Of a stretch of 64,000 nt of DNA, positions 1 through 64,000 are shown in pieces. Numbering within the stretch: the first letter of the stretch is position 1; each line of letters starts with the position of its first letter. Origin of the DNA: Kordiimonadales bacterium IMCC3096 (GTDB lineage: Bacteria; Pseudomonadota; Alphaproteobacteria; Minwuiales; Minwuiaceae); assembly GCA_016865035.1 (NCBI GenBank), contig CP018227.1, forward strand, positions 3,940,115 to 4,004,114, written 5' to 3'. The notes under the pieces are model-generated. The model did not search any database. It saw only the letters and a list, made by a program, of their open reading frames with translations, and was not told the origin of the DNA. The position numbers and the translations under genes were made by a program.

Positions 1-693
1 ATCCTCCCAGGTGTGCTCCTGACTGGCCAGAATCTCGGCACCATCGATGTCGGAGCCGACGACCGCGCCCGCGGCACCGTCGCCAAACAGCGCTGTCGCG
101 ACCACGTTGCTCTTCGAGAAGTCACGGCTGCGGAAGGTCAGGCCGCAGAGTTCGACAACGAGATAGAGGTAGTTGGCGCCCGGACGGCTGCGCGCCATCT
201 GCGCCGCGCGGGCCAGACCGACCACACCGCCGGCGCAGCCAAGCCCGAAGATCGGCAGGCGTTCCAGATCACGCCGCAGCTTCAGCCGCTCCATGACCAG
301 TGCATCCAGGCTCGGCGTCGCGATGCCGGAGGTCGAGACGGTGATGATCCCGTCGATCTCGTCCAGTCCGAGTCCGGCCTGGTCCACGGCGCGCAACGCC
401 ACATCCGCCAGCAGGTCGACAGAGGTCTCGATATACTGGCGATTGCGGGAACCGAACCCGTGGACTTCCTGGTACCACTCGATGGGCACGCTGGAATAGC
501 GCGTCTCGATCTCCGCGTTCTCGTAGACGGGCTTCAGCCTCTCGAAGACCGGCAGATTGTCGCCGAAGAGTTCGCCCGCGCGTCGCGCGACCTCGGACTG
601 CTTCAGGACGTGAGGCGGATTTGCGGTCGCGATGCCACCAAAGGCGGCACGACCGACAGTGCCGGCTCGTTTGCGTTCGGGCAGAACTAGCAT
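1..693 (-). CDS. Type III polyketide synthase (chalcone/stilbene synthase family), 3'-truncated by window edge
   Basis: This is the N-terminal 231 codons of a type III PKS. The frame runs open to base 1, so the stop lies outside the window. Such enzymes are homodimeric ketosynthases that extend an acyl-CoA starter with malonyl-CoA; bacterial members make alkylpyrones, alkylresorcinols or naphthalenetetrol-type phenolics. The nucleophile is visible as the Cys in FGLGCAGG at about residue 153, close to Cys164 of plant chalcone synthase. A Phe of the gatekeeper type and the His and Asn of the Cys-His-Asn triad would be in the missing half. The ATG at 693 is the only start near the family's usual N-terminus (AAFGGIATANPPH follows). 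The next gene, DUF502, is divergent across 263 bases. Family assignment is firm; product is unknown. Confidence 0.9.
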   Translation of the reverse strand, partial: MLVLPERKRAGTVGRAAFGGIATANPPHVLKQSEVARRAGELFGDNLPVFERLKPVYENAEIETRYSSVPIEWYQEVHGFGSRNRQYIETSVDLLADVALRAVDQAGLGLDEIDGIITVSTSGIATPSLDALVMERLKLRRDLERLPIFGLGCAGGVVGLARAAQMARSRPGANYLYLVVELCGLTFRSRDFSKSNVVATALFGDGAAGAVVGSDIDGAEILASQEHTWED

Positions 694-956
694 GACAGGT
701 GGCTCCCGTAGCTGGAACAAAGGATCTTGCCGGGCAGAGGCAGGATACGACTGTTCGACCGCTTTCGCCAATGCACAGGGGGACCAGACACCGGTCACGC
801 ATTGGTGTTTCGACAGCACCAGTGACCCAACGCACATGTCGCATTGCGAGATTGCGGTGCAGCAATCCCTTGAAATCTGCAGGGCAGGTGACATTCTTTA
901 ACGTTCGGATCGCCGCTGACGGCGTGCTATGTCAGGGCCATGGAGTACACTGCCAG

Positions 957-1688
957 ATGAACCCGACCCCGAAATCCGTCCGATCGCCGTTCATGGCGCG
1001 GATGCGTACGTATTTCCTGACCGGTGTCATCGTCGCCGCGCCGATTTCGATCACGATCTATGTCACCTGGTCGATCATCGAATGGTTCGATGAGCAGTTC
1101 CTGCCACTTGTTCCCGATCTGCCGCCACATATTGCCGAACGGCTGAAACTGCCATTCGACCTGCCGTTCGAGATTCCGGGCCTTGGTCTGGTCGTGGCTC
1201 TGGTGGGCCTGACGGTCATCGGATTCCTGACCGCGAACCTGCTTGGTCGCTCGGTGGTGAAGCTGGGTGAGCGGCTGGTGGACCGGATGCCGATCGTGCG
1301 TGGCATCTACAATGTCCTGAAGCAGCTCTTCGAGACCGTCCTGACCGATTCCAGCAAGGCGTTCCAGCACGCGGCGCTGGTCGAATACCCGCGCCGCGGT
1401 CTCTACACCATCGGTTTCGTTGCCGGGGATACCAAGGGCGAGGTGCTGCGGCGGACGGAGCTTGATCTGGTCAGCGTCTATGTGCCGACCACGCCGAACC
1501 CGTCTTCCGGATTCATCCTGTTCATTCCGCGGGAGGATGTGCGGGTGCTGGACATGACGGTCGAACAGGCCATGAAGTATGTCGTTTCGGTCGGTGTCGT
1601 GGTGCCGCCGGACCTGAAGGCCCGGCCGTTGCCGACCAATGATCCGGCGTCGGTTGACGGCGATCCGGATGTGCGGCGTTCAGCCTGA
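957..1688 (+). CDS. DUF502 family inner-membrane protein
   Basis: The 243-residue protein matches the DUF502 family, widespread small membrane proteins of unknown role, related to the plant LCV-type proteins. Two hydrophobic segments are visible: YFLTGVIVAAPISITIYVTW at about residues 18-37, and LGLVVALVGLTVIGFLTANL around residues 80-100. The family signature VDRMPIVRGIYNVLKQ follows, and then a soluble domain rich in beta strands ending in VVPP. The ATG at 957 was chosen because upstream in-frame sequence is not protein-like. It ends 9 bases inside the 3' end of recG on the other strand, a tail-to-tail overlap. Alphaproteobacterial DUF502 genes often sit near recG/mfd. Function is not known. 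Confidence 0.85.
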   Translation: MNPTPKSVRSPFMARMRTYFLTGVIVAAPISITIYVTWSIIEWFDEQFLPLVPDLPPHIAERLKLPFDLPFEIPGLGLVVALVGLTVIGFLTANLLGRSVVKLGERLVDRMPIVRGIYNVLKQLFETVLTDSSKAFQHAALVEYPRRGLYTIGFVAGDTKGEVLRRTELDLVSVYVPTTPNPSSGFILFIPREDVRVLDMTVEQAMKYVVSVGVVVPPDLKARPLPTNDPASVDGDPDVRRSA

Positions 1689-3785
1689 CTTGAGGTAGCG
1701 GATCGCGGCATCGCGTTCGAAGAGGTACAGCAGCGTCCGCAGGTCGGGACCGCGCTTGCCCTGGAGTTCGGGATCATTGTTGACGATCAGCCGCGCATCA
1801 TCATGGGCGGCGGCCAGAAGATCCTGATCCCGTTCCACCCGCGCCAGCTTCATCGGCGGCAGACCGCTCTGTCGCGTGCCCAGCAGGTCACCGCCACCGC
1901 GCAGACGGAAATCCTCCTCCGCGATCAGGAATCCGTCATCCGTGTCCCGCAGCACCTCCAGCCGCTTTCTGGCGGTTTCACCCAGCGGCGGGCGGTAGAG
2001 CAGCAGGCAGTGGCCCGGCCTGTCACCACGACCGACCCTGCCGCGCAACTGGTGCAACTGGGCCAGGCCGAAGCGCTCCGCATCCTCGATCACGATCACC
2101 GTCGCTTCCGGCACGTCGACACCGACCTCGACGACCGTCGTCGCGACAAGCAGGCTTGTCTTCCCGTCCGCAAAGGCCACCAGTGCGGCGTCCTTTTCCT
2201 CCGGTTTCAGTCGACCGTGCACCAGTCCGACCCGGTCGCCGAACTGTTGCTGCAGTTCCCTGAAGCGGGCTTCCGCCGCCGCGGCCTCGCTTTCGCTCTC
2301 GTCATCCACCAGCGGGCAGATCCAGTAGGCCCGCTCCCCCCGACCCATCAGCCCGCGCAGACGCTCCACGACTGCGCCTGCGCGGTCGGTCGGCAGGACA
2401 CGGGTATCCACAGGCTTCCGGCCCGGCGGACGCTCATCCAGGCGGGAGACATCCATGTCGCCATAGGCCGTCATCGCCAGGGTGCGGGGAATCGGTGTCG
2501 CGGTCATGACCAGCACATCACTGGTCCTGCGTGCCTTGGCGGAGAGCAGCATCCGCTGATGGACACCGAAGCGGTGCTGTTCGTCGATGATCGCGAGGCC
2601 AAGGTCGCGGAACCTGATCGCATCCTGAAACAGGGCATGGGTGCCAACCACCAGGTCGATCTCTCCCGCATCCAGACGCTGCAGGATCGCCGTCCGCGCC
2701 TTGCCCTTGTCCCGCCCGGTCAGTGCCTCCACCCGCAGGCCGATCGCCGCGCCCATCTCCGTCAGGGTCCGGGCATGCTGGCGCGCGAGCACTTCGGTGG
2801 GAACCATCAGCGCGACCTGTGATCCCGCCTCCACCACTGCCGTGGCGACCAGCAGGGCGACGGCGGTCTTGCCACTGCCCACGTCGCCCTGCAGCAGGCG
2901 CAGCATGCGGGTCGGGGCCTGCAGGTCCTTAATGATCTCCGCGATGACACGGTCCTGCGCGCCGGTGAGCGGCCAGGGGAGGGCCGCGCGCAACTGCGTC
3001 ATGCGGCCGTCGGGGTGCACGGCCAGGCCGCGCCCGCCCTGCCGGCGCATCCGCTGGCGCACCAGCGCCAGTGCAAGCTGGTTCGCCAGCAGTTCGTCAT
3101 AGGCGAGCCTGCGCCGGGCGAGAAGGTCCGGATCACCGTCCGTATCGGCCCCCACCGGTGCAGCGGCGCCGTCGGAATGAACCGTCCGCAGTGCCGATTG
3201 CCAGTCGGGAAAGCGGTTCTTCGCCCGGAATGCCGCGTCCTGCCATTCGCTGATCTCCGGTGCCCGCTCCACTGCCTGAACCACGGCATTGCGCAGGGAC
3301 TTCGGCGCCAGTCCGGCGGTGAGGGGATAGACCGGCTCGCGCAACGGCACATCCTCCCCCTTGTCGGGGTCGGCCACATGTTCCGGATGCACCATCTGGA
3401 ACTGGTCGCCATAGCGTTCCAGCTTGCCGCTGACGATCCGGCGCTCACCGGGCGGGAACTGCCGTTCCAGCCAGTCGCGGCGCGGGCGGAAGAAGGTCAG
3501 GCCGATCACGCCGGTCTCGTCACCGGCGAAGATCCTGTAGGGCTGCCTGTCGGTGCGTCCCGGCTGATGCTCCAGGATGTTGAGGGTCAGGGTTACCGTC
3601 TCGCCGGGCAACGCGTCCTCCACATTCGGGCGCAGGCTGCGGTCGATGTGGCTGTGCGGCAGCAGCCAGAGCAGGTCGAGGATGCGCGTGACCTCCAGCT
3701 TCTCCAGCAATGCCGCCACACGCGGTCCCACGCCCTTCAGGGTGTTGACCGGCGCAAACAGGGGAAAGAGGACTTCGGGGCGCAT
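1680..3785 (-). CDS. recG: ATP-dependent DNA helicase RecG
   Basis: RecG is a monomeric superfamily 2 translocase that reverses stalled forks and branch-migrates Holliday junctions and D-loops. The 701-residue product is about the length of E. coli RecG (693). It has an N-terminal helical and wedge/OB region (LKGVGPRVAALLEKL near the start, GRTDRQPYRIFAGDETG in the OB fold). Walker A is GDVGSGKTAV, the DEQH box is IIDEQHRFGV, motif III is TATPIPRTLA, and the C-terminal helicase motifs include TTVVEVGVDVP and QLRGRVGRG. The start was set at ATG 3785, which gives the canonical N-terminus; a longer reading frame upstream looks non-coding. It diverges from sdhE-mfd, placing three DNA repair/assembly genes around one 138-base intergenic space. 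Confidence 0.97.
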   Translation of the reverse strand: MRPEVLFPLFAPVNTLKGVGPRVAALLEKLEVTRILDLLWLLPHSHIDRSLRPNVEDALPGETVTLTLNILEHQPGRTDRQPYRIFAGDETGVIGLTFFRPRRDWLERQFPPGERRIVSGKLERYGDQFQMVHPEHVADPDKGEDVPLREPVYPLTAGLAPKSLRNAVVQAVERAPEISEWQDAAFRAKNRFPDWQSALRTVHSDGAAAPVGADTDGDPDLLARRRLAYDELLANQLALALVRQRMRRQGGRGLAVHPDGRMTQLRAALPWPLTGAQDRVIAEIIKDLQAPTRMLRLLQGDVGSGKTAVALLVATAVVEAGSQVALMVPTEVLARQHARTLTEMGAAIGLRVEALTGRDKGKARTAILQRLDAGEIDLVVGTHALFQDAIRFRDLGLAIIDEQHRFGVHQRMLLSAKARRTSDVLVMTATPIPRTLAMTAYGDMDVSRLDERPPGRKPVDTRVLPTDRAGAVVERLRGLMGRGERAYWICPLVDDESESEAAAAEARFRELQQQFGDRVGLVHGRLKPEEKDAALVAFADGKTSLLVATTVVEVGVDVPEATVIVIEDAERFGLAQLHQLRGRVGRGDRPGHCLLLYRPPLGETARKRLEVLRDTDDGFLIAEEDFRLRGGGDLLGTRQSGLPPMKLARVERDQDLLAAAHDDARLIVNNDPELQGKRGPDLRTLLYLFERDAAIRYLKSG

Positions 3786-3923
3786 CGGCGGATCATCCTG
3801 ACATGGACCCTCTGACGCAAGCCGCACGGCTTTCCCGGCATCGGGTTTCGTACTATATCGGTTCATCAACCCATGAAATCTGCACCGGCCATTCTCGCGC
3901 CCGGTACCGAAGGAGCCGTCACC

Positions 3924-4205
3924 ATGTCCGAACAGGAAGACAGACTGGCCGTGCGGCGCAAGAAGCTGCTCTATCGCTCGCAGTACACCGGGACGAAGGA
4001 AACCGACATCCTGCTGACCCGGTTCGCGGAGCGGAACCTGCCGACTTTCGGTGAGCGGCAAATGGACCTCTACGAGCAGATGCTGGAGGCCGGCGATCCG
4101 GAGATCCTGGCCTGGGTGATGGGGCGGAAGCCTGTCCCGCCGGAGTATGACAATGACGTCACCCGGATGCTGATGCAGTTCAAGTTCTACCAGTCAGCCA
4201 GTTGA
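3924..4205 (+). CDS. sdhE: FAD assembly factor SdhE (succinate dehydrogenase assembly factor 2 family)
   Basis: SdhE is a small soluble protein that promotes covalent flavinylation of SdhA. The 93-residue product has the family core LLYRS...GTKETDILLTRF at about residues 16-35. This corresponds to the RGxxE flavinylation motif, here TGTKE with Thr in place of the usual Arg, followed by LYEQMLEAGDPEILAWVMG. An ATG at 3873 is in frame, but ATG 3924 has AGGAG at 3911-3915 with 8-base spacing, so it is preferred. The stop TGA (4203-4205) overlaps the TTG start of mfd, so the pair is probably translationally coupled. sdhE next to mfd or recG is a recurrent alphaproteobacterial arrangement. Confidence 0.93.
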   Translation: MSEQEDRLAVRRKKLLYRSQYTGTKETDILLTRFAERNLPTFGERQMDLYEQMLEAGDPEILAWVMGRKPVPPEYDNDVTRMLMQFKFYQSAS

Positions 4206-7200
4206 AGCCACTGATCGACATCCTGTCGGCGCCTGGCAGGATCACCGTCCAGAATGCGCCAGAGGGGCTGGAAGCACGCCTGCTTGTCACCCTCGCCACC
4301 GGTGCGCGTCAGGGCGTGGTCCACATCGCGCGCGATGACCAGCGCATGGCCGCGACGGCGGAGATGCTGGAGTTCTTTGCGCCCGGTCTTCAGGTTCTGA
4401 CCCTCCCGGCCTGGGACTGCCTGCCGTATGACCGTTCCTCCCCCAACCGGCAGGTTGTGGCAGCGCGGATGCGGACGCTGGGTCTGCTGGCGGAGGGCGG
4501 GCTGGCCGGCCGTGTGCTGCTGACCACCGTCAATGCGGTGACCCAGCGTGTTCCGGCCAGGGCCACGGTGATGGACGGACGCTTCGTGGCGGCGATCGGC
4601 GACAGGATCGACGAGGCCGCGCTGACGACCTTTCTGGTCGGGCAGGGGTATTCGCGCACGGGCACGGTGATGGAGCCGGGGGAGTACGCCATCCGCGGTG
4701 GCCTGATCGACATCTTCCCCCCCAATGATTCCTATCCCGTCCGCCTGGACCTGTTCGGGCAGGAGCTGGAAAGCATCCGCCTGTTCGATTCGATGACCCA
4801 GCGCACCCTGGAAAAGATCGGGCGTTTCGAACTGACACCGGTTGGTGAACTGGTCCTGGAGCCGCCGACAGTGAACCTGTTTCGTGCCCGCTACCGGGAG
4901 CTGTTCGGGATCAGGGCCGAAAGTGACTCGCTCTACGAGGCGGTGTCGGAGTCGAGAGCCCATCCGGGGATGGAACACTGGTTGCCGATCTTTCACCGGA
5001 AGCTGGAGACCGTCTTCGACTACGTGGGGGATGCCCCCATCGTGCTGGACCATCTGGCCGATGACGCGACGGATTCGCGGTTCCAGGCAATCGACGACTA
5101 CTACGAGACACGGCAGGAGGCGCTGAAGGCAAACGCGGGCGCATCCGGTGTTGCCGGGGCGATCTATCGTCCGCTGGCACCGGACATGCTTTACCTCTCC
5201 CGCAATGAATGGGCCGAGGCGCTCGGCGGGCACCCCGTTGCGGCGCTGACGCCCTTCACCGTCAGCGAGAACCCCGGTGAGGCCTTCGATCTGGGCGGTC
5301 GGCGGGGGCGTGACTTCGCGCCGGAGCGGGCGACCCCGGGCACCAATGTCTACGAGGCTCTGATCGCGCACCTGAAACAGGTGATCGCCGACGGGCATCG
5401 CGCGGTGATGGCGAGCTATTCGGACGGCGCGCGTCAGCGCCTGTCGGGCATGTTGCGCGACGGCGGAATCGCGGCGTTGAGCGACGTCGCGGACATGACG
5501 GAGGCCGAGAAGCTGCCCGCCGGCACCGTGGGGCTGACGGTCCTGCCGCTGGAGACCGGGTTCGAGAGCAGGGACCTGATCCTGATCTCCGAACAGGACG
5601 TGCTGGGGGACCGTCTGGTGCGGTCGCGCAAGCGTTCCGCCAGGCGCTCCGACAATTTCATCGCCACGGCGACCGAACTGCAGCTTGGCGACCTGGTCGT
5701 GCATGTCGATCACGGCATCGGCCGCTACGAGGGGCTGCAGGCGCTCGACGTCATGGGCGCGCCGCATGATTGCCTGCTGCTGGTCTACCAGGGGGGCGAC
5801 AAGCTCTACCTGCCGGTGGAGAACATCGAGCTGCTCTCGCGTTTCGGGTCCTCCGAGGGCGAGACCGTGCTTGATCGCCTGGGCGGCAAGAACTGGCAGG
5901 CCCGCAAGGCAAAGCTGAAGCAGCGCCTGAAGGACATGGCCGAAGCCCTGATCCGCATCGCCGCCGGTCGCGAACTGGCGACCGGACAGGTGATGGAGGC
6001 CCCTGCAGGCGCGTTTAACGAATTCTGTGACCGTTTTCCCTATCAGGAGACGGATGACCAGGCGAAGACGATCAATGATGTACTGGGCGACCTGGCCTCG
6101 GGCCGCCCCATGGACCGGCTCGTCTGCGGTGACGTGGGCTTCGGCAAGACAGAGATTGCACTGCGCAGCGCCTTTGTCGCCGCCATGGACGGGATGCAGG
6201 TCGCGATCGTCGCGCCGACGACGCTGCTGGCCCGGCAGCATTACGAGACCTTCACGGCACGGTTCCGGGGTTTCCCGGTGCGGGTGGAGCAACTGTCCCG
6301 CCTGGTGACCGGCAAGGCCGCCACGGCGGTGAAGGACGGGCTGAAGTCCGGCACCACGGACATTGTCGTCGGCACCCATGCCCTGCTGAGCAAGAGCATC
6401 GACTTCAAGCGACTGGGCCTGCTGATCGTCGACGAGGAGCAGCATTTCGGCGTGAAGCACAAGGAGCGGCTGAAGGAACTGAAGGCCGACGTGCATGTGC
6501 TGACGCTGACCGCGACACCGATACCGCGCACGCTGCAGCTCGCGCTGACCGGCATCCGTGATCTTTCCATCATCGCCACACCGCCGGTGGACCGCCTGGC
6601 CGTCCGCACCTTCGTGCTGCCGTTCGACGAGATCGTGGCGCGGGAGGCACTGCTGCGGGAACACTATCGCGGTGGCCAGAGCTTCTTCGTGGTGCCGCGC
6701 GTCAGTGACCTGAAGGAAGTCTCCGACTTCCTGAAGAACCATGTGCCGGAGGTGAAGTTCGCGGTCGCGCACGGCCAGATGCCCGCACGTGAACTGGAAG
6801 ACGTCATGCACGCCTATTACGAAGGCGCATTCGACGTGCTGATCTCCACCAACATCGTGGAATCCGGTCTGGATGTTCCGTCCGCCAACACGATGATCGT
6901 CTATCGCTCCGACATGTTCGGTCTGGCGCAGCTCTACCAGTTGCGCGGACGCATCGGCCGCTCCAAGGTCCGTGCCTATGCCTATCTGACCGTACCGGCA
7001 TCGAAACGCCTGACGGACAGCGCCGACAAGCGGCTGCGTGTCCTGCAGACCCTCGATCAGCTGGGTGCAGGGTTCACCCTGGCCAGCCATGACCTGGACA
7101 TTCGCGGTGCCGGCAACCTGCTGGGTGAGGAGCAGTCGGGCCAGATCAAGGAAGTCGGTGTCGAACTCTACCAGGCCATGCTGGAGGAAGCGGTGGCGGA

Positions 7201-7693
7201 GGCCCGGGGGGCCACCGATGCCGATGACCGGAACTGGTCACCGTCGATCAATCTCGGCGCACCGGTACTGATTCCGGAATATTACGTCCACGATCTTTCC
7301 GCGCGGCTCGACCTATACCGCCGCCTGGCCCATGTGCCGGACGAGACTGGCATCGAGGAGATCGCGGCGGAGATGATCGACCGGTTCGGGCCACTTCCCG
7401 GTGAAGTGGACAACCTGTTCGACGTGGTGGCGATCAAGGGCCTGTGCCGTACGGCGCACATCGACAAGCTGGATGCGGGACCGAAGGGCGCGACCGTGCA
7501 TTTCCGCGACAATTCCTTCCCCGATCCTGCCGGGCTGGTCCGTTTCATCTCGGGGCAGTCAGGCACGGCGAAGCTGCGCCCGGACCACACCATGGTCTTC
7601 CTGCGCGACTGGGAAGAGGTTCCGGTTCGGGTCAAGGGTGTCCGGCAACTGGTGCGCGGCCTCGCCCGCATAGCGGAGAAAGCAGCAGCCTGA
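4202..7693 (+). CDS. mfd: Transcription-repair coupling factor Mfd
   Basis: Mfd displaces RNA polymerase stalled at DNA lesions and recruits UvrA. The 1163-residue product has the full layout: a UvrB-like homology region in the first ~400 residues (DCLPYDRSSP, GEYAIRGGLIDIFPP), the CarD-like RNAP-interaction domain at about 490-560 (GDLVVHVDHGIGRYEG), translocase motifs with Walker A GDVGFGKTE, the box IVDEEQHFGVKHKE and TATPIPRTLQ, then QLRGRIGRS, and the C-terminal TRCF domain. The start is a TTG at 4202 that overlaps the sdhE stop. It is chosen because it gives an N-terminus aligned with other Mfd proteins, whereas the first downstream ATG would remove part of the first domain. Length is normal. 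Confidence 0.97.
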   Translation: MKPLIDILSAPGRITVQNAPEGLEARLLVTLATGARQGVVHIARDDQRMAATAEMLEFFAPGLQVLTLPAWDCLPYDRSSPNRQVVAARMRTLGLLAEGGLAGRVLLTTVNAVTQRVPARATVMDGRFVAAIGDRIDEAALTTFLVGQGYSRTGTVMEPGEYAIRGGLIDIFPPNDSYPVRLDLFGQELESIRLFDSMTQRTLEKIGRFELTPVGELVLEPPTVNLFRARYRELFGIRAESDSLYEAVSESRAHPGMEHWLPIFHRKLETVFDYVGDAPIVLDHLADDATDSRFQAIDDYYETRQEALKANAGASGVAGAIYRPLAPDMLYLSRNEWAEALGGHPVAALTPFTVSENPGEAFDLGGRRGRDFAPERATPGTNVYEALIAHLKQVIADGHRAVMASYSDGARQRLSGMLRDGGIAALSDVADMTEAEKLPAGTVGLTVLPLETGFESRDLILISEQDVLGDRLVRSRKRSARRSDNFIATATELQLGDLVVHVDHGIGRYEGLQALDVMGAPHDCLLLVYQGGDKLYLPVENIELLSRFGSSEGETVLDRLGGKNWQARKAKLKQRLKDMAEALIRIAAGRELATGQVMEAPAGAFNEFCDRFPYQETDDQAKTINDVLGDLASGRPMDRLVCGDVGFGKTEIALRSAFVAAMDGMQVAIVAPTTLLARQHYETFTARFRGFPVRVEQLSRLVTGKAATAVKDGLKSGTTDIVVGTHALLSKSIDFKRLGLLIVDEEQHFGVKHKERLKELKADVHVLTLTATPIPRTLQLALTGIRDLSIIATPPVDRLAVRTFVLPFDEIVAREALLREHYRGGQSFFVVPRVSDLKEVSDFLKNHVPEVKFAVAHGQMPARELEDVMHAYYEGAFDVLISTNIVESGLDVPSANTMIVYRSDMFGLAQLYQLRGRIGRSKVRAYAYLTVPASKRLTDSADKRLRVLQTLDQLGAGFTLASHDLDIRGAGNLLGEEQSGQIKEVGVELYQAMLEEAVAEARGATDADDRNWSPSINLGAPVLIPEYYVHDLSARLDLYRRLAHVPDETGIEEIAAEMIDRFGPLPGEVDNLFDVVAIKGLCRTAHIDKLDAGPKGATVHFRDNSFPDPAGLVRFISGQSGTAKLRPDHTMVFLRDWEEVPVRVKGVRQLVRGLARIAEKAAA

Positions 7694-7710
7694 CCGACGA
7701 AGAGGCGACC

Positions 7711-8370
7711 TCAGTCCGCGTCGGTCATTTCCGGTGCGGGCACGGTTTCATTGAGTGCCAGATCGAAGACCTTGTGGAAGACCGGCACATCCTGCGCGCC
7801 GGACACCGCATACTTGCGGTCGATGATGAAGCAGGGAACACCGTTGATGCCCATGGATCGGGCCATCGCATCTTCCTGACGCACCAGATCCAGATCGGTG
7901 TCGTTGCGCAGACGATCCCCGGTCACCTTGGGGTCCATGCCGTTCTCCACCGCGATACGGGTCAGCACATCGGCATCACCGATGTCCGCACCCTGGGTGA
8001 AATAGGCGATGAACAGGGCCTCGACGATACGATCCTGCAAGCCTTCCTGGGTTGCCCAGCGGATCAGGCGGTGCGAATCCAGGGTCGAGGGTGTGCGCTT
8101 GATCAGGTCGAAACGGAACGGGATGCCCAGTTCTGCCCCCGCCGCCCGGATGGTCTCGTAGATGCGTGCCGCCCTGTCGGCCCCGCCGAACTTCGCTGAC
8201 AGATAGGCGTCACGCGACATTCCGGCCCGCGGCATCTCCGGGTTGAGCTGGAACGGCCGCCAGCCGATCTCCGGCTGGACGTCGGATCTGTTCTGCATGG
8301 CAGCTTCCAGCTTGCGCTTGCCTATGAAGCACCACGGACAGATGGTATCTGAAACAATATCAATCAGCAT
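7711..8370 (-). CDS. DsbA-family thioredoxin-fold oxidoreductase, FrnE-like
   Basis: The 219-residue protein starts MLIDIVSDTICPWCFIGKRK, with the CPWC redox pair at about residues 11-14, and has no signal peptide, so it is cytoplasmic. This matches the FrnE/2-hydroxychromene-2-carboxylate-isomerase-like branch of the DsbA fold, whose members act as thiol oxidoreductases or disulfide isomerases. The helical insert (GWRPFQLNPEMPRAGM) and the cis-Pro loop GINGVPCFIIDRKYAVSGAQ are present; the latter carries an extra Cys typical of this branch. It converges on mfd with only 17 bases between stops. The partner substrate cannot be told from sequence. Confidence 0.88.
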   Translation of the reverse strand: MLIDIVSDTICPWCFIGKRKLEAAMQNRSDVQPEIGWRPFQLNPEMPRAGMSRDAYLSAKFGGADRAARIYETIRAAGAELGIPFRFDLIKRTPSTLDSHRLIRWATQEGLQDRIVEALFIAYFTQGADIGDADVLTRIAVENGMDPKVTGDRLRNDTDLDLVRQEDAMARSMGINGVPCFIIDRKYAVSGAQDVPVFHKVFDLALNETVPAPEMTDAD

Positions 8371-8442
8371 GGGACCAAGAGTAGGTCACCACCGAGCGCA
8401 GGGCCACTCAAATGATGGTGGTCCGGAGGAGAGATTTTGACG

Positions 8443-9204
8443 ATGGACAAGGAACTGACTGGCCAGGTGGCTTTCGTGACCGGTGCGAGCTCCGGACTTG
8501 GCGCGCACTTCGCGCGGTTGCTCGCGGCGCAGGGGGCCAGGGTCGGCATTGCCGCGCGTCGGCGCGAACGGCTGGAGGATCTGGTGGCAGAGATCCAGGC
8601 AGCCGGCGGCAGCGCCTTTGCGGTCTCCCTGGATGTAACGGATATTGCCTCCATCGACCCTGCCATCGACCAGGTGGAGCAGGCGCTCGGACCTGTCGAT
8701 ATCCTGATCAACAACTCCGGCGTGACGGTGCCCAATGCGCTGCACCGGATCTCCGAGGGTGAATATGATCAGGTTCTGGACACGAACCTGAAAGGTGCGT
8801 TCTTCGTCGCGCAGTCCGTCGCAAAGCGGCTGATGGCACGAAAGGCGGGCGGCCGGATCGTCAATATCTCGTCCACACTGGCGCACCGGGTGATCGGACA
8901 GCTTTCCATCTACTGCATGTCCAAGATCGCCATGGACCAGATGACGAAGGCCATGGCGCTGGAATGGGGCAAGTACGACATCAACACGAACTCACTCTGC
9001 CCAGGCTACATCGAGACGGAGATGAATGCCGATTACTGGGAGACGGAGGCGGGCAAGGCTTTCCTGAGCCGTTTCCCGCGCCCGCGCGTCGGCGAGCCGT
9101 CGGACCTTGACGGGATGCTGCTGGTGCTGGCCGGACCCAGTGGGCGGTTCGTCAACGGTTCGGTCGTGAGTGTCGACGACGGATTTGCGGTGGGCTTCAA
9201 GTAG
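8443..9204 (+). CDS. SDR family NAD(P)-dependent oxidoreductase
   Basis: This is a classical short-chain dehydrogenase of 253 residues. The cofactor motif is TGASSGLGAHFA at about residues 14-25, the strand motif is NNSG, and the catalytic Ser and Tyr-x-x-x-Lys are seen in ISSTLAHR and YCMSK. The C-terminal part has SLCPGYIETEMN. The start was set at ATG 8443 because GGAGGAGAG lies 9 bases upstream; a TTG at 8437 is in frame but too close to that ribosome site. Sequence resembles 3-oxoacyl-ACP-reductase-like or glucose-dehydrogenase-like SDRs; the substrate is not determinable. It converges with the response-regulator gene, 17 bases apart. Confidence 0.88.
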   Translation: MDKELTGQVAFVTGASSGLGAHFARLLAAQGARVGIAARRRERLEDLVAEIQAAGGSAFAVSLDVTDIASIDPAIDQVEQALGPVDILINNSGVTVPNALHRISEGEYDQVLDTNLKGAFFVAQSVAKRLMARKAGGRIVNISSTLAHRVIGQLSIYCMSKIAMDQMTKAMALEWGKYDINTNSLCPGYIETEMNADYWETEAGKAFLSRFPRPRVGEPSDLDGMLLVLAGPSGRFVNGSVVSVDDGFAVGFK

Positions 9205-9221
9205 GCGGAAGGCAGAAGGGG

Positions 9222-9632
9222 TCAGGAGCCGACGGCGGCCTGATCCCTCTCGCTGCGTGACCGCTGCAGGATGGCCGTCAGGTTCTCGACCAGCGGCGTG
9301 CGCTGGATCGGCTTGGTCAGATAGCCGTCCATGCCGGCAGCGGTGCACTGCAGGCGCATGCCTGGTACATCGTGTGCTGTCCAGGCGACGATGGGTATCC
9401 GTCCAATGCGGCCGCCCAAACGCCTGATCTGCCGCGTGGCTTCCAGCCCGTCGATCTCCGGCATCGCGATGTCCATCAGGATGATGTCGATGTCATTCTC
9501 GGCCAGTTTGCGCAGTCCTGCAGCACCGCCGTTGGCTTCAACCACAACGTGTCCTTCACGCTCCAGGAAGACGCGCGCGACTTTCCTGTTGGCGTCACTG
9601 TCATCAACGATCAGAACACGCATGGCCTGCAT
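9222..9632 (-). CDS. Single-domain response regulator (CheY-like receiver)
   Basis: The 136-residue protein is a stand-alone receiver with no output domain. The acidic pocket Asp10-Asp11 (LIVDDSDANRKVA), the phosphoacceptor Asp54 (IILMDIAMPEIDG), the conserved Thr (AWTA) and the Lys (YLTKPI) are all present. The NRKVAR segment after the DD pair and the GMDGYLTKPI loop resemble receivers found on hybrid kinases and in DivK-like regulators. The start is ATG 9632, with GGAG 8 bases upstream; a longer in-frame extension to 9806 is unlike any receiver and is rejected. No partner kinase is adjacent, so it may serve a phosphorelay encoded elsewhere. Confidence 0.88.
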   Translation of the reverse strand: MQAMRVLIVDDSDANRKVARVFLEREGHVVVEANGGAAGLRKLAENDIDIILMDIAMPEIDGLEATRQIRRLGGRIGRIPIVAWTAHDVPGMRLQCTAAGMDGYLTKPIQRTPLVENLTAILQRSRSERDQAAVGS

Positions 9633-9748
9633 CGACCGAACTCCAGCCCGTTTTACGTGCAGCAACCCATAATTCCGCCGATGCCGAATGCGTTTCATTT
9701 GGCAAATTGGGAAAGGAACGCCCCACGACATCCTGTCTGCACCCGATG

Positions 9749-9765
9749 AAGCAAGCGCGATGCCA
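9749..9765 (-). promoter_or_regulatory. Possible sigma-54 (-24/-12) promoter for the response regulator
   Basis: On the minus strand this reads TGGCAT-CGCGC-TTGCTT. It keeps the GG (-24) and GC (-12) dinucleotides with the exact 10-base separation of the RpoN consensus TGGCAC-N5-TTGCW. The element lies about 117 bases upstream of ATG 9632, leaving an untranslated leader of roughly 100 bases. Only the sequence match supports it. Confidence 0.42.
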
Positions 9766-9854
9766 AGACCATCACATTCTGTTCGAAATTGCTCAATTGC
9801 TAGCAAATGCCGAAATTCATTCCACGCATTGCGCGTGTGGCCGACCGTTCGGGG

Positions 9855-10313
9855 TCAATCCTCCTGCGCATCGATGGCTGCGAGCTCGAGGTATTCTCCG
9901 TATCCTTCCGCTTCCATGTCCGCGCGCGGAATGAAACGCATCGAGGCGGAATTGATGCAATAGCGGATGCCGGTAGGCGGCGGCCCGTCGGGGAAGACAT
10001 GCCCAAGATGCGAGTCACCGTGACGGGACCGCACTTCGATGCGAACCATGCCGTGACTGACGTCACGTTTCTCCACGATGTTGTCCGGTTCCAGCGGACT
10101 GAAGAAACTCGGCCAGCCGCAAGCTGAATCGAACTTCTGGGATGCGGCAAACAGCGGCTCTCCACTGACCACATCCACATAGATCCCTGCTTCCTTGTGG
10201 TCCCAGAACCGGTTGCGGAACGGCGGCTCCGTGTGGTCCTGCTGGGTCACGGCATATTGTTCCGGTGTCAGGCTCTGAATGGCCGCTTCGCTCTTCTCGT
10301 AGATTCTGCTCAT
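9855..10313 (-). CDS. msrB: Peptide-methionine (R)-S-oxide reductase MsrB
   Basis: MsrB reduces the R-epimer of methionine sulfoxide in proteins. The 152-residue product carries [10 protein letters not shown] (recycling Cys), [11 protein letters not shown] and the catalytic Cys in [11 protein letters not shown]. The usual zinc-binding cysteines are missing: the family's RCGAHLGHVF is here [12 protein letters not shown], so this looks like the zinc-free form. The start is ATG 10313, with AGGAG 7 bases upstream, preferred over an in-frame ATG 57 bases further up. It is a single gene with no signal peptide, so cytoplasmic. It diverges from gmd. Confidence 0.93.
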
Positions 10314-10477
10314 GCCTGCGCTCCTGTGCCGATTGAAAAGATCATGGGTAGAAGATAGGGAATAGCCCACGCGTATCGAGTCGGGAATTTCGGTGCGTTG
10401 CGTGGGACCACGTCAGCGCGGATCCTTCGCGGGATGAGCGTGGATTCTGTGGCGTGACGAGAAGGGTAACTGGCGCG

Positions 10478-11575
10478 ATGAAACCTGAGGGATCAGCAAG
10501 AACGGCCCTGGTCACTGGCGTGACTGGCCAGGATGGTGCCTATCTGACTGAATTGCTGTTGTCGAAGGGCTATGTCGTCCATGGCATCAAGCGCCGCTCG
10601 TCGTCATTCAATACGGGGCGGCTGGAACACCTGTACCAGGACCCGCACGCCGATGACGTGCAGTTGCACCTGCACTATGGCGACCTGACGGATTCCACCA
10701 ACCTGCTGCGGATCGTGCAGCAGGTCCAGCCTGACGAGATCTACAATCTTGCGGCACAGAGCCATGTGCAGGTCAGTTTCGAAACCCCTGAATATACAGC
10801 CAATTCCGACGCGATCGGGACGTTGCGGTTGCTTGAGGCGATCCGGATCCTGGGGCTGGAGAAGACCGTCCGTTTCTATCAGGCCTCCACGTCCGAACTC
10901 TATGGCAAGGTGCAGGAGACGCCGCAGCGTGAAACCACACCCTTCTGGCCACGCAGCCCCTATGCCGCCGCCAAGCTCTATGCCTACTGGATCACCGTGA
11001 ACTACCGGGAGGCCTATGGCATGCATGCTTCCAACGGTATCCTGTTCAATCACGAGAGCCCGCTGCGCGGTGAGACCTTCGTGACGCGAAAGATCACCCG
11101 CTCTGTCGCAGCGATCCAGCTTGGTCTTCAGGACAAGCTGTATCTCGGCAATCTGGATGCCAAGCGCGACTGGGGCCATGCGAAGGACTTCGTCGAGGGC
11201 ATGTGGCTGATGCTGCAGCAGGACCAGCCGGACGACTATGTGCTGGCGACCGGTGAAACCCATTCCGTGCGCGAATTCGTCGAGGCCGCGTTCGCGGAGG
11301 TCGACCGCAGCATCGTCTGGTCCGGCAGCGGTGTGGAAGAGCAGGGCAGGGACGCCGCGACCGGTGAGGTGCTGATCGAAGTCGACCCGCGCTATTTCCG
11401 CCCGACCGAGGTCGAGCTGCTGCTGGGGGACCCGACCAAGGCACGCGAACGGCTGGGCTGGTCGCACAAGACCGGTTTCAGTGACCTGGTCGCGCAGATG
11501 GTGCGGGCGGATCTGATTGCCGTGAAGCGTGAGCACGAGTTCAACAGCGCCATGCACAAGGCCCGTGAGAACTGA
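10478..11575 (+). CDS. gmd: GDP-mannose 4,6-dehydratase
   Basis: Gmd converts GDP-D-mannose to GDP-4-keto-6-deoxymannose, the first step to GDP-L-fucose, GDP-D-rhamnose and related sugars. The 365-residue product has the extended-SDR NAD(P) motif [11 protein letters not shown], the family signature [13 protein letters not shown], the catalytic Thr and Glu in [11 protein letters not shown], and Tyr-x-x-x-Lys in [27 protein letters not shown] is diagnostic of Gmd. ATG 10478 is used; a GTG at 10454 in frame would add eight residues unlike the family. It is followed one base after its stop by fcl. Confidence 0.95.
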
Positions 11576-11576
11576 A

Positions 11577-12533
11577 ATGACCGCTGCTTTCGAGATGCGG
11601 GGGCGACGGGTCTTCGTTGCGGGTCACAAGGGCATGGTCGGCAAGGCCATCGTGCGACGTCTGACCCGCGAGGACTGCGAGATCCTGACAGTCGACCGGT
11701 CCAGTCTGGACCTGCGGGACCGCACGGCAGTGAAGACCTGGCTTGCAGCGAACAAGCCGGATGTGATTGTCGTCGCAGCAGCAAGGGTGGGGGGCATCCA
11801 TGCCAACAATACCTATCCGGCGGATTTCATCAGCGAGAACCTGGAACTGCAGTCGAGCCTGATCAGCGGCGGATTCGAGACCGGCGTGGCCAAGTTGCTG
11901 TTCCTCGGCTCCTCCTGCATCTACCCGCGGGAGGCGCCACAGCCGATCCGGGAGGATGCGCTGCTGACCGGGCCGCTGGAGCCGACCAACGAGCCCTATG
12001 CCATCGCCAAGATCGCAGGCATTCGTCTCTGTCAGGCCTACCGCAGGCAATATGGCGCCGACTTCATCTCCGCCATGCCGACCAATCTCTACGGCCCGGG
12101 TGACAACTTCCATCCCGACAACAGCCATGTGGCCGCTGCACTGCTGCGCCGCTTCCATGAGGCCAGGCGTGATGGCGTGGAGACCGTGACGGTCTGGGGC
12201 ACCGGTCGTCCCCGGCGGGAGTTCCTGCATGTCGATGACATGGCTGACGCCTGCATCCATCTGCTGCGCACCTATTCGGACCACGATCATGTCAATGTTG
12301 GCTGCGGCGAGGACATCTCCATCGCCGACTTCGCCCGGATGATCCAGCAGACCGTCGGACATGCCGGCGAGCTGGTGTTCGATGCGACCCGGCCTGACGG
12401 CATGTATCGCAAGCAACTGGATGTCGCGAAACTGACGGGACTTGGCTGGCGGCCGCGTATCGGTCTGTCGGAAGGTCTTGCCGGATACTATAATTGGTTC
12501 CGTGCCAATATCGAGAACGTGCGGGAACGCTGA
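11577..12533 (+). CDS. fcl: GDP-L-fucose synthase (GDP-4-keto-6-deoxymannose epimerase/reductase)
   Basis: This 318-residue extended SDR performs the 3,5-epimerisation and 4-reduction that turn the Gmd product into GDP-L-fucose. The cofactor motif is VAGHKGMVGKAIVR, the catalytic elements are FLGSSCIYPR and PYAIAKIAG (Tyr-x-x-x-Lys), and the family motif PTNLYGPGDNFHPDNSHV is intact, as is GTGRPRREFLHVDDMADA. The start ATG is one base after the gmd stop, so the two form an operon. With the glycosyltransferase downstream, this supplies and uses a fucosyl donor for a surface polysaccharide. Confidence 0.95.
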   Translation: MTAAFEMRGRRVFVAGHKGMVGKAIVRRLTREDCEILTVDRSSLDLRDRTAVKTWLAANKPDVIVVAAARVGGIHANNTYPADFISENLELQSSLISGGFETGVAKLLFLGSSCIYPREAPQPIREDALLTGPLEPTNEPYAIAKIAGIRLCQAYRRQYGADFISAMPTNLYGPGDNFHPDNSHVAAALLRRFHEARRDGVETVTVWGTGRPRREFLHVDDMADACIHLLRTYSDHDHVNVGCGEDISIADFARMIQQTVGHAGELVFDATRPDGMYRKQLDVAKLTGLGWRPRIGLSEGLAGYYNWFRANIENVRER

Positions 12534-12597
12534 TGGACCCTGGATGGTGCCGGAGTGAGTCATCCGGCGATGCCTGTGCCGACCGGAAAGCCCGAGC

Positions 12598-13350
12598 ATG
12601 AAGATCTCTGTCGTGACGGTCTGCTTCAATTCGGCCGCGACCATCGGCTGGACGGTGGAGTCGTTCCTGAAGCAGCAGTGGGCCGACAAGGAACTGCTGA
12701 TTGTCGACGGGGCCTCCCGCGATGACACGCTGAAGATCGTGCAGAGCTTCGGCGATCCGTCGATCCGGATCAGCAGCGAGCCTGACAGGGGCATCTATGA
12801 TGCCATGAACAAGGGGCTGCAGCGCTTCAGCGGGGACGCGGTGGGGTTCCTGAACTCCGACGACAGGTATCGCGATCCCGGCGCGCTGACGGCCATCGCC
12901 GAGACCCTGGCCAGTCACGACGTCGCCTATGGTGACATCGATATCGTGGCGGACCATGAGTCACGGCGTCTGGTACGTGCCTGGCGCAACACGCCCTATC
13001 GTCCCGGCGGCTTTCGTCTTGGCTGGATGCCTGCCCATCCGGGGTTCTATGTCCGGCGGGCGGTCGCGGAAACGGTTGGGGAATTTGACCTGACCTGGCC
13101 CAGTGCCTCCGACTACGACTGGATGCTGCGCGCCATGGAACTGAACGATTTCAGGGCAGGGCATGTTCCCTATGTGCTGGTCGACATGGCCAACGGCGGC
13201 TACAGCAGCAGCGGCATCCGTGCCTTCCTGCGTGGCAATATGCAGAGCCTGCAGGTCCGCCGCCAGCGCCTGGGCAGCGGGCTTGTGGACCGTGCCCTGT
13301 TCGCCAAGCCCCTGCGCAAGATTCCGCAGTGGCTCGGTCGCTCATCGTGA
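12598..13350 (+). CDS. Family 2 glycosyltransferase, WcaE-like
   Basis: The 250-residue protein begins with the GT-A fold signature ISVVTVCFNSAATIGWTVES and has ELLIVDGASRDDT, the nucleotide-binding Asp in EPDRGIYDAMNKGL, and the metal-binding pair FLNSDD. The EPDRGIYDAMNKG block is typical of the colanic-acid WcaE/WcaA-like group of inverting transferases. No membrane segment is visible, so it likely acts at the cytoplasmic face. It sits 64 bases after fcl on the same strand, so GDP-fucose or GDP-mannose is a sensible donor, but this is inferred from position only. Confidence 0.88.
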   Translation: MKISVVTVCFNSAATIGWTVESFLKQQWADKELLIVDGASRDDTLKIVQSFGDPSIRISSEPDRGIYDAMNKGLQRFSGDAVGFLNSDDRYRDPGALTAIAETLASHDVAYGDIDIVADHESRRLVRAWRNTPYRPGGFRLGWMPAHPGFYVRRAVAETVGEFDLTWPSASDYDWMLRAMELNDFRAGHVPYVLVDMANGGYSSSGIRAFLRGNMQSLQVRRQRLGSGLVDRALFAKPLRKIPQWLGRSS

Positions 13351-13407
13351 GCATCCGTCAGCCCTGACCGCACACCAATCCGAACCGGGCCGCGATCCCT
13401 CAACGAA

Positions 13408-13440
13408 GAAGGGGCCGCAGCGACTGGCTGCGACCCCTTC
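13408..13440. terminator. Hairpin terminator between the glycosyltransferase gene and glnA
   Basis: Arms GAAGGGGCCGCAG (13408-13420) and CTGCGACCCCTTC (13428-13440) pair with one mismatch around a 7-base loop. Read on the minus strand, the hairpin is followed by TTCTTCG, so it can end the glnBA transcript; it may also work from the other side. It lies 30 bases past the glnA stop. Confidence 0.7.
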
Positions 13441-13469
13441 CCATTCGTACCCGTTGTCTGAAAGCGGGA

Positions 13470-14879
13470 TCAGACCGAGTAGTACATCGCGAACTCGACC
13501 GGATGCGGTGCATGCTCGAAGCGGTAGACCTCTTCCCACTTCAGTTCCATGTAGCCGTCGATCTGGTCGTCGGTGAACACGTCGCCCTTCTTCAGGAACT
13601 CGCGGTCGGCGTCCAGGGCCTGCAGGGCTTCGCGCAGGGAGCCGGCAACCGTCGGCACCTCGGCCAGTTCCTCGGGCGGCAGGTCATAGAGGTTCTTGTC
13701 CATCGGATCGCCCGGATGGATCTTGTTCTCGATGCCGTCCAGGCCAGCCATCAGCATGGCCGCGAAGGCCAGGTACGGATTGGCGGTCGGATCGGGGAAA
13801 CGGACCTCGACGCGCTTCGACTTCGGACCGGAACCGAACGGGATACGGCAGGAGGCGGAGCGGTTACGGGCCGAATAGGCCAGCAGCACAGGAGCCTCGA
13901 AGCCCGGGATCAGGCGCTTGTAGGAGTTGGTAGACGCATTGGTGAAGGCATTCAGCGCCTTCGCATGCTTGATGATGCCACCGATGTAGTACAGCGCCGT
14001 CTCGGACAGGTCTGCATAGCCGGAACCGGCGAAGGTCGGCTTGCCGTCCTTCCAGATCGACATGTGCGTGTGCATCCCCGAGCCATTGTCGCCCGAGACC
14101 GGCTTCGGCATGAACGTCGCCGTCTTGCCCCACTGATGGGCGACCTGATGGATGACATACTTGTAGATCTGCATGCCGTCAGCGGTCTTCACCATGGTGT
14201 TGAACCGGGTGCCCAGCTCGTGCTGGCTCGGCGCAACCTCGTGATGGTGCTTCTCGGTCTCGAGGCCCATCTCGCGCATCACGGTCAGCATTTCGCCACG
14301 GATGTCCTGACCGGAGTCGACCGGCATCACCGGGAAGTAGCCGCCCTTGACCGGGGGACGGTGGGCCATGTTGCCGCCTTCCAGCGCGGCGCCGGAATTG
14401 TGCGGCGCCTCGACGTCGTCCAGGATGTAGGACGTGTTGTGCGAACCGGTGGTGATGCGCACGTCGTCGAACATGAAGAACTCGGCCTCGGGACCGAAGA
14501 ACGCCGTGTCACCGATGCCGGTGTAGGCCAGATAGGCCTCGGCACGCTTGGCGGTGGTGCGCGGGTCGCGGCCGTAGCCTTCGCCCGTCGAGGGCTCGTG
14601 AATGTCGCAGAACAGGATCAGCGTCGGCTGAGCCGTGAACGGATCCATCACCGCGGTGGAGGCGTCGGGCATCAGCGCCATGTCGGACTCGTTGATGGCC
14701 TTCCAGCCCGCGATCGACGAACCGTCGAACATGATGCCTTCCTCGAAGAAATCCTCGGAGAAGTCCTGTGCATCCATGGACAGATGCTGCCACTTGCCGC
14801 GCGGATCGGTGAACCGCACGTCCACATAGGCGATCTCGCCCGATTTGATCTGTTCCATAACGCTTTTGACGTCAGACAT
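13470..14879 (-). CDS. glnA: Glutamine synthetase, type I
   Basis: GlnA makes glutamine from glutamate, ammonia and ATP as a dodecamer and is the main ammonia-assimilating enzyme. The 469-residue product is full length. Seen are [17 protein letters not shown] near the N-terminus, [10 protein letters not shown] (metal-binding Glu), the beta-grasp region, [10 protein letters not shown], and [10 protein letters not shown] (ATP and Arg binding). The adenylylation site is present in [10 protein letters not shown] at about residue 398, so the GSI-beta control by GlnE is expected. GlnB is encoded 81 bases upstream on the same strand, the classical alphaproteobacterial glnBA operon. Confidence 0.97.
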
Positions 14880-14960
14880 TTTTCACCCTCTGAAGTGGAT
14901 AACCAACCTGTCGATATGTTGCGGCCCGTCAATGGACCCCAAACCTGCGGCTCGGACGCG

Positions 14961-15386
<426 letters not shown>

Positions 15387-15456
15387 CCGCATCGTGCGGA
15401 AAAATTCAATAAAAGCAAATTGTTAGCGGATCATGCCAAAATCTTGCGCAGATTTG

Positions 15457-15475
15457 TTGCCTGATAAATGCGCAA
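15457..15475. promoter_or_regulatory. Possible NtrC-binding dyad upstream of glnBA
   Basis: A 19-base dyad with arms TTGC and GCAA lies about 70-90 bases upstream of the sigma-54-like element. Including flanks, the arms are TGTTGC and GCAACA at 15455-15477. The spacing and outer arms match the NtrC operator pattern TTGCACC-N5-GGTGCAA, but the inner bases do not. The position suits an enhancer site. Confidence 0.35.
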
Positions 15476-15765
15476 CATGCCCAATCACTAGGCAATTGAG
15501 CCGGATATTATCCGGGACCGATGCCGTATCCCGTGCCCGTTGCCGCGGGGAACCGCCGGGCGATATCTGAGCCGCCCCTCTGGGCATCGTGTCGCTCCGG
15601 CGGCTTTGCCCTGATCCCGCGAATTTGAACAATGCTGACCGGAGTCCGTTCGACACTGCGTCACGGACAGATTACCTGACAAGGTGAGCCCCTGCGGCAT
15701 GCGCATGCGGAATGATGCGGGGCGGACAGTCGATCGAACAGCAACACGGGCCGGGAGTGAAGCGG

Positions 15766-16581
15766 ATGAAGCAGGCCAGCGCGGCAGACAGGTTCACCGG
15801 GGCCGGTCCTGCGCTCAGTGATCACTGGGTGGGGGAGATTGCGGATGCGGAAGTCGATCTGAGGCTCGACCCGGCGCGCCTGCTGGACGGTTGCGATCGT
15901 CACCGGCTCGAACGGATGCTGGCCGCCGCCGACGAGCTGCTGGACATCTACCGCGTGATCGCAAAGACGGAAGACAATATCGTCGGCCTGCTGCTGAAGC
16001 AGTCCGAGACGTTCTACGAATGGGACCACTATCCGAAGGGCGACGTCTACGACCCGGAGACGCACAGCCAGTACTATTACCATGCCCATCGGGGCGCGAC
16101 GGGGGAGCACGGACACTTCCACACCTTCCTGCGGGCCAGGGGCATGCAGCCGGACGTGCGCCCCCTGCCGCTGGAGCGTGACGAACCCTGGCCTGCGGGC
16201 AATGACGCGCTGGCGCATCTGGTGGCCGTGTCGATGAACGCCTTCGGTGTGCCGACGCACCTGTTCAGCACCAACCGCTGGGTCACGGGTGAGACCCTCT
16301 ACAGCGCCCATGACGTGATCGCGATGCTGGACCGGTTCGAGATGGATCTGATCTGGCCCGAGTGGCCGGTCAATCGCTGGCTCATTGCGTTGATGGTGCT
16401 GTTTCGCCCCCAGATCGAGGCACTGCTGCACCGCCGTGATGCGGTGATCCGTGACCGCATGCGGAGGGCGGGCGGCGCGGATGTGCTGGAGGATCGGGGA
16501 CTGGAGATCACGGCTCTTACCCGGATCGATGCGGACCAGCAGATAGCAGCCATACGTGCAAGGCTTGGCCGCCAGGTCTGA
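15766..16581 (+). CDS. Conserved protein of unknown function with His-rich motif (possibly DUF6969)
   Basis: The 271-residue protein has no signal peptide. Its most striking feature is a central run around residues 103-120: several Tyr, then HAHRG and EHGHFHTF. Six or more His lie within about 20 residues, which suggests a metal site. A hydrophobic but short segment NRWLIALMVLF lies in the C-terminal third. From memory it resembles the family listed as DUF6969, but this was not checked. ATG 15766 was chosen because GGGAG lies 8 bases upstream; ATGs at 15712 and 15715 lack a ribosome site. It is divergent from glnB, sharing the nitrogen-control region, which could mean shared regulation. Confidence 0.7.
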   Translation: MKQASAADRFTGAGPALSDHWVGEIADAEVDLRLDPARLLDGCDRHRLERMLAAADELLDIYRVIAKTEDNIVGLLLKQSETFYEWDHYPKGDVYDPETHSQYYYHAHRGATGEHGHFHTFLRARGMQPDVRPLPLERDEPWPAGNDALAHLVAVSMNAFGVPTHLFSTNRWVTGETLYSAHDVIAMLDRFEMDLIWPEWPVNRWLIALMVLFRPQIEALLHRRDAVIRDRMRRAGGADVLEDRGLEITALTRIDADQQIAAIRARLGRQV

Positions 16582-16664
16582 CGGTTAAGCCAATTTTTGC
16601 CATTGCGACCTAGCCTTCGTCCGACTGCGCATTCTGTGCGGGTTGAGTACGGGCGAGGACGGAC

Positions 16665-17864
16665 GTGGCGACAGAATTGAAGGCATCGGCGGCTGCGGTT
16701 CAGGACGGGACGGGTACGCTTGCGCCGGTGACGGCCGCCCAGAAGGCCGCGCATGCTCGGCGCAGTCACTATGAACCCAGCACCTTCCTGGAGCGCGGGA
16801 CGGTCATCCCCTTCACGACCCGTGCGCTGGCGCAGTGCAGGGTGCGGCTTGATGACCGGGAAAGGCTGGAGGTCGTCCTGCCCGGGTTTTCGGGCAGCAA
16901 GGGTGTCTATGTCACTGCCTTCACCAGCCTGCCGGAAATCACGACACTTTCTGTCCATGACCGCACGCTGACCGAGATCGTCGCGACCGAGAAGGTCGTC
17001 ACGCCAACAGGCATTCGGCGTTGCTGGCTGGAACTGGCAACCACAGGCATCGGTGGCCAGGGACTGGCGGAGCAGGCGCGGGAGGAACTGGCCCGGGCCG
17101 CCGAAGTCCAGGTCTCCACCCGGATCATGCTGCTGCTCGACACCGTGCGCCGCGGGGGCGGTGAGATCGGGCAGGAACTGATTGCCACGATGGCATCGAC
17201 GGAGGGGCGGTCGCAGGTCCGCACCATGCTGGGTGGTGCCGCATCCCGGGCAGGCATCGATGCCGTCGCGATTGACCAGCATATCGAGGACCTGGCTGAA
17301 CTGCTTGGCACTCTGGGCCTTCGGTCATTGCCAGAGCCCGGAAGGCTGCGGCATCTGCACACGCGGATGCAGGAATTCTCCCACGCCATCGACAACTGGG
17401 GGCGGACCACTGTCTCCGATCTGGCGCATATCGGACGCTTTGCCGCCATGTCGGCTGACCATTCCGCCGGGATTGCCGGGCGTGCGATTGCCGAGGTCGA
17501 TCGCATTCTGGCCGATCCGATCCGCCTGATGGCCCGTTGGGACTCCAGCCAGAAGAACCTGCGCGGTTACCTCCTGCGCATCGCCTGGCTGCTGGATGGC
17601 TGGGACTACGTGCTGCGTATCTGGGACGACGCGGTCGCCGAAAGGATGGCGATAGATGTCGCCGTGAAGGAGATCGGGCGGATCATACCCATTGTTCCGG
17701 CCCGTGAGGTCGATGCCGATGCGGGACGGCGCTCCGTCGAACTCTTCAGGGAATACCGCAGCCGCGTCCGGGTTTTCGAGGACTGGCTGAGTGGTGAACT
17801 GGACGAGGACATGCGCGCGAGACCGGAGAGCCAGACGGCCGGGCAGGGGGAGGAGCACCGATGA
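16665..17864 (+). CDS. Hypothetical protein, first of an overlapping pair
   Basis: This is a 399-residue protein with a GTG start that I do not recognise. Residues 1-45 are low in structure and Ala-rich. A region with alternating hydrophobics at 45-120 (RGTVIPFTTRALAQ, VVLPGFSGSKGVYVTAF) looks like a small beta domain. The remainder (about 125-380) is helical, with repeated HxxHA/DxxHI-type spacing (DQHIEDLAELLGTL, RLRHLHTRMQEFSHAI). No membrane segment or nucleotide motif is seen. Its stop overlaps the next gene's start by 4 bases (ATGA), so the two are coupled and their products may form a complex. Confidence 0.75.
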   Translation: MATELKASAAAVQDGTGTLAPVTAAQKAAHARRSHYEPSTFLERGTVIPFTTRALAQCRVRLDDRERLEVVLPGFSGSKGVYVTAFTSLPEITTLSVHDRTLTEIVATEKVVTPTGIRRCWLELATTGIGGQGLAEQAREELARAAEVQVSTRIMLLLDTVRRGGGEIGQELIATMASTEGRSQVRTMLGGAASRAGIDAVAIDQHIEDLAELLGTLGLRSLPEPGRLRHLHTRMQEFSHAIDNWGRTTVSDLAHIGRFAAMSADHSAGIAGRAIAEVDRILADPIRLMARWDSSQKNLRGYLLRIAWLLDGWDYVLRIWDDAVAERMAIDVAVKEIGRIIPIVPAREVDADAGRRSVELFREYRSRVRVFEDWLSGELDEDMRARPESQTAGQGEEHR

Positions 17865-19183
17865 CCGGACTCGTTTCGGCCGAGGAACTGGAACAGCGGC
17901 TGTTCACCCTGCAACCGAGACAGTTCCTCGAGCTCTACCGGCTCTACGAGAAGCTGGGCAACAAGGCGAACGTGCAGCCGGAGATGCAGATTCTGAGGCG
18001 CAGGCTGGTGCGGATGCGTCCGGTGCGGGCACTGACGCTCTCGCGGCTGCTCTGTCAGCCGTTCGAGGAGTTTCTGGTCAACGAGGCGACGGGCGACACC
18101 GGGCTGATCATGCGGCGCTCCTGCACGGCGATCGCGCGGCTTGTACGGCGGAAGCTGGCACCGGAGCTGCTTCGGCGGTTCGAGCAGCGGCTGCTGCATC
18201 TGAATCAGCGTCCCGAGGACCGTGCCGGACAGATCCTGCTCGGGCGGGAGGTATGGAAGGCGGCCGCGGCCGCGCTGGCCGAAGTGCGGTGTGGACCCGC
18301 GCGTTCGCCGGAAGACCTGCGGCGACGGTTCGGGCTGATCACCGGGTGTCTGGAGATCGGCGAGGCGATGGTGAGCCTGTCACGGGGAATCCCGGAAGGC
18401 CGCGTCGATACGCTGGACGACAGCGGGCGGAAACTGCTGGTGAAGCTGTTGCGGGGGTTGCCGCATGACCGGACAGGACACGCCCGCTATCTGATGGCCA
18501 TGCTGACCCGCCGCCTCGAGAATCCCGCCAGTGTCATCCAGATGCTGGCAAGGGAAGACCGGAACCTGCCTGGTGCGACACGGCAGAACCTGATCCGCGT
18601 CATTCGCGGGGAGATCGAAAGCAGCATCGGCGCAAGTGCCGCTGCACTCTTGGTCGGTGAGGCAGGAACCGGGGAAAGCGTGCGGCGCGCGGAGCGCTTG
18701 CTCGACAGGCTTGGCCAGATCAAGGCGTCCGGGACAGCAACCCCGAAGACGGACAGGGCCGCACGTGACATTGCCGACACGCTGGGCAGCATCGAAAGAC
18801 TGATCAGTGTGGAAACCCTGCAGCAGGATCGTCAGGAACAGATCCGGCAACTGCTGCCAACCGAACTGAGCGCCGGGCTGGAACATGCCGAGACCTACCG
18901 TGAACTGGAGAGCGAGATCGACAATGTCATCCGGCTGGGTGACCGGATCGACACGCTGGGCGTCGACAATCCCCTGAGACAGCGTCGGGACAGGCTGCGT
19001 CGGGACATCGATGGTCGGCGAGCCGAAATGATGCGACGGCTGGCAGACACACCCGCCGACCCGGAGATGCAGGCGCGCGCCCGTGCAGGCTTCTACGGCC
19101 TGGTGCGCATGGTCGAGATGCTGGACGGACCGAAGGCAGCCGAGAACATGCGGCGCGATGGAGATCGCCTGCTCGCAGGATGA
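17861..19183 (+). CDS. Hypothetical helical protein, second of an overlapping pair
   Basis: The 440-residue protein is not recognised. It is charged, Arg-rich and predicted almost all helical, with no signal peptide and no membrane segment. An N-terminal block around residues 10-75 (LQPRQFLELYRLYEKLG, then RLVRMRPVRALTLSRL) has the look of a conserved interaction module. The C-terminal ~120 residues are heptad-like (YRELESEIDNVIRLGDRID and onward), compatible with coiled coil. It begins inside the last codons of the preceding unknown gene and is followed by a 95-base gap before the transglycosylase gene, so a role near the cell wall is possible but only by proximity. Confidence 0.75.
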   Translation: MTGLVSAEELEQRLFTLQPRQFLELYRLYEKLGNKANVQPEMQILRRRLVRMRPVRALTLSRLLCQPFEEFLVNEATGDTGLIMRRSCTAIARLVRRKLAPELLRRFEQRLLHLNQRPEDRAGQILLGREVWKAAAAALAEVRCGPARSPEDLRRRFGLITGCLEIGEAMVSLSRGIPEGRVDTLDDSGRKLLVKLLRGLPHDRTGHARYLMAMLTRRLENPASVIQMLAREDRNLPGATRQNLIRVIRGEIESSIGASAAALLVGEAGTGESVRRAERLLDRLGQIKASGTATPKTDRAARDIADTLGSIERLISVETLQQDRQEQIRQLLPTELSAGLEHAETYRELESEIDNVIRLGDRIDTLGVDNPLRQRRDRLRRDIDGRRAEMMRRLADTPADPEMQARARAGFYGLVRMVEMLDGPKAAENMRRDGDRLLAG

Positions 19184-19278
19184 GCGTTTGCGGCCGCGCG
19201 CCAGCGGTCACCGGTGCGTGACTTCCCGAATCATCGGCAGACCCGGATGATGGCACCATACTGGTTCAGGGGTGAGTG

Positions 19279-20301
19279 ATGCGTTGGTCTGCGGTTCTTC
19301 TTGGTCTTGCCATGATGTGGACTCTGCCTCAGGCCGTTGCGAAGGCGGACGAAGCGCCACCCCCCTTTGATGCCTGGCTGGATGGTGTCCGGCAGGAGGC
19401 GCGGGAGAAGGGGATCGCCGAGGAGACGATCCGGGTGGCCCTGACGGGTATCGAGCCGGTGCGCCGCGTGGTGCAGCGCGACCGCAACCAGTCCGAATTC
19501 AAGCTGACCTACCAGATCTATCACGACCGGCTGCTGACGCCGACCAACATCCGCGTCGGGCGCGGCAAGCTGGAGAAGCACCGGGCACTGCTTGATCAGA
19601 TCGCGGCGGAATATGGCGTGCAGCCGCGCTTCATCCTAGCCATCTGGGGCATGGAGACCCGCTACGGCGCGGTGAAACCCACGATGCCGGTCATACCTGC
19701 GGTCGCGACCCTGGCCTATGACCGGCGGCGGTCCAGCTATTTCAGGCGGGAACTGTTCCAGGCCCTCCAGATGATCGACCAGGGGCTGATCCCCCATTCG
19801 GAGATGCTGGGTTCATGGGCCGGTGCCATGGGGCAGCCGCAGTTCATGCCGTCCAGCTACATGGCCTATGCCCGTGATCATGACGGGGATGGCCATCGCG
19901 ACATCTGGTCCAACGAGGCCGATGTGTTCGCCTCCATTGCCAACTACCTGTCGAAGCATGGCTGGCACGATGACCAGACCTGGGGCAGGGAAGTGACCCT
20001 GCCCGCCGGAGCCGCCTTCCGCGCGGCCATACCCGCGCCACGCACGGGCTCTGGCTGCCGGGCCATCGACAGTATGTCCGGCGCCATGGGTCTGGCTGAC
20101 TGGCAGGCGCTTGGCGTGCGGCGCGCGGACGGATCCGACCTGCCGACCCGGAACCTGCCTGCGTCGCTGGTGGAACCTGATGGTGCGGACGGTAAGGCCT
20201 TTCTGGTCTACCGGAACTATCAGTCGATCCTGCGGTACAATTGTGCGCACCTGTACGGGCTCGCCGTCTCGCAGCTTGCCGACGCCATAGGCCGCAGATA
20301 G
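19279..20301 (+). CDS. Lytic murein transglycosylase, MltB family
   Basis: This enzyme cleaves the MurNAc-GlcNAc bond of peptidoglycan with formation of 1,6-anhydroMurNAc. The 340-residue product has a signal peptide (MRWSAVLLGLAMMWTLPQAVA) without a lipobox, so it is periplasmic and soluble. The catalytic Glu is in IWGMETRYGAVKP at about residue 131, followed by the family block SWAGAMGQPQFMPSSYMAYA and a DHDGDGHRDIW loop of the calcium-binding EF-hand kind seen in Slt35/MltB. ATG 19279 was chosen over the adjacent GTG 19276. It leads a run of wall genes (rlpA and a D,D-carboxypeptidase). Confidence 0.93.
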   Translation: MRWSAVLLGLAMMWTLPQAVAKADEAPPPFDAWLDGVRQEAREKGIAEETIRVALTGIEPVRRVVQRDRNQSEFKLTYQIYHDRLLTPTNIRVGRGKLEKHRALLDQIAAEYGVQPRFILAIWGMETRYGAVKPTMPVIPAVATLAYDRRRSSYFRRELFQALQMIDQGLIPHSEMLGSWAGAMGQPQFMPSSYMAYARDHDGDGHRDIWSNEADVFASIANYLSKHGWHDDQTWGREVTLPAGAAFRAAIPAPRTGSGCRAIDSMSGAMGLADWQALGVRRADGSDLPTRNLPASLVEPDGADGKAFLVYRNYQSILRYNCAHLYGLAVSQLADAIGRR

Positions 20302-20340
20302 ACTGGGCGAATCACGCTGGCGAGCTTTGGAGCGACAATC

Positions 20341-21342
20341 ATGGGAAGCCACCAGGCAGCGATAATCCGGTGGCTCGCTGCCGCCGTCGTTCCGGTCCTA
20401 CTTTTCGCTCTCGGGGGCTGTGCCGAGACGACCCTGGCCATCCACGGTGCGAAACAGCTTGCGCAATCGGATATTTCCGGCACTACCAAGCGGCAGATCG
20501 ATTCGGCCAAGGTACGACGTGCCAGTCTGCGTCCCTATCAGATCAAGGGTGTCTGGTACTACCCGGCGGAGATGCCCGACTACGACGAGACCGGCATTGC
20601 GTCCTGGTACGGCGACCCGTTTCACGGTCGCGCCACGGCGAGCGGTGAGATCTATGACAAGCGGATCGTGACGGCGGCGCACAAGACCCTGCCCCTGCCC
20701 AGCACGGTCCGGGTCACCAATCTGGAGAACGGGCGGGTGCTGACGGTGCGGGTCAATGATCGCGGTCCCTTCGTGAACAACCGCATCATCGACATGTCCC
20801 ATCGGGGCGCCCAGTTGCTGGGGTTCGAGCGTCAGGGCATCGCCCGTGTCCGGGTGGAGGTCGTGGGGTCGGACGACGACCGCTTTGTCCTGCGCCCGGT
20901 CAAGACCCCCAACAATGAGAAGAAGGCAGTGGCGGCGGCCCCCAGGAAGTCGGTCAAGGTCGCCTCCCTGCCGCCGCCGGCCGGCGCAGACGGCAATGCC
21001 GCGCTGAACCAGTCGAAGCCTGTGGTGCGGAAACCCGTGACCAGCAAGCCGCTGACAGTCGAGACACCGGCGGAGGGCAGTATCGACGACGTTCGGGTGG
21101 TGCCGACAACCCCGACAACCCTCTTCGTGCAGGCCGGATCATTCACCCAGTTCCAGAACGCCGACCGTCTCAGGTCCCGGCTCTCTGCGGTCGGGCCGGC
21201 CTTCATCGATCATGTGCTGGTTGATCAGCGGGATTTCTTTCGCGTCCGCCTGGGTCCGATCGATACGGTTGAACGGGCAGACCAGCTTCTGGATCTCGCA
21301 CTGAATGCCGGGGCGGATGACGCGCGGATCATCGTCGACTAG
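20341..21342 (+). CDS. rlpA: RlpA-type septal ring lytic transglycosylase lipoprotein with SPOR domain
   Basis: RlpA proteins cleave glycan strands lacking stem peptides at the septum. The 333-residue product has a lipoprotein signal with lipobox LGGC (Cys at about residue 27). A double-psi beta-barrel follows, with GIASWYGDPFHGRATASGE and the catalytic-type Asp in VRVNDRGPF at about residue 140. Then come a Pro/Lys linker and a C-terminal SPOR domain (LFVQAGSFTQFQNADRLRS) that binds denuded glycan. GGAG precedes the ATG. It lies 39 bases after the transglycosylase gene on the same strand, so joint expression is likely. Confidence 0.94.
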   Translation: MGSHQAAIIRWLAAAVVPVLLFALGGCAETTLAIHGAKQLAQSDISGTTKRQIDSAKVRRASLRPYQIKGVWYYPAEMPDYDETGIASWYGDPFHGRATASGEIYDKRIVTAAHKTLPLPSTVRVTNLENGRVLTVRVNDRGPFVNNRIIDMSHRGAQLLGFERQGIARVRVEVVGSDDDRFVLRPVKTPNNEKKAVAAAPRKSVKVASLPPPAGADGNAALNQSKPVVRKPVTSKPLTVETPAEGSIDDVRVVPTTPTTLFVQAGSFTQFQNADRLRSRLSAVGPAFIDHVLVDQRDFFRVRLGPIDTVERADQLLDLALNAGADDARIIVD

Positions 21343-21395
21343 ACTGACGCCGTCATCGTTCATTCCCATTCGAACCGCGCTGAGGTCACTTGCTC

Positions 21396-22532
21396 ATGCC
21401 CTTGAGACTGTTGTCCATCCTGCTGCTTTCCGTACTCGCCTTCGGCGCGCCGTCACGGGCGGCTGATTTCGAGACCCGGGCCCGGCATGCCGTGGTCATC
21501 GACTTCGAATCCGGCCAGACGCTGTTCGAGAAGGATGCGGATCGGCCCATTCCAACGGCGTCGATGAGCAAGCTGATGACCATCTACATGCTGCTGGAAC
21601 GCATCAAGAGCGGTGCGCTCAGCCTGGATGACACCTTCCCGGTGAGCGAGAAGGCATGGAAGAAGGGCGGCTCCAAGATGTTCGTGGAGGTGGGCAAGCA
21701 GGTCCGGGTGGAGGATCTGCTGCGTGGCATCATCGTGCAGTCGGGCAATGACGCGAGCATCGTCGTCGCCGAGGCGCTTGCCGGCAGCGAGGATGCCTTT
21801 GCCGAACAGATGACCCGCCGCGCGAAGGAACTGGGGCTGGAGAATACCGAGCTGCGCAATGCCACAGGCTGGCCCGACCCGGAACATCGGATGAGTGTGC
21901 GCGATCTGGCCAAGCTCGCCATGCTCATGATCCGGAACTTCCCGGACTTCTATCCGATATTTTCCGAAAAATCATTCACTTACAGTGATATCACGCAACG
22001 GAACCGCAACCCGCTGCTGTACCGGAACATTGGCGCGGACGGCCTGAAGACCGGTCATACCGAGAACGCCGGGTACGGGCTGACGGCCTCTGCCATTCGT
22101 GGCGATCAGCGCCTGGTCATGGTGATCGCGGGGCTGGACAGTTCCAGGCAACGCGGTGACGAGGCGGAGCGTCTGCTGAGCTGGGCGTTCCGGACCTTCG
22201 CGACATACCGGCTTGGAAGTGCCGGAGAGACGGTTTCGGAGGCTGAGGTATGGCTGGGGCAGTCGACGAAGGTACCCCTTATGCTGGGGGACGATCTGCT
22301 GGTCAGCATGGCCAGGGCGGATCGTGCCCGCATGAAGGTGGAGGCCGTCTATGACGGTCCGGTACCGGCCCCGGTATCGAAGGGGCAGCAGGTCGGTCGC
22401 CTCGTGGTGACGGCTGATGGTGCCCGCATTGCCTCTGCCCCGCTGCTGGCGGCAGATGATGTGGCGCCGCTGGGACCGCTGGGCCGCATCGGCGCGGCCC
22501 TGGCGCATGTCATCTGGGGTTCGGGTGGCTGA
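21396..22532 (+). CDS. D-alanyl-D-alanine carboxypeptidase (PBP5/DacA-DacF family)
   Basis: This periplasmic enzyme trims the terminal D-Ala of peptidoglycan pentapeptides. The 378-residue product has a signal peptide (MPLRLLSILLLSVLAFGAPSR). The three penicillin-binding motifs are in order: SMSK (SxxK), SGN (SxN, IIVQSGNDAS) and KTG (GLKTGHTENAGY). The C-terminal beta domain of the PBP5_C kind follows from about residue 280. ATG 21396 has GAGGT 9 bases upstream; a TTG at 21390 is possible. The last bases overlap tmk by 8. Members of this family usually anchor with a C-terminal amphipathic helix, here perhaps the LGRIGAALAHVIWG end. Confidence 0.94.
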   Translation: MPLRLLSILLLSVLAFGAPSRAADFETRARHAVVIDFESGQTLFEKDADRPIPTASMSKLMTIYMLLERIKSGALSLDDTFPVSEKAWKKGGSKMFVEVGKQVRVEDLLRGIIVQSGNDASIVVAEALAGSEDAFAEQMTRRAKELGLENTELRNATGWPDPEHRMSVRDLAKLAMLMIRNFPDFYPIFSEKSFTYSDITQRNRNPLLYRNIGADGLKTGHTENAGYGLTASAIRGDQRLVMVIAGLDSSRQRGDEAERLLSWAFRTFATYRLGSAGETVSEAEVWLGQSTKVPLMLGDDLLVSMARADRARMKVEAVYDGPVPAPVSKGQQVGRLVVTADGARIASAPLLAADDVAPLGPLGRIGAALAHVIWGSGG

Positions 22533-23193
22533 TCGCGCCGGAGCGGGATCTGCCGCGCGCGGGCTGTTCATCACGTTCGAGGGCGGGGAGGGTGTCGGCA
22601 AGTCCACCCAGACCGCGCTGCTGGCGGATTGCCTTCGGGCTCGCGGCCATACCGTCGTCACGACGCGCGAACCCGGCGGCACACCAACCGCGGAGACCCT
22701 GCGGAACCTGCTGCTCGATCCCGCCCAGGACCTCGATGCGGTCGAGCAGGTCCTGCTGCTGAACGCCGCCCGGCACAGCCACATGCGCGCGGTCATACTG
22801 CCTGCGGTCGACCGGGGGGAGATCGTCATCTGCGACCGTTTCATCGATTCAACCCGCGCCTATCAGGGCGCGGCTGGCGGGCTGGATGACGCGACGCGAC
22901 CGGACCTGATCATGGACCTGCACCGCATGGTCATGCAGGGGCGGATGCCTGATCTGACGCTCATTCTGGATGCCCCGATCGAAACCGGGCTGGGCCGTGC
23001 CGCCGCCCGCGCCACGGCAACGGATCGCTTCGAGACCGCCCAGCGGCAGTTTCACGAGAAGCTGCGTCAGGGTTTCCTCGACATTGCCGAACGCGAACCG
23101 GAACGGTGTCATGTGATCTCCGCGAGCGATCGGCAGCAGGACATTGCCGCCCGGATTCTCGACCTGGTGCTTTCGAGGCTTGGACAGCCATGA
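22525..23193 (+). CDS. tmk: Thymidylate kinase
   Basis: Tmk phosphorylates dTMP to dTDP for DNA synthesis. The 222-residue product has the P-loop FEGGEGVGKSTQ, TREPGGTPTAE, the DRF motif (ICDRFIDSTRAYQG) and a LID region after GLGRAAARATATDRFE. The start is a GTG at 22525 inside the end of the D,D-carboxypeptidase gene; it gives a plausible N-terminus just ahead of the P-loop strand, and no ATG is available nearby. Its stop overlaps the holB start (ATGA), the common tmk-holB coupling. Confidence 0.96.
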   Translation: MADRAGAGSAARGLFITFEGGEGVGKSTQTALLADCLRARGHTVVTTREPGGTPTAETLRNLLLDPAQDLDAVEQVLLLNAARHSHMRAVILPAVDRGEIVICDRFIDSTRAYQGAAGGLDDATRPDLIMDLHRMVMQGRMPDLTLILDAPIETGLGRAAARATATDRFETAQRQFHEKLRQGFLDIAEREPERCHVISASDRQQDIAARILDLVLSRLGQP

Positions 23194-24305
23194 GCGAAGA
23201 GGCGACGCGCCCCGCACCGGACGAGATTTCGGAGTCACTGCACCCCGCGCTGACCACACGCGTTCACGGCCATGCGGAGGCCTGGGATACCCTGGCGGAG
23301 GCAGCGGCCGGGAACGGACTGCATCACGCCTGGCTGCTCACCGGTATGGCCGGGACGGGCAAGGCCACGCTGGCCTACCATTTTGCCCGCAGCCTGCTGT
23401 CCGGGGAGTCGGGTGGCGGCCTGTTCGGCGCATCGGCACCGACACTGCATGCGGACAGGGATGATCCCCTGTTCGTGCAGGTGGCCAGCGCTTCGCATCC
23501 GAACCTCACGATCCTGCGTCGCGCCTGGAACCACGAGAGGAAGCGCTACTACACGGAGATCCGCGTCGATGACGTGCGCCGCCTGACCTCCTTTCTGGGG
23601 CAGCGGGCCAATCTGAAATCGCGCCGGGTTGTCCTGATCGATGCGGCGGATGACATGAACCGCAATGCGGCCAATGCCTTGCTGAAACCGCTCGAGGAAC
23701 CGCCTGCGGACACGATCTTCATCCTGGTCTGCCATGCACCGGGCAGCCTGTTGCCGACCATCCGGTCGCGATGCCGTCGCCTGTCGCTGGGGGATCTGAC
23801 GCAGGCGCAGGGGCTGGCGGTCATGGCGGATGCGAATCCGGAGATCGGGGAAGCCGCGGCATCGCTGCTGCTGCAACTCGCCAATGGCTCGCCCGGTCTG
23901 GCCCTGCGGCTGGAGGCGGCGGGTGGAGAGGCGCTCTATCGCCAGCTTCTCGCCGCCCTGGTCTCCGCGCCCCGCATGGACCGCGCAGCGGCGCAGAAGC
24001 TGGGCGACATGGTTGCAAAGGCCGGGCAGGGGGAGATTGCCTTCGGACTGCTGATGGACCTGCTGGACGGGTTCCTGAAACGTCTGGTTCAGGCACCGTT
24101 TCAGGATCTGGCGGCCAGCCAGACGGAGCGGGAACTGATGCAGCGCCTGACCCGGGGCAGTCTTGATCAATGGTTCGAGGTATGGGACAAACTCGCGCGG
24201 CTCAGGGAGCGTACCGGGGCCGTCAATCTGAACCGCAAGGCTGTGACCCTGTCGATCCTCTCGGATTTCGAGGAAGCGGCCCGGGTCAGTACGGGCGAGA
24301 GATAG
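23190..24305 (+). CDS. holB: DNA polymerase III subunit delta'
   Basis: Delta' is part of the clamp-loader complex that places the beta clamp on primed DNA. The 371-residue product shows LHHAWLLTGMAGTGKATLAY (P-loop), the SRC-type sensor region ILVCHAPGSLLPTIRSRCRR (SRC motif) and NRNAANALLKPLEEPP, the delta'-type sensor helix. A Cys zinc module is not evident, as in some alphaproteobacterial HolB proteins. The ATG overlaps the tmk stop. It is followed, 69 bases on, by metG. Confidence 0.94.
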   Translation: MSEEATRPAPDEISESLHPALTTRVHGHAEAWDTLAEAAAGNGLHHAWLLTGMAGTGKATLAYHFARSLLSGESGGGLFGASAPTLHADRDDPLFVQVASASHPNLTILRRAWNHERKRYYTEIRVDDVRRLTSFLGQRANLKSRRVVLIDAADDMNRNAANALLKPLEEPPADTIFILVCHAPGSLLPTIRSRCRRLSLGDLTQAQGLAVMADANPEIGEAAASLLLQLANGSPGLALRLEAAGGEALYRQLLAALVSAPRMDRAAAQKLGDMVAKAGQGEIAFGLLMDLLDGFLKRLVQAPFQDLAASQTERELMQRLTRGSLDQWFEVWDKLARLRERTGAVNLNRKAVTLSILSDFEEAARVSTGER

Positions 24306-24374
24306 CGCCCAGGCGGTTGCAGGACCGGAATATGCGCACACAGGGCGTCAGCCGACGCCGATCGGGAGAGACGG

Positions 24375-25982
24375 ATGACCATCGACGCTGCAGCGCAGGG
24401 CAGCGGGGCAGAGCAGAGCGAGGGCCAGGGCCGTCCGTTCTATATCACCACCCCGATCTACTATGTGAACGACCGCCCGCACATCGGACATGCCTACACT
24501 ACGCTTGCCTGCGATGTGGTCGCGCGCTTCAAGCGGCTGGATGGCTTCGACACGTATTTCCTGACCGGCACGGACGAGCATGGGCAGAAGGTCGAGAAGT
24601 CGGCCGCAGCCGCCAATACCGATCCGCAGGATTTCTGCGACCGGGTGGCGCAGAACTTCCGCGACATGATGCCGATCCTCAACGTTTCCAACGATGACTT
24701 CATCCGCACGACGGAGGAACGCCACGTCCGTTCCGTGCAGGAACTGTGGCGGCGGCTGCAGGAGTCGGGGGACATCTACCTCGGCAGCTACTCCGGCTGG
24801 TACGCGGTGCGCGATGAGGCCTTCTACGGCGAGGATGAACTGACGAAGCAGCCGGACGGCACCCGCATCGCCCCCTCCGGCGCGGAAGTCGAGTGGGTGG
24901 AGGAGCCGAGCTATTTCTTCCGCCTGTCCGCATGGGGCGAGCGTCTGCTGGCGTTCTATGACGAGAACCCGGATTTCATCATGCCGACGGCGCGCCGCAA
25001 CGAGGTCGTCAGCTTCGTGAAGGGCGGGCTGCGCGATCTCTCGATCTCCCGCACCAGCTTCAGCTGGGGTGTGCCGGTGCCGGGCGATGATGCGCACATC
25101 ATGTACGTCTGGCTGGACGCGCTGACCAACTACATGACGGCTGTCGGCTATCCGGATACCGATAACGAGCTGTTCGCGAAGTTCTGGCCTGCGGACGTTC
25201 ACATGGTGGGCAAGGACATCCTGCGCTTCCACACGGTCTACTGGCCTGCATTCCTGCTGTCTGCCGGTCTGCAGCCGCCGAAGCGGGTGTTTGCCCATGG
25301 CTGGTGGACCATCGAGGGCGAGAAGATGTCGAAGTCACTCGGCAATGCCATCGCGCCCGAGGAACTGGTGGAGACCTACGGCCTGGACCAGACACGCTAT
25401 TTCCTGCTGCGGGAAGTGCCCTTCGGCAATGACGGCGACTTCTCCCGCGAGGCCATGATCCACCGCACCAATGGTGACCTGGCGAACGATCTCGGCAATC
25501 TGGCGCAGCGGGTGCTGTCCATGGTCTTCAAGAACTGTGAGGGCGCGCTGCCGCAGCCGGGACCGTTCACCGATGACGACAATGCCCTGCTGGACCTGGC
25601 TGGCGGGACTCTGGCCCGGGTGCGGGCGGAGATCGACGTGCAGGCGCTGCACAAGGCACTGGCGGCGATCTGGGAAGTATGTGGCGCGGCCAACCGCTAC
25701 GTCGATGCCCAGGCTCCCTGGACGCTGAAGAAGACCGATCCCGACCGCATGAAGACCGTGCTCTACGTGCTGGCGGAAACCGTGCGTCGGGTCGCGATCC
25801 TGATTCAGCCCATCATGCCGGATGCGGGGGCAAACCTGCTGGATCAGCTCAAGGTGCCTGCGGACGCACGCGCCTTCGTGCATCTGTCTGCGGCCTACGC
25901 GCTGACCGGTGGCACCGCCATCGACAAGCCGGTTCCGGTCTTCCCGCGCATCGTGGTCGAAGACGCCGCCGCGAAGGGGTGA
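24375..25982 (+). CDS. metG: Methionyl-tRNA synthetase
   Basis: MetG charges tRNA-Met. The 535-residue product has the class I HIGH box (DRPHIGHAYTTLACD) and the KMSKS loop (GEKMSKSLGNAIAP). The connective peptide lacks the zinc-binding Cys knuckles, and the C-terminal tRBD/dimerisation extension of E. coli MetG is absent. This is the short form usual in alphaproteobacteria. The Rossmann core and the C-terminal anticodon-binding helical bundle (NRYVDAQAPWTLKK) are complete. It is followed directly by tatD. Confidence 0.96.
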   Translation: MTIDAAAQGSGAEQSEGQGRPFYITTPIYYVNDRPHIGHAYTTLACDVVARFKRLDGFDTYFLTGTDEHGQKVEKSAAAANTDPQDFCDRVAQNFRDMMPILNVSNDDFIRTTEERHVRSVQELWRRLQESGDIYLGSYSGWYAVRDEAFYGEDELTKQPDGTRIAPSGAEVEWVEEPSYFFRLSAWGERLLAFYDENPDFIMPTARRNEVVSFVKGGLRDLSISRTSFSWGVPVPGDDAHIMYVWLDALTNYMTAVGYPDTDNELFAKFWPADVHMVGKDILRFHTVYWPAFLLSAGLQPPKRVFAHGWWTIEGEKMSKSLGNAIAPEELVETYGLDQTRYFLLREVPFGNDGDFSREAMIHRTNGDLANDLGNLAQRVLSMVFKNCEGALPQPGPFTDDDNALLDLAGGTLARVRAEIDVQALHKALAAIWEVCGAANRYVDAQAPWTLKKTDPDRMKTVLYVLAETVRRVAILIQPIMPDAGANLLDQLKVPADARAFVHLSAAYALTGGTAIDKPVPVFPRIVVEDAAAKG

Positions 25983-25987
25983 GGGGC

Positions 25988-26764
25988 ATGCTGGTCGATT
26001 CACATTGCCACCTGGACTATCTGGCGCGCGACGGCGACCTGGACGATGTGCTGACCCGTGCCCGCAACGCCGGCGTCTCGCCCATGGTCACGATCTCCAC
26101 CAAGCTGCGGGAGTTCGACATCGTCCGGGGTATCGCGGAGCAGGCCGATGATCTGTTCTGCAGCGTCGGCGTCCACCCGCACGAGGCGGAGAGCGAGCCG
26201 GACACGACCACCGCACAGCTTGTCGATCTGGCCCGCCACCCGAAGGTCATCGGCATCGGTGAAACCGGTCTCGACTATTACTATGACCACAGCCCGCGCG
26301 ATGTTCAGCGGCGCCTGTTCCGGGCGCACATCTGTGCGGCGCGTGAAACCGGTCTGCCCCTGATCGTCCACACCCGGGATGCAGAGGCCGACACCATCGA
26401 CATCCTGCGCGACGAGATGGACAAGGGCGCCTTCACCGGCGTGATCCATTGTTTCAGTGGCACGCGCCAGCTTGCCGACCGGTCGCTGGAACTGGGTTTC
26501 TACATCTCCATATCCGGCATCGTGACCTTCAAGTCGGCGGAGGACCTGCGCCGCACGGTGGAGGCCGTGCCGCTCGAGCGTCTGCTGGTCGAAACCGACA
26601 GTCCCTACCTGACGCCGGTACCGAAGCGCGGCAAGCGCAACGAACCCGCCATGACCGCCTACACGGCGGCGAAGGTGGCGGAAATCAAGGGCGTGAGCGC
26701 GGAAGAGGTGGCCGCGCAGACGACGCGGAACTTCCGCAGCCTGTTCACCCGGGCGGAATTCTGA
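25988..26764 (+). CDS. tatD: TatD family metal-dependent hydrolase/DNase
   Basis: TatD proteins are TIM-barrel metallo-hydrolases with 3'-5' exonuclease activity, implicated in DNA quality control. The 258-residue product has the N-terminal metal motif VDSHCHLDYL, CSVGVHPHEA, the metal Glu in GIGETGLDYYYD, IVHTRDA, IHCFSGT and the final Asp in ETDSPYLTP. The ATG at 25988 follows the metG stop by 5 bases and is preceded by GAGGGG. The metG-tatD-MBL order is widely conserved. Confidence 0.95.
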   Translation: MLVDSHCHLDYLARDGDLDDVLTRARNAGVSPMVTISTKLREFDIVRGIAEQADDLFCSVGVHPHEAESEPDTTTAQLVDLARHPKVIGIGETGLDYYYDHSPRDVQRRLFRAHICAARETGLPLIVHTRDAEADTIDILRDEMDKGAFTGVIHCFSGTRQLADRSLELGFYISISGIVTFKSAEDLRRTVEAVPLERLLVETDSPYLTPVPKRGKRNEPAMTAYTAAKVAEIKGVSAEEVAAQTTRNFRSLFTRAEF

Positions 26765-26766
26765 AC

Positions 26767-27525
26767 ATGCGTGTCACGATCCTTGGCTGTGGCAGTTCCG
26801 GTGGCGTGCCGCGTATTGGCGGCGAATGGGGCGTGTGCGATCCACACGAACCGAAGAACCGTCGTCGCCGCTGCTCGATCCTGGTGGAGCATGAGGGCAC
26901 GCGGGTGCTCGTCGATACCTCGCCGGACCTGCGGGAGCAGTTGCTGGATGCCGGAGTGACGGATCTGGAGGGGGTGATCTGGACCCATGATCACGCCGAC
27001 CAGACCCACGGGCTGGACGACCTGCGGGTGCTGGCGATCCACAACCGCCGCCGGATCGAGGTCTGGGGCGATGCGGAGACGCTTGTCCGGCTGAAACGCA
27101 AGTTCGGCTACTGCTTCCCCGACGAGGCCTCGGCGGCCTATCCGGCTATAGTCAACGACCATCTTATCGACGGCCCGCTGCAGATCGGAAACCTGCCGAT
27201 CCTGCCCTTCTGGCAGGACCATGGCACGATGCCGTCGCTGGGCTTCCGGTTCGGCGATGTCTCATATGCCAATGATGTCGTCCATCTGGACGATGCGGCG
27301 TTCGAGGCGATGGCGGGCAGCCGGGTGATGATCGTCGATGCGCTCCGCTATCGTCCGCATCCGACCCACGCCCATCTGGAGCGGGCGCTGGAGTGGATCG
27401 AGAGGGTCGGACCGGAGCGGGCCATCCTGACCAACATGCATGTCGATCTCGACTACCGCACCCTGAAGGCTGAACTGCCTGACGGGGTCGAGCCGGCCTA
27501 TGACGGCATGGTCATCGAAGCCTGA
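26767..27525 (+). CDS. MBL-fold metallo-hydrolase, PhnP-like
   Basis: The 252-residue protein is a metallo-beta-lactamase-fold enzyme with ILGCGSSGGVPRIGG at the N-terminus and the metal site THDHADQTHGLDDLR. Further metal ligands are likely in FWQDHG, MIVDALRY and MHVDLDY. PhnP-like members hydrolyse cyclic phosphodiesters (phosphoribosyl cyclic phosphate in the phosphonate route), but the placement after tatD, with only 2 bases between, points to a housekeeping nucleic-acid or nucleotide role. No phn genes are in the window. Annotation to a precise substrate is not supported. Confidence 0.9.
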   Translation: MRVTILGCGSSGGVPRIGGEWGVCDPHEPKNRRRRCSILVEHEGTRVLVDTSPDLREQLLDAGVTDLEGVIWTHDHADQTHGLDDLRVLAIHNRRRIEVWGDAETLVRLKRKFGYCFPDEASAAYPAIVNDHLIDGPLQIGNLPILPFWQDHGTMPSLGFRFGDVSYANDVVHLDDAAFEAMAGSRVMIVDALRYRPHPTHAHLERALEWIERVGPERAILTNMHVDLDYRTLKAELPDGVEPAYDGMVIEA

Positions 27526-27706
27526 AACGACCGCCTCTGACAGGCATGTCGACCGATGCCGTCTTGACGCCGCGATGGATCACCTTTGCGGATTTTCTGC
27601 ATCATTTTTGAGCGCGAGCCCATCCCTGTGCAACACTGTCGACACAACAGGGACCGGCCGACAAACGGTTGCTGGCAAACAGGCAGGATCAGGGGTGGGG
27701 AATTCG

Positions 27707-28678
27707 ATGAAATACAAACTGCTGGGCGCCACGGGCGTCAGGGTTTCGGAGCTTTGCTACGGCACCATGTCCTTTGGGGGCGATGCGGATGAAGCGGAGT
27801 CCGGCCGCATGTATGCGGCCTGCCGCGACGCGGGGATCAACTTCTTCGACAGTGCCAACGTCTATTCCAGCGGACGTTCGGAAGAGATTCTGGGGCGCTT
27901 GATCGCCGGCGAACGTGATGAGGTGATCATCACGTCCAAATGCACCGGGGTCGTGGGGAAGGACGTGAATGCCCGCGGCAGCAGCCGCCGCCATGTCGTG
28001 CGTCAGGTGGAAGAGAGCCTGAGGCGTCTCGATACCGACCGTATCGACGTGCTGTTCATGCACCATTTCGACGAAAGCCTCCCCGTCGAGGAAGTTCTCC
28101 GCGGCCTCGAGAACGTCGTGCAGTCCGGCAAGGTTCTCTACATCGGTGCCAGCAACTATGCAGCCTGGCAGGTCGCCAAGGCGCTCGGAATTTCGGAACG
28201 GCGCGGCTGGGCGCGTTTCGACGTGCTGCAGCCGATGTACTCGCTGGTCAAGCGCCAGGCCGAAAGCGAGATCCTGCCCATGGCCCTGTCGGAGAATCTC
28301 GGCGTCATTCCCTACAGCCCGGTCGGCGGTGGTGCCTTGAGTGGCAAGTATGGTGTGAAGCAGAAGCCCGAGCAGGGCCGTCTGGTCGCCAACGAGATGT
28401 ATGCCAAGCGCTACAGTGCCGAAGGGACCTACGAGACCGCTGCCGCGTTCACCGATTTTGCGAACAATGCAGGGATTCACCCCGTCAGCCTTGCCGTCGC
28501 CTGGGTCGCCGGTCATCCAGGGGTCACAAGTCCGATCATCGGTGCCCGCAATGTCGAACAACTGCGTCCGGCACTTCAGAGTGTCGATGTGGATATGACA
28601 CCCGATCTGCGGGCAGAGATCTCCGGCCTTTCCAAGGCCCCGCCGCCCGCGAATGACCGCTTCGAGGAACGTGTCTGA
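27707..28678 (+). CDS. Aldo/keto reductase
   Basis: The 323-residue protein is a TIM-barrel NADPH-dependent oxidoreductase. The catalytic tetrad is visible: Asp in FDSANVYSSGRSEE with its Tyr, Lys in ITSKCTG and His in LFMHHFD. Cofactor binding is at VIPYSPVGGGALSGKYG and SPIIGARN. It resembles the potassium-channel-beta/YajO-like AKR branch. ATG 27707 is preceded by GGGGTGGGG. It starts 181 bases after the MBL gene and is followed by a 114-base gap before the aromatic operon, so a link to that operon is possible but unproven. Confidence 0.9.
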   Translation: MKYKLLGATGVRVSELCYGTMSFGGDADEAESGRMYAACRDAGINFFDSANVYSSGRSEEILGRLIAGERDEVIITSKCTGVVGKDVNARGSSRRHVVRQVEESLRRLDTDRIDVLFMHHFDESLPVEEVLRGLENVVQSGKVLYIGASNYAAWQVAKALGISERRGWARFDVLQPMYSLVKRQAESEILPMALSENLGVIPYSPVGGGALSGKYGVKQKPEQGRLVANEMYAKRYSAEGTYETAAAFTDFANNAGIHPVSLAVAWVAGHPGVTSPIIGARNVEQLRPALQSVDVDMTPDLRAEISGLSKAPPPANDRFEERV

Positions 28679-28792
28679 GCCTGCAACTGAAGGCGCATTC
28701 CGGCCAGATCAGATTCATCTCTGACCGGTCTGGGCGTGCCGATTGGATCGTGCCAGTCTCCGGGGCGATGCTTGATGGGGGGAGCGGATCAG

Positions 28793-29935
28793 GTGACAGG
28801 GTTGAAACACGTCGAGATTCTGGGGGGTGGTCCTGCCGGGCTTTATGCGGCCATCCTGCTGAAGCGGGCATGGCCCGGCATCTCCGTCCGGGTGACGGAG
28901 CAGAATCCGGCGGACGCGACCTTCGGCTTCGGTGTCGTCTTCTCCGATCAGGCGCTCGATTTCCTGCGCGCCGACGATCCTGAAACACATGACCTGATCA
29001 CGCCGCGGATGGAGCGGTGGCGCAACATGACCCTTTCCCATGCCGGGGATCGTGTCACCCTGGACGGGATCGGCTTCGCGGCGATCGGGCGGCTGGAACT
29101 GCTGCAGATCCTGCAGGGACGGGCGCGTGATGAGGGGGTCGAGCTGCACTATGACACGGTTATCAACTCTGTGGACGATCTGGATGCCGACCTGATCATC
29201 GGTGCGGACGGGCTGAATTCGCTGGTCCGGTCATCGGATGAGAACGGGTTCGGCCCGACGCTGGAGCACTTCGCGAACCGCTTCGCCTGGTTCGGCACCA
29301 CACAGCCCTTCGATACGCTGACGCAGAGCTTTGTCCGCACCGACAGGGGCACGCTGAATGCCCATCATTACCGCTATCAGCCGGCAATGAGCACCTTCAT
29401 CGTCGAATGCGATCCGGCGACATTTCACGCGCATGGCTTTGACCGGATGAGCGAGACGGAAACCGCGGCGGCCTGCGAGGAGATCTTCCGGGAGCCGCTG
29501 CAGGGCGCGAAACTGATCTGCAACCGCTCCCTCTGGCGGCAGTTTCCGCGCCTGTGGTGCCGCAACTGGGTCAGCGGAAGCCGGGTCATCCTGGGGGACG
29601 CGGCCCACACGGCACATTTCTCCATCGGCTCCGGCACCCGGCTGGCCATGGAGGACGCGATTGCGCTGGTCCGGGCGTTGCAGGCCGACAGTGACCTGGA
29701 GGCTGCCCTGAATGCGTTTCAGGCCGCGCGTCAGCCCATCGCGAAGAAGATCGTCGATGCCGCCAATACCTCCGCCGCCTGGTACGACCGGTTCCCGGAG
29801 AAGATGACGCTGGCGCCGCTCGACTTTGCCTTCGACTACGTCACCCGTTCCGGCCGGGTGGACATGGATCGCCTGCGAAAGCTGTCGCCGGAGTTCATGA
29901 CCCGGTACGAGGCCGCAGGGGGAAAGGGCGCATGA
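28793..29935 (+). CDS. FAD-dependent monooxygenase, salicylyl-CoA 5-hydroxylase/anthraniloyl-CoA monooxygenase-like
   Basis: This is a group A flavoprotein hydroxylase of 380 residues. It has the dinucleotide motif EILGGGPAGLYAAI, the DG motif GADGLNSLVR and the GD motif GDAAHTAHFSIGSGTRLA. The segment AHFSIGSG is characteristic of enzymes that hydroxylate aromatic acyl-CoA thioesters (salicylyl-CoA 5-hydroxylase and the N-terminal half of 2-aminobenzoyl-CoA monooxygenase/reductase). Here the reductase half is absent, so it is the single-domain type. GTG 28793 is preferred because a GGGGGAG site lies 9 bases upstream; ATG 28775 is an alternative. Its stop overlaps the next gene (ATGA), an aryl-CoA ligase, as expected for a CoA-thioester route. 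Confidence 0.85.
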   Translation: MTGLKHVEILGGGPAGLYAAILLKRAWPGISVRVTEQNPADATFGFGVVFSDQALDFLRADDPETHDLITPRMERWRNMTLSHAGDRVTLDGIGFAAIGRLELLQILQGRARDEGVELHYDTVINSVDDLDADLIIGADGLNSLVRSSDENGFGPTLEHFANRFAWFGTTQPFDTLTQSFVRTDRGTLNAHHYRYQPAMSTFIVECDPATFHAHGFDRMSETETAAACEEIFREPLQGAKLICNRSLWRQFPRLWCRNWVSGSRVILGDAAHTAHFSIGSGTRLAMEDAIALVRALQADSDLEAALNAFQAARQPIAKKIVDAANTSAAWYDRFPEKMTLAPLDFAFDYVTRSGRVDMDRLRKLSPEFMTRYEAAGGKGA

Positions 29936-31533
29936 ACACGCAGATCATCGATCCGGTTGGTGAAACTCCGGGGGCTGCGGAGATCGGCTTCGACAAGTCG
30001 GCTCACCCCAACTGCAGCGCCATCCTGTTCGATAACCTGCCGACCAATGCCGACCGGGTGGCCGTCACCGGCCCCGCCGGTACCCTGACATACGCCGAAC
30101 TGTGTGCGGAGGCGGGGCGCTGGGGCAATGCCTTCAAGGGTTTCGGGCTGGAGCGTGGCGAGCGCATCGCGTTCTTTCTCGACGACACGCCCACCTATCC
30201 GGCGGCATTCTTCGGCGCGGTCCGGGCCGGCTTCGTGCCGGTCCTGCTCAACACGCTGACCACGCCGGACCTGCTGCAGTTCTTCCTCGCCGATACCGAC
30301 GCCCGGATTGCAGTGGCGGAGGCCGAGTTCACCGACCGTTTCAATGCCGGGACCATGGCGGGCACGAAGCTGGAGCGCGTGGTCATCGCCAATGGCAGCG
30401 GCGATCTGCCCGCGAACAGCCAGCACGCCAGCGCGTTCATTGCTGGTCAGTCAGACGAACTGCCGGTCGCGGATACCGGTCCTGACGACATGGCATTCTG
30501 GATGTATTCCTCCGGCTCCACGGGGCGGCCCAAGGGCATCGTCCATCTGCATCACGACATGGCCTATACGCAGCAGTCCTTCGCGGAGAAGGTGCTGCAA
30601 CTGCGGCCCGATGACCTGTGCTTCTCGGTGCCGAAGATCTTCTTCGCCTACGGCTTCGGCAATGCCTTCACCTTTCCCTTCTCTGTCGGGGCGACCACTG
30701 TTCTGATGCCGGGGCGGCCCGATCCCGCTGCGGTGCTCGACTGCATCGAAACCTTCCGGCCAACGGTGCTCTACGGCCTGCCGACGCTCTATACCGCGAT
30801 CTGCCGGACACCGGGCGTGGCTGAACGGGACCTGTCATCGCTGAGGCTCTCCATGTCGGCGGCGGAAACCCTGTCGGAGGATATCTTCAACGCCTGGCGG
30901 GACCTGACCGGCCTCTGCCCCATCGAGGGGCTGGGGTCCACGGAGGTGCTGCATATCTATCTCTCCAACACCCAGGCCGACCAGCGTATCGGTGCCGCCG
31001 GCCGCCGCGTGCCAGGCTACGAGGTGGAACTGCGCGACCGTGACGGAAACCCGTCACCGGACGGGGAGGAGGGGATCATGTGGGTGCGTGGTTCGTCCTC
31101 CGCCCCGTGCTACTGGAATCGTCCCGACAGGACCGCCGAGACCATGCGCGGAGACTGGATCAATACCGGAGACCGCTTCCTGGAGCAGGATGGCTACTAT
31201 CAGTTTCAGGGGCGTGCCGATGACCTGATCAAGGTCTCGGGCCAGTGGGTCTGGCCGCTGGAGGTGGAGCGCTGCCTGAACGAGCACCCGCACGTCCATG
31301 AGTGCGCCGTGCTGGCGCATCAGCTTCCCGACCGGCGGATGGCGCTGCGGGCCGTCGTCTGCCTGCGCGACGGACACGCGGGGGACGAAGCGGAGGTCAG
31401 GCTGCTGCAACAGCACGTGCGTGAAGCCTTGCTGCCGTTCAAGTATCCCCGCATCGTGGAGTTCGTGGCCGAGATGCCGAAGACGGGAACGGGCAAGATC
31501 GACCGTCAGGCACTTGTTTCTGGGGAGGGATAA
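29932..31533 (+). CDS. Benzoate-CoA ligase family aryl-CoA ligase
   Basis: The 533-residue adenylate-forming enzyme has the P-loop-like motif MYSSGSTGRPKGIVH, the A5 motif GLGSTEVLHIYLSN, the hinge WINTGDRF and the C-terminal catalytic Lys region TGTGKIDRQAL. KIFFAYGFGNAFTFP is a hallmark of benzoate-CoA and 2-aminobenzoate/hydroxybenzoate-CoA ligases. It would activate an aromatic acid to the CoA thioester that the overlapping flavoprotein hydroxylates. The exact acid (salicylate, anthranilate, hydroxybenzoate) cannot be fixed by eye. It starts inside the monooxygenase stop and is followed 2 bases later by a dioxygenase gene. Confidence 0.9.
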   Translation: MNTQIIDPVGETPGAAEIGFDKSAHPNCSAILFDNLPTNADRVAVTGPAGTLTYAELCAEAGRWGNAFKGFGLERGERIAFFLDDTPTYPAAFFGAVRAGFVPVLLNTLTTPDLLQFFLADTDARIAVAEAEFTDRFNAGTMAGTKLERVVIANGSGDLPANSQHASAFIAGQSDELPVADTGPDDMAFWMYSSGSTGRPKGIVHLHHDMAYTQQSFAEKVLQLRPDDLCFSVPKIFFAYGFGNAFTFPFSVGATTVLMPGRPDPAAVLDCIETFRPTVLYGLPTLYTAICRTPGVAERDLSSLRLSMSAAETLSEDIFNAWRDLTGLCPIEGLGSTEVLHIYLSNTQADQRIGAAGRRVPGYEVELRDRDGNPSPDGEEGIMWVRGSSSAPCYWNRPDRTAETMRGDWINTGDRFLEQDGYYQFQGRADDLIKVSGQWVWPLEVERCLNEHPHVHECAVLAHQLPDRRMALRAVVCLRDGHAGDEAEVRLLQQHVREALLPFKYPRIVEFVAEMPKTGTGKIDRQALVSGEG

Positions 31534-31535
31534 CT

Positions 31536-32402
31536 GTGGAAATTCAGCCACTTCATGCCGATTTCGGTGCCCGTATCACCGGTTTCGATCTCTCGGTGCC
31601 GCTTGATGAGGCCCGGCGTGGCGCGCTTCTGGATGCCATCGACCGATGGTCGTTTCTCTGTTTCCCCGATCAGGCGCCGGGCGACGACCGCCATCTGGCC
31701 TTCACCCGGGAGATCGGTGAACCGGAACCCAACCACCTGCCGAAGGGGGAGGAAGGGCGGATCGACTATTTCGGCACCATCGGCAACGTGCAGGAAGACG
31801 GTACGGCACTCGGCAATGACCACAGGAAGACGATCTTCCTGACCGGCAACAACATGTGGCACACGGATGCCAGCTTCAAACCCGTGCCCGCCTTCATCTC
31901 CATCACCTCGGCCTATGAGGTGCCGTCGGAAGGTGGCGAGACCCAGTTCGTCAGCGCCCGCGCGGCCTACGACAGACTGGACGGTGCCCGCAGGGCGGAA
32001 GTCGATCCGCTGGTCGTGGTGCACGACTACGTCTTCTCCCGCTCCAAGGTGTCGCTCGATGCGGTGTCACCGGCACTGGCGAAGTCCCTGCCGCCGGTCC
32101 GGCAGCGCTTCGTGCGCCGCAATCCGTCAAACGGACGGAAGAACCTGTTCATGGGTTCCCACGCCAGGGAGATCGAGAGCTGGAGCGAGAAGGACAGCCG
32201 GGACCTGATCGACGGGCTGATCGAGGATGCGACGGCGGAAGCGAACATTCTGACCCACTGCTGGCAGGCTGGTGAAGTCGTGATCTGGGACAACCGCTGC
32301 CTGCTGCATCGAGGCCTCGGCTACGATGCCGACCGCCACCGCCGCCTGATGCGCCAGACGCGGGTACGCGGTGCCGGGCCGACGCTGGAGGAGGCGTTCT
32401 AG
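31536..32402 (+). CDS. TauD/TfdA family 2-oxoglutarate-dependent dioxygenase
   Basis: The 288-residue protein is a non-haem Fe(II)/2-oxoglutarate oxygenase. The metal HxD is in NNMWHTDASFKPVP, the distal His in DNRCLLHRGLGYD and the 2-oxoglutarate Arg in RRLMRQTRVRG. The N-terminus FGARITGFDLSVPL is typical of TfdA-type members, which cleave aryloxyacetates, as well as of taurine dioxygenase. The start is a GTG two bases after the ligase gene. In this operon it may release or modify the aromatic acid that is then activated, for example by oxidative ether cleavage, but that is inference. Its end overlaps the convergent HI0933-type gene by 4 bases. Confidence 0.9.
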   Translation: MEIQPLHADFGARITGFDLSVPLDEARRGALLDAIDRWSFLCFPDQAPGDDRHLAFTREIGEPEPNHLPKGEEGRIDYFGTIGNVQEDGTALGNDHRKTIFLTGNNMWHTDASFKPVPAFISITSAYEVPSEGGETQFVSARAAYDRLDGARRAEVDPLVVVHDYVFSRSKVSLDAVSPALAKSLPPVRQRFVRRNPSNGRKNLFMGSHAREIESWSEKDSRDLIDGLIEDATAEANILTHCWQAGEVVIWDNRCLLHRGLGYDADRHRRLMRQTRVRGAGPTLEEAF

Positions 32403-33568
32403 ACAGCCTCACCCGCCGCCCGCCCGCTGGCCCAGGCCCACTGGAAATTATATCCGCCAAGCCAGCCGGTTACATCGACAGCCTCACCGATGACATGAAG
32501 GCCGGGAACCGCCTTGGCTTCCATTGTGCGTGATGAAAGGCCATCCGTGTCGATGCCGCCCGCCGTGACCTCGGCCTTGGCATAGCCTTCGGAGCCGTCC
32601 GGTCTGAAGCGCCAGCCGTTCAGCAGTCGGCCCAGGTGTTTCAGCGCGGTATCCGGCATCTCCGCCATCGGGCGTGGAGGCAGGTGCTGCGCGGCGAGTT
32701 CGGTGGCCAGCCGTGCGGGCAGCAGCTCCGCCAGCACCGTTGCGGCCTGCGCCTTCGGGCGCCCTCTCTTGGCGTCCAGCAGCAGGTGCTCCGCATTCAT
32801 GCCGGGCGCAATGTCGAGGGTGATCTCCGTGCCTTCCCGCCAGTACGACGATATCTGCAGGATTGCCGGGCCGGAAAGACCCCGATGCGTGAACAGCATG
32901 GCCTCGGCGAACTGCGCCTGACCTGCCGTGGCCGTGCAGGGCAGGGCCACGCCGCTCAGACCGCGCATCCAGGCGCCGGTTTCACCCTGGAAGGTCAGCG
33001 GCACCAGTCCGGGCCGGACGTCCCGCAATTTCAGTCCGAAGCGACTGGCCAGATCATGTGCGAAGCCGGTGGCCCCCATCTTCGGGATCGAGAGACCGCC
33101 GGTGGCCAGGATCAGGCCCGGACTGCTGAAATCGCCAAGCGAGGTGGTGACCCGGAAATGGTCGGCGCGGCTGACGTCCCGGATCGTGCAGTTCAGTCGG
33201 ATATCGACGCTGCCCGCCGCGCATTCATCCAGCAGCATCTGCACGATCTGTCTGGCGGAGCCGTCGCAGAATAGCTGCCCCAGCGTCTTCTCGTGCCAGG
33301 CGATGCCATGGCGCTCGACCATCTCCAGGAAGTCGTGGGGCGTGTATCGGGCCAGGGCGGACTTGGCGAAATGCGGGTTGGCGGAGAGGAAATTCTCCGG
33401 TGCGCAGCCGAGATTCGTGAAGTTGCAGCGCCCGCCGCCGGAGATCAGGATCTTCTTCCCCACCTTCTCGGCATGATCCAGCAGCAGCACGCGCCGGCCC
33501 CGCTGTCCCGCGGTCAGCGCCGCCATCAGGCCTGCGGCACCGGCTCCGATGATGATGCAATCGTACAT
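32399..33568 (-). CDS. HI0933/YhiN-family NAD(P)/FAD-dependent oxidoreductase
   Basis: The 389-residue flavoprotein starts MYDCIIIGAGAAGLMAALTA (dinucleotide motif). It continues with the family signature KILISGGGRCNFTN at about residues 40-53, LILATGGLSIPKMGATG, and ends with the family C-terminus VIGEAVDVTGWLGGYNFQ. This family (BaiN/RdsA group, also YhiN) has members active on bile-acid or flavin-linked reductions, but most are uncharacterised. ATG 33568 gives the family start; an ATG 39 bases upstream in frame adds an uncharacteristic extension. It is a lone minus-strand gene between plus-strand neighbours. Confidence 0.9.
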   Translation of the reverse strand: MYDCIIIGAGAAGLMAALTAGQRGRRVLLLDHAEKVGKKILISGGGRCNFTNLGCAPENFLSANPHFAKSALARYTPHDFLEMVERHGIAWHEKTLGQLFCDGSARQIVQMLLDECAAGSVDIRLNCTIRDVSRADHFRVTTSLGDFSSPGLILATGGLSIPKMGATGFAHDLASRFGLKLRDVRPGLVPLTFQGETGAWMRGLSGVALPCTATAGQAQFAEAMLFTHRGLSGPAILQISSYWREGTEITLDIAPGMNAEHLLLDAKRGRPKAQAATVLAELLPARLATELAAQHLPPRPMAEMPDTALKHLGRLLNGWRFRPDGSEGYAKAEVTAGGIDTDGLSSRTMEAKAVPGLHVIGEAVDVTGWLGGYNFQWAWASGRAAGEAV

Positions 33569-33657
33569 TGTGCACCCTGTCTGCAACTGACTGCGCCCCT
33601 GACGCATGAAGGGGGTCTATACTGGCGGGGTGCAGAACGTAAGGGGAGGAATGAACG

Positions 33658-34362
33658 ATGACGGATCCGGTATGTGTCCTGACCGGCGCAGGCGCGGGAA
33701 CGGGGGCGTCCATCGCGCGCCGCTTCGCGCAGGGTGGCTATCGCGTGGCGCTGCTGGCCCGGTCGGCTGACCGGCTGGCCGAACTGGAGGCGGAGATTGC
33801 CGGATCACGGGCCTACCCGTGTGATGTCAGCGATCTGGATGCCCTGCGGGAGGTTCTGGCGCGCGTGAAGGGGGAGATGGGGGCACCACGCGCCGCCATC
33901 CACAATGCGGCAATGGGCGGATCGCGCTTCGTGCTGGAAGGCGACGCCCTGAAGATGGAGAAGATGTTCCGCGTCAACACGACGGCCCTGCTGGTGCTGG
34001 CCCAGGAAACCGTGCCGGACATGATCGCGGCCGGGGAGGGGTCGATTGTCGTCACCGGCAATACGGCCGCCTGGCGCGGCAAGCCGCATTTTTCCCATTT
34101 CGCACCGACCAAGGCGTCCCAGAGAATCCTGGCGGAGGCCATGGCGCGTGACTTCGGACCGAAGGGGGTTCATGTCGCCTATGTCACCATCGATGCGGCG
34201 ATCGACACGCCATGGACCCGGCCGATGATCTTTCCCGACAAGCCGGACGACTTCTTCGCCAAGCCGTCGGCCATCGCGGAGGAAGTGTTTCACGTCGCGC
34301 ATCAGGATCGCTCGGCCTGGTCGTTCGCGGTCGAGGTCAGGCCGTTCGGGGAGACCTGGTAG
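33658..34362 (+). CDS. SDR-family protein lacking the catalytic tyrosine
   Basis: The 234-residue protein has the SDR cofactor motif LTGAGAGTGASIARRF and the HNAAMGG strand motif. The expected Tyr-x-x-x-Lys is instead Phe-x-x-x-Lys (HFAPTKASQR), and the usual Ser is replaced by Thr (VVTGNTAAWRG). The Lys remains. A known minority of SDR-like proteins carries this Phe, so this may be a subfamily with altered chemistry or no dehydrogenase activity rather than a decayed gene; the rest of the fold is intact. It is flanked by opposite-strand genes and seems monocistronic. Confidence 0.85.
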   Translation: MTDPVCVLTGAGAGTGASIARRFAQGGYRVALLARSADRLAELEAEIAGSRAYPCDVSDLDALREVLARVKGEMGAPRAAIHNAAMGGSRFVLEGDALKMEKMFRVNTTALLVLAQETVPDMIAAGEGSIVVTGNTAAWRGKPHFSHFAPTKASQRILAEAMARDFGPKGVHVAYVTIDAAIDTPWTRPMIFPDKPDDFFAKPSAIAEEVFHVAHQDRSAWSFAVEVRPFGETW

Positions 34363-34379
34363 GCAGGGGACCGTCGGAC

Positions 34380-34961
34380 TCAGAGCAGGAAGCGGACCGC
34401 CACGAAACCACCGATCAGACAGACCACGAACAGGATGAACAGGGGACCGAGGTACTTCTCGATGAAGGCACGGATCGGTTCACCGAAGTACCAGAGCAGG
34501 GTGGCGACGACGAAGAAACGCAATCCCCGTGCGGCGACGCTGGCAACCAGGAAGGTCACCAGATCGAGGCGTGTCACGCCGCTTGCGATCGTGATGACCT
34601 TGTAGGGGAATGGCGTGACGCCAAAGAAGAAGACCACCCAGCCGCCTTGTTCCTTGTAGCCCTCGCTGAAGTCCGCGAAAGCATGGTCATAGCCATAGAA
34701 CCGGATCAGCGGTTCTGCGATCTGATCGAACAGGAAGACGCCGATGGCGTACCCCGCGACACCGCCCAGTACCGAGCAGATGGTCGCGATCAGGGCCAGG
34801 CGAAAGGCACGCTGGCGGTCGGCCAGGATCATCGGAATCAGCATCACGTCCGGTGGAATCGGAAAGACGCTGCTCTCGATGAAACTGATGAAGCCGAGCG
34901 CTGGCGTGGCGCGGCGGTGGGCGGCCAGCCCCAGTGTCCAGTCATACAGCCGTCGCAGCAT
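34380..34961 (-). CDS. YqaA family membrane protein (DedA/VTT-like)
   Basis: This is a 193-residue polytopic protein. The N-terminal half has FISFIESSVFPIPPDVMLIP, the SNARE-associated/VTT-type re-entrant motif shared by DedA proteins. There are further hydrophobic segments at about 50-75, 105-125 and 170-190, and the pattern FFGVTPFPYKVITIASG carries the conserved Pro-rich second re-entrant element. DedA relatives move polyprenyl or phospholipids between leaflets, but the YqaA branch has no assigned substrate. It converges with the Phe-type SDR (17 bases apart) and diverges from the DinB gene. Confidence 0.9.
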   Translation of the reverse strand: MLRRLYDWTLGLAAHRRATPALGFISFIESSVFPIPPDVMLIPMILADRQRAFRLALIATICSVLGGVAGYAIGVFLFDQIAEPLIRFYGYDHAFADFSEGYKEQGGWVVFFFGVTPFPYKVITIASGVTRLDLVTFLVASVAARGLRFFVVATLLWYFGEPIRAFIEKYLGPLFILFVVCLIGGFVAVRFLL

Positions 34962-35111
34962 CCGCCGTTCCTGTCGTGCAGTGAATTTTCAGCCGCCGAT
35001 CCGCACCGGCGGCGGGAGAATGGCGTTCAGGCTCCGCAATGTCCATGACTGCGTTGCCAACAGGCGACCGGGCGCTAGGTTCGAAATGTGGTCAGCAGGG
35101 AGTACCAGCCC

Positions 35112-35612
35112 ATGTTCAAACCCTACTTCACGCGTTTTGCCGCCTACAACATCTGGGCGAACGGGAAACTCTATGACGCGGCAGCGGCTGTCCCGGCGGC
35201 AGACCGGACCCGCGATGTCGGGGCGTTCTTCGGTTCGCTGTCGGGCACGCTGAATCACTTGATCGTGGCGGACCGGGTGTGGCTGCACCGGTTTCTGGGC
35301 GACGGGCCGGAAGAGAGTCAACTGAACCGGGTCATCACCCATGACCTTGACGAACTGCGTAGGCTGAGAGCGGCCGAGGATGACCGTATCAGCGGCTTCA
35401 TCACCTCCCGCAGCGAGGCGGATTTCGCGGCCAGCTTCAGTTACCGGAACATCGCCGGGCACAGGTTCACCCAGCCCCTGTCAGAGACCCTGGCGCACTT
35501 CTTCAACCATCACACCCATCATCGCGGTCAGGCCCACGGCATCCTCACGCATCTGACCGGCAAGGCCCCCGAACTGGACCTGCTCTACTACATCCGCGAA
35601 CTGGAAGGCTGA
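35112..35612 (+). CDS. DinB family protein
   Basis: The 166-residue protein belongs to the DinB/YfiT four-helix-bundle metal-binding superfamily. Visible are FTRFAAYNIWANGKLYDAA at the N-terminus, the first His in GTLNHLIVADRVWLHRF and the closing His-rich motif NHHTHHRGQAHGIL. Members serve as thiol-dependent transferases or hydrolases (mycothiol or bacillithiol in Gram-positives), and their role in proteobacteria is mostly unknown. ATG 35112 follows AGGGAG; a GTG at 35088 in frame is less likely. Confidence 0.88.
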   Translation: MFKPYFTRFAAYNIWANGKLYDAAAAVPAADRTRDVGAFFGSLSGTLNHLIVADRVWLHRFLGDGPEESQLNRVITHDLDELRRLRAAEDDRISGFITSRSEADFAASFSYRNIAGHRFTQPLSETLAHFFNHHTHHRGQAHGILTHLTGKAPELDLLYYIRELEG

Positions 35613-35678
35613 GCCGCGACGGGTTGATGGGGACCTGATCCGCCGGTCCCACCTTTCAGCGTTCGTGCGGCACCCTGG

Positions 35679-35701
35679 GTACCCGGGTCGAGCCCGGGTA
35701 C
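35679..35701. repeat. REP-like palindrome, arms GTACCCGGG
   Basis: Perfect 9-base inverted repeat GTACCCGGG-TCGAG-CCCGGGTAC. It lies in a 216-base non-coding gap together with a second palindrome about 45 bases further on. The CCCGGG...CCCGGG pattern with a 5-base loop is like the short interspersed palindromes common between genes in alphaproteobacteria. It has no U-tract after it, so it is not a clear terminator. Confidence 0.7.
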
Positions 35702-35739
35702 GGCGTGAGTGTTGAGGTCAGCTTCGTTCACCTCCCCAC

Positions 35740-35766
35740 GGCGCTCGCGGACTTGATCCGCGCGCC
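35740..35766. repeat. Second REP-like palindrome, arms CGCGGA/TCCGCG
   Basis: Core stem CGCGGA-CTTGA-TCCGCG at 35746-35762. It extends with GGCG and CGCC across a two-base bulge on the left side. With the palindrome at 35679 it forms a two-hairpin unit typical of bipartite intergenic repeats. No other copy was seen within the window. Confidence 0.55.
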
Positions 35767-35828
35767 CAGTTCCCGGCACTGCCTGGAACCGGATTGCCCA
35801 GACGGCTTGCCGCCCCTCCGTAGGGTGA

Positions 35829-37364
35829 TCAGATCTGTCGGCCCGCAGCCTCCCAGTAGGGCGCGCGGAGCTTGCGCTTGAAGATCTTGCCGGAATCCTC
35901 CCGCGGCAGGTCCTTCGCGAAGACGATCTTCTTCGGCACCTTGAAGCGGGCGAGGTGGTCGGCGATGTAGCTGCGCACGTCCGCCTCCGTTACCGAAGTA
36001 TCCGAGAGCTGGATATGCGCGGCCAGCGACTCGCCATATTCATCGTCGGGAATGCCGAACACGGCGCAGTCGCGCACGCCGGGCATGCCGATCAGCACGG
36101 CCTCGATCTCCGCCGGGTAGATGTTCACGCCACCGGAGATGACCATGTCCTTCTTCCGGTCACAGAGGAACAGGAAGCCTTCCTCGTCCATGAAACCGAC
36201 GTCGCCGCAGGTCACCAGATGCTCCAGACCGGCTTCCTTCCGCTTCTCCGGGTTCTTGTTGTAGGTGAAGTCGGGCCAGCCGATCAGCTTCATGTAGACC
36301 TCCCCGATCTCGCCCGGACCCAGGGTCTGCATGTTGTCATCGACGATGCGGACATCGGCATGGGGCAGGGGCCGACCGACCGTGCCGGGCTTGCGCAGCG
36401 CCTCTTCGGAAGTGTGGAAGAAGACCGCGCCGGTCTCCGTTCCGCCGTAGTATTCGTTGATGACCGGTCCCCACCATTCGATCATCCGCCGCTTCACGTC
36501 CGGGGGGCAGGGGGCCGCCGCGTGCACCACGAACTTCAGCGATGACAGGTCGTAGCGGTTGCGTACCTCCTCCGGCAGGTTCAGCAGGCGCACGAACATG
36601 GTCGGCACCATGTGGATGTGGGTCAGCCGTTCCTTCTCGATCAGCGCCAGCAGTTCCTCCGCATCGAATCGCGGCTGCAGGATCACAAGGCCGCAGCAGC
36701 GGGCGGCGAACAGCCCGTAGGCGTTGGGCGCGGAATGATACATCGGGCCGGTGATCACGGTGCGGATCGACGGGTCGGGGCTGATGCCGAAGACCTGGGT
36801 GAACAGGCCGTAGATCTTGTCCTGCACCTCCGGCGTCGCGGGCTCGCGGCGCACGCCCTTCGGATTTCCGGTGGTGCCGGAGGTATAGATCATGTTGGTG
36901 CGCGTCGTCGCAGGCTCCCCAACCATCGGTTCCTGCTGCTGCAGCCAGTCGTTCCAGTTGGTCCGGCCGGCGGGAACGGCACATTCATCCGGGGAGATAC
37001 GATAGGCCTGCATCACCTCCGGCGGGGTCTCCGCCACCAGCACGATGCAGTCGTCGGGGATGCCACCCTCGATCGCCGGCAACAGATCGGCATGAACCAC
37101 CAGCGCGCGGGCATCGCAGTCATCCAGGATGTAGCCGGCTTCCTCCGCCGTGCCATGCCAGTTGATCGGCACCGCATAGGCGCCGGCATTGGTGGCCCCC
37201 ATCGACGCCTCGAAGAAGGCGAAGTCATTGCGCAGCATCAGGCAGACGGCATCATCCTCCCCCACGCCCAGTGCCTTGAAGCCCCCTGCCGCCTTCGCGA
37301 CGTTTGCTTCCAGCGTTTCGCGGTCGAGCCGCCTGTCGCCCGAACGGATGCAATCCTGATCCAT
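35829..37364 (-). CDS. Acyl-CoA synthetase (AMP-forming)
   Basis: The 511-residue enzyme activates a carboxylic acid to its CoA thioester through an acyl-AMP. Present are the P-loop NMIYTSGTTGNPKGVRRE, the A5 motif NEYYGGTETGAV, VTCGDVGFMDEEGFLFLCDR, DMVISGGVNIYPAE and the catalytic Lys in DSGKIFKRKLR. The chain belongs to the FadD/crotonobetaine-like group with broad acid range; the chain-length preference is not visible. ATG 37364 has GGGGAGGAAG about 7 bases upstream and starts the family N-terminus. It is divergent from the mechanosensitive channel gene. Confidence 0.92.
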   Translation of the reverse strand: MDQDCIRSGDRRLDRETLEANVAKAAGGFKALGVGEDDAVCLMLRNDFAFFEASMGATNAGAYAVPINWHGTAEEAGYILDDCDARALVVHADLLPAIEGGIPDDCIVLVAETPPEVMQAYRISPDECAVPAGRTNWNDWLQQQEPMVGEPATTRTNMIYTSGTTGNPKGVRREPATPEVQDKIYGLFTQVFGISPDPSIRTVITGPMYHSAPNAYGLFAARCCGLVILQPRFDAEELLALIEKERLTHIHMVPTMFVRLLNLPEEVRNRYDLSSLKFVVHAAAPCPPDVKRRMIEWWGPVINEYYGGTETGAVFFHTSEEALRKPGTVGRPLPHADVRIVDDNMQTLGPGEIGEVYMKLIGWPDFTYNKNPEKRKEAGLEHLVTCGDVGFMDEEGFLFLCDRKKDMVISGGVNIYPAEIEAVLIGMPGVRDCAVFGIPDDEYGESLAAHIQLSDTSVTEADVRSYIADHLARFKVPKKIVFAKDLPREDSGKIFKRKLRAPYWEAAGRQI

Positions 37365-37537
37365 GGCCAGCTTCCTCCCCAGTAAGTGGTCCCGTCGGGC
37401 ATTGTTCACCACAAGTCGCGCGAAGGTAAAGCGGGCAGCTTGCATGGCGGGCAGGAAGGGGCTTCCCGTTAACCAGACACTGCGCCATCATCCGTTTGCC
37501 GTGTCGGGGGGCGCAGGTGAATGATGGGGGAATTGCC

Positions 37538-39826
37538 TTGCGCAAGTTGCTGATGCTGATCGGCCTGTCCGCGCTGTTGCTGTCCGGCGCTCTTTCCGTC
37601 CAGGCCCAGATCCCCGGCGTGTCCGGCGGGACCCAGCCTGCGGAGACTGCGGCCCTGCCGGAGAATCCGACACCCGAACAGGTGCGGGAGATGGTATCGC
37701 GCCTGTCTGACGAGCAGGTCCGTGCCCTGTTGCTGCAACGGCTCGATGCGGTGGCGGCATCCGGCAGCGGCAATGCTGAATCGGGCAGCCTGATCGACTT
37801 TCTCGGACGCGCGGCCAGCGATGTCGCGGAGTCGGTGACCGACGCGGTGGAACGCTTGCCGACGCTGGGCCGCAGCCAGTCCCGTGCCTTCGCACGCTTT
37901 GCGGAGGAACGCGGTGCCGGCGGGGTCTTCCGGTTCTTCGCGCTGCTTGCCTTTGGGGTCGGCGCCGGTCTCGCCGCCGCCTGGCTGGCCAATCGCATCG
38001 CCGGACGCTGGCGCGACCGCATTCAGGCCGCCACGGGACGGGAGGGGCTGAAGGAGATCGTACGCATCCTGGGGCTGCGCCTGCTGATGGACATGGCCGG
38101 GCTGCTGGTCTTCGCGCTGGTCTCGCGCACCGTGCTGGGCATCCTGATGACCGACGTGGACCGGGAGATCGCGCGGCTGTTCGTCACCAGCCTGATCGTG
38201 CTGCCAATGGGCATGTCTGCGGTCGTGAGCTTCCTGATCGCACCACGTCGCCCGGAACTGCGGTTGGTGAACACGGATGACGAGACGGCGCGCTTCCTTC
38301 ATCGCCGACAGATCATCTTTGCCCTGATTGTCGGCTTCCAGTACCTGATCATCGAGTTCAACCGTGTCCACGGGGTGCCGGTGGGCGAGACGCGGATCGG
38401 TTTCTGGCTCAATCTCTGGGTGCTGTCCTATGTTGCCTGGGCAAGCTGGCGTGCGCGCCGCGGTCTGCGCATGATGATGCGCGGCGGTGACGAGGAACTG
38501 GGGCCGATCGAGCGCCGTGTGGCCGACAACTTCCCCTACATGGTGATCGCGCTCTGCGCCCTGACCTGGCTGCTGGTGGAGATCCTGACCGGGCAGGGCA
38601 TGTTCGAACTGGTCGCTGACGGACAGGCCTATGTGACCCTCTTCATCCTGATCATGTGCCCGACCCTCGACACGATGGTCCGTGGCCTGGTGCGGCACCT
38701 GACGCCACCGATGAAGGGAGAGGGCGTGGTGGCGGAGGAGGCCTTTGCCGCAACGCGGCGCAGCTATGTCCGCATCGGCCGGGCCATCACCTTCGCCATC
38801 GTCATCATCCTGATCGCGCAGATCTGGCAGATTGACTTCCGCAATCTGGCGAGTGCCGGTTTCGGTGCACGGGCGGCGGCATCGATTGTCCAGGTGCTCG
38901 TCGTGCTGGGTGTCGGTTTCGTGGTCTACGAGGTGGTGACACTCTGGATCAACCGGAAGCTGGCCAACGAGCAGACCGCGCTCGGCATCGACCTGAACTC
39001 CGAGGAGGTCGGCGCAGAGGGCGGCGGCGCGGGCGGCTCCCGACTGTCGACCGTGCTTCCCCTGCTGCGCTGGACCTCGCAGGCGGCAATCGTGACCATC
39101 ACGCTGCTGCTGGCGCTCGGGAACCTGGGCCTCGACATCACGCCACTGCTCGCTGGTGCCGGTATCGTCGGTCTGGCCATCGGCTTCGGTGCGCAGAAGC
39201 TGGTGGCGGATATCGTCTCGGGCATCTTCTTCCTGATCGATGACGCCTTCCGGACCGGTGAATATGTGGAGATCGAGAGCACGGTTGGAACCGTGGAGAA
39301 GATCTCCATCCGGTCCCTGCAGTTACGCCATCATCGCGGCAGCATCCACACCATCCCGTTCGGTGCGGTGCCGAAGATCACCAACTATTCGCGCGACTGG
39401 GTGATCATGAAGCTGAAGTTCACGGTGCCCTTCGAGACCGACCTGAAGAAGGTCAAGAACATCTTCAAGCAGATCGGCAAGGAACTGAGTCAGATCCCTG
39501 AATTTGAAGGTGATCTGATCCAGACATTCAAGAGCCAGGGCGTGCTGGAAGTTGACGACGTGGGCATCGTGGTGCGCGGCAAGTTCATGGCCAAGCCGGG
39601 TACCCAGTTCACCATCCGCAAGTTCATCTACGACCGTGTGCAGAAGCTGTTCGACGAGAACGGCGTCCAGTTCGCCCGGCGCGAAGTACGTGTGCGGGTC
39701 AATGGCGGCTCCGATGACGAGACCGTGCCCCAGCTCACCGAGGAGCAGAAGCGCCAGATCGCTGCGGCGGCCTCCGACCAGGCCGGCTCTGATGGATCGG
39801 CATCCGGAGGATCAGGCGCCGCGTAG
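37538..39826 (+). CDS. Large MscS-family mechanosensitive ion channel
   Basis: This 762-residue inner-membrane protein is much longer than E. coli MscS (286). A signal peptide (MRKLLMLIGLSALLLSGALS) leads to a periplasmic segment of ~110 residues that includes PEQVREMVSRLSDEQVRAL. About seven to nine membrane segments follow. The MscS pore helix TM3 reads GAGIVGLAIGFGAQKLVADI, followed by the beta domain (GEYVEIESTVGTVEKISIRS) and the C-terminal cytoplasmic vestibule. It likely releases solutes on hypo-osmotic shock. The start is TTG 37538, with GGGGGA upstream; GTG 37517 in frame is an alternative. The C-terminal ~40 residues are low-complexity (Ser/Gly/Ala). Confidence 0.92.
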   Translation: MRKLLMLIGLSALLLSGALSVQAQIPGVSGGTQPAETAALPENPTPEQVREMVSRLSDEQVRALLLQRLDAVAASGSGNAESGSLIDFLGRAASDVAESVTDAVERLPTLGRSQSRAFARFAEERGAGGVFRFFALLAFGVGAGLAAAWLANRIAGRWRDRIQAATGREGLKEIVRILGLRLLMDMAGLLVFALVSRTVLGILMTDVDREIARLFVTSLIVLPMGMSAVVSFLIAPRRPELRLVNTDDETARFLHRRQIIFALIVGFQYLIIEFNRVHGVPVGETRIGFWLNLWVLSYVAWASWRARRGLRMMMRGGDEELGPIERRVADNFPYMVIALCALTWLLVEILTGQGMFELVADGQAYVTLFILIMCPTLDTMVRGLVRHLTPPMKGEGVVAEEAFAATRRSYVRIGRAITFAIVIILIAQIWQIDFRNLASAGFGARAAASIVQVLVVLGVGFVVYEVVTLWINRKLANEQTALGIDLNSEEVGAEGGGAGGSRLSTVLPLLRWTSQAAIVTITLLLALGNLGLDITPLLAGAGIVGLAIGFGAQKLVADIVSGIFFLIDDAFRTGEYVEIESTVGTVEKISIRSLQLRHHRGSIHTIPFGAVPKITNYSRDWVIMKLKFTVPFETDLKKVKNIFKQIGKELSQIPEFEGDLIQTFKSQGVLEVDDVGIVVRGKFMAKPGTQFTIRKFIYDRVQKLFDENGVQFARREVRVRVNGGSDDETVPQLTEEQKRQIAAAASDQAGSDGSASGGSGAA

Positions 39827-40618
39827 GCCCAGAACGTCGATCATGTCGTAGCGGCCGGGCTTGCGCCCCGCGCACCACAGTGCCGCGCGGACGGCACCGG
39901 CAGCAAAGATGCGCCGGTCGTTGGCGATGTGGTTCAGCACCACCCGTTCGTTGTCACTGGCGAAGACAACCGAATGCTCCCCCACCACATTGCCGCCACG
40001 CAGCGCGGAATAGCCGATCTGGCCCTTCTGGCGCTCCCCAGTGATGCCGTGGCGACCGCCGACCGCGACCGCTTCATGGTCCTGTCCCCGACCTTCCGCC
40101 ACCGCCTTGCCGAGCATGTATGCCGTGCCTGACGGGGCATCCACCTTCCAGCGGTGATGCATCTCCGTCACCTCCACATCCCAGTCGATGCCCAGCGCTG
40201 CGGCGACCTGCGCGGTCACCTGCACCAGCAGGTTGACCCCCAGCGACATGTTGCCGGCCTGCATGACCGCTATCTCGCGCGCGGCCTCGTCAACCTTCGC
40301 GTCATCCTCCGCCGTCATGCCGGTGGTGCCGATGACCATGGCCGTTCCGTGCCGTCGGGCATGACCGAGGTTTGCGACAGTTGCTGCCGGTACGGTGAAG
40401 TCGATCACCACGTCTGCATTTCCGAAGACGGTATCCGGATCATCGCTGAGTGCCACGCCCACCGGTTCGATGCCGATCAGCTTGCCCAGGTCCTGGCCGA
40501 TCCCGTCCGTACCGGACCGCTCAAGTCCGCCCGCGATTTTCGCGCCGTCGGTCTCATGCACCTCCGTCAGCAGCATCCGGCCCATGCGTCCGGCGGCACC
40601 TGCAATTGCTATTCTCAT
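39812..40618 (-). CDS. dapB: 4-hydroxy-tetrahydrodipicolinate reductase
   Basis: DapB is a lysine and diaminopimelate biosynthesis enzyme using NAD(P)H. The 268-residue product begins MRIAIAGAAGRMGRML and has VIDFTVPAAT, GTTGM and the family signature EVTEMHHRWKVDAPSGTA with the catalytic His/Lys. ATG 40618 is preceded by GGGAGGA with 5-base spacing. It ends with a 15-base tail-to-tail overlap with the mscS-type gene. The class V aminotransferase gene lies 20 bases upstream on the same strand, so the two are co-transcribed. Confidence 0.96.
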   Translation of the reverse strand: MRIAIAGAAGRMGRMLLTEVHETDGAKIAGGLERSGTDGIGQDLGKLIGIEPVGVALSDDPDTVFGNADVVIDFTVPAATVANLGHARRHGTAMVIGTTGMTAEDDAKVDEAAREIAVMQAGNMSLGVNLLVQVTAQVAAALGIDWDVEVTEMHHRWKVDAPSGTAYMLGKAVAEGRGQDHEAVAVGGRHGITGERQKGQIGYSALRGGNVVGEHSVVFASDNERVVLNHIANDRRIFAAGAVRAALWCAGRKPGRYDMIDVLGLRGA

Positions 40619-40638
40619 GACTGTTCCTCCCGCAGGCT

Positions 40639-41772
40639 TCAGATGATCGATGACAGGGCCTGGATCAGGCGATCCGTATCCGCGTCGGTATTGTAGAGGT
40701 GAGGCGTCACGCGCATCGAGTCCCCACGCTGACTGATGTAGACCTGTTGCGCCGCCATGTCCTGCACTAGGGTCTCCGGTGCGCCGTCGGGGAACCGCAG
40801 ACCCAGGAAGTGCGGTGCCCGCGTGCCCTCCGGCGGTGCCAGCAGGCCAAGCTTCTCCGCCCTGGCCGCAATGTCGCCGGTGCGGGCGCCGAGAGTCTCG
40901 GAGATGGCCTCCGGTGTCCAGTCGAGCAGGTGCTCCATGGCACTGATCGCACCGGGCAGCAGGGCGAAGTTCGACCGCTCCCCCATGTCGAAGCGGCGCG
41001 CGCCGGGCTGCAGGGCATCGGTGTAGTCCAGCAGCCGCGCGAAATTCTCCGACCCGGCACGGGTGATCCAGCCCTGTTCCAGCGCACGGCCCTGCTGCCA
41101 TTTCGGCGCGACATACATGAAGCCGACCGAATAGGGACCAAGCAGCCACTTGTAGCAGGCGCTGACCATGAAATCGGGCTGCACGTCCGCGACCGAGAAC
41201 GGCATGGCGCCGAGCGACTGCGTCAGGTCGAGCACAAGCGCGGCTCCGACGGACCGGAGCTTCTGACCCACCGCCACCAGATCGATCAGGCTGCCGTCGG
41301 TCCAGTGGTTGTGGGGCAGGGCAGCAATGGCGGTACGGTAGCTGATGGCGTCCAGGATGACACGGGTCCAGTCACCGTCCTGTTCGCGCTGCAGCGTGCG
41401 AAGCTCCGCCCCCGAATCCGCGGCCAGATCACGCCAGCTGTAGACGTTGGAGGGAAACTGGTCCCGCAGCACCAGAATCTCCTGTCCCGCAGCCACCGGC
41501 AGGTTCGCGGCGGCTGTGGCAATGCCGTAGCTGGCGGCGGGGACGATGGCGACATCGTCGGCAGACGCGCCGATCAGCCGCCCGAACAGACCCCGTGCCT
41601 GCTCGCTCTCGGTGAAGAAATCCTGCGGTGTCACGGTCCAGGGACGTGCCTTGCGCTGCAAACCGGTGCTGCTTGCCGCCACGACGGGCTTCATCAGGGG
41701 CGACATGTAGGCACAGTTGAGGTAGGCGATATCGTCCGGAATTTCGAACAGATGACGTTGCGAGGCGATCAT
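40639..41772 (-). CDS. PLP-dependent aminotransferase class V-fold enzyme
   Basis: The 377-residue protein has the fold of cysteine desulfurase, kynureninase and serine-glyoxylate aminotransferase. The PLP Lys is in VSACYKWLLGPYSVGFMY, and LPHNHWTDGS and LVLDLTQSLGAMP carry the expected pyridine-binding residues (Asp, His). The C-terminus ends in RVTPHLYNTDADTDRLIQAL, typical of these aminotransferases. The substrate is not visible; kynureninase-like or isopenicillin-N-epimerase-like activities are options. It is upstream of dapB on the same strand with 20-base spacing, while the TPR gene diverges. Confidence 0.9.
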   Translation of the reverse strand: MIASQRHLFEIPDDIAYLNCAYMSPLMKPVVAASSTGLQRKARPWTVTPQDFFTESEQARGLFGRLIGASADDVAIVPAASYGIATAAANLPVAAGQEILVLRDQFPSNVYSWRDLAADSGAELRTLQREQDGDWTRVILDAISYRTAIAALPHNHWTDGSLIDLVAVGQKLRSVGAALVLDLTQSLGAMPFSVADVQPDFMVSACYKWLLGPYSVGFMYVAPKWQQGRALEQGWITRAGSENFARLLDYTDALQPGARRFDMGERSNFALLPGAISAMEHLLDWTPEAISETLGARTGDIAARAEKLGLLAPPEGTRAPHFLGLRFPDGAPETLVQDMAAQQVYISQRGDSMRVTPHLYNTDADTDRLIQALSSII

Positions 41773-41805
41773 GACAGGTCAGTCCATACTGGCAGGAGGC
41801 GGCAC

Positions 41806-42582
41806 TTGAACCGGCACGCCCCCATGCGTCAAGCACTGGCGCTGCTGCTGGCAGGCTGGGCCATGTCGGCGGGCACGGCGGCCGCCCAGGCGCTGATCCC
41901 GACCGTGAAGAGCTATCAGGCATGTACGGAGGCCGTGGACCGCGATCCGGAGACCGGCATGACGGCGGCCCTGCAATGGCGCGACCTCGGCGGGGGCAGG
42001 GCGGCGGAACATTGCGTGGCACTGGCGCTGGCGGCGAACGGCAATAGCCGCCTTGCCGCCACACGGATGCAGGACCTGGCGGAGGTCTTCGGCGGTGCGC
42101 GGCCGGATATGGCGGCCACCATCATGTCCCAGGCAGCGGCGCTGTGGGTGCTGGCGCGGGAGGATGCGCGGGCGCTGACGGCGCTGGACCGGGCACTGGA
42201 ATGGCAGGGCAACAGCGCGGCGCTGCATCTGGACCGCGCCCATGTGCTGGCCGGTCTGAAACGCTTCGATGAAGCCCAGCAGGAAACGGACATTGTGCTC
42301 TCCATCGACGACCTTTCGGCGGAAGCCTATGCCCTGCGCGCCATGATCAACCGCCAGACGGGGCAGGTTGCGGCGGCGGAGAGCGACATCGTCAACGCGC
42401 TGGCGCTGCAGCCCGACCAGCCGCAAGCTCTGGTGGAACGTGCCCGATCCCGCGCAGGTGCCGGGGACATTCGTGGCGCGCGGGAGGACCTGCTGAGCGT
42501 CATAGCGCAGGACGAAACGGCGGCGGTGGCGGAGGATGCGCGCCGCCTGCTGGAGCAGTTGGACGTGGCCATTTCCGACTGA
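41806..42582 (+). CDS. TPR-repeat secreted protein
   Basis: The 258-residue product has a signal peptide (MRQALALLLAGWAMSAGTAAAQ after a short N-terminal extension), so it is periplasmic. Tetratricopeptide-like helical repeats fill the rest (AALHLDRAHVLAGLKRFDEA, AEAYALRAMINRQTGQVAAA, PQALVERARSRAGAGDIRGA), serving as a protein-interaction scaffold. The start is a TTG at 41806 with a strong AGGAGG 6 bases before it; the first ATG (41824) has none. It is followed 74 bases later by lepA. Confidence 0.85.
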   Translation: MNRHAPMRQALALLLAGWAMSAGTAAAQALIPTVKSYQACTEAVDRDPETGMTAALQWRDLGGGRAAEHCVALALAANGNSRLAATRMQDLAEVFGGARPDMAATIMSQAAALWVLAREDARALTALDRALEWQGNSAALHLDRAHVLAGLKRFDEAQQETDIVLSIDDLSAEAYALRAMINRQTGQVAAAESDIVNALALQPDQPQALVERARSRAGAGDIRGAREDLLSVIAQDETAAVAEDARRLLEQLDVAISD

Positions 42583-42656
42583 GCCGGTGAGCCTGCACGC
42601 CTCAGCCTCACAGCGTGCTTGCAAGCATGGGCAGGCAGACCTAATACTCCGCCGCC

Positions 42657-44456
42657 ATGGACCTCAAGAACATCCGAAATTTCTCGATCGTCGCTCACAT
42701 CGACCACGGCAAGTCCACACTTGCCGACCGGTTGATCGAGGCGACTGGTGGCCTGGAAAATCGCGAGATGCAGGCGCAGGTGCTCGACTCCATGGATCTG
42801 GAGCGGGAACGCGGCATCACGATCAAGGCCCAGACCGTTCGCCTGGCCTACAAGGCGCAGGACGGCGAGACCTACATCCTGAACCTGATCGACACCCCCG
42901 GCCACGTCGACTTCTCCTATGAAGTCAGCCGAAGCCTGGCAGCCTGCGAGGGCGCGCTGCTGGTGGTGGACGCCAGCCAGGGGGTCGAGGCGCAGACGCT
43001 GGCCAACGTCTATCTGGCCATCGAAAACGATCTCGACATCGTACCGGTGCTGAACAAGGTCGACCTGCCTGCTGCCGATCCTGACCGGGTGAAGGAGCAG
43101 ATCGAGGATGTGATCGGCATCGACGCCTCCGACGCAGTCATGATCTCCGCCAAGACCGGCCTCGGGGTCCCGGACGTGCTGGAGGCGCTGGTGACCCGGC
43201 TGCCCGCACCGAAGGGCGACCGTGATGCGCCGCTGAAGGCGCTGCTGGTGGACAGCTGGTACGACGCCTATCTGGGCGTGGTCGTGCTGGTCCGCATCAT
43301 CGACGGCGCCATGAAGAAGGGATCGAAGATCCGCCTGATGTCGAGCGGTGCCACGCACCAGATCGACCGGGTGGGCATCTTCACGCCGAAGATGGCGACC
43401 GTGCCGGAACTGGGGCCGGGGGAGATCGGCTTCTTCACCGCTTCCATCAAGACGGTGGCGGAGACCGATGTCGGTGACACGGTGACGGATGAAGGCAAGC
43501 CCGCCGCCGAGCCGCTGGCCGGGTTCAAGCCCTCCATCCCCGTGGTGTTCTGTGGCCTGTTCCCGATCGACGCCAATGACTATCAGGACCTGCGTGACAG
43601 CCTGGCCAAGCTGCGGCTGAACGATTCCAGCTTCCATTTCGAGCCGGAGAGCTCCGCAGCACTCGGGTTCGGCTTCCGCTGTGGTTTCCTGGGACTGCTG
43701 CACATGGAGATCGTGCAGGAACGGCTGGAACGGGAATTCAACCTGGACCTGATCACCACGGCACCGAGCGTGGTCTACAAGCTGTACATGACGAACAACA
43801 CGCTGCAGGAACTGCACAACCCGGCCGACATGCCGGATCCGGTGAAGATCGACAGGATCGAGGAGCCGTGGATCAAGGCCACGGTCATGTGCCCCGACGA
43901 ATATCTCGGGTCGATCCTGAAGCTGTGCGAGGAAAAGCGCGGCATCCAGTCCAACCTGACCTATGTCGGCAACCGCGCCATGGTGGAATATGAACTGCCG
44001 CTGTCGGAGGTCGTGTTCGACTTCTACGACCGGCTGAAGTCCGTCAGCCGCGGTTATGCCAGCTTCGACTACGAGATCATCGAATATCGCGAAGGCGACC
44101 TGGTGAAGATGTCGATCATGGTCAACGCCGAACCGGTCGATGCCCTGGCCATGGTGGTCCACCGCAAGCGCGCCTACGAACGCGGGCGGCAACTGGTGGA
44201 ACGGCTGAAGGACCTGATCCCGCGCCAGATGTTCAAGATTCCGATCCAGGCAGCCATCGGCGGCTCCGTCATCGCCCGCGAGACCATCTCCGCCATGCGC
44301 AAGGACGTGACCGCCAAGTGCTACGGCGGCGACGTCACCCGCAAGAAGAAGCTGCTGGAGAAGCAGAAGGAAGGCAAGAAGCGGATGCGCACCTACGGCA
44401 AGGTCGACATCCCGCAGGAAGCCTTCCTCGCCGCACTGCGGATGGGCGACGAATAG
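42657..44456 (+). CDS. lepA: Elongation factor 4 (LepA)
   Basis: LepA is a ribosome-associated GTPase that back-translocates or assists initiation and 30S assembly. The 599-residue product has the G motifs [14 protein letters not shown] (G1), [11 protein letters not shown] (G2), [10 protein letters not shown] (G3) and NKVDLP (G4). Domain II and III follow, then the LepA-specific C-terminal domain with [15 protein letters not shown]. Full length and family-typical. It converges with a secreted hypothetical, 26 bases apart. Confidence 0.97.
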
Positions 44457-44482
44457 ATAAATATATCAGGCTGTTGTGGCCG

Positions 44483-45040
44483 TCAGTTCGCGTGCTTCAC
44501 CAACTGGCCTGACGCCGAGCGGACCGGTTCGCCGTCGACCAGGCGGGTGAACCTCAGCTTCATGCCGAGGGCGGAGAGGGTGCGGTCGTAGACCTGCAGG
44601 TCGGCCTTGCCGTCTTCCCGGACACCCAGGCTGTAGACGGTCAGGGTCTGGTCGGCGATGCGGGCCCAGTGCAGGGCCTCGCCGCTCATCGGATCGACCG
44701 TCTTGTCCTCCCGCCAGACATTGGGGCGGGTGGGATCGGGGATGAACTGGACCACCGCCTGCTTCAGCTCTTCCTTCGGGGCGTTCGGGTCGCCGGCCTG
44801 GCGCAGCACGGTCGACCAGCGCAGGGAGAAGCCGCCGACGGCAAAGGGCCGGATCTCCACATCCAGGTCACGCGCGGTCACCCGGAAGTGGGAACTGACC
44901 TCGTTCTCCGAGACGGCGCTGCCTTTCCAGAGACCCTGGAACGCCTTGATGCTGAGGTCCTTGGCCAAGGTGGGGGAGGCGACCACCAGGGGAACCAGAA
45001 TCGTCGCCGCCGTCAGAACCCGTCCAAGAACCTTGCGCAT
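44483..45040 (-). CDS. Secreted hypothetical protein
   Basis: The 185-residue protein has a clear signal peptide (MRKVLGRVLTAATILVPLVV, cleavage after ALA/K near residue 26) and a soluble beta-rich body (FQGLWKGSAVSENE, VEIRPFAVGGFSLRWSTVL). It resembles lipocalin-like or calycin-type secreted proteins in that pattern, but no family is recognised. It follows hemF by 35 bases on the same strand, which suggests read-through expression rather than a shared function. Confidence 0.75.
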   Translation of the reverse strand: MRKVLGRVLTAATILVPLVVASPTLAKDLSIKAFQGLWKGSAVSENEVSSHFRVTARDLDVEIRPFAVGGFSLRWSTVLRQAGDPNAPKEELKQAVVQFIPDPTRPNVWREDKTVDPMSGEALHWARIADQTLTVYSLGVREDGKADLQVYDRTLSALGMKLRFTRLVDGEPVRSASGQLVKHAN

Positions 45041-45075
45041 CGCCTGTTGCTCCCCTGTGTCGCATCACCCCGAGA

Positions 45076-45939
45076 TCAGGGCCATTTCACCTCCGGCGGC
45101 AGGCTCATCAGGATGGCTTCGGTGTTGCCGCCGGTCTTCAGTCCGAATGTCGTGCCACGATCATAGATCAGGTTGAACTCCGCGTAACGTCCCCGGCGCA
45201 CCAACTGGTGTTCACGCTCCTCCGCCGTCCAGGGTTCGTTCATGTGGGCGCGAACGATCGGGGCATAGGTGTCGATGAAAGCCTTTCCCACATCGCGGGT
45301 GAAGGCGAAGTCGGCATCCCAGTCGCCGCTGTCGTGGTGATCGTAGAAGATGCCGCCGACACCGCGCGGTTCATTGCGGTGCTTCAGGAAGAAGTACTCG
45401 TCGCACCACTTCTTGAACTTCGGATAGTAGTCCGGGTCATGCGCATCACACGCAGCCTTCATTCCGGCATGGAAGGCGTCCGTGTCGACATCGTTCGGCA
45501 CCATGGGCGTCAGATCGGCGCCGCCGCCGAACCAGCCGACCGAGGTGCGGATGTGGCGGGTGTTCATGTGCACGGCCGGCACGCGCGGGGAACGCATGTG
45601 TGCCACCAGCGAAACCCCGGAGGCCCAGAATCGCCCGCCCGATTCCTTCGCACCCTGGATCTGGCCGACGAAATCGTCGGAGAAGGTGCCGTCAACGGTG
45701 GAGATGTTCACGCCCACCTTCTCGAACACCCGGCCACGCATCACCGACATGACGCCGCCGCCGCCACCCGGACGGTCCCAGGCCGTGCGCTCGAACCGGC
45801 CCGGCGGCAGGTCCGACATCTGGCCGGTCAGTTCATCCTCGATGGCCTCGAAGGTGGCGCAGATCTGGTCCCGCAGTTCCCGGAACCAGGCGCTGGCGGT
45901 TTCCTTGCGCTGCTGGTCGATCTCTGTGCTGTCACTCAT
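45076..45939 (-). CDS. hemF: Oxygen-dependent coproporphyrinogen III oxidase
   Basis: HemF performs the aerobic decarboxylation of coproporphyrinogen III to protoporphyrinogen IX in haem synthesis. The 287-residue product has the signature block [14 protein letters not shown], with [11 protein letters not shown] upstream, and [15 protein letters not shown] plus the [18 protein letters not shown]-terminal block typical of HemF. ATG 45939 is used; upstream codons are not family-like. Its partner genes trmL and the secreted protein share the strand. Confidence 0.96.
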
Positions 45940-46048
45940 GCCGTCCGTCCCCCTTGTGCGTTCTGTAGGTGGCACCTGCCGAAGCCGTCTTCTGGCGCGC
46001 TATGAACCCCAGCACCTTGATCGAGGTCAATCGTCAGATGTGATCCGG

Positions 46049-46489
46049 TCAGCGAATCTGCCGAATGGCCTCACCCAGTGCCATGGCCGCCGCCGTCACC
46101 ACATTGAGGGACCGCGCGCCCGTCGCCATCGGGATGCGGATCCGGGCGTCGGCACTGTCGTGCACCGCATCGGGGACACCGGCGCTTTCCCGCCCCATCA
46201 GCAGCACGTCATCGGGCTGAAACGTGAAATCGTGCAGGTCGGACGCCGCCCGGGTGGTCATCAGAATCAGTCTGCTGTCAGCCCGCGCCGCCCGAAAAGC
46301 CTGCCAGCCTGCATGCAGCGTGATGTCGGCTGCATCGGCGTAATCCATTGCCGTGCGGCGCAGATCGCGGTCATCCAGCGGGAAGGCGGCGGGGCGAATC
46401 ACATCGAGGCCGATGCCCAGACAGACGCAAAGCCGGATGGCGGCACCGAGATTCTGCGGAATGTCGGGCTGAAACATGGCCAGTCGCAT
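46049..46489 (-). CDS. trmL: tRNA (cytidine/uridine-34-2'-O)-methyltransferase
   Basis: TrmL methylates the wobble 2'-OH of tRNA-Leu. The 146-residue SpoU-family protein has the trefoil-knot features: FQPDIPQNLGAAIRLC near the N-terminus (Asn-Arg/Leu pattern), VLLMGRESAGVP and RIPMATGARSLNVVTAAAM at the knot. Length is typical for the minimal form. It is 109 bases upstream of hemF. Confidence 0.94.
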   Translation of the reverse strand: MRLAMFQPDIPQNLGAAIRLCVCLGIGLDVIRPAAFPLDDRDLRRTAMDYADAADITLHAGWQAFRAARADSRLILMTTRAASDLHDFTFQPDDVLLMGRESAGVPDAVHDSADARIRIPMATGARSLNVVTAAAMALGEAIRQIR

Positions 46490-46685
46490 GGGTTTATCCT
46501 TCTGCGGTCAGGGGCTTATCCCTGCGTTTCGGGGGCTCCGACAGCGATGCGGCTCACTGTCGCAACAGAGTCCGTCTTCTGGACTTGGCCCGCCATTCCT
46601 GATTGTTACGGTACTTCCGGCATCGGGTGGGGATCGCTGTGTGCGAGTCCGGTGTGCAGTTGAATGAACAAGAGGGTTTGAGCCC

Positions 46686-47216
46686 ATGAGTGCAGCTTCC
46701 CATGGGGGAGACGGCGGAGAACGCCGTGACTTCCTGGTGATCACGGCTGGCGCGTTTGTCGGCGTCGGTGCCGTCGGACTGGTCTGGCCGTTCGTTGACC
46801 AGATGAATCCGTCCGCGGATGTGCTGGCCCTGTCATCGACCGAGGTCGATATCTCGGGGATCGAGCCTGGCCAGAGCGTGACGATCAGCTGGCGCGGCAA
46901 GCCGGTCTTCGTGCGTCGCCGCACCGAGGCCGAGATCGATGCCGCCCTGGCAGTGGACGTGGACGATCTGCCGGATCCGCAGACCGACGAGGAACGCCAC
47001 AAGGCCGGCAAGGCCGAATGGCTGGTTGTGCTGGGTATCTGCACCCACCTCGGTTGTGTGCCGCTGGGCTACGCCGGTGAATACGATGGCTGGTTCTGCC
47101 CGTGCCATGGTTCGCACTACGACACGTCCGGACGTATCCGCAAGGGTCCGGCGCCCGCCAACCTGGAGGTGCCGGAGTACGAATTCCTGACCGACACCCA
47201 GATCAAGATCGGTTGA
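46686..47216 (+). CDS. petA: Ubiquinol-cytochrome c reductase, Rieske iron-sulfur subunit
   Basis: This is the Rieske subunit of the bc1 complex, anchored by one N-terminal membrane helix with its cluster domain in the periplasm. The 176-residue product has a twin-arginine-type N-terminus ([22 protein letters not shown]). The 2Fe-2S ligands are in CTHLGC and CPCHGSHYD. The C-terminal part is typical ([14 protein letters not shown]). It is first of the petABC operon, with 10 bases to petB. Confidence 0.97.
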
Positions 47217-47226
47217 GGGAACAGAC

Positions 47227-48465
47227 ATGTCATTTCAGACCGACAACAAGCTGATCAAGTGGTTCGACGACCGTCTGCCGCTGGTCTCCGTGATGCATCA
47301 CACCTTCGTGCAGCATCCATATCCGCGTAACCTGAATTTTGCCTATCAGTTCGGGTCGATCCTGGGCGTCATGCTGACCCTGCAGATCGTCACCGGCATC
47401 GTGCTGGCCATGCACTACACGGCGCACACGTCGATGGCGTTCGACTCGGTCGAGCACATCATGCGTGACGTCAACTACGGCTGGCTGCTGCGCTACATGC
47501 ATGCCAACGGCGCCTCGATGTTCTTCATCGCCGTCTACCTGCACATGTTCCGCGGTCTCTACTACGGATCGTACAAGGCCCCGCGGGAAATGATCTGGAT
47601 GATCGGTGTGGTCATCCTGCTGGTCATGATGGCCACGGGCTTCATGGGCTACGTGCTGCCCTGGGGTCAGATGAGCTTCTGGGGTGCCACGGTCATCACC
47701 AACCTGTTCAGCGCCCTGCCGGTGGTGGGTGATCCCATCGTGACCTGGCTCTGGGGTGGCTTCGCGGTCGACAATCCGACCCTGAACCGGTTCTTCAGCC
47801 TGCATTACCTGCTGCCGTTCGTGATCTTCGGCCTGGTGTTCCTGCACCTGGTCGCCCTGCACCAGAAGGGGTCGACCAACCCGCTGGGTATCGAGATCAA
47901 GGGCCCGGCCGACTATATCTCCTTCCACCCCTACTTCACGGTGAAGGACTTCTTCGGCTTCGCAGCCTTCGGCGTGCTGTTCGCGGTCTTCGTCTTCTGG
48001 TTCCCGAACTATCTGGGGCATCCGGACAACTACATCCCGGCGGATCCGCTGGTGACGCCCGCGCACATCGTGCCCGAATGGTACTTCCTGCCGTTCTACG
48101 CGATCCTGCGGTCGGTGCCGGACAAGCTGCTGGGTGTGCTGGCCATGTTCGCGGCCATCGGCGTGCTGTTCATCCTGCCCTGGCTGGATCGCAGCCGGGT
48201 CCGGTCGGCAGCGTTCCGCCCGCAGTACAAGTGGTTCTTCTGGATCTTCGCGCTGGATTGCATCGTGCTGGGTTATGCCGGCAGCCAGCCGGCAGAGGGT
48301 CCGATGCTGGTCGTTTCCCAGATCGCCACGTTCTACTACTTCTTCCACTTCATCTTCCTGATGCCGGTACTTGGCTGGTTCGAACGACCCAAACCATTGC
48401 CGACCTCCATCTCGGAGGCCGTGCTGGCAGGCAAGGCAAGCACTTCAGCCGGGGAGAACGCATGA
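47227..48465 (+). CDS. petB: Ubiquinol-cytochrome c reductase, cytochrome b subunit
   Basis: Cytochrome b is the eight-helix core of the bc1 complex, carrying haems bL and bH and the Qo/Qi sites. The 412-residue product begins with [15 protein letters not shown]. It shows the haem-ligand His pairs (one in [20 protein letters not shown], one in [17 protein letters not shown]) and the Qo-site PEWY ([14 protein letters not shown]). The stop TGA overlaps the petC ATG (ATGA). Confidence 0.97.
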
Positions 48466-49235
48466 TGATCAATCGCAGCATCAAGGTTCTCGCAGGTGCC
48501 GTGCTCGGCATCGGCCTGATGACCGGCGGCGCGCTTGCCGCCGGTGACGCCAAGGAACTGAAGTCGGTCGACTGGCACCACTCCGGCCCCTTCGGCACCT
48601 ATGACCGTGCCCAGGTCCAGCGTGGCTTCCAGGTCTATACGGAGGTCTGTGCGGCCTGCCACGGCCTGAAGTACATCGCCTATCGCAACCTGATGGAGAT
48701 CGGCTTCAGCGAGGAGCAGGCAAAGGCCATCGCGGCGGAGAAGGAGATCGAGGATGGTCCCGACGCGGCCGGTGACATGTTCACGCGCCCGGGTCGGCTT
48801 TCCGACAAGGTCCCTTCACCGTTCCCCAACCAGAACGCGGCCAAGGCGTCCAATGGCGGTGCCTATCCGCCAGACCTGTCGCTGCTGGCCAAGGCCCGTG
48901 TCGGTGGTGAGGACTATCTCTATTCGCTGCTGAGCGGCTACGGCGAGGACAGCCACGGGCACGAGTGCCCGAACGGCACCTACAACAACCCGTACTTCGC
49001 GGGCGGGTGCCTGGCGATGCCTGCGCCTCTGGCCGACGATCTGATCGAGTATGTGGACGGTACGCCTGCCACTGTCGATCAGATGGCAAAGGATGTCTCC
49101 GCGTTCATGACCTGGGCCGCCGAGCCCAAGATGGAAGAGCGCAAGGCCATGGGCTTCAAGGTGATCATCTTCCTGCTGATCATGAGCGGCCTGCTCTATG
49201 CGGCGAAGCGCCGGATCTGGGCGCGCCTGCACTGA
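48462..49235 (+). CDS. petC: Ubiquinol-cytochrome c reductase, cytochrome c1
   Basis: Cytochrome c1 passes electrons from the Rieske protein to soluble cytochrome c. The 257-residue product has a signal peptide ([20 protein letters not shown]), the haem-binding CAACH ([17 protein letters not shown]) and the sixth ligand Met near the [12 protein letters not shown] block. A single C-terminal membrane anchor ([20 protein letters not shown]) follows. It starts within the last petB codon. A strong terminator follows 41 bases after its stop. Confidence 0.97.
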
Positions 49236-49276
49236 TCGCATCTGGCACGCTGTGCCGGAGGCCATCAACGAACGGC

Positions 49277-49310
49277 AAAGGGGTGACGGTCCGACCGTCA
49301 CCCCTTTTCT
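49277..49310 (+). terminator. Intrinsic terminator of petABC
   Basis: A perfect stem of GGGGTGACGGT (49280-49290) and ACCGTCACCCC (49294-49304) with a 3-base loop, preceded by AAA and followed by TTTTCT. This is the clearest intrinsic terminator in the window. Confidence 0.9.
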
Positions 49311-49346
49311 GTATCTGGAAACGGCATCACGTGGCATGGTCATCGC

Positions 49347-50387
49347 ATGACGCCTCAAGGGTCCAGGAACGACGAATCGACGCCCGGTGTCGCGGCGGAC
49401 GACGCCGGGACACCGCAGGAGGTCCTGTTGTCTGACGCGCCGGCTGTGAAACACGAGATGCACCAGGCGCTGCATGCGGACCGGGACCAGGACGCGCTGT
49501 TCTCGTCAGTTGCAGACGCGGATTCCGAGGTCACGCTGATCTCCCCCTGGGACCTGATCCTCCGGTCCTGGCGGCTGTTCCTGATCAACCTCGATGTCTT
49601 CCTGGCGCTGATGTGGCGTCCCTTTGCCGCGACCGCGCTTGCCGCATTCGGTGCGGTCGAGCTGGTTCCGGTCATCGGTGTCGATATTGCCACCCTGGGC
49701 TATACGCTGGTGGCCCTGGTCGTTGTGGTTCCCGTCATCACCGCCTGGCACCGGATGATCCTGCTCGGGTCCGACAATCCGGAGGCACGCGTCAACTACA
49801 GGGTCGGCGGCGCGGAATGGGCCTATCTCAAGGGCGCGGCACTTCTCTATGGCCTCGGCTACGTGATCGGCCTGGTGGTGGAGCAGATCTACGGCCCCTT
49901 GCTCGGTGGCCCGTTGCTCTGGGCCGCGCGGGAAGGGCTGGATGTCGGTGACGTCATCGCACGTTACGGTCAGGCGGGCGTTCACTGGATCGCGGTGGCG
50001 CTGATCGTGGGTTTTCTGGTCGCGCGCTTCTTTCTGGTGCTGCCCGCGGCCGCGATCGGGATGCCGTTCAGCTTCTCGCAATCCGCAGCCGCGACACGGG
50101 GACAGGGTGTGCGGCTTGTCCTGGCCTATCTGCTGGCCAGTCTTCCGGCCTTCATTCTGGCGTTCCTGTTCGATTCACCACAGACCGTGCTGTCCGGCGC
50201 CAGCAACACCGATGTGCAGTTCCTCGACCTGGTGCTCGCGATCCTGCCCCGCATCCTGCTCTACACCATCGCGGTCGGCATCCTGTCACTGGCGTTCGAG
50301 CAGCTTGTTGGCGTACCAAAGCGGGTGCGCCGGAAGCTGATGACGGATACAGATTCGATCCCGGCTCCGTTACCGCCGCGGCAATGA
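49347..50387 (+). CDS. Multi-pass membrane protein of unknown function
   Basis: This 346-residue protein is not recognised. The first ~75 residues are acidic and likely disordered (DAPAVKHEMHQALHADRDQD). About six hydrophobic segments follow: FAATALAAFGAVELVPVIGV, GYTLVALVVVVPVITAW, LLYGLGYVIGLVVEQIY, WIAVALIVGFLVARFFLVLP, LVLAYLLASLPAFILAFLF and ILPRILLYTIAVGILSLAF. Pattern and length resemble DUF-type membrane proteins with repeated glycine-rich helices. It is separated from petC by the terminator and precedes mtnP by 48 bases. Confidence 0.75.
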   Translation: MTPQGSRNDESTPGVAADDAGTPQEVLLSDAPAVKHEMHQALHADRDQDALFSSVADADSEVTLISPWDLILRSWRLFLINLDVFLALMWRPFAATALAAFGAVELVPVIGVDIATLGYTLVALVVVVPVITAWHRMILLGSDNPEARVNYRVGGAEWAYLKGAALLYGLGYVIGLVVEQIYGPLLGGPLLWAAREGLDVGDVIARYGQAGVHWIAVALIVGFLVARFFLVLPAAAIGMPFSFSQSAAATRGQGVRLVLAYLLASLPAFILAFLFDSPQTVLSGASNTDVQFLDLVLAILPRILLYTIAVGILSLAFEQLVGVPKRVRRKLMTDTDSIPAPLPPRQ

Positions 50388-50435
50388 TGGCCATCCGCAA
50401 CAGCAGACACAAAGACAAGAACTGGGAGTGAATGC

Positions 50436-51314
50436 ATGACCGAGAGTGAGACTGTCATTGGCGTCCTTGGAGGCAGCGGTGTCTACGGCATGGACGGCCT
50501 GGAGGATACCGAGTGGCGACGTGTGGAAAGCCCGTTCGGCACACCGTCGGATGAACTGCTGTTCGGTCGCCTGCACGGCGTCCAGATGGTCTTTCTGCCG
50601 CGTCACGGACGCGGCCACCGGATCAGTCCGACCGAAATCAACTATCGCGCCAACATCGACGCGCTGAAACGCGCGGGCTGCACCGATGTGATCTCCGTCT
50701 CCGCCTGCGGCTCCTTCCGGGAGGAACTGGCACCAGGCAGTTTCGTCATCGTTGACCAGTTCATCGACCGGACCTTCGCGCGGGAGAAGTCGTTCTTCGG
50801 CAGCGGTCTCGTGGCGCATGTCTCCATGGCCGACCCGGTCTGCTCCCGCCTTGGCGACGCGCTCGAACAGGCGGCGACCGAGTGCGGCATCGAGCATGCG
50901 CGGGGCGGGACCTATCTGGCGATGGAGGGGCCGCAGTTCTCCACCCGCGCCGAGAGTTTCCTCTATCGGGACTGGGGTTGTTCGGTCATCGGCATGACGA
51001 ACATGCCGGAGGCGAAACTGGCGCGCGAGGCCGAGCTCTGCTACGCGACCGTCGCCATGGTGACGGACTACGACTGCTGGCGGGAAGGTGACGCCCATGT
51101 GGATGTGGAGGCGGTGCTGACGATCCTGCACGGGAATGCGGACAAGGCGCAGAACCTGATTTCCGCCGTCGCGCCGAAGCTTGCCGGTCACCGTCCCGCC
51201 TGCACTGCGGGCTGCGACCGGGCGCTGGAAGTCGCCCTGATCACACCGCCGGATGCCCGCGACGATGCCATGGTGAGCCGGCTTGATGCGGTTGCCGGCC
51301 GCGTTCTTTCCTGA
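50436..51314 (+). CDS. mtnP: S-methyl-5'-thioadenosine phosphorylase
   Basis: MtnP splits methylthioadenosine (from polyamine synthesis) with phosphate into adenine and methylthioribose-1-phosphate. The 292-residue product has the phosphate-binding [34 protein letters not shown] and [18 protein letters not shown]. The substrate-site Met and Asp lie in [18 protein letters not shown] and VTDYDCW. The released adenine is recycled by the next gene, apt, 17 bases downstream, so the pair forms an adenine-salvage unit. Confidence 0.95.
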
Positions 51315-51331
51315 CCGGGGGGCAACAGCGC

Positions 51332-51865
51332 ATGACCAACGAGATCCGCGACCGTATCCGCACCATTCCCGACTATCCGAAGCCCGGGATCATGTTCCGC
51401 GACGTGACGACGCTCTGGAACGATGCCCGTGGTTTCCGCACTGCCATCGACCTGCTGGTCCAGCCCTATGCCGGGGTCCGGATCGACAAGGTGGCGGGTA
51501 TCGAAGCCCGCGGCTTCGTCATCGGCGGGGCTGTCGCGCACCAGCTTTCGGTCGGCTTCATTCCGATCCGGAAGCAGAACAAGCTGCCCGGCAGGACGAT
51601 CGGGGAGGACTATGACCTGGAGTACGGCACCGACCGGGTCGAGATCCACGATGATGCGATCAGTGAAGGGCAGAACGTGCTGGTCGTCGATGACCTGCTG
51701 GCCACAGGTGGCACGGCGGAGGCTGCGGTGAAGCTGATCCGCCGGGCAGGGGGGACAGTGGTCGGCTGCTGCTTCATCGTTGATCTGCCCGACCTTGGCG
51801 GCATGAAACGCCTGCAGGACATGGGCCTGAGTGTCATGGCCCTTTGTGCCTTCGAGGGCGAATAG
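51332..51865 (+). CDS. apt: Adenine phosphoribosyltransferase
   Basis: Apt makes AMP from adenine and PRPP. The 177-residue product has the PRPP motif [16 protein letters not shown] (DD and TGG), the loop [19 protein letters not shown] and the N-terminal [17 protein letters not shown]. It starts 17 bases after mtnP, which supplies adenine, and ends 4 bases before the VOC gene. Confidence 0.96.
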
Positions 51866-51869
51866 GTCC

Positions 51870-52748
51870 ATGAGTGCGCAGAAGAACGTTTCAGGCGTGC
51901 TGCGCGGCATCGACCACCTGGTCCATGCCGTCGATGACCTGGAAGGCTGCGCCGACGCCTTTCGCAGGCTCGGCTTCACCCTGACCCCACGGGGGCGGCA
52001 CCGCGACATGGCGACCGGCAACTACTGCATCATGTTCGCCGATGACTACATCGAACTGATGGGCATCATCGACCCCGACCTGCCGGACCGGGGGCTGCGG
52101 GATCGCATGGCGGCACAGGGGGAGGGGCTGGACCGCTGTGCCTTCGCCGTCGAGGATGTGGATGTCGCCTTCACGACCCTGAGTGCTGCCGGATTCAACG
52201 TGAATGGTCCGATCGACCTGCGCCGCCCGCTCGAACTGCCGGAGGGCGAGGTTGAACCCCGGTTTCGCCTGATCCGGTTCGACGGCGGCGAAACGCGCCT
52301 GCTGAACGGTTTCATCTGCTACCACGACACCCCGGAAATCACGCGGCGACCCGAATGGCTGATCCATGCGAACGGTGTCACCCGCATCCTGGGGCTGGTC
52401 GCGGTTGCGGCTGATCCGGCCGCGCTTGGTGCAGCGTGGGCGCGGCTGCTGGGCGCTGATGCGATCCACGAAACGGCAACCGGGATCACGATGCAGGTCG
52501 GACCACATTGCGTCGAGATCGCACGGCATGACGCGGTACAGGCCATGCTGCCGGGCCTGTCGGCAAATGATGTTCCTGCCATCGACCGGATGCTGGCCAT
52601 GCGGCTCGCCGTTTCCGATAGTGCCGCGACGCGGGATGTGCTGACCGCGAATGGCGTTGCATTCTCTGATCAGGCAGACGGATCGGTCTTTGTCCCGCCC
52701 GCGGCAACCGGCGGGACCGTGATCATCCTTGTTCAGGAGGGGTACTGA
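51870..52748 (+). CDS. VOC-superfamily (glyoxalase-like) protein
   Basis: The 292-residue protein shows two vicinal-oxygen-chelate modules: one at about 15-140 (IDHLVHAVDDLEGCADAF at its start) and one at about 165-290 (ILGLVAVAADPAALGAAW). This matches the Glyoxalase_3/DUF-type group of uncharacterised VOC proteins. His in the first strand and Glu/Asp residues (YIELMGIIDPD) may form the metal site. It follows apt by 4 bases, but a role in salvage is not obvious. It is followed 2 bases later by a truncated LysE gene. Confidence 0.85.
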   Translation: MSAQKNVSGVLRGIDHLVHAVDDLEGCADAFRRLGFTLTPRGRHRDMATGNYCIMFADDYIELMGIIDPDLPDRGLRDRMAAQGEGLDRCAFAVEDVDVAFTTLSAAGFNVNGPIDLRRPLELPEGEVEPRFRLIRFDGGETRLLNGFICYHDTPEITRRPEWLIHANGVTRILGLVAVAADPAALGAAWARLLGADAIHETATGITMQVGPHCVEIARHDAVQAMLPGLSANDVPAIDRMLAMRLAVSDSAATRDVLTANGVAFSDQADGSVFVPPAATGGTVIILVQEGY

Positions 52749-52750
52749 GG

Positions 52751-52861
52751 GTGCCGGAGAGCCCAACCCTCATCACCTTTGTCATAGCGTCAATGCTCGT
52801 CCTGCTGATTCCGGGCCCCAGTTTCATCTATGTCCTGACGCGGAGCCTCGGTCAGGGCTGA
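52751..52861 (+). pseudogene. Remnant of a LysE/RhtB family amino-acid exporter gene
   Basis: GTG starts 2 bases after the VOC stop and 36 codons follow before a TGA. They read as the first membrane helix of LysE/RhtB exporters, with LITFVIASMLVLLIPGPSFI and then YVLTRSLGQG. The conserved IPGPSF motif is intact. Family members are about 200 residues long, so more than 80 % is missing and no continuation is found in any frame. The deletion ends just before the GFA pseudogene, so the loss may belong to the same rearranged patch. Confidence 0.85.
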
Positions 52862-53302
52862 AAGACGACCGCCATTGGACGGTCGGTCATTCGTCTATTG
52901 TCGCGGCGGTGGCATGCGCTCGAACAGCGGCAAGGCGTCAGGAAGCTGGTGAAACGGCTGGCGGTCAATGCAGAAGATCGCCAGCCGCGGCTGATCATAG
53001 AGGGACGGATCGTCCAGCGTGCCTGCCTTCAGGACCAGCAGGCTGCGCATGTCAGGGCGTCGTGTGGTGATGTGGGTGCCACAGGTGCCACAGAAATCCC
53101 GCGTGACGGCGGCATGGATGTCATCGCGCTGAAACGTCTGCGGTGCGCCGAGAACGTAGCGGAAACCTTCAATGGGCATCAGCATGAAGTAGTTGGGCCC
53201 ACCCCCCGAGAAGTACTGGCACTCGCGGCAGTGACACTGTGAGAGGTGGTTCGGTTCGTTTGAACAGTTTCGAGCCGTTTCTTAGGTGGATTTTCCGCTT
53301 GG

Positions 53303-54133
53303 TTATGCCGCCACCGGGATTGGTTGCAACTTGATGTGATATGCCTGATCGGGCGTTTGCCCTTCCAGCGATGAATGCGGTCTCCTTGTGTTGTAGAAGG
53401 CCAGGTATCGGTCGATGCCCTGTCGGGCGGCTGACACGCTTTCATAGGCGTGCAGATAGACCTCCTCGTATTTGACGCTGCGCCAGAGCCGTTCGACAAA
53501 CACGTTATCGCGCCAAGCGCCCTTGCCATCCATGCTGATCTGGATGTCGGCGTCCTTCAGCGCCTTGATGAAGTCAATGGACGTGAACTGTGATCCTTGG
53601 TCCGAGTTCATGATCTCCGGCTTGCCATATCTGCGCAGGGCATCATTCAAGGCCTCCAGACACGGCGCTGTTTCCAGCGTCACCGACAGCCGCCAGGCCA
53701 GAACCTTGCGGCTGAACCAGTCCAGAACGGCGACCAGATAGACGAACCCTCGGGCCATGGGAATGTAGGTAATATCCATGGCCCAGACCTGATTGGGCTG
53801 CGTCACGGCCAGCTTGCGCAGCAGGTAGGGATAGATCCTGTGACCGGGCGCAGGCTTGCTGGTGTTCGGTCTGCGATAGAGCGCCTCAATGCCCATCGTT
53901 TTCATGCAGGTTGCCACGTGCAGCCGCCCGGCCGTGAAGCCTTCCTGCCGCAGCAACCCTTTCATCATACGGCTGCCCGCGAACGGGTAGTCCATGTGCA
54001 ACTCGTCAATTCTGCGCATAAGCTTGAGGTCCGCCGCACTGGTCGGGCGCGGCGCGTAATACAGGCTGCCCCGGCTGATCCCGAGAAGCCGGGCTTGCCG
54101 TGTCAGGCTCAGCCTGTGGTCCGGGCCCGTCAT
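53303..54133 (-). CDS. IS3-family transposase OrfB (DDE integrase domain)
   Basis: The 276-residue protein carries the rve DDE core: first Asp in WAMDITYIPMARGF, second Asp in MNSDQGSQFTSIDF and the Glu in FVERLWRSVKYEEV. The N-terminal HTH-like part has LLGISRGSLYYAPRP. Its ATG overlaps the OrfA stop (ATGA), and the frame is -1 relative to OrfA, as usual for IS3. In the fused OrfAB form it would be reached through the slippery site upstream. Confidence 0.95.
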   Translation of the reverse strand: MTGPDHRLSLTRQARLLGISRGSLYYAPRPTSAADLKLMRRIDELHMDYPFAGSRMMKGLLRQEGFTAGRLHVATCMKTMGIEALYRRPNTSKPAPGHRIYPYLLRKLAVTQPNQVWAMDITYIPMARGFVYLVAVLDWFSRKVLAWRLSVTLETAPCLEALNDALRRYGKPEIMNSDQGSQFTSIDFIKALKDADIQISMDGKGAWRDNVFVERLWRSVKYEEVYLHAYESVSAARQGIDRYLAFYNTRRPHSSLEGQTPDQAYHIKLQPIPVAA

Positions 54134-54441
54134 TTCCTTGCGCTCGGCAACAGACCGGCCTTGTCGAGCGCGCCCTCTAAAAAATCGTTTTCCAGCGCCA
54201 GCTGGCCAATCTTCGCGTGCAGGGACTTTACGTCGATCTGCGGCTCTTTCGCGGCCTTTGGCGTGTCATCGAAGACACCCGTTACGCCCTCAAGCAGCTG
54301 ATCCTTCCACTGCTTGATCTGATTGGGATGCAGGTCGAACTGCGTCGCCAGCTCGCTCATCGTCCTGTCGCCCTTCAGCGCCGCCAATGCGACTTTCGCT
54401 TTGAAGGCAGGGCTGTGGTTCCGCCTGGGTCGTCTTGTCAT
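54130..54441 (-). CDS. IS3-family transposase OrfA
   Basis: The 103-residue protein begins MTRRPRRNHSPAFKAKVALA, with an HTH (MSELATQFDLHPNQIKQW) and a C-terminal leucine-zipper-like part (LHAKIGQLALENDFLEGAL) that mediates multimerisation. ATG 54441 is used; a longer in-frame extension to 54492 would run to the element's end. It binds the terminal repeats. Confidence 0.93.
   Translation of the reverse strand: MTRRPRRNHSPAFKAKVALAALKGDRTMSELATQFDLHPNQIKQWKDQLLEGVTGVFDDTPKAAKEPQIDVKSLHAKIGQLALENDFLEGALDKAGLLPSARK
54178..54184 (-). promoter_or_regulatory. Possible -1 ribosomal frameshift site (T-TTT-TTA)
   Basis: The minus strand reads TTTTTTA, in the OrfA frame split as T-TTT-TTA, the X-XXY-YYZ slippery pattern. 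Slipping back one base gives a frame that is open without any stop into the OrfB start. This would make an OrfAB fusion, the active transposase of IS3 elements. It sits about 50 bases before the OrfA stop. Confidence 0.6.
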
Positions 54442-54685
54442 CTTCGCTCCTTCGTCCCGGCAACGCTGCCGGATTGGGAGCAGAAAATCCACCTAACTCA
54501 ACTGTCCAGATTTGTCGGGCCACCTCTGTGCACGCAGCACCGGCTCCCCCACCGCCTGATAGCGCAGCGCGCCGCAATAGCATCCACCTTCAAGGGTCAT
54601 GTCGGCCTCCGTTTCTGATGCGCCGCAGTCTGGTGTGTCGACCGACAGTGTCCTAGTGTCAGAAATGACATTTAAGAGGCTGAAA

Positions 54686-55675
54686 ATGACAAACTCCATT
54701 GATGCACCCATCCGGGTGGCATTGCTTGAGCCGCCCATGTGCATGGAAACAAGTCTCGCCCTCTCGCGCGACGTGCTGGCGACGGCAAACAAGGTGGCCA
54801 GGGGGCTGGGCATCACATCGCCGTTTGATGTGGTCCAGACCAAGGTGGAACATGTCAGGACAGGCGGTGACATCGCGGACGTGGTCGTGCTGCCCGGATT
54901 GGGACTGGACACCGCAAGGGAGGTCGAGGATTCCCTTGAAGGCCCCGAGATCGTGGCCATCGTCCGGGCGCTGAACTGTTTGCGCGGGCCACAGACAATT
55001 CTCGCGACATCCTGCACGGGCGTATTCGCTTTCGGGCAGGCCGGGCTGATCGATGGCCGGCAGGTAACGACAACCTGGTGGCTTGCCCCGCTGCTTCAGG
55101 CCCGGTTCCCGAAGTCCCGGCTTCGGGCAGGTGATCTCGTGATCCAGGACGGCAGGATCGTTACTGCAGGCGCCGCACTGGCGCATGTCGACCTGATGAT
55201 GCACCTGGTCGAGAGTCTGGCGGGAGCAGGTATCGCGGATGCCTGTCGCCGATACCTGGTCGTCGACGCGCGAAGCAGCCAGATGCCCTATACCTCGACC
55301 GCGACGCTGGTGGCGGCCGACCCGGCGTTGCGAAAGGCTGAACTGTTTGTGCGACAGAACATGAGCCGGCCCCTCGGTGCAGCCGAGATCGCCGCTGCCT
55401 CTGGATTGGGAATGCGCACATTTGCCCGTCGGATGGGACGGGTAGCGGGGATGACGCCGAACCATTTCCTGCAATCCATTCGTGTCAGCCGGGCGGTGCG
55501 CCTGGCCTGTACCTCGGCACGTTCGAACGACGAGATTGCCGTCAGCGTCGGCTACTCCGACGCGGCATCGCTGCGCCGTGCGGTGAAGCGCATGACAGGC
55601 ATGACACTTGAGGAATTCCGGCGGAGGCGAGTTCGGGATGGCTCCTCCAATTCCGCGGGCATACTATCTCGGTGA
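54686..55675 (+). CDS. GlxA-type transcriptional regulator (DJ-1/PfpI domain plus AraC HTH)
   Basis: The 329-residue protein has an N-terminal DJ-1/PfpI-like domain (about 8-185; DVVVLPGLGLDT, nucleophile-elbow Cys in ATSCTGVFAFGQAGL) and a C-terminal AraC pair of HTH motifs (about 225-320; GAAEIAAASGLGMRTFARRM and NDEIAVSVGYSDAASLRRAV). Members respond to choline-, carnitine- or amine-related signals. ATG 54686 has AAGAGG about 7 bases before it; the longer reading frame would start at 54599 and overlap the GFA start. It is divergent from the GFA gene and likely controlled it; it is followed 33 bases later by an enoyl-CoA hydratase. Confidence 0.9.
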   Translation: MTNSIDAPIRVALLEPPMCMETSLALSRDVLATANKVARGLGITSPFDVVQTKVEHVRTGGDIADVVVLPGLGLDTAREVEDSLEGPEIVAIVRALNCLRGPQTILATSCTGVFAFGQAGLIDGRQVTTTWWLAPLLQARFPKSRLRAGDLVIQDGRIVTAGAALAHVDLMMHLVESLAGAGIADACRRYLVVDARSSQMPYTSTATLVAADPALRKAELFVRQNMSRPLGAAEIAAASGLGMRTFARRMGRVAGMTPNHFLQSIRVSRAVRLACTSARSNDEIAVSVGYSDAASLRRAVKRMTGMTLEEFRRRRVRDGSSNSAGILSR

Positions 55676-55708
55676 AACGCAAGAAATGCCCGGGGAGGGG
55701 CCACGATC

Positions 55709-56557
55709 ATGTCCGAATTCGAAACCGTCCTGTACGAACGCCCCACTGAGCATGTGGCGCGTATTGTCCTCAACAGACCTGATGCCAGGAATGCCCAGAA
55801 CACGCAGTTGCTCTACGACCTGAACGCGGCGTTCGACAAGGCGGCACGCGATGATGAGGTGAAGGTGATCATGCTTGCCGGAAACGGCCCGCATTTCTCC
55901 TCCGGCCATGACCTGCGGGAAGCGAACAGCTACGACAACATGGACGACCATACGACGGTCGGTACCTGGTGCGGCTGGCACTGTGCCGGCGCAGAGGCGC
56001 AGATGGCGCGGGAGAGGGAGATCTACATCGGTTTCTCGGAGCGCTGGCGCAATATCCCCAAGCCGACAATTGCCGTCGTGCAGGGAAAGGTCATTGCCGG
56101 GGGATTGATGCTGATCTGGCCCTGCGACATCATCATCGCCGCTGAAGGCTCCATGTTTCTGGACAATACGGTCGGCATGGGCGTCGGCGGGGTCGAGTAC
56201 TTCGGTCATCCCTGGGAGGTAGGCGCACGCAAGGCGAAGGAGATGCTGTTCACTGCGGACTGGCTTTCGGCTGAGGATGCGCGGGCGCTGGGGATGGTGA
56301 ACCACGTTGTTCCAGGCCCGGAGCTGGACGGTTTCGCACTGGATATGGCTGAACGGATCGCTGCCAAGCCCCTGTTCGCGCTGAAACTGGCAAAGGAGGC
56401 GGTCAATGCTGCGCAGGACTGTTCAGGGCGCCAGAATGCCATGCAGACGGCATTCGCGCTGCATCATGTTGCACACAGCCACAACATGCAGGTTCATGGG
56501 ATGCTGATCGATCCGACAGGCCTTGCACCGGCGGTCAAGGGAAAGGAAAGGAAATAG
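55709..56557 (+). CDS. Enoyl-CoA hydratase/isomerase family protein
   Basis: The 282-residue crotonase-fold protein has LNRPDARNAQNTQL at the N-terminus and the first oxyanion-hole segment FSSGHDLREANSYD. The second is VIAGGLMLIWPCDIIIAAEG, where a Gly-Gly is followed by Leu-Met rather than the hydratase's Cys-Glu, so the catalytic glutamates are not in the usual places. DNTVGMGVGGVEY covers the expected second region. Hydratase activity is therefore not certain; isomerase or thioesterase-like members are possible. It is next to the GlxA regulator, which may control it. Confidence 0.88.
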   Translation: MSEFETVLYERPTEHVARIVLNRPDARNAQNTQLLYDLNAAFDKAARDDEVKVIMLAGNGPHFSSGHDLREANSYDNMDDHTTVGTWCGWHCAGAEAQMAREREIYIGFSERWRNIPKPTIAVVQGKVIAGGLMLIWPCDIIIAAEGSMFLDNTVGMGVGGVEYFGHPWEVGARKAKEMLFTADWLSAEDARALGMVNHVVPGPELDGFALDMAERIAAKPLFALKLAKEAVNAAQDCSGRQNAMQTAFALHHVAHSHNMQVHGMLIDPTGLAPAVKGKERK

Positions 56558-56710
56558 CGATAGTCTTCAGACTTTCGTTTCGGATGGTGAAAGACAATCT
56601 CGACGCCAGATAGCACATTCTACCTGTCTGATCGGGCAGCGCTGACTCCTCTCTATTGCGAGTTCCGTGACCGTGACAGTGAAAGCCGATTTCTGCAGAC
56701 CCGCCGCACG

Positions 56711-57988
56711 ATGGGGCAGCGGAAGCTGCGCTTCATCGCGTTGACCGTGCTGTGCGCGGTGGGGCCGCTTGAGGTCGTTGACTACCTGAAGCTGGGATGG
56801 TCAACCGAACTGCTCATGATCACCATGACCAGGTCTGTCGTGGTCCTGATGGCTGCCCTGGTCCTGTTCGTGACGTTCCGGGATGTCAGGTTCCGACAGG
56901 TGATTGCAGCGGTCTTCCTGCTCGGCAGCGCGATTCTCGTTCAGGTGGTGATGAATTCCATCGTCTACAGCGAGGATCAGAAGGGTATCCTCCTGCAGCA
57001 GGTACTGGTCAGCGTCTTCGGATTGATCTTCTATCCGTTGTCACTGCGGATCATGGTTCCGGCAATCTTCGGTTTCAACTTCGTCTTCTTCGGCAGTCTG
57101 CTGGTCCAGCAGGGCGGGGCCGATCCTGAAGTCCTGCGCATGATTGTCTGGGGCGGTGTGGCACTGATGCTGGGGCTGTTCACGGCCCGGCAGGTGAATC
57201 GCGCGGAGCGCCTCAATTATCTTGAGTTGCGACGTCGCGACATCGCGGAGGCCCAGTTGCTCGCGGCGCGCCAGCAGGCCGAGGACGCGAGCCGCGCGAA
57301 GTCCGAGTTTCTCGCCAACATGAGCCATGAACTTCGTACCCCACTGAATGCCGTGATCGGGTTCTCCGAGATGATGAGCCACCAGATATTCGGCCCCCTC
57401 GGCAACGACCGGTACACTGAGTACGTCAAGGATATCGGGGCCAGTGGCAGGCATCTGCTGTCACTGATCGACGAAGTCCTGTATTTCACGAAGATCGAAG
57501 CCGGTACGCAGGAACTTCGGTTTCAACCGATCGACCTTGGCAAACTGTCCGACGAGACCGTTCGCATGCTGGTGCCACAGGTGCTGGAGGCTGGGCTGGT
57601 GATCCAGGTGCATCTGGCAGAGGAGCCGGTCATCGTCCGCGCGGACACGCGTGCCATGCGGCAGATCCTGCTGAATCTGGCGTCGAACTCCATCAAGTTC
57701 ACTGATCCGGGTGGCCAGATCGACATCCACGTCGGTCGGACTTCGGCCGGATTGGGCTTCGTGCGGATAGAGGATACCGGCGTCGGAATCCCGCTGTCGC
57801 AGCAGGAGCGGATCCTGCGGCCGTTCGAACAGATCGAATCGAGCGACACGCGGTCCCGCCCGGGGTGGGGCCTGGGCCTGTCCATCGTCTCTGTTCTGGT
57901 ACGGCTTCACGACGCCCGGATGAACATCGTGAGTGCGCCGGGTCAGGGGACGAGCATTACCATCACGTTCCAGGAAGTGGCGGGCTGA
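56711..57988 (+). CDS. Membrane-bound sensor histidine kinase
   Basis: The 425-residue protein has about six N-terminal membrane helices (residues 8-155), a coiled-coil linker (about 165-200), a HisKA domain with the phospho-acceptor His206 in FLANMSHELRTPLNAVIG, and a HATPase domain with the N box NLASNSIKF, G1 EDTGVGIP and G2 GWGLGLSIV. No PAS or receiver is present, so a separate regulator is needed; none is adjacent. The coding style resembles PleC/DivJ/PdhS-type kinases of alphaproteobacteria. A small unknown gene follows 81 bases downstream. Confidence 0.92.
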   Translation: MGQRKLRFIALTVLCAVGPLEVVDYLKLGWSTELLMITMTRSVVVLMAALVLFVTFRDVRFRQVIAAVFLLGSAILVQVVMNSIVYSEDQKGILLQQVLVSVFGLIFYPLSLRIMVPAIFGFNFVFFGSLLVQQGGADPEVLRMIVWGGVALMLGLFTARQVNRAERLNYLELRRRDIAEAQLLAARQQAEDASRAKSEFLANMSHELRTPLNAVIGFSEMMSHQIFGPLGNDRYTEYVKDIGASGRHLLSLIDEVLYFTKIEAGTQELRFQPIDLGKLSDETVRMLVPQVLEAGLVIQVHLAEEPVIVRADTRAMRQILLNLASNSIKFTDPGGQIDIHVGRTSAGLGFVRIEDTGVGIPLSQQERILRPFEQIESSDTRSRPGWGLGLSIVSVLVRLHDARMNIVSAPGQGTSITITFQEVAG

Positions 57989-58069
57989 CGGCCGGCGACG
58001 GGAACCTGTTGCAGTCTGTATTGCGAACGATTATTATTTGCATATTGACCGCACTGACAGGGGACCGCC

Positions 58070-58606
58070 ATGGGTACCATCGTGGCCATACAGCCACCAC
58101 ACACGCGCCTGGCCATTCCGGACCTCGGGGAGGCGGATCGCCTGTTTCTCTGGATGATCAGGACCTGGGTACAGGGCCTGAACCAGAGCATCGAGGTCGA
58201 TCACGAGATCGAGGCCGGCCTGCTGGCGCATCGCATTCCGGAAGCCCTGACCGCCTTTGATGGCTTCATGATGTCGATTGCTACATGTGCCCGACGCAAT
58301 ATCGACATCCAGCTGCGACGGTCCACGGCGATCAGTACGGATGAAGTCATCCTGCTTCGCGCCTTTGGCGCCGTGGGCTCAGGAATGCGCGCCCTTTCCG
58401 CAAGCGTCCTCTCCTTGCTGGTCGACGGAACCGGTCGACGTATCGCGACGGACAATCTGGAGCGGCTGGCGGATCATTTTGCCGGTGCGGCACTGGTGCC
58501 GACGCTTTTCATGAAGCCGGAACGCCCGACGGTCGGGGCAGGCACCTGGCACGGAAACACGATCACCGGAAGGCTGACCGCCGGGAGTGTCCCCGATGTG
58601 CTCTAG
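58070..58606 (+). CDS. Hypothetical protein downstream of the histidine kinase
   Basis: The 178-residue protein is unrecognised, has no signal or membrane segment, and appears helical. A central stretch around residues 88-120 (DEVILLRAFGAVGSGMRALS) is hydrophobic with small residues and could be a helix-pair core. The N-terminal part has LFLWMIRTWVQGLNQSIEV. AGGGGAC precedes the ATG at good spacing. It lies after the kinase on the same strand, separated by an AT-rich 81 bases that may carry its own promoter. Confidence 0.7.
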   Translation: MGTIVAIQPPHTRLAIPDLGEADRLFLWMIRTWVQGLNQSIEVDHEIEAGLLAHRIPEALTAFDGFMMSIATCARRNIDIQLRRSTAISTDEVILLRAFGAVGSGMRALSASVLSLLVDGTGRRIATDNLERLADHFAGAALVPTLFMKPERPTVGAGTWHGNTITGRLTAGSVPDVL

Positions 58607-58677
58607 CCACGCGCTGCGCCTGGCCTGCCCGTTCGGCTGGCTGATGGACAGGCTTCTCGGGTGATCCTGCGCGACTG

Positions 58678-60468
58678 TCAGACGTCCGCGTCAATGAACA
58701 GGCGGTGCCAGTGTTCCAGGGCCATGAGCGCGCGGACTTCACGGGTATTGTTGCGGCTACCCTGGATATGGCTTTCCAGCAGTAGGCGGACTGTATCGGG
58801 CTGGAACAGTCCGCGATCGTTGAACTGGTCCGACAACAGCATTTCGCGGGCATGACCCGCCAGATCCTGTTTCAGCCACTCGCCTACCGGCACGGTGAAC
58901 ATCTGTTTCGATCGGTCGGTCAATGCGCTGCCAAGCAGCGGACGCACCGTGTGTTTCAGGATGTGCTTGGTGCGGCCCTGGCTCAGTTTCAGCTCTGCCT
59001 GCATGCGGAAGGCGAGTTCAACGATCCGATAGTCCAGGAACGGCGTCCGCGCCTCCAGTGAAACGGCCATGCCCATCCGGTCCGGCTTGACCAGATTGTT
59101 GCCGGGCAGCAGCAGCAGGGCATCGAGATAGAGCGCGCGCGTCAGGTGATCGAATTGCGGGACATCCGCCAGATGACCGGCAATCAGATCGTGCGTCGAC
59201 AGACCGGCAACGGCCTTCGCCGCGCCGCGGGCATACAGATCCGCATCCAGCGTGGCTTCCGGGAAAAGTGTCAGTGCGCTGTCGGTATAGGTCCGTGCAA
59301 AGCTGGCGTCGTCGCCGAATGTGGCATCGGGACCGAAGAAGTTCAGATACTTGTCGTAGCCCGCGAACAGTTCGTCACTGCCGTCACCGGTCAGGACCAT
59401 CTTGGTCTCTGCGGCCGCCAGTTCGGCCACCCGCAAGGTCGGCATGAAGGAGACGTCGCCGTGCGGTTGCTCCAGATGGTGCAGCACATCCGGCCAGCGC
59501 CCCAGCATGCGCGGGGAGACGATCTCGTGGCGGTGATTGGTGCCGAAGCGACGGGAGACAGCGTGCGCATGCCGCGTCTCGTCAAAGCGCTGATCCTCGA
59601 ACCCGATGGAGAAGGTATCGACCGGGCGGGACATGTGCATCGCCATCAGCCCCGTGACCGTGCTGGAATCGATGCCGCCCGACAGGAAGGCACCAAAGGG
59701 CACGTCCGCCCGCAGCCTGATCCTGACCGAATCATCCAGCAGGGCCAGCAGTTCGGCAGAGGCATCGGCCAGCTTCATCGGTTTCGGTTCGATGTCCGAC
59801 AGCCGCCACCAGCGGTCCTCCACCGTGCCCGTCGGACTGATCGACAGGCGCCCGCCCGGCGGGATGTGCCGAATGCCTTCGAACGCAGTCAGGGGCGGGG
59901 GAACATAATTCAGGACCAGAAAGTGATGCAGTGCCTCCCGGCTCGCGACAGGCCGGACACCGGTCGCGAAGATCGGCTTGATCTCGGAGGCGAAGGTGAG
60001 GCGCGTGCCGTTGTCGTGCACGTAGAGCGGCTTCACCCCCATGCGGTCGCGATAGAGGTGCAGCACAGGGCGATCCCCGCGCCCGTCGTGGACCGCGATG
60101 GCGAACATGCCGTTCAGATGCCGCACGAAGTCGACGCCGTCCCGCAGGTAGAGTGCCAGCAGGACTTCGGTATCGGAATGGGTCCGCAGGGCGATGCCAT
60201 CCCGTCGCAGCATCTCCGCCAGCTCGACGAAGTTGAAGATCTCTCCGTTCTGCACGACGGAGACCTTGCCCTCCGCTGCCGTCATCGGCTGATGGCCGCC
60301 CTCGATGTCGATGATCGACAGACGCCGGTTGCCGATTGCGCCATGGCTGAAACGGACATGACCGCTGTCATCAGGTCCCCGATGGGTCAGCAGGCGGTCC
60401 ATCTGAAGCAGGTCGGCGTCAGGCAGCGCAGCGCCGGATCGGTCGAAATAGCCGTAGATACCGCACAT
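58678..60468 (-). CDS. AsnB-type glutamine-hydrolysing asparagine synthetase/amidotransferase
   Basis: The 596-residue enzyme has an N-terminal Ntn glutaminase domain (Cys2 in CGIYGYF; NGEIFNFVELAEML; Asp/Asn pocket SDTEVLLAL) and a C-terminal synthetase domain with the PPi loop SGGIDSSTVTGL and LTGDGSDELFAGYDKY. This family includes asparagine synthetase and amidotransferases that amidate carboxylate groups on surface sugars. It is the last gene of a four-gene minus-strand operon with polysaccharide genes; its start shares one base with the preceding stop (TGATG), so it is probably used for glycan amidation rather than primary asparagine supply. That role is inferred from context. Confidence 0.9.
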   Translation of the reverse strand: MCGIYGYFDRSGAALPDADLLQMDRLLTHRGPDDSGHVRFSHGAIGNRRLSIIDIEGGHQPMTAAEGKVSVVQNGEIFNFVELAEMLRRDGIALRTHSDTEVLLALYLRDGVDFVRHLNGMFAIAVHDGRGDRPVLHLYRDRMGVKPLYVHDNGTRLTFASEIKPIFATGVRPVASREALHHFLVLNYVPPPLTAFEGIRHIPPGGRLSISPTGTVEDRWWRLSDIEPKPMKLADASAELLALLDDSVRIRLRADVPFGAFLSGGIDSSTVTGLMAMHMSRPVDTFSIGFEDQRFDETRHAHAVSRRFGTNHRHEIVSPRMLGRWPDVLHHLEQPHGDVSFMPTLRVAELAAAETKMVLTGDGSDELFAGYDKYLNFFGPDATFGDDASFARTYTDSALTLFPEATLDADLYARGAAKAVAGLSTHDLIAGHLADVPQFDHLTRALYLDALLLLPGNNLVKPDRMGMAVSLEARTPFLDYRIVELAFRMQAELKLSQGRTKHILKHTVRPLLGSALTDRSKQMFTVPVGEWLKQDLAGHAREMLLSDQFNDRGLFQPDTVRLLLESHIQGSRNNTREVRALMALEHWHRLFIDADV

Positions 60469-61283
60469 CAGGCCTGCCCCCTGTCCGTCGCCTTGCGACG
60501 AACGATCCGCTCCACCGCCGCCACTAGACGCAGCCGGTCATTCTCGGCCTCGTCCGCGCTGCGCCGGGCCAGGCGTTCGACAGCTCGTCTGATACGTCCG
60601 ATCTCGCCCTGCCAGTCGAATGGCCCCGTCGCACGTTCCTTGAACTTGCGTGACAGCATGACGGATGTGGAACCGAGCCGGATATGCTCCGCCAGGATCA
60701 TCTCGGCATCCAGATCACCATGGCCAAGCCGTGCCATGCCACCGAAGCCGAAAGGTTTCCCGACCGCTTTCGTCACCATGGCCAGCCGTTCGACCGTGCC
60801 ATCGGCAAGCGGCTGAAACATGAAGCTGTCGCCCCTGTCGAGGTGCAGGTCGTTCAGGCCGATATAGATGGCCTCGACGCCATCGAGTGCCGCGATCTGT
60901 TTCAGCGCCTCCGCCGAGGCCACGGTCTCGATCAGCGGCACCAGGGGCAGGCGCCCGGCTATCGCCCGACACATGGCGGCGGCATCCGAGGCGCTGCGGA
61001 TCATCGGCAGCATGACCTGCTGTACGCCGGCCGCCAGAACCGTCTCAAGCTGCTCCGGGGCCAGATCCGGCCAGGGGTCGGTCCGGACAAGGATATGGGC
61101 ACCCGGAAAGGCATCACGGTAGCGCGCGATGTCGTCCGTCGACTGCGTGCTGATCCAGGTGCCGGTGCCCTGGCGTGCCTGCTTGCCCGCGCGCTCCAGA
61201 TCCAGGAACAGCCGGTCGACACCTGCGGAAAGTGCCGCCTTCGCCATCTCGGGCGATTCCGGGATCAGCATCAGATGCATCAT
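60468..61283 (-). CDS. HpcH/HpaI aldolase/citrate lyase family protein
   Basis: The 271-residue TIM-barrel protein has the metal-binding Glu in PLIETVASAEALKQ and the Asp in YIGLNDLHLDRGDS, with DRLFLDLERAGKQ early in the chain. These Mg-dependent enzymes add or split pyruvate or acetyl units on aldehydes or CoA esters. In a glycan operon it may make a chain-extended or lactyl/acidic sugar precursor, but that is inference. The start overlaps the stop of the CBS/DegT gene by 4 bases (ATGA), and its own stop shares a base with the AsnB start. The C-terminal ~40 residues are a charged helix. Confidence 0.87.
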   Translation of the reverse strand: MMHLMLIPESPEMAKAALSAGVDRLFLDLERAGKQARQGTGTWISTQSTDDIARYRDAFPGAHILVRTDPWPDLAPEQLETVLAAGVQQVMLPMIRSASDAAAMCRAIAGRLPLVPLIETVASAEALKQIAALDGVEAIYIGLNDLHLDRGDSFMFQPLADGTVERLAMVTKAVGKPFGFGGMARLGHGDLDAEMILAEHIRLGSTSVMLSRKFKERATGPFDWQGEIGRIRRAVERLARRSADEAENDRLRLVAAVERIVRRKATDRGQA

Positions 61284-62758
61284 GCTTCGAGCACCTGGCG
61301 CAGGGTGGCAATGACCCGGTCCTGATCCGCCTCCGACATGCCGGTCCCGGACGGCAGACAGAGTCCGGTCAGGAACAGCCGGTCACTGACCGACTGGTGT
61401 TCGTCGTGGGCATAATAGGGCGCGTCCTGAAACAGCGGCTGCATGTGCATCGGTTTCCACACCGGTCGGGTCTCGATCTCGTGCTGCTGCAGCCGTCGCA
61501 TGATGGTGTAGGGATGCATGCCGATGGAGTCGGGTTCGAAGGTACAGACGGACAGCCAGCGGTTGCTGCGGCTCCAGTTCGGTTCCGGCATCCAGTCGAC
61601 GCCGGGTACGTCATGCAGTCCGTTGCGATAGCGTTCGAAGATGGCGCGGCGCTGCTCCACCCGCTCCGGCAGCAATCGGAGCTGCCCGCGCCCGATGCCC
61701 GCCAGCACGTTGGAGAGGCGGTAGTTGTAGGCCATCTCGCTGTGCTGATAATGCGCTGCCGGGTCGCGTCCCTGGGTCGCGAGCCAGCGTGCGCGGTCCA
61801 GGGCCTCCAGATCGTTGCTGACCAGCGCGCCACCGCCTGAGGTCGTGATGATCTTGTTGCCGTTGAAGGAATAGATGCCAAAGCGGGCGAAGGTGCCGCT
61901 GGGCTTGCCCCGACAGGTCGCGCCGAGGCTCTCGGCCGCATCCTCGATCAGGGCCACGTCGTGTGCCGCGCAGATCCGGCCAATCGCGTCATAATCGGCG
62001 CTTTGTCCGTAGATGTTGACGCAGATGACGGCCTTCGGCGGTCGGCCCTGCCGTTCGGCATCCTGCAAGGCCCGCTCCAGCGCGTCGGGGCTCATGTTCC
62101 AGCTTTCCGGCTCGCTGTCGATGAAGACCGGTCTTGCACCCTGATACAGGATCGGGTTGCAGCTCGCGACGAAGGTCAGGCTGGAACAGAACACCGTGTC
62201 TCCCGGTCCGACGTCGAGCAGCCGCAGCGCCAGATGGATCGCTGCGGTTCCTGAACTCAGCGCCACCGCGCCGCCGACCCCGACCAGTTCGGCCAGTTCA
62301 CGCTCGAAGGAGTCCACATGCGGGCCGACAGGTGCGATCCAGTTGGTGTCGAAGGCCTCCACCACCAGCTCGCGTTCCTCCGCCCCCATGTGCGGGGCGG
62401 AGAGCAGGATCGGTGCCTGCATGTGCGAAAGATGGAACAGGCCGACAGGGCGACCCTGGTCGTCAACGACCGGCAGGTGGATCAGGCCGCCCGAGTTCAT
62501 GAACTGGCGCGCCGACGCGCTGGAAGTGCCCTCCGGCACGGTCTTGGGTGTCACGGGCGCCAGTCCCGAGAGTGTCTGGTTCAGGTCATCGCTGACCATG
62601 ATTGCCCGCCGGATGTCTCCGTCAGTGATGACCCGGATCAGGTGATCTGCCGCATCGGCCATCAGCAGGCACCCGAGCCCACCTGCGTCCAGTCTCTGCA
62701 GGGCCTCCCGTACCGGTGTTTCCGGCCGCACCAGCAGCTTTCCGATATCCGTGATCAT
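61280..62758 (-). CDS. CBS-domain pair fused to DegT/DnrJ/EryC1/StrS aminotransferase
   Basis: The 492-residue protein has two parts. Residues 1-115 are two CBS domains (PVREALQRLDAGGLGCLLMA, VITDGDIRRAIM, then LIHLPVVDDQGRPVGLFHLS), a module that binds adenosine nucleotides. Residues about 125-490 are a sugar aminotransferase: GTAAIHLALRLL, DAAESLGATCRGK, the PLP Lys in SFNGNKIITTSGGG and the C-terminal region TRPVWKPMHMQPLF. Sugar aminotransferases install 3- or 4-amino groups on NDP-keto sugars. CBS is more often seen fused to the nucleotidyltransferases of legionaminic-type clusters than to this enzyme. ATG 62758 overlaps the upstream ligase stop (TGATG). Confidence 0.9.
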   Translation of the reverse strand: MITDIGKLLVRPETPVREALQRLDAGGLGCLLMADAADHLIRVITDGDIRRAIMVSDDLNQTLSGLAPVTPKTVPEGTSSASARQFMNSGGLIHLPVVDDQGRPVGLFHLSHMQAPILLSAPHMGAEERELVVEAFDTNWIAPVGPHVDSFERELAELVGVGGAVALSSGTAAIHLALRLLDVGPGDTVFCSSLTFVASCNPILYQGARPVFIDSEPESWNMSPDALERALQDAERQGRPPKAVICVNIYGQSADYDAIGRICAAHDVALIEDAAESLGATCRGKPSGTFARFGIYSFNGNKIITTSGGGALVSNDLEALDRARWLATQGRDPAAHYQHSEMAYNYRLSNVLAGIGRGQLRLLPERVEQRRAIFERYRNGLHDVPGVDWMPEPNWSRSNRWLSVCTFEPDSIGMHPYTIMRRLQQHEIETRPVWKPMHMQPLFQDAPYYAHDEHQSVSDRLFLTGLCLPSGTGMSEADQDRVIATLRQVLEA

Positions 62759-64000
62759 CAGGCTCGTGCCTCCTGATGGCCATGGCGTGTACCGGCAATG
62801 ACCAGCGTCGCGATCAGAATGAACATGCAGATCCACCATCCCAGCCAGATCGAGTGTGCGGCGCCAAAGGCACCAAGACCCATGGCGATCAGTGCGGTCA
62901 CGGTCGCGCGCTGTCGGTTGGGCAGATGCAGGGCCGCCAGGTGCAGCGCGGCGATCATCATCACCGCGGCCAGTGCGCCAAGAAGCCCGATATCCTGCCA
63001 GATCTGCGCGAAGATCGAGTGCGGATGCCAGAGATGATCCATCTTGTAGTAGTCACCCGGCCCCGAGTAGGTCGCGTTCAGCCGCTCGAACTCCAGGCCG
63101 TGACCCAGAATCGGGTGATTGCGCACCGTATCGACCACCGCAGTCCAGATCTCGAACCGTTCAAGCAACTTGTACTCAAGCAGACTGGATCCATCCAGGC
63201 TGGCCAGCAGCGCCGCGTTGATCGCCGGGAAGGCCAGCGGCGACAGCAGCATGAAACCTGCCGTCACGCAGAACATCACCAGCACACCGGCCTGCCGCGT
63301 CAGATGGCAGAACACATAGACAAGTATGCCGATCACACCGATCAGCTGAGAGGTCTCGCTGATGGTCATGAAGGACAGGATCAGGACCAGCAACAGGGCG
63401 AGGGGGAACTTCCAGCCGGGGCGCGTGATCGCGACCAGCGTGGCAACCGACAGGGTCATCACGACCCAGAAATCGTTGAACCGCGCCATGAACAGGTCCG
63501 GTGTCAGTGCCCAGGCCGTTGCGAGCAGCCCGTCCGGTGTTTCGAGATTGCGCGAGAAGACGGTCCTGATCCGCAGCAGCAGGTGATCGCTGAGCAGGTC
63601 GAACAGGGCAATGGCGACACCGACGGCGATGCCCGCGACGAGTGCCCTGACGATCAGCCTGCGCGCACCGGGCAGTGCCGCGGCCAGCAGAACAAGGGGG
63701 ATGCCGGGCACGACGGCCATGGCGCTTCGGATCGCAAGTTCCTGCATCCGGTCCGACTGTTCAGGCAGTGCCGACCAGAGCGGGCTCAGCAGGCCGAGCA
63801 CCATGATGGCCACCAGTCCGCCAAGCCCCAGCCAGACGGCCCTGTGGGAGAAGGCATTGGCCACCGCACCACGATGCTTGAGCAGCCATGGCAGGGACAG
63901 GACAGCCGCACCACCGGCGAGCCAGGCGATGCCGCGGTCGGCCACGAACGCCAGCCAGGGGATCAGGAAGGCCGAGAGGCCGAGGCCCGTCAGGGCGAGG
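62758..64000 (-). CDS. O-antigen ligase/polymerase-like membrane protein, 5'-truncated by window edge
   Basis: At least 413 residues, with about ten hydrophobic segments. The periplasmic loop ILGHGLEFERLN...HLWHPHSIFAQIWQDIG contains the HxHSxF-type motif of Wzy_C/WaaL proteins (O-antigen ligases, polymerases). The last helices end near ILIATLVIAGTRHG. The reading frame runs open to base 64000 through a further hydrophobic stretch (LALTGLGLSAFLIPWLAF). The true start is outside, although a GTG at 63945 lies in frame. As the first gene of the operon inside the window it suggests glycan polymerisation or transfer to lipid A or another acceptor. Confidence 0.87.
   Translation of the reverse strand, partial: LALTGLGLSAFLIPWLAFVADRGIAWLAGGAAVLSLPWLLKHRGAVANAFSHRAVWLGLGGLVAIMVLGLLSPLWSALPEQSDRMQELAIRSAMAVVPGIPLVLLAAALPGARRLIVRALVAGIAVGVAIALFDLLSDHLLLRIRTVFSRNLETPDGLLATAWALTPDLFMARFNDFWVVMTLSVATLVAITRPGWKFPLALLLVLILSFMTISETSQLIGVIGILVYVFCHLTRQAGVLVMFCVTAGFMLLSPLAFPAINAALLASLDGSSLLEYKLLERFEIWTAVVDTVRNHPILGHGLEFERLNATYSGPGDYYKMDHLWHPHSIFAQIWQDIGLLGALAAVMMIAALHLAALHLPNRQRATVTALIAMGLGAFGAAHSIWLGWWICMFILIATLVIAGTRHGHQEARA

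Follow-up and report, generated by a model that had tools for sequence, protein, structure and literature searches.

SdgC is presumably a member of the long bifunctional form of salicylyl-CoA 5-hydroxylase-oxidoreductase, in which hydroxylation is one of two domains. A second system, the CehG/CehH/CehI module that takes salicylate to gentisate, has reportedly been attributed to Rhizobium sp. X9; Zhou et al. 2021 is cited in this connection in PMC11335346. The CoA-mediated gentisate route itself, in which salicylate is converted to salicylyl-CoA, then to gentisyl-CoA, and finally to gentisate, is set out in two papers (PMC13215587, PMC11335346), and the available portions of a literature review on Rhizobium sp. 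X9, carbaryl, and salicylate do not mention a CoA route.

Here, we analyzed a window of 64,000 nucleotides (i.e., the whole stretch of DNA under study) from the genome of a Minwuia relative (Alphaproteobacteria), in which three intact open frames lie head to tail, all on the + strand:

28793..29935, + strand: CehH-type FAD monooxygenase (probable salicylyl-CoA 5-hydroxylase); 380 aa, GTG start; 64% identity to cehH; NF006101 hydroxylase domain; GGGPAG, GADG, and AHFSIGSG segments
29932..29935, + strand: ATGA overlap of the hydroxylase stop and the ligase ATG start; identical in L015, L016, and L017
29932..31533, + strand: CehG-type aryl-CoA ligase (probable salicylate-CoA ligase); 533 aa; 65% identity to cehG; TIGR02262; SSGSTGRPKG and PKTGTGKI segments
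31536..32402, + strand: Fe(II)/2-oxoglutarate dioxygenase of the TauD/TfdA superfamily, in a separate clade; 288 aa, GTG start; PF02668; H109, D111, H258, and R270

An alternative in-frame GTG for the hydroxylase lies at 28736, but alignments to named CehH proteins begin at the first residue encoded from 28793; the dioxygenase GTG is two bases past the ligase TAA. Both tight junctions are kept in three further Minwuia loci (L015, L016, and L017), the ligase-dioxygenase spacing being 2-5 bases in these and the window, and pairwise dN/dS between the window and these loci was 0.06-0.17 across the three genes, as expected of real genes under purifying selection. The dioxygenase is probably translationally coupled to the ligase, and we infer co-transcription of the triplet. 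A promoter scan found 0 sites (shuffle mean 0.5), and terminator-like sites numbered 3 against a shuffle mean of 1.9; neither count is informative. The upstream aldo-keto reductase was rejected as a member of the unit because the triplet in genome G004 (L181) directly follows a metallo-beta-lactamase-like (MBL) gene with no reductase.

The hydroxylase shares 64% identity over 380 residues with a cehH protein on an Agrobacterium plasmid and 63% over 374 residues with Salipiger CehH, and the ligase is 65% identical over 527 residues to a protein named cehG; in RefSeq, these names of close relatives stand for salicylyl-CoA hydroxylase (cehH) and salicylyl-CoA ligase (cehG). By domain content, the hydroxylase is an FAD_binding_3 protein (Pfam) that resembles the hydroxylase half of the NCBIfam salicylyl-CoA 5-hydroxylase model (NF006101 hydroxylase domain, E 1.5e-116) and, like the named CehH, covers the PRK08255 model (768 positions) from 2 to 382 and no further. 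It is a single-domain protein with no oxidoreductase domain and does not reach the PRK08255 cut-off, which a separate gene (G000:C1:3495950) passes. The AHFSIGSG segment (residues 274-281) recurs in 51 of the 53 loci scanned (48 short-hydroxylase and 5 long bifunctional, with AHFSVGSG in the other 2), including 5/5 long PRK08255-type proteins checked, and is thus a family signature, not a peculiarity of this locus. The ligase scores 499 bits on TIGR02262 (cut-off 375), the model of the benzoate-CoA ligase family. Going by these similarities, its substrate is probably salicylate, and the hydroxylase probably converts salicylyl-CoA to gentisyl-CoA.

Of 40 hydroxylase loci outside Minwuia, 36 had the two genes side by side; a CehI thioesterase relative lay near the pair in 24, and a gentisate-dioxygenase relative lay near it in 22 and was absent from the covered stretch in 18. 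Judged by homology, the first two genes are an already known combination, and the original prediction of an AHFSIGSG-bearing aryl-CoA hydroxylase with an overlapping aryl-CoA ligase that belongs with it is borne out in both parts. In the Minwuia loci, no CehI, IclR, TRAP transporter, or gentisate genes were found next to the pair (CehI relatives, 0/4 loci, one of which spans only 4.2 kb). The Minwuia rows formed one supported clade at a similar early position in the hydroxylase tree and the ligase tree (the latter omits L018, L029, L048, and L057, whose ligase searches gave nothing above the cut-off), outside the clade in which most gentisate clusters and the named CehG/CehH proteins fall, so the Minwuia substrate may differ from theirs. 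This placement, together with several early-branching relatives in which ABC importer genes are present (PF13458/PF02653 in those tested) and the covered stretch has no gentisate-dioxygenase relative, would fit a pair whose substrate is not salicylate itself (e.g., a substituted salicylate), the dioxygenase trimming a substituent on that ring or product. However, in other early-branching relatives (L027, L051, and L043) the gene directly after the ligase exceeds the cut-off of TIGR02272, the gentisate 1,2-dioxygenase model; this suggests gentisate or something close to it as the product, and we hold such a different substrate to be quite unlikely. The cupin of the L019 cluster scores 277 bits on this model, short of the required 442.

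The window genome carries a gentisate 1,2-dioxygenase gene of its own (G000:C1:3579188-3580177; TIGR02272, 544 bits; cut-off 442), ~390 kb from the operon. No ring-cleaving gene was seen near the operon, in agreement with the earlier statement that such genes are not in the window. The best CehI thioesterase match in this genome is 31%, and its matches resembling a fumarylpyruvate hydrolase (40%) and an isomerase (44%) are dispersed over distant places. These points, like the lack of a CehI gene next to the pair, the 18 loci with no gentisate-dioxygenase relative, the L019 cupin, and the outlying branch, count against the mechanism given next. In the mechanism we propose, the ligase would convert salicylate (or a close ring-substituted relative) to salicylyl-CoA, the FAD hydroxylase would add a 5-hydroxyl to give gentisyl-CoA, gentisate would be freed by a thioesterase encoded elsewhere or by another route, and the distant gentisate 1,2-dioxygenase would open its ring. 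CoA activation followed by 5-hydroxylation is the order of the gentisate route already described (RefSeq cehG/cehH/cehI; PMC13215587 and PMC11335346), and the pair is widespread; we therefore rejected the new order of aromatic breakdown that had been suggested for this locus.

The third gene product belongs to the TauD/TfdA family (PF02668, E 2.5e-50) and is 35% identical to TfdA versus 28% to E. coli TauD. In a tree of 55 rows (50 different, some being one gene twice; no row for L077, which has a stop in frame, or for L083-L091, which are gentisate-dioxygenase matches), it fell in its own clade with 100/100 support, nearer to TfdA than to TauD, which lay across a 98/87 split, though as a long branch flagged unsure. 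The iron ligands H109, D111, and H258 and the 2-oxoglutarate residue R270 are kept in 31/31 clade rows. Gln274 occupies, again in 31/31, the position of TauD Arg270 and TfdA Arg278, and Asn66 of the window protein stands where TauD has His70. These two TauD residues are substrate contacts according to PMC9304159, and by analogy TfdA Arg278 may bind substrate as TauD Arg270 does; a literature search on TfdA Arg278 returned no match. SdpA and a Sphingobium reference have His at that position, which shows that aryloxyalkanoate enzymes do not all carry Arg there. The closest solved relative is 5bke, annotated as a 2,4-dichlorophenoxyacetate dioxygenase (E 9.7e-51), and the structure predicted from just four aligned, closely related sequences had a mean pLDDT of 37.4, too low to be of use.

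Could the enzyme be of the taurine/sulfonate type, placed beside the pair by chance? It has the PF02668 family in common with TauD, its best NCBIfam match is the taurine dioxygenase model (112 bits, far under the cut-off of 313), and PDB chains named taurine dioxygenase were also matched (best 5keu, E 6.5e-27). Against this, identity to TauD is low, as given above, and we rejected a taurine dioxygenase identity on the replaced contacts (Asn66 and Gln274), with the tree, in which TauD is a long branch, lending weaker support, so that we regard this origin as highly improbable. With that reservation about the TauD branch, phylogeny did not place the protein with taurine dioxygenases, and its initial description as TfdA-type agrees with both the identities and the tree.

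Of seven genomes of the genus, five, namely all the Minwuia genomes with the pair (5/5), have the dioxygenase after the ligase, and all three genes are contiguous in four, the hydroxylase of the remaining genome being on another contig. Upstream TatD and MBL genes occur without the triplet in G007, G002, and G001 within the stretches covered (the G007 contig ends ~0.5 kb past the MBL gene, and the G001 stretch is short), and G003 had no MBL match at the cut-off. Conservation of the triplet in other genomes, which the original prediction had offered as a check, was seen in part of Minwuia but in none of the loci analyzed beyond it, with a dioxygenase relative in the covered flanks of 0/40 non-Minwuia hydroxylase loci. 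Of 385 alphaproteobacterial genomes sampled (at most six candidates scored in each), 22 had a member of the dioxygenase clade, 18 of them outside the genus. At the 21 orthologue loci outside the triplet, none had a hydroxylase beside the dioxygenase (0/21), and none of the genomes had a short hydroxylase anywhere (0/21). Ten identified neighbors from three of these loci are unrelated to aromatics, and no aryl-ether gene was seen beside the orthologues in the loci examined. Distant relatives of the ligase (23-30% identity) occur at 7 of the 21; the five tested had fatty-acyl-type synthetases as their best models. At L135 and L136 (one family), the acyl-CoA synthetase is a convergent neighbor of the dioxygenase orthologue, 320 and 65 bases away, and falls under PRK08162 (L136, 890 bits, cut-off 677; L135, 662 as a partial frame), outside the benzoate-CoA ligase family.

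These distributions bear on the idea that the dioxygenase opens the pathway, cleaving an O-alkyl or carboxymethyl ether of a 2-hydroxybenzoate (e.g., 2-carboxyphenoxyacetate) so as to yield salicylate together with glyoxylate or an aldehyde, after which the pair would act. The short ligase-dioxygenase spacing in the window and the three related loci, the complete iron and 2-oxoglutarate residues, the match to 5bke, and, as a weak hint of carboxylic-acid context, the convergent synthetases at 2/21 loci are consistent with such a role. However, identity to TfdA is just 35%, Gln replaces the Arg clade-wide, orthologues live in genomes lacking the short hydroxylase, the ten neighbors identified at three loci are unrelated to aromatics, the L135/L136 synthetases fall outside the benzoate-CoA ligase family, and the 40 non-Minwuia hydroxylase loci have no dioxygenase relative in the covered flanks; we consider this opening step unlikely and did not retain it from the original prediction, the tight junction being the one feature that ties the dioxygenase to it. 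Another reading, in which a recruited dioxygenase acts on a precursor capped by an ortho-ether or in some other way, freeing salicylate or a ring-substituted form of it, and one three-gene transcript leads on to gentisyl-CoA, strikes us as decidedly doubtful; if it were true, the clade's fixed Gln274/Arg276 pair would mark out TfdA-like enzymes with a new class of substrate.

We think it likely that the pair is a CehH/CehG-type salicylate module to which, in part of Minwuia, a dioxygenase has become attached, co-expressed with it rather than joined to it by a demonstrated common step. The dioxygenase belongs to a clade of its own within the Alphaproteobacteria, which would ordinarily function independently of the pair, and co-expression is the most likely reason for its joining; the tight junction in Minwuia nonetheless speaks for some functional link and counts against mere co-expression. 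The substrates of these enzymes are those we infer from sequence, and the Minwuia operon may offer a first, if weak, functional hint for the dioxygenase clade. With this, the finding becomes a salicylate-CoA module of a type already described, in a genus that has received little study, instead of a new sequence of steps in aromatic breakdown, and attention turns to the substrate of this TfdA-like clade across its 22 genomes.

Compared with the CehG/CehH/CehI module, the Minwuia locus has the same short one-domain FAD hydroxylase followed on the same strand by a benzoate-CoA-ligase-family ligase (64-65% identity, AHFSIGSG), but differs in the 2-oxoglutarate dioxygenase after the pair and in its surroundings, where CehI, IclR, TRAP transporter, and gentisate genes were not found. 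The SdgC/PRK08255 bifunctional enzyme has a homologous hydroxylase domain, with 41-45% identity between the window hydroxylase and long proteins of Minwuia and its family, whereas those proteins run to ~780 aa with a second, oxidoreductase domain, against 380 aa here. With TfdA (Cupriavidus pJP4), the dioxygenase shares the family, the HxD...H iron ligands, and the 2-oxoglutarate arginine at 35% identity, yet it sits in its own fully supported clade, has Gln274 for Arg278, and is accompanied by no aryl-ether gene, as judged by the orthologues examined. With TauD of E. coli, it shares the Pfam family and the iron/2-oxoglutarate residues at 28% identity, but has Asn66 and Gln274 in place of the substrate contacts His70 and Arg270. 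Set beside these systems, the proposed pathway is mostly one already described, and its unusual part is the third gene.

The three genes lie consecutively on the plus strand, and open frames checked in the window confirm the coordinates first predicted for the operon:

28793-29935, plus strand, putative CehH-type FAD monooxygenase (hydroxylase), first gene
29932-31533, plus strand, putative CehG-type aryl-CoA ligase (ligase), second gene
31536-32402, plus strand, TauD/TfdA-superfamily Fe(II)/2-oxoglutarate enzyme (dioxygenase), third gene

The hydroxylase stop overlaps the ligase start (ATGA), and 2 bases separate the ligase TAA from the dioxygenase GTG start. The genome is one contig of 4.29 Mb, and its closest named relatives are metagenome-assembled genomes of Minwuia, a genus of Alphaproteobacteria placed in an order of its own, with hydroxylase identities of 95% (L015), 93% (L016), and 85% (L017); these loci and L018 come from assemblies G008, G005, G004, and G006, respectively, each counted once. 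When the window was compared pairwise with three relatives, dN/dS came to 0.06-0.13 in the hydroxylase and ligase genes and 0.09-0.17 in the dioxygenase gene; all three genes look maintained, the dioxygenase being slightly less constrained. Upstream of the operon, at window 27500-28678, lies an aldo-keto reductase gene that is also found in G005 and G008 and is missing from G004, where an MBL-fold gene directly precedes the hydroxylase. Elsewhere in the window, a 409-aa open frame (37469-38698, minus strand) gave zero matches in Pfam and NCBIfam scans.

The hydroxylase aligns with positions 2-382 of the 768 in NCBIfam's model of the bifunctional salicylyl-CoA 5-hydroxylase (E 1.5e-116), falling under its cut-off because the second domain is missing. 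A plasmid search with the hydroxylase found relatives in 182 records, and among the 30 plasmid matches listed two are named cehH, salicylyl-CoA hydroxylase; on both plasmids the following gene is cehG (salicylyl-CoA ligase), while the divergent gene before cehH is cehI (gentisyl-CoA thioesterase) on one and an acyl-CoA thioesterase on the other, the ceh names being RefSeq annotations. The cehGHI genes are reportedly those of Rhizobium sp. X9. The hydroxylase shares 64% identity over 380 residues with one of the two named CehH proteins and 63% over 374 with the other. The ligase matches the two CehG proteins at 65% and 67% identity and scores above the benzoate-CoA ligase family cut-off (499 vs 375 bits). 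On the best reading, hydroxylase and ligase (the pair) would form a salicylate module of the CehH/CehG type, encoded together with the dioxygenase. The original prediction had proposed a new order of aromatic breakdown here; however, passages in PMC13215587 describe a CoA-mediated gentisate pathway with conversion of salicylyl-CoA to gentisyl-CoA by sdgC, and a passage in PMC11335346 credits Zhou et al. 2021 with salicylate conversion to gentisate via salicylyl-CoA and gentisyl-CoA, so that, on these passages, CoA activation followed by hydroxylation is not new.

The pair is widespread. Hydroxylase genes were located at 44 genome loci (4 Minwuia assemblies and 40 non-Minwuia), a non-exhaustive set because it was found via six exact peptide patterns, and the ligase adjoins the hydroxylase in 39 of the 44 (36/40 outside Minwuia). 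Within the stretches compared, at least 22 of the 40 non-Minwuia loci hold a gentisate-dioxygenase relative, at least 24 a CehI relative, and at least 33 an IclR regulator, these counts being lower bounds because some contigs are short. In the early-branching loci L027, L051, and L043, the gene directly after the ligase exceeds the gentisate 1,2-dioxygenase cut-off of 442 (541, 552, and 495 bits); a gene of the L019 cluster scores 277 bits, below that cut-off, and it may be a gentisate dioxygenase, judged by its cluster. Genes grouping with branched-chain-type ABC importer parts lie near the hydroxylase in L029, L036, L048, L030, L033, L042, and L053 (PF13458 and PF02653 were confirmed in three tested importer proteins of L029 and L030), and the stretches compared there hold no gentisate-dioxygenase relative, which is a third arrangement.

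In the window's own genome, a gentisate 1,2-dioxygenase model match (544 bits) lies ~390 kb from the operon, matches to later steps are scattered (40% and 44%), and no close CehI relative was found, the best match reaching 31%. The same genome encodes a long bifunctional salicylyl-CoA 5-hydroxylase/oxidoreductase (G000:C1:3495950-3497044, L139; 1132 bits, cut-off 1078), near which are two ORFs that we take to resemble enoyl-CoA hydratases. One ORF start, presumably transposase-like, recurs close to the gentisate dioxygenase gene and close to further TauD/TfdA paralogues (stretches L140, 4636-5463, and L141, 1-567). At E <= 1e-15 the dioxygenase has 14 matches in this genome, itself included.

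Among nine genomes of the order-level group, seven belong to the window's genus, and five of these seven have the short, one-domain hydroxylase (the window's genome, G004, G005, G006, and G008). The triplet of pair and dioxygenase is contiguous in four of the five (window, L181, L183, and L182); in the fragmented assembly G006 the ligase adjoins the dioxygenase on one contig and the hydroxylase ends another. The ligase frame in G006 (contig C298, L142, 2037-4445, minus strand) has an unrelated N-terminal portion joined to it, presumably resembling pyridoxamine-phosphate oxidase, and the contig is possibly chimeric. The gap between ligase stop and dioxygenase start measures 2-5 bases in the window, L015, L016, and L017; in G006 it is 2 bases, or else the two overlap (ATGA). 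The remaining genus members, G003 and G007, have no short hydroxylase and carry a 61-62% dioxygenase elsewhere. Class-wide, 22 of 385 sampled genomes hold a dioxygenase copy at >=58%; 18 of these 22 belong to other genera, and the next-best matches are <=42%. No TauD/TfdA relative at E <= 1e-3 occurs in the flanks compared of the 40 non-Minwuia hydroxylase loci or four plasmid loci. Within this sample, association of dioxygenase and pair is a Minwuia speciality. Ether cleavage by the dioxygenase, as in the original prediction, is at most a possibility, and it is the tight, conserved junction that speaks for it.

Outside the triplet, 21 orthologue loci were compared (18 outside the genus, two in Minwuia genomes without the pair, and one in a different genus of the same family). 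None of these loci holds the hydroxylase and none of the 21 genomes the short form, five having only the long bifunctional one. A distant ligase relative (23-30% identity) occurs in 7/21 loci; in L135 and L136, both from family f35, it is the convergent, tail-to-tail neighbour, 320 and 65 bases away. Five scanned ligase relatives best match fatty-acyl-type synthetase models rather than the benzoate-CoA ligase family, and the acyl-CoA synthetase beside the L135 and L136 orthologues, of the PRK08162 group, is a possible clue to the dioxygenase substrate. DNA gyrase B, a DEAD helicase, an amidase, and a PLP enzyme are among ten further neighbours at three loci, one of these neighbours lacking a match.

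The dioxygenase belongs to PF02668, and its best solved relative is 5bke, annotated as 2,4-D dioxygenase (E 9.7e-51), compared with 6.5e-27 for 5keu, the best among chains named taurine dioxygenase, and 1e-20 for the next, the 1gqw/1os7 sequence. It is 35% identical to TfdA of pJP4, 34% to SdpA, and 28% to TauD of E. coli. A tree was built from 55 rows (50 different) with five references; the dioxygenase's clade of 31 rows (26 different) is fully supported there and separate from all five references, its deep placement being unsure because TauD and a few other rows form long branches. The original prediction was to fall if the dioxygenase sided with taurine dioxygenases and other genomes lacked the triplet; the dioxygenase lies apart from TauD, and the triplet shows conservation, though in this sample within a single genus only. 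All 31 clade rows keep the iron ligands H109, D111, and H258, the 2-oxoglutarate arginine R270, and Gln at position 274, where TauD has Arg270, TfdA Arg278, and SdpA His. Passages in PMC9304159 give His70 and Arg270 as substrate contacts of TauD; since Asn66 and Gln274 occupy these positions in the window protein, the dioxygenase is, judged by its predicted residues, neither TauD nor a canonical TfdA, and it may bind an acid group in another manner, like SdpA.
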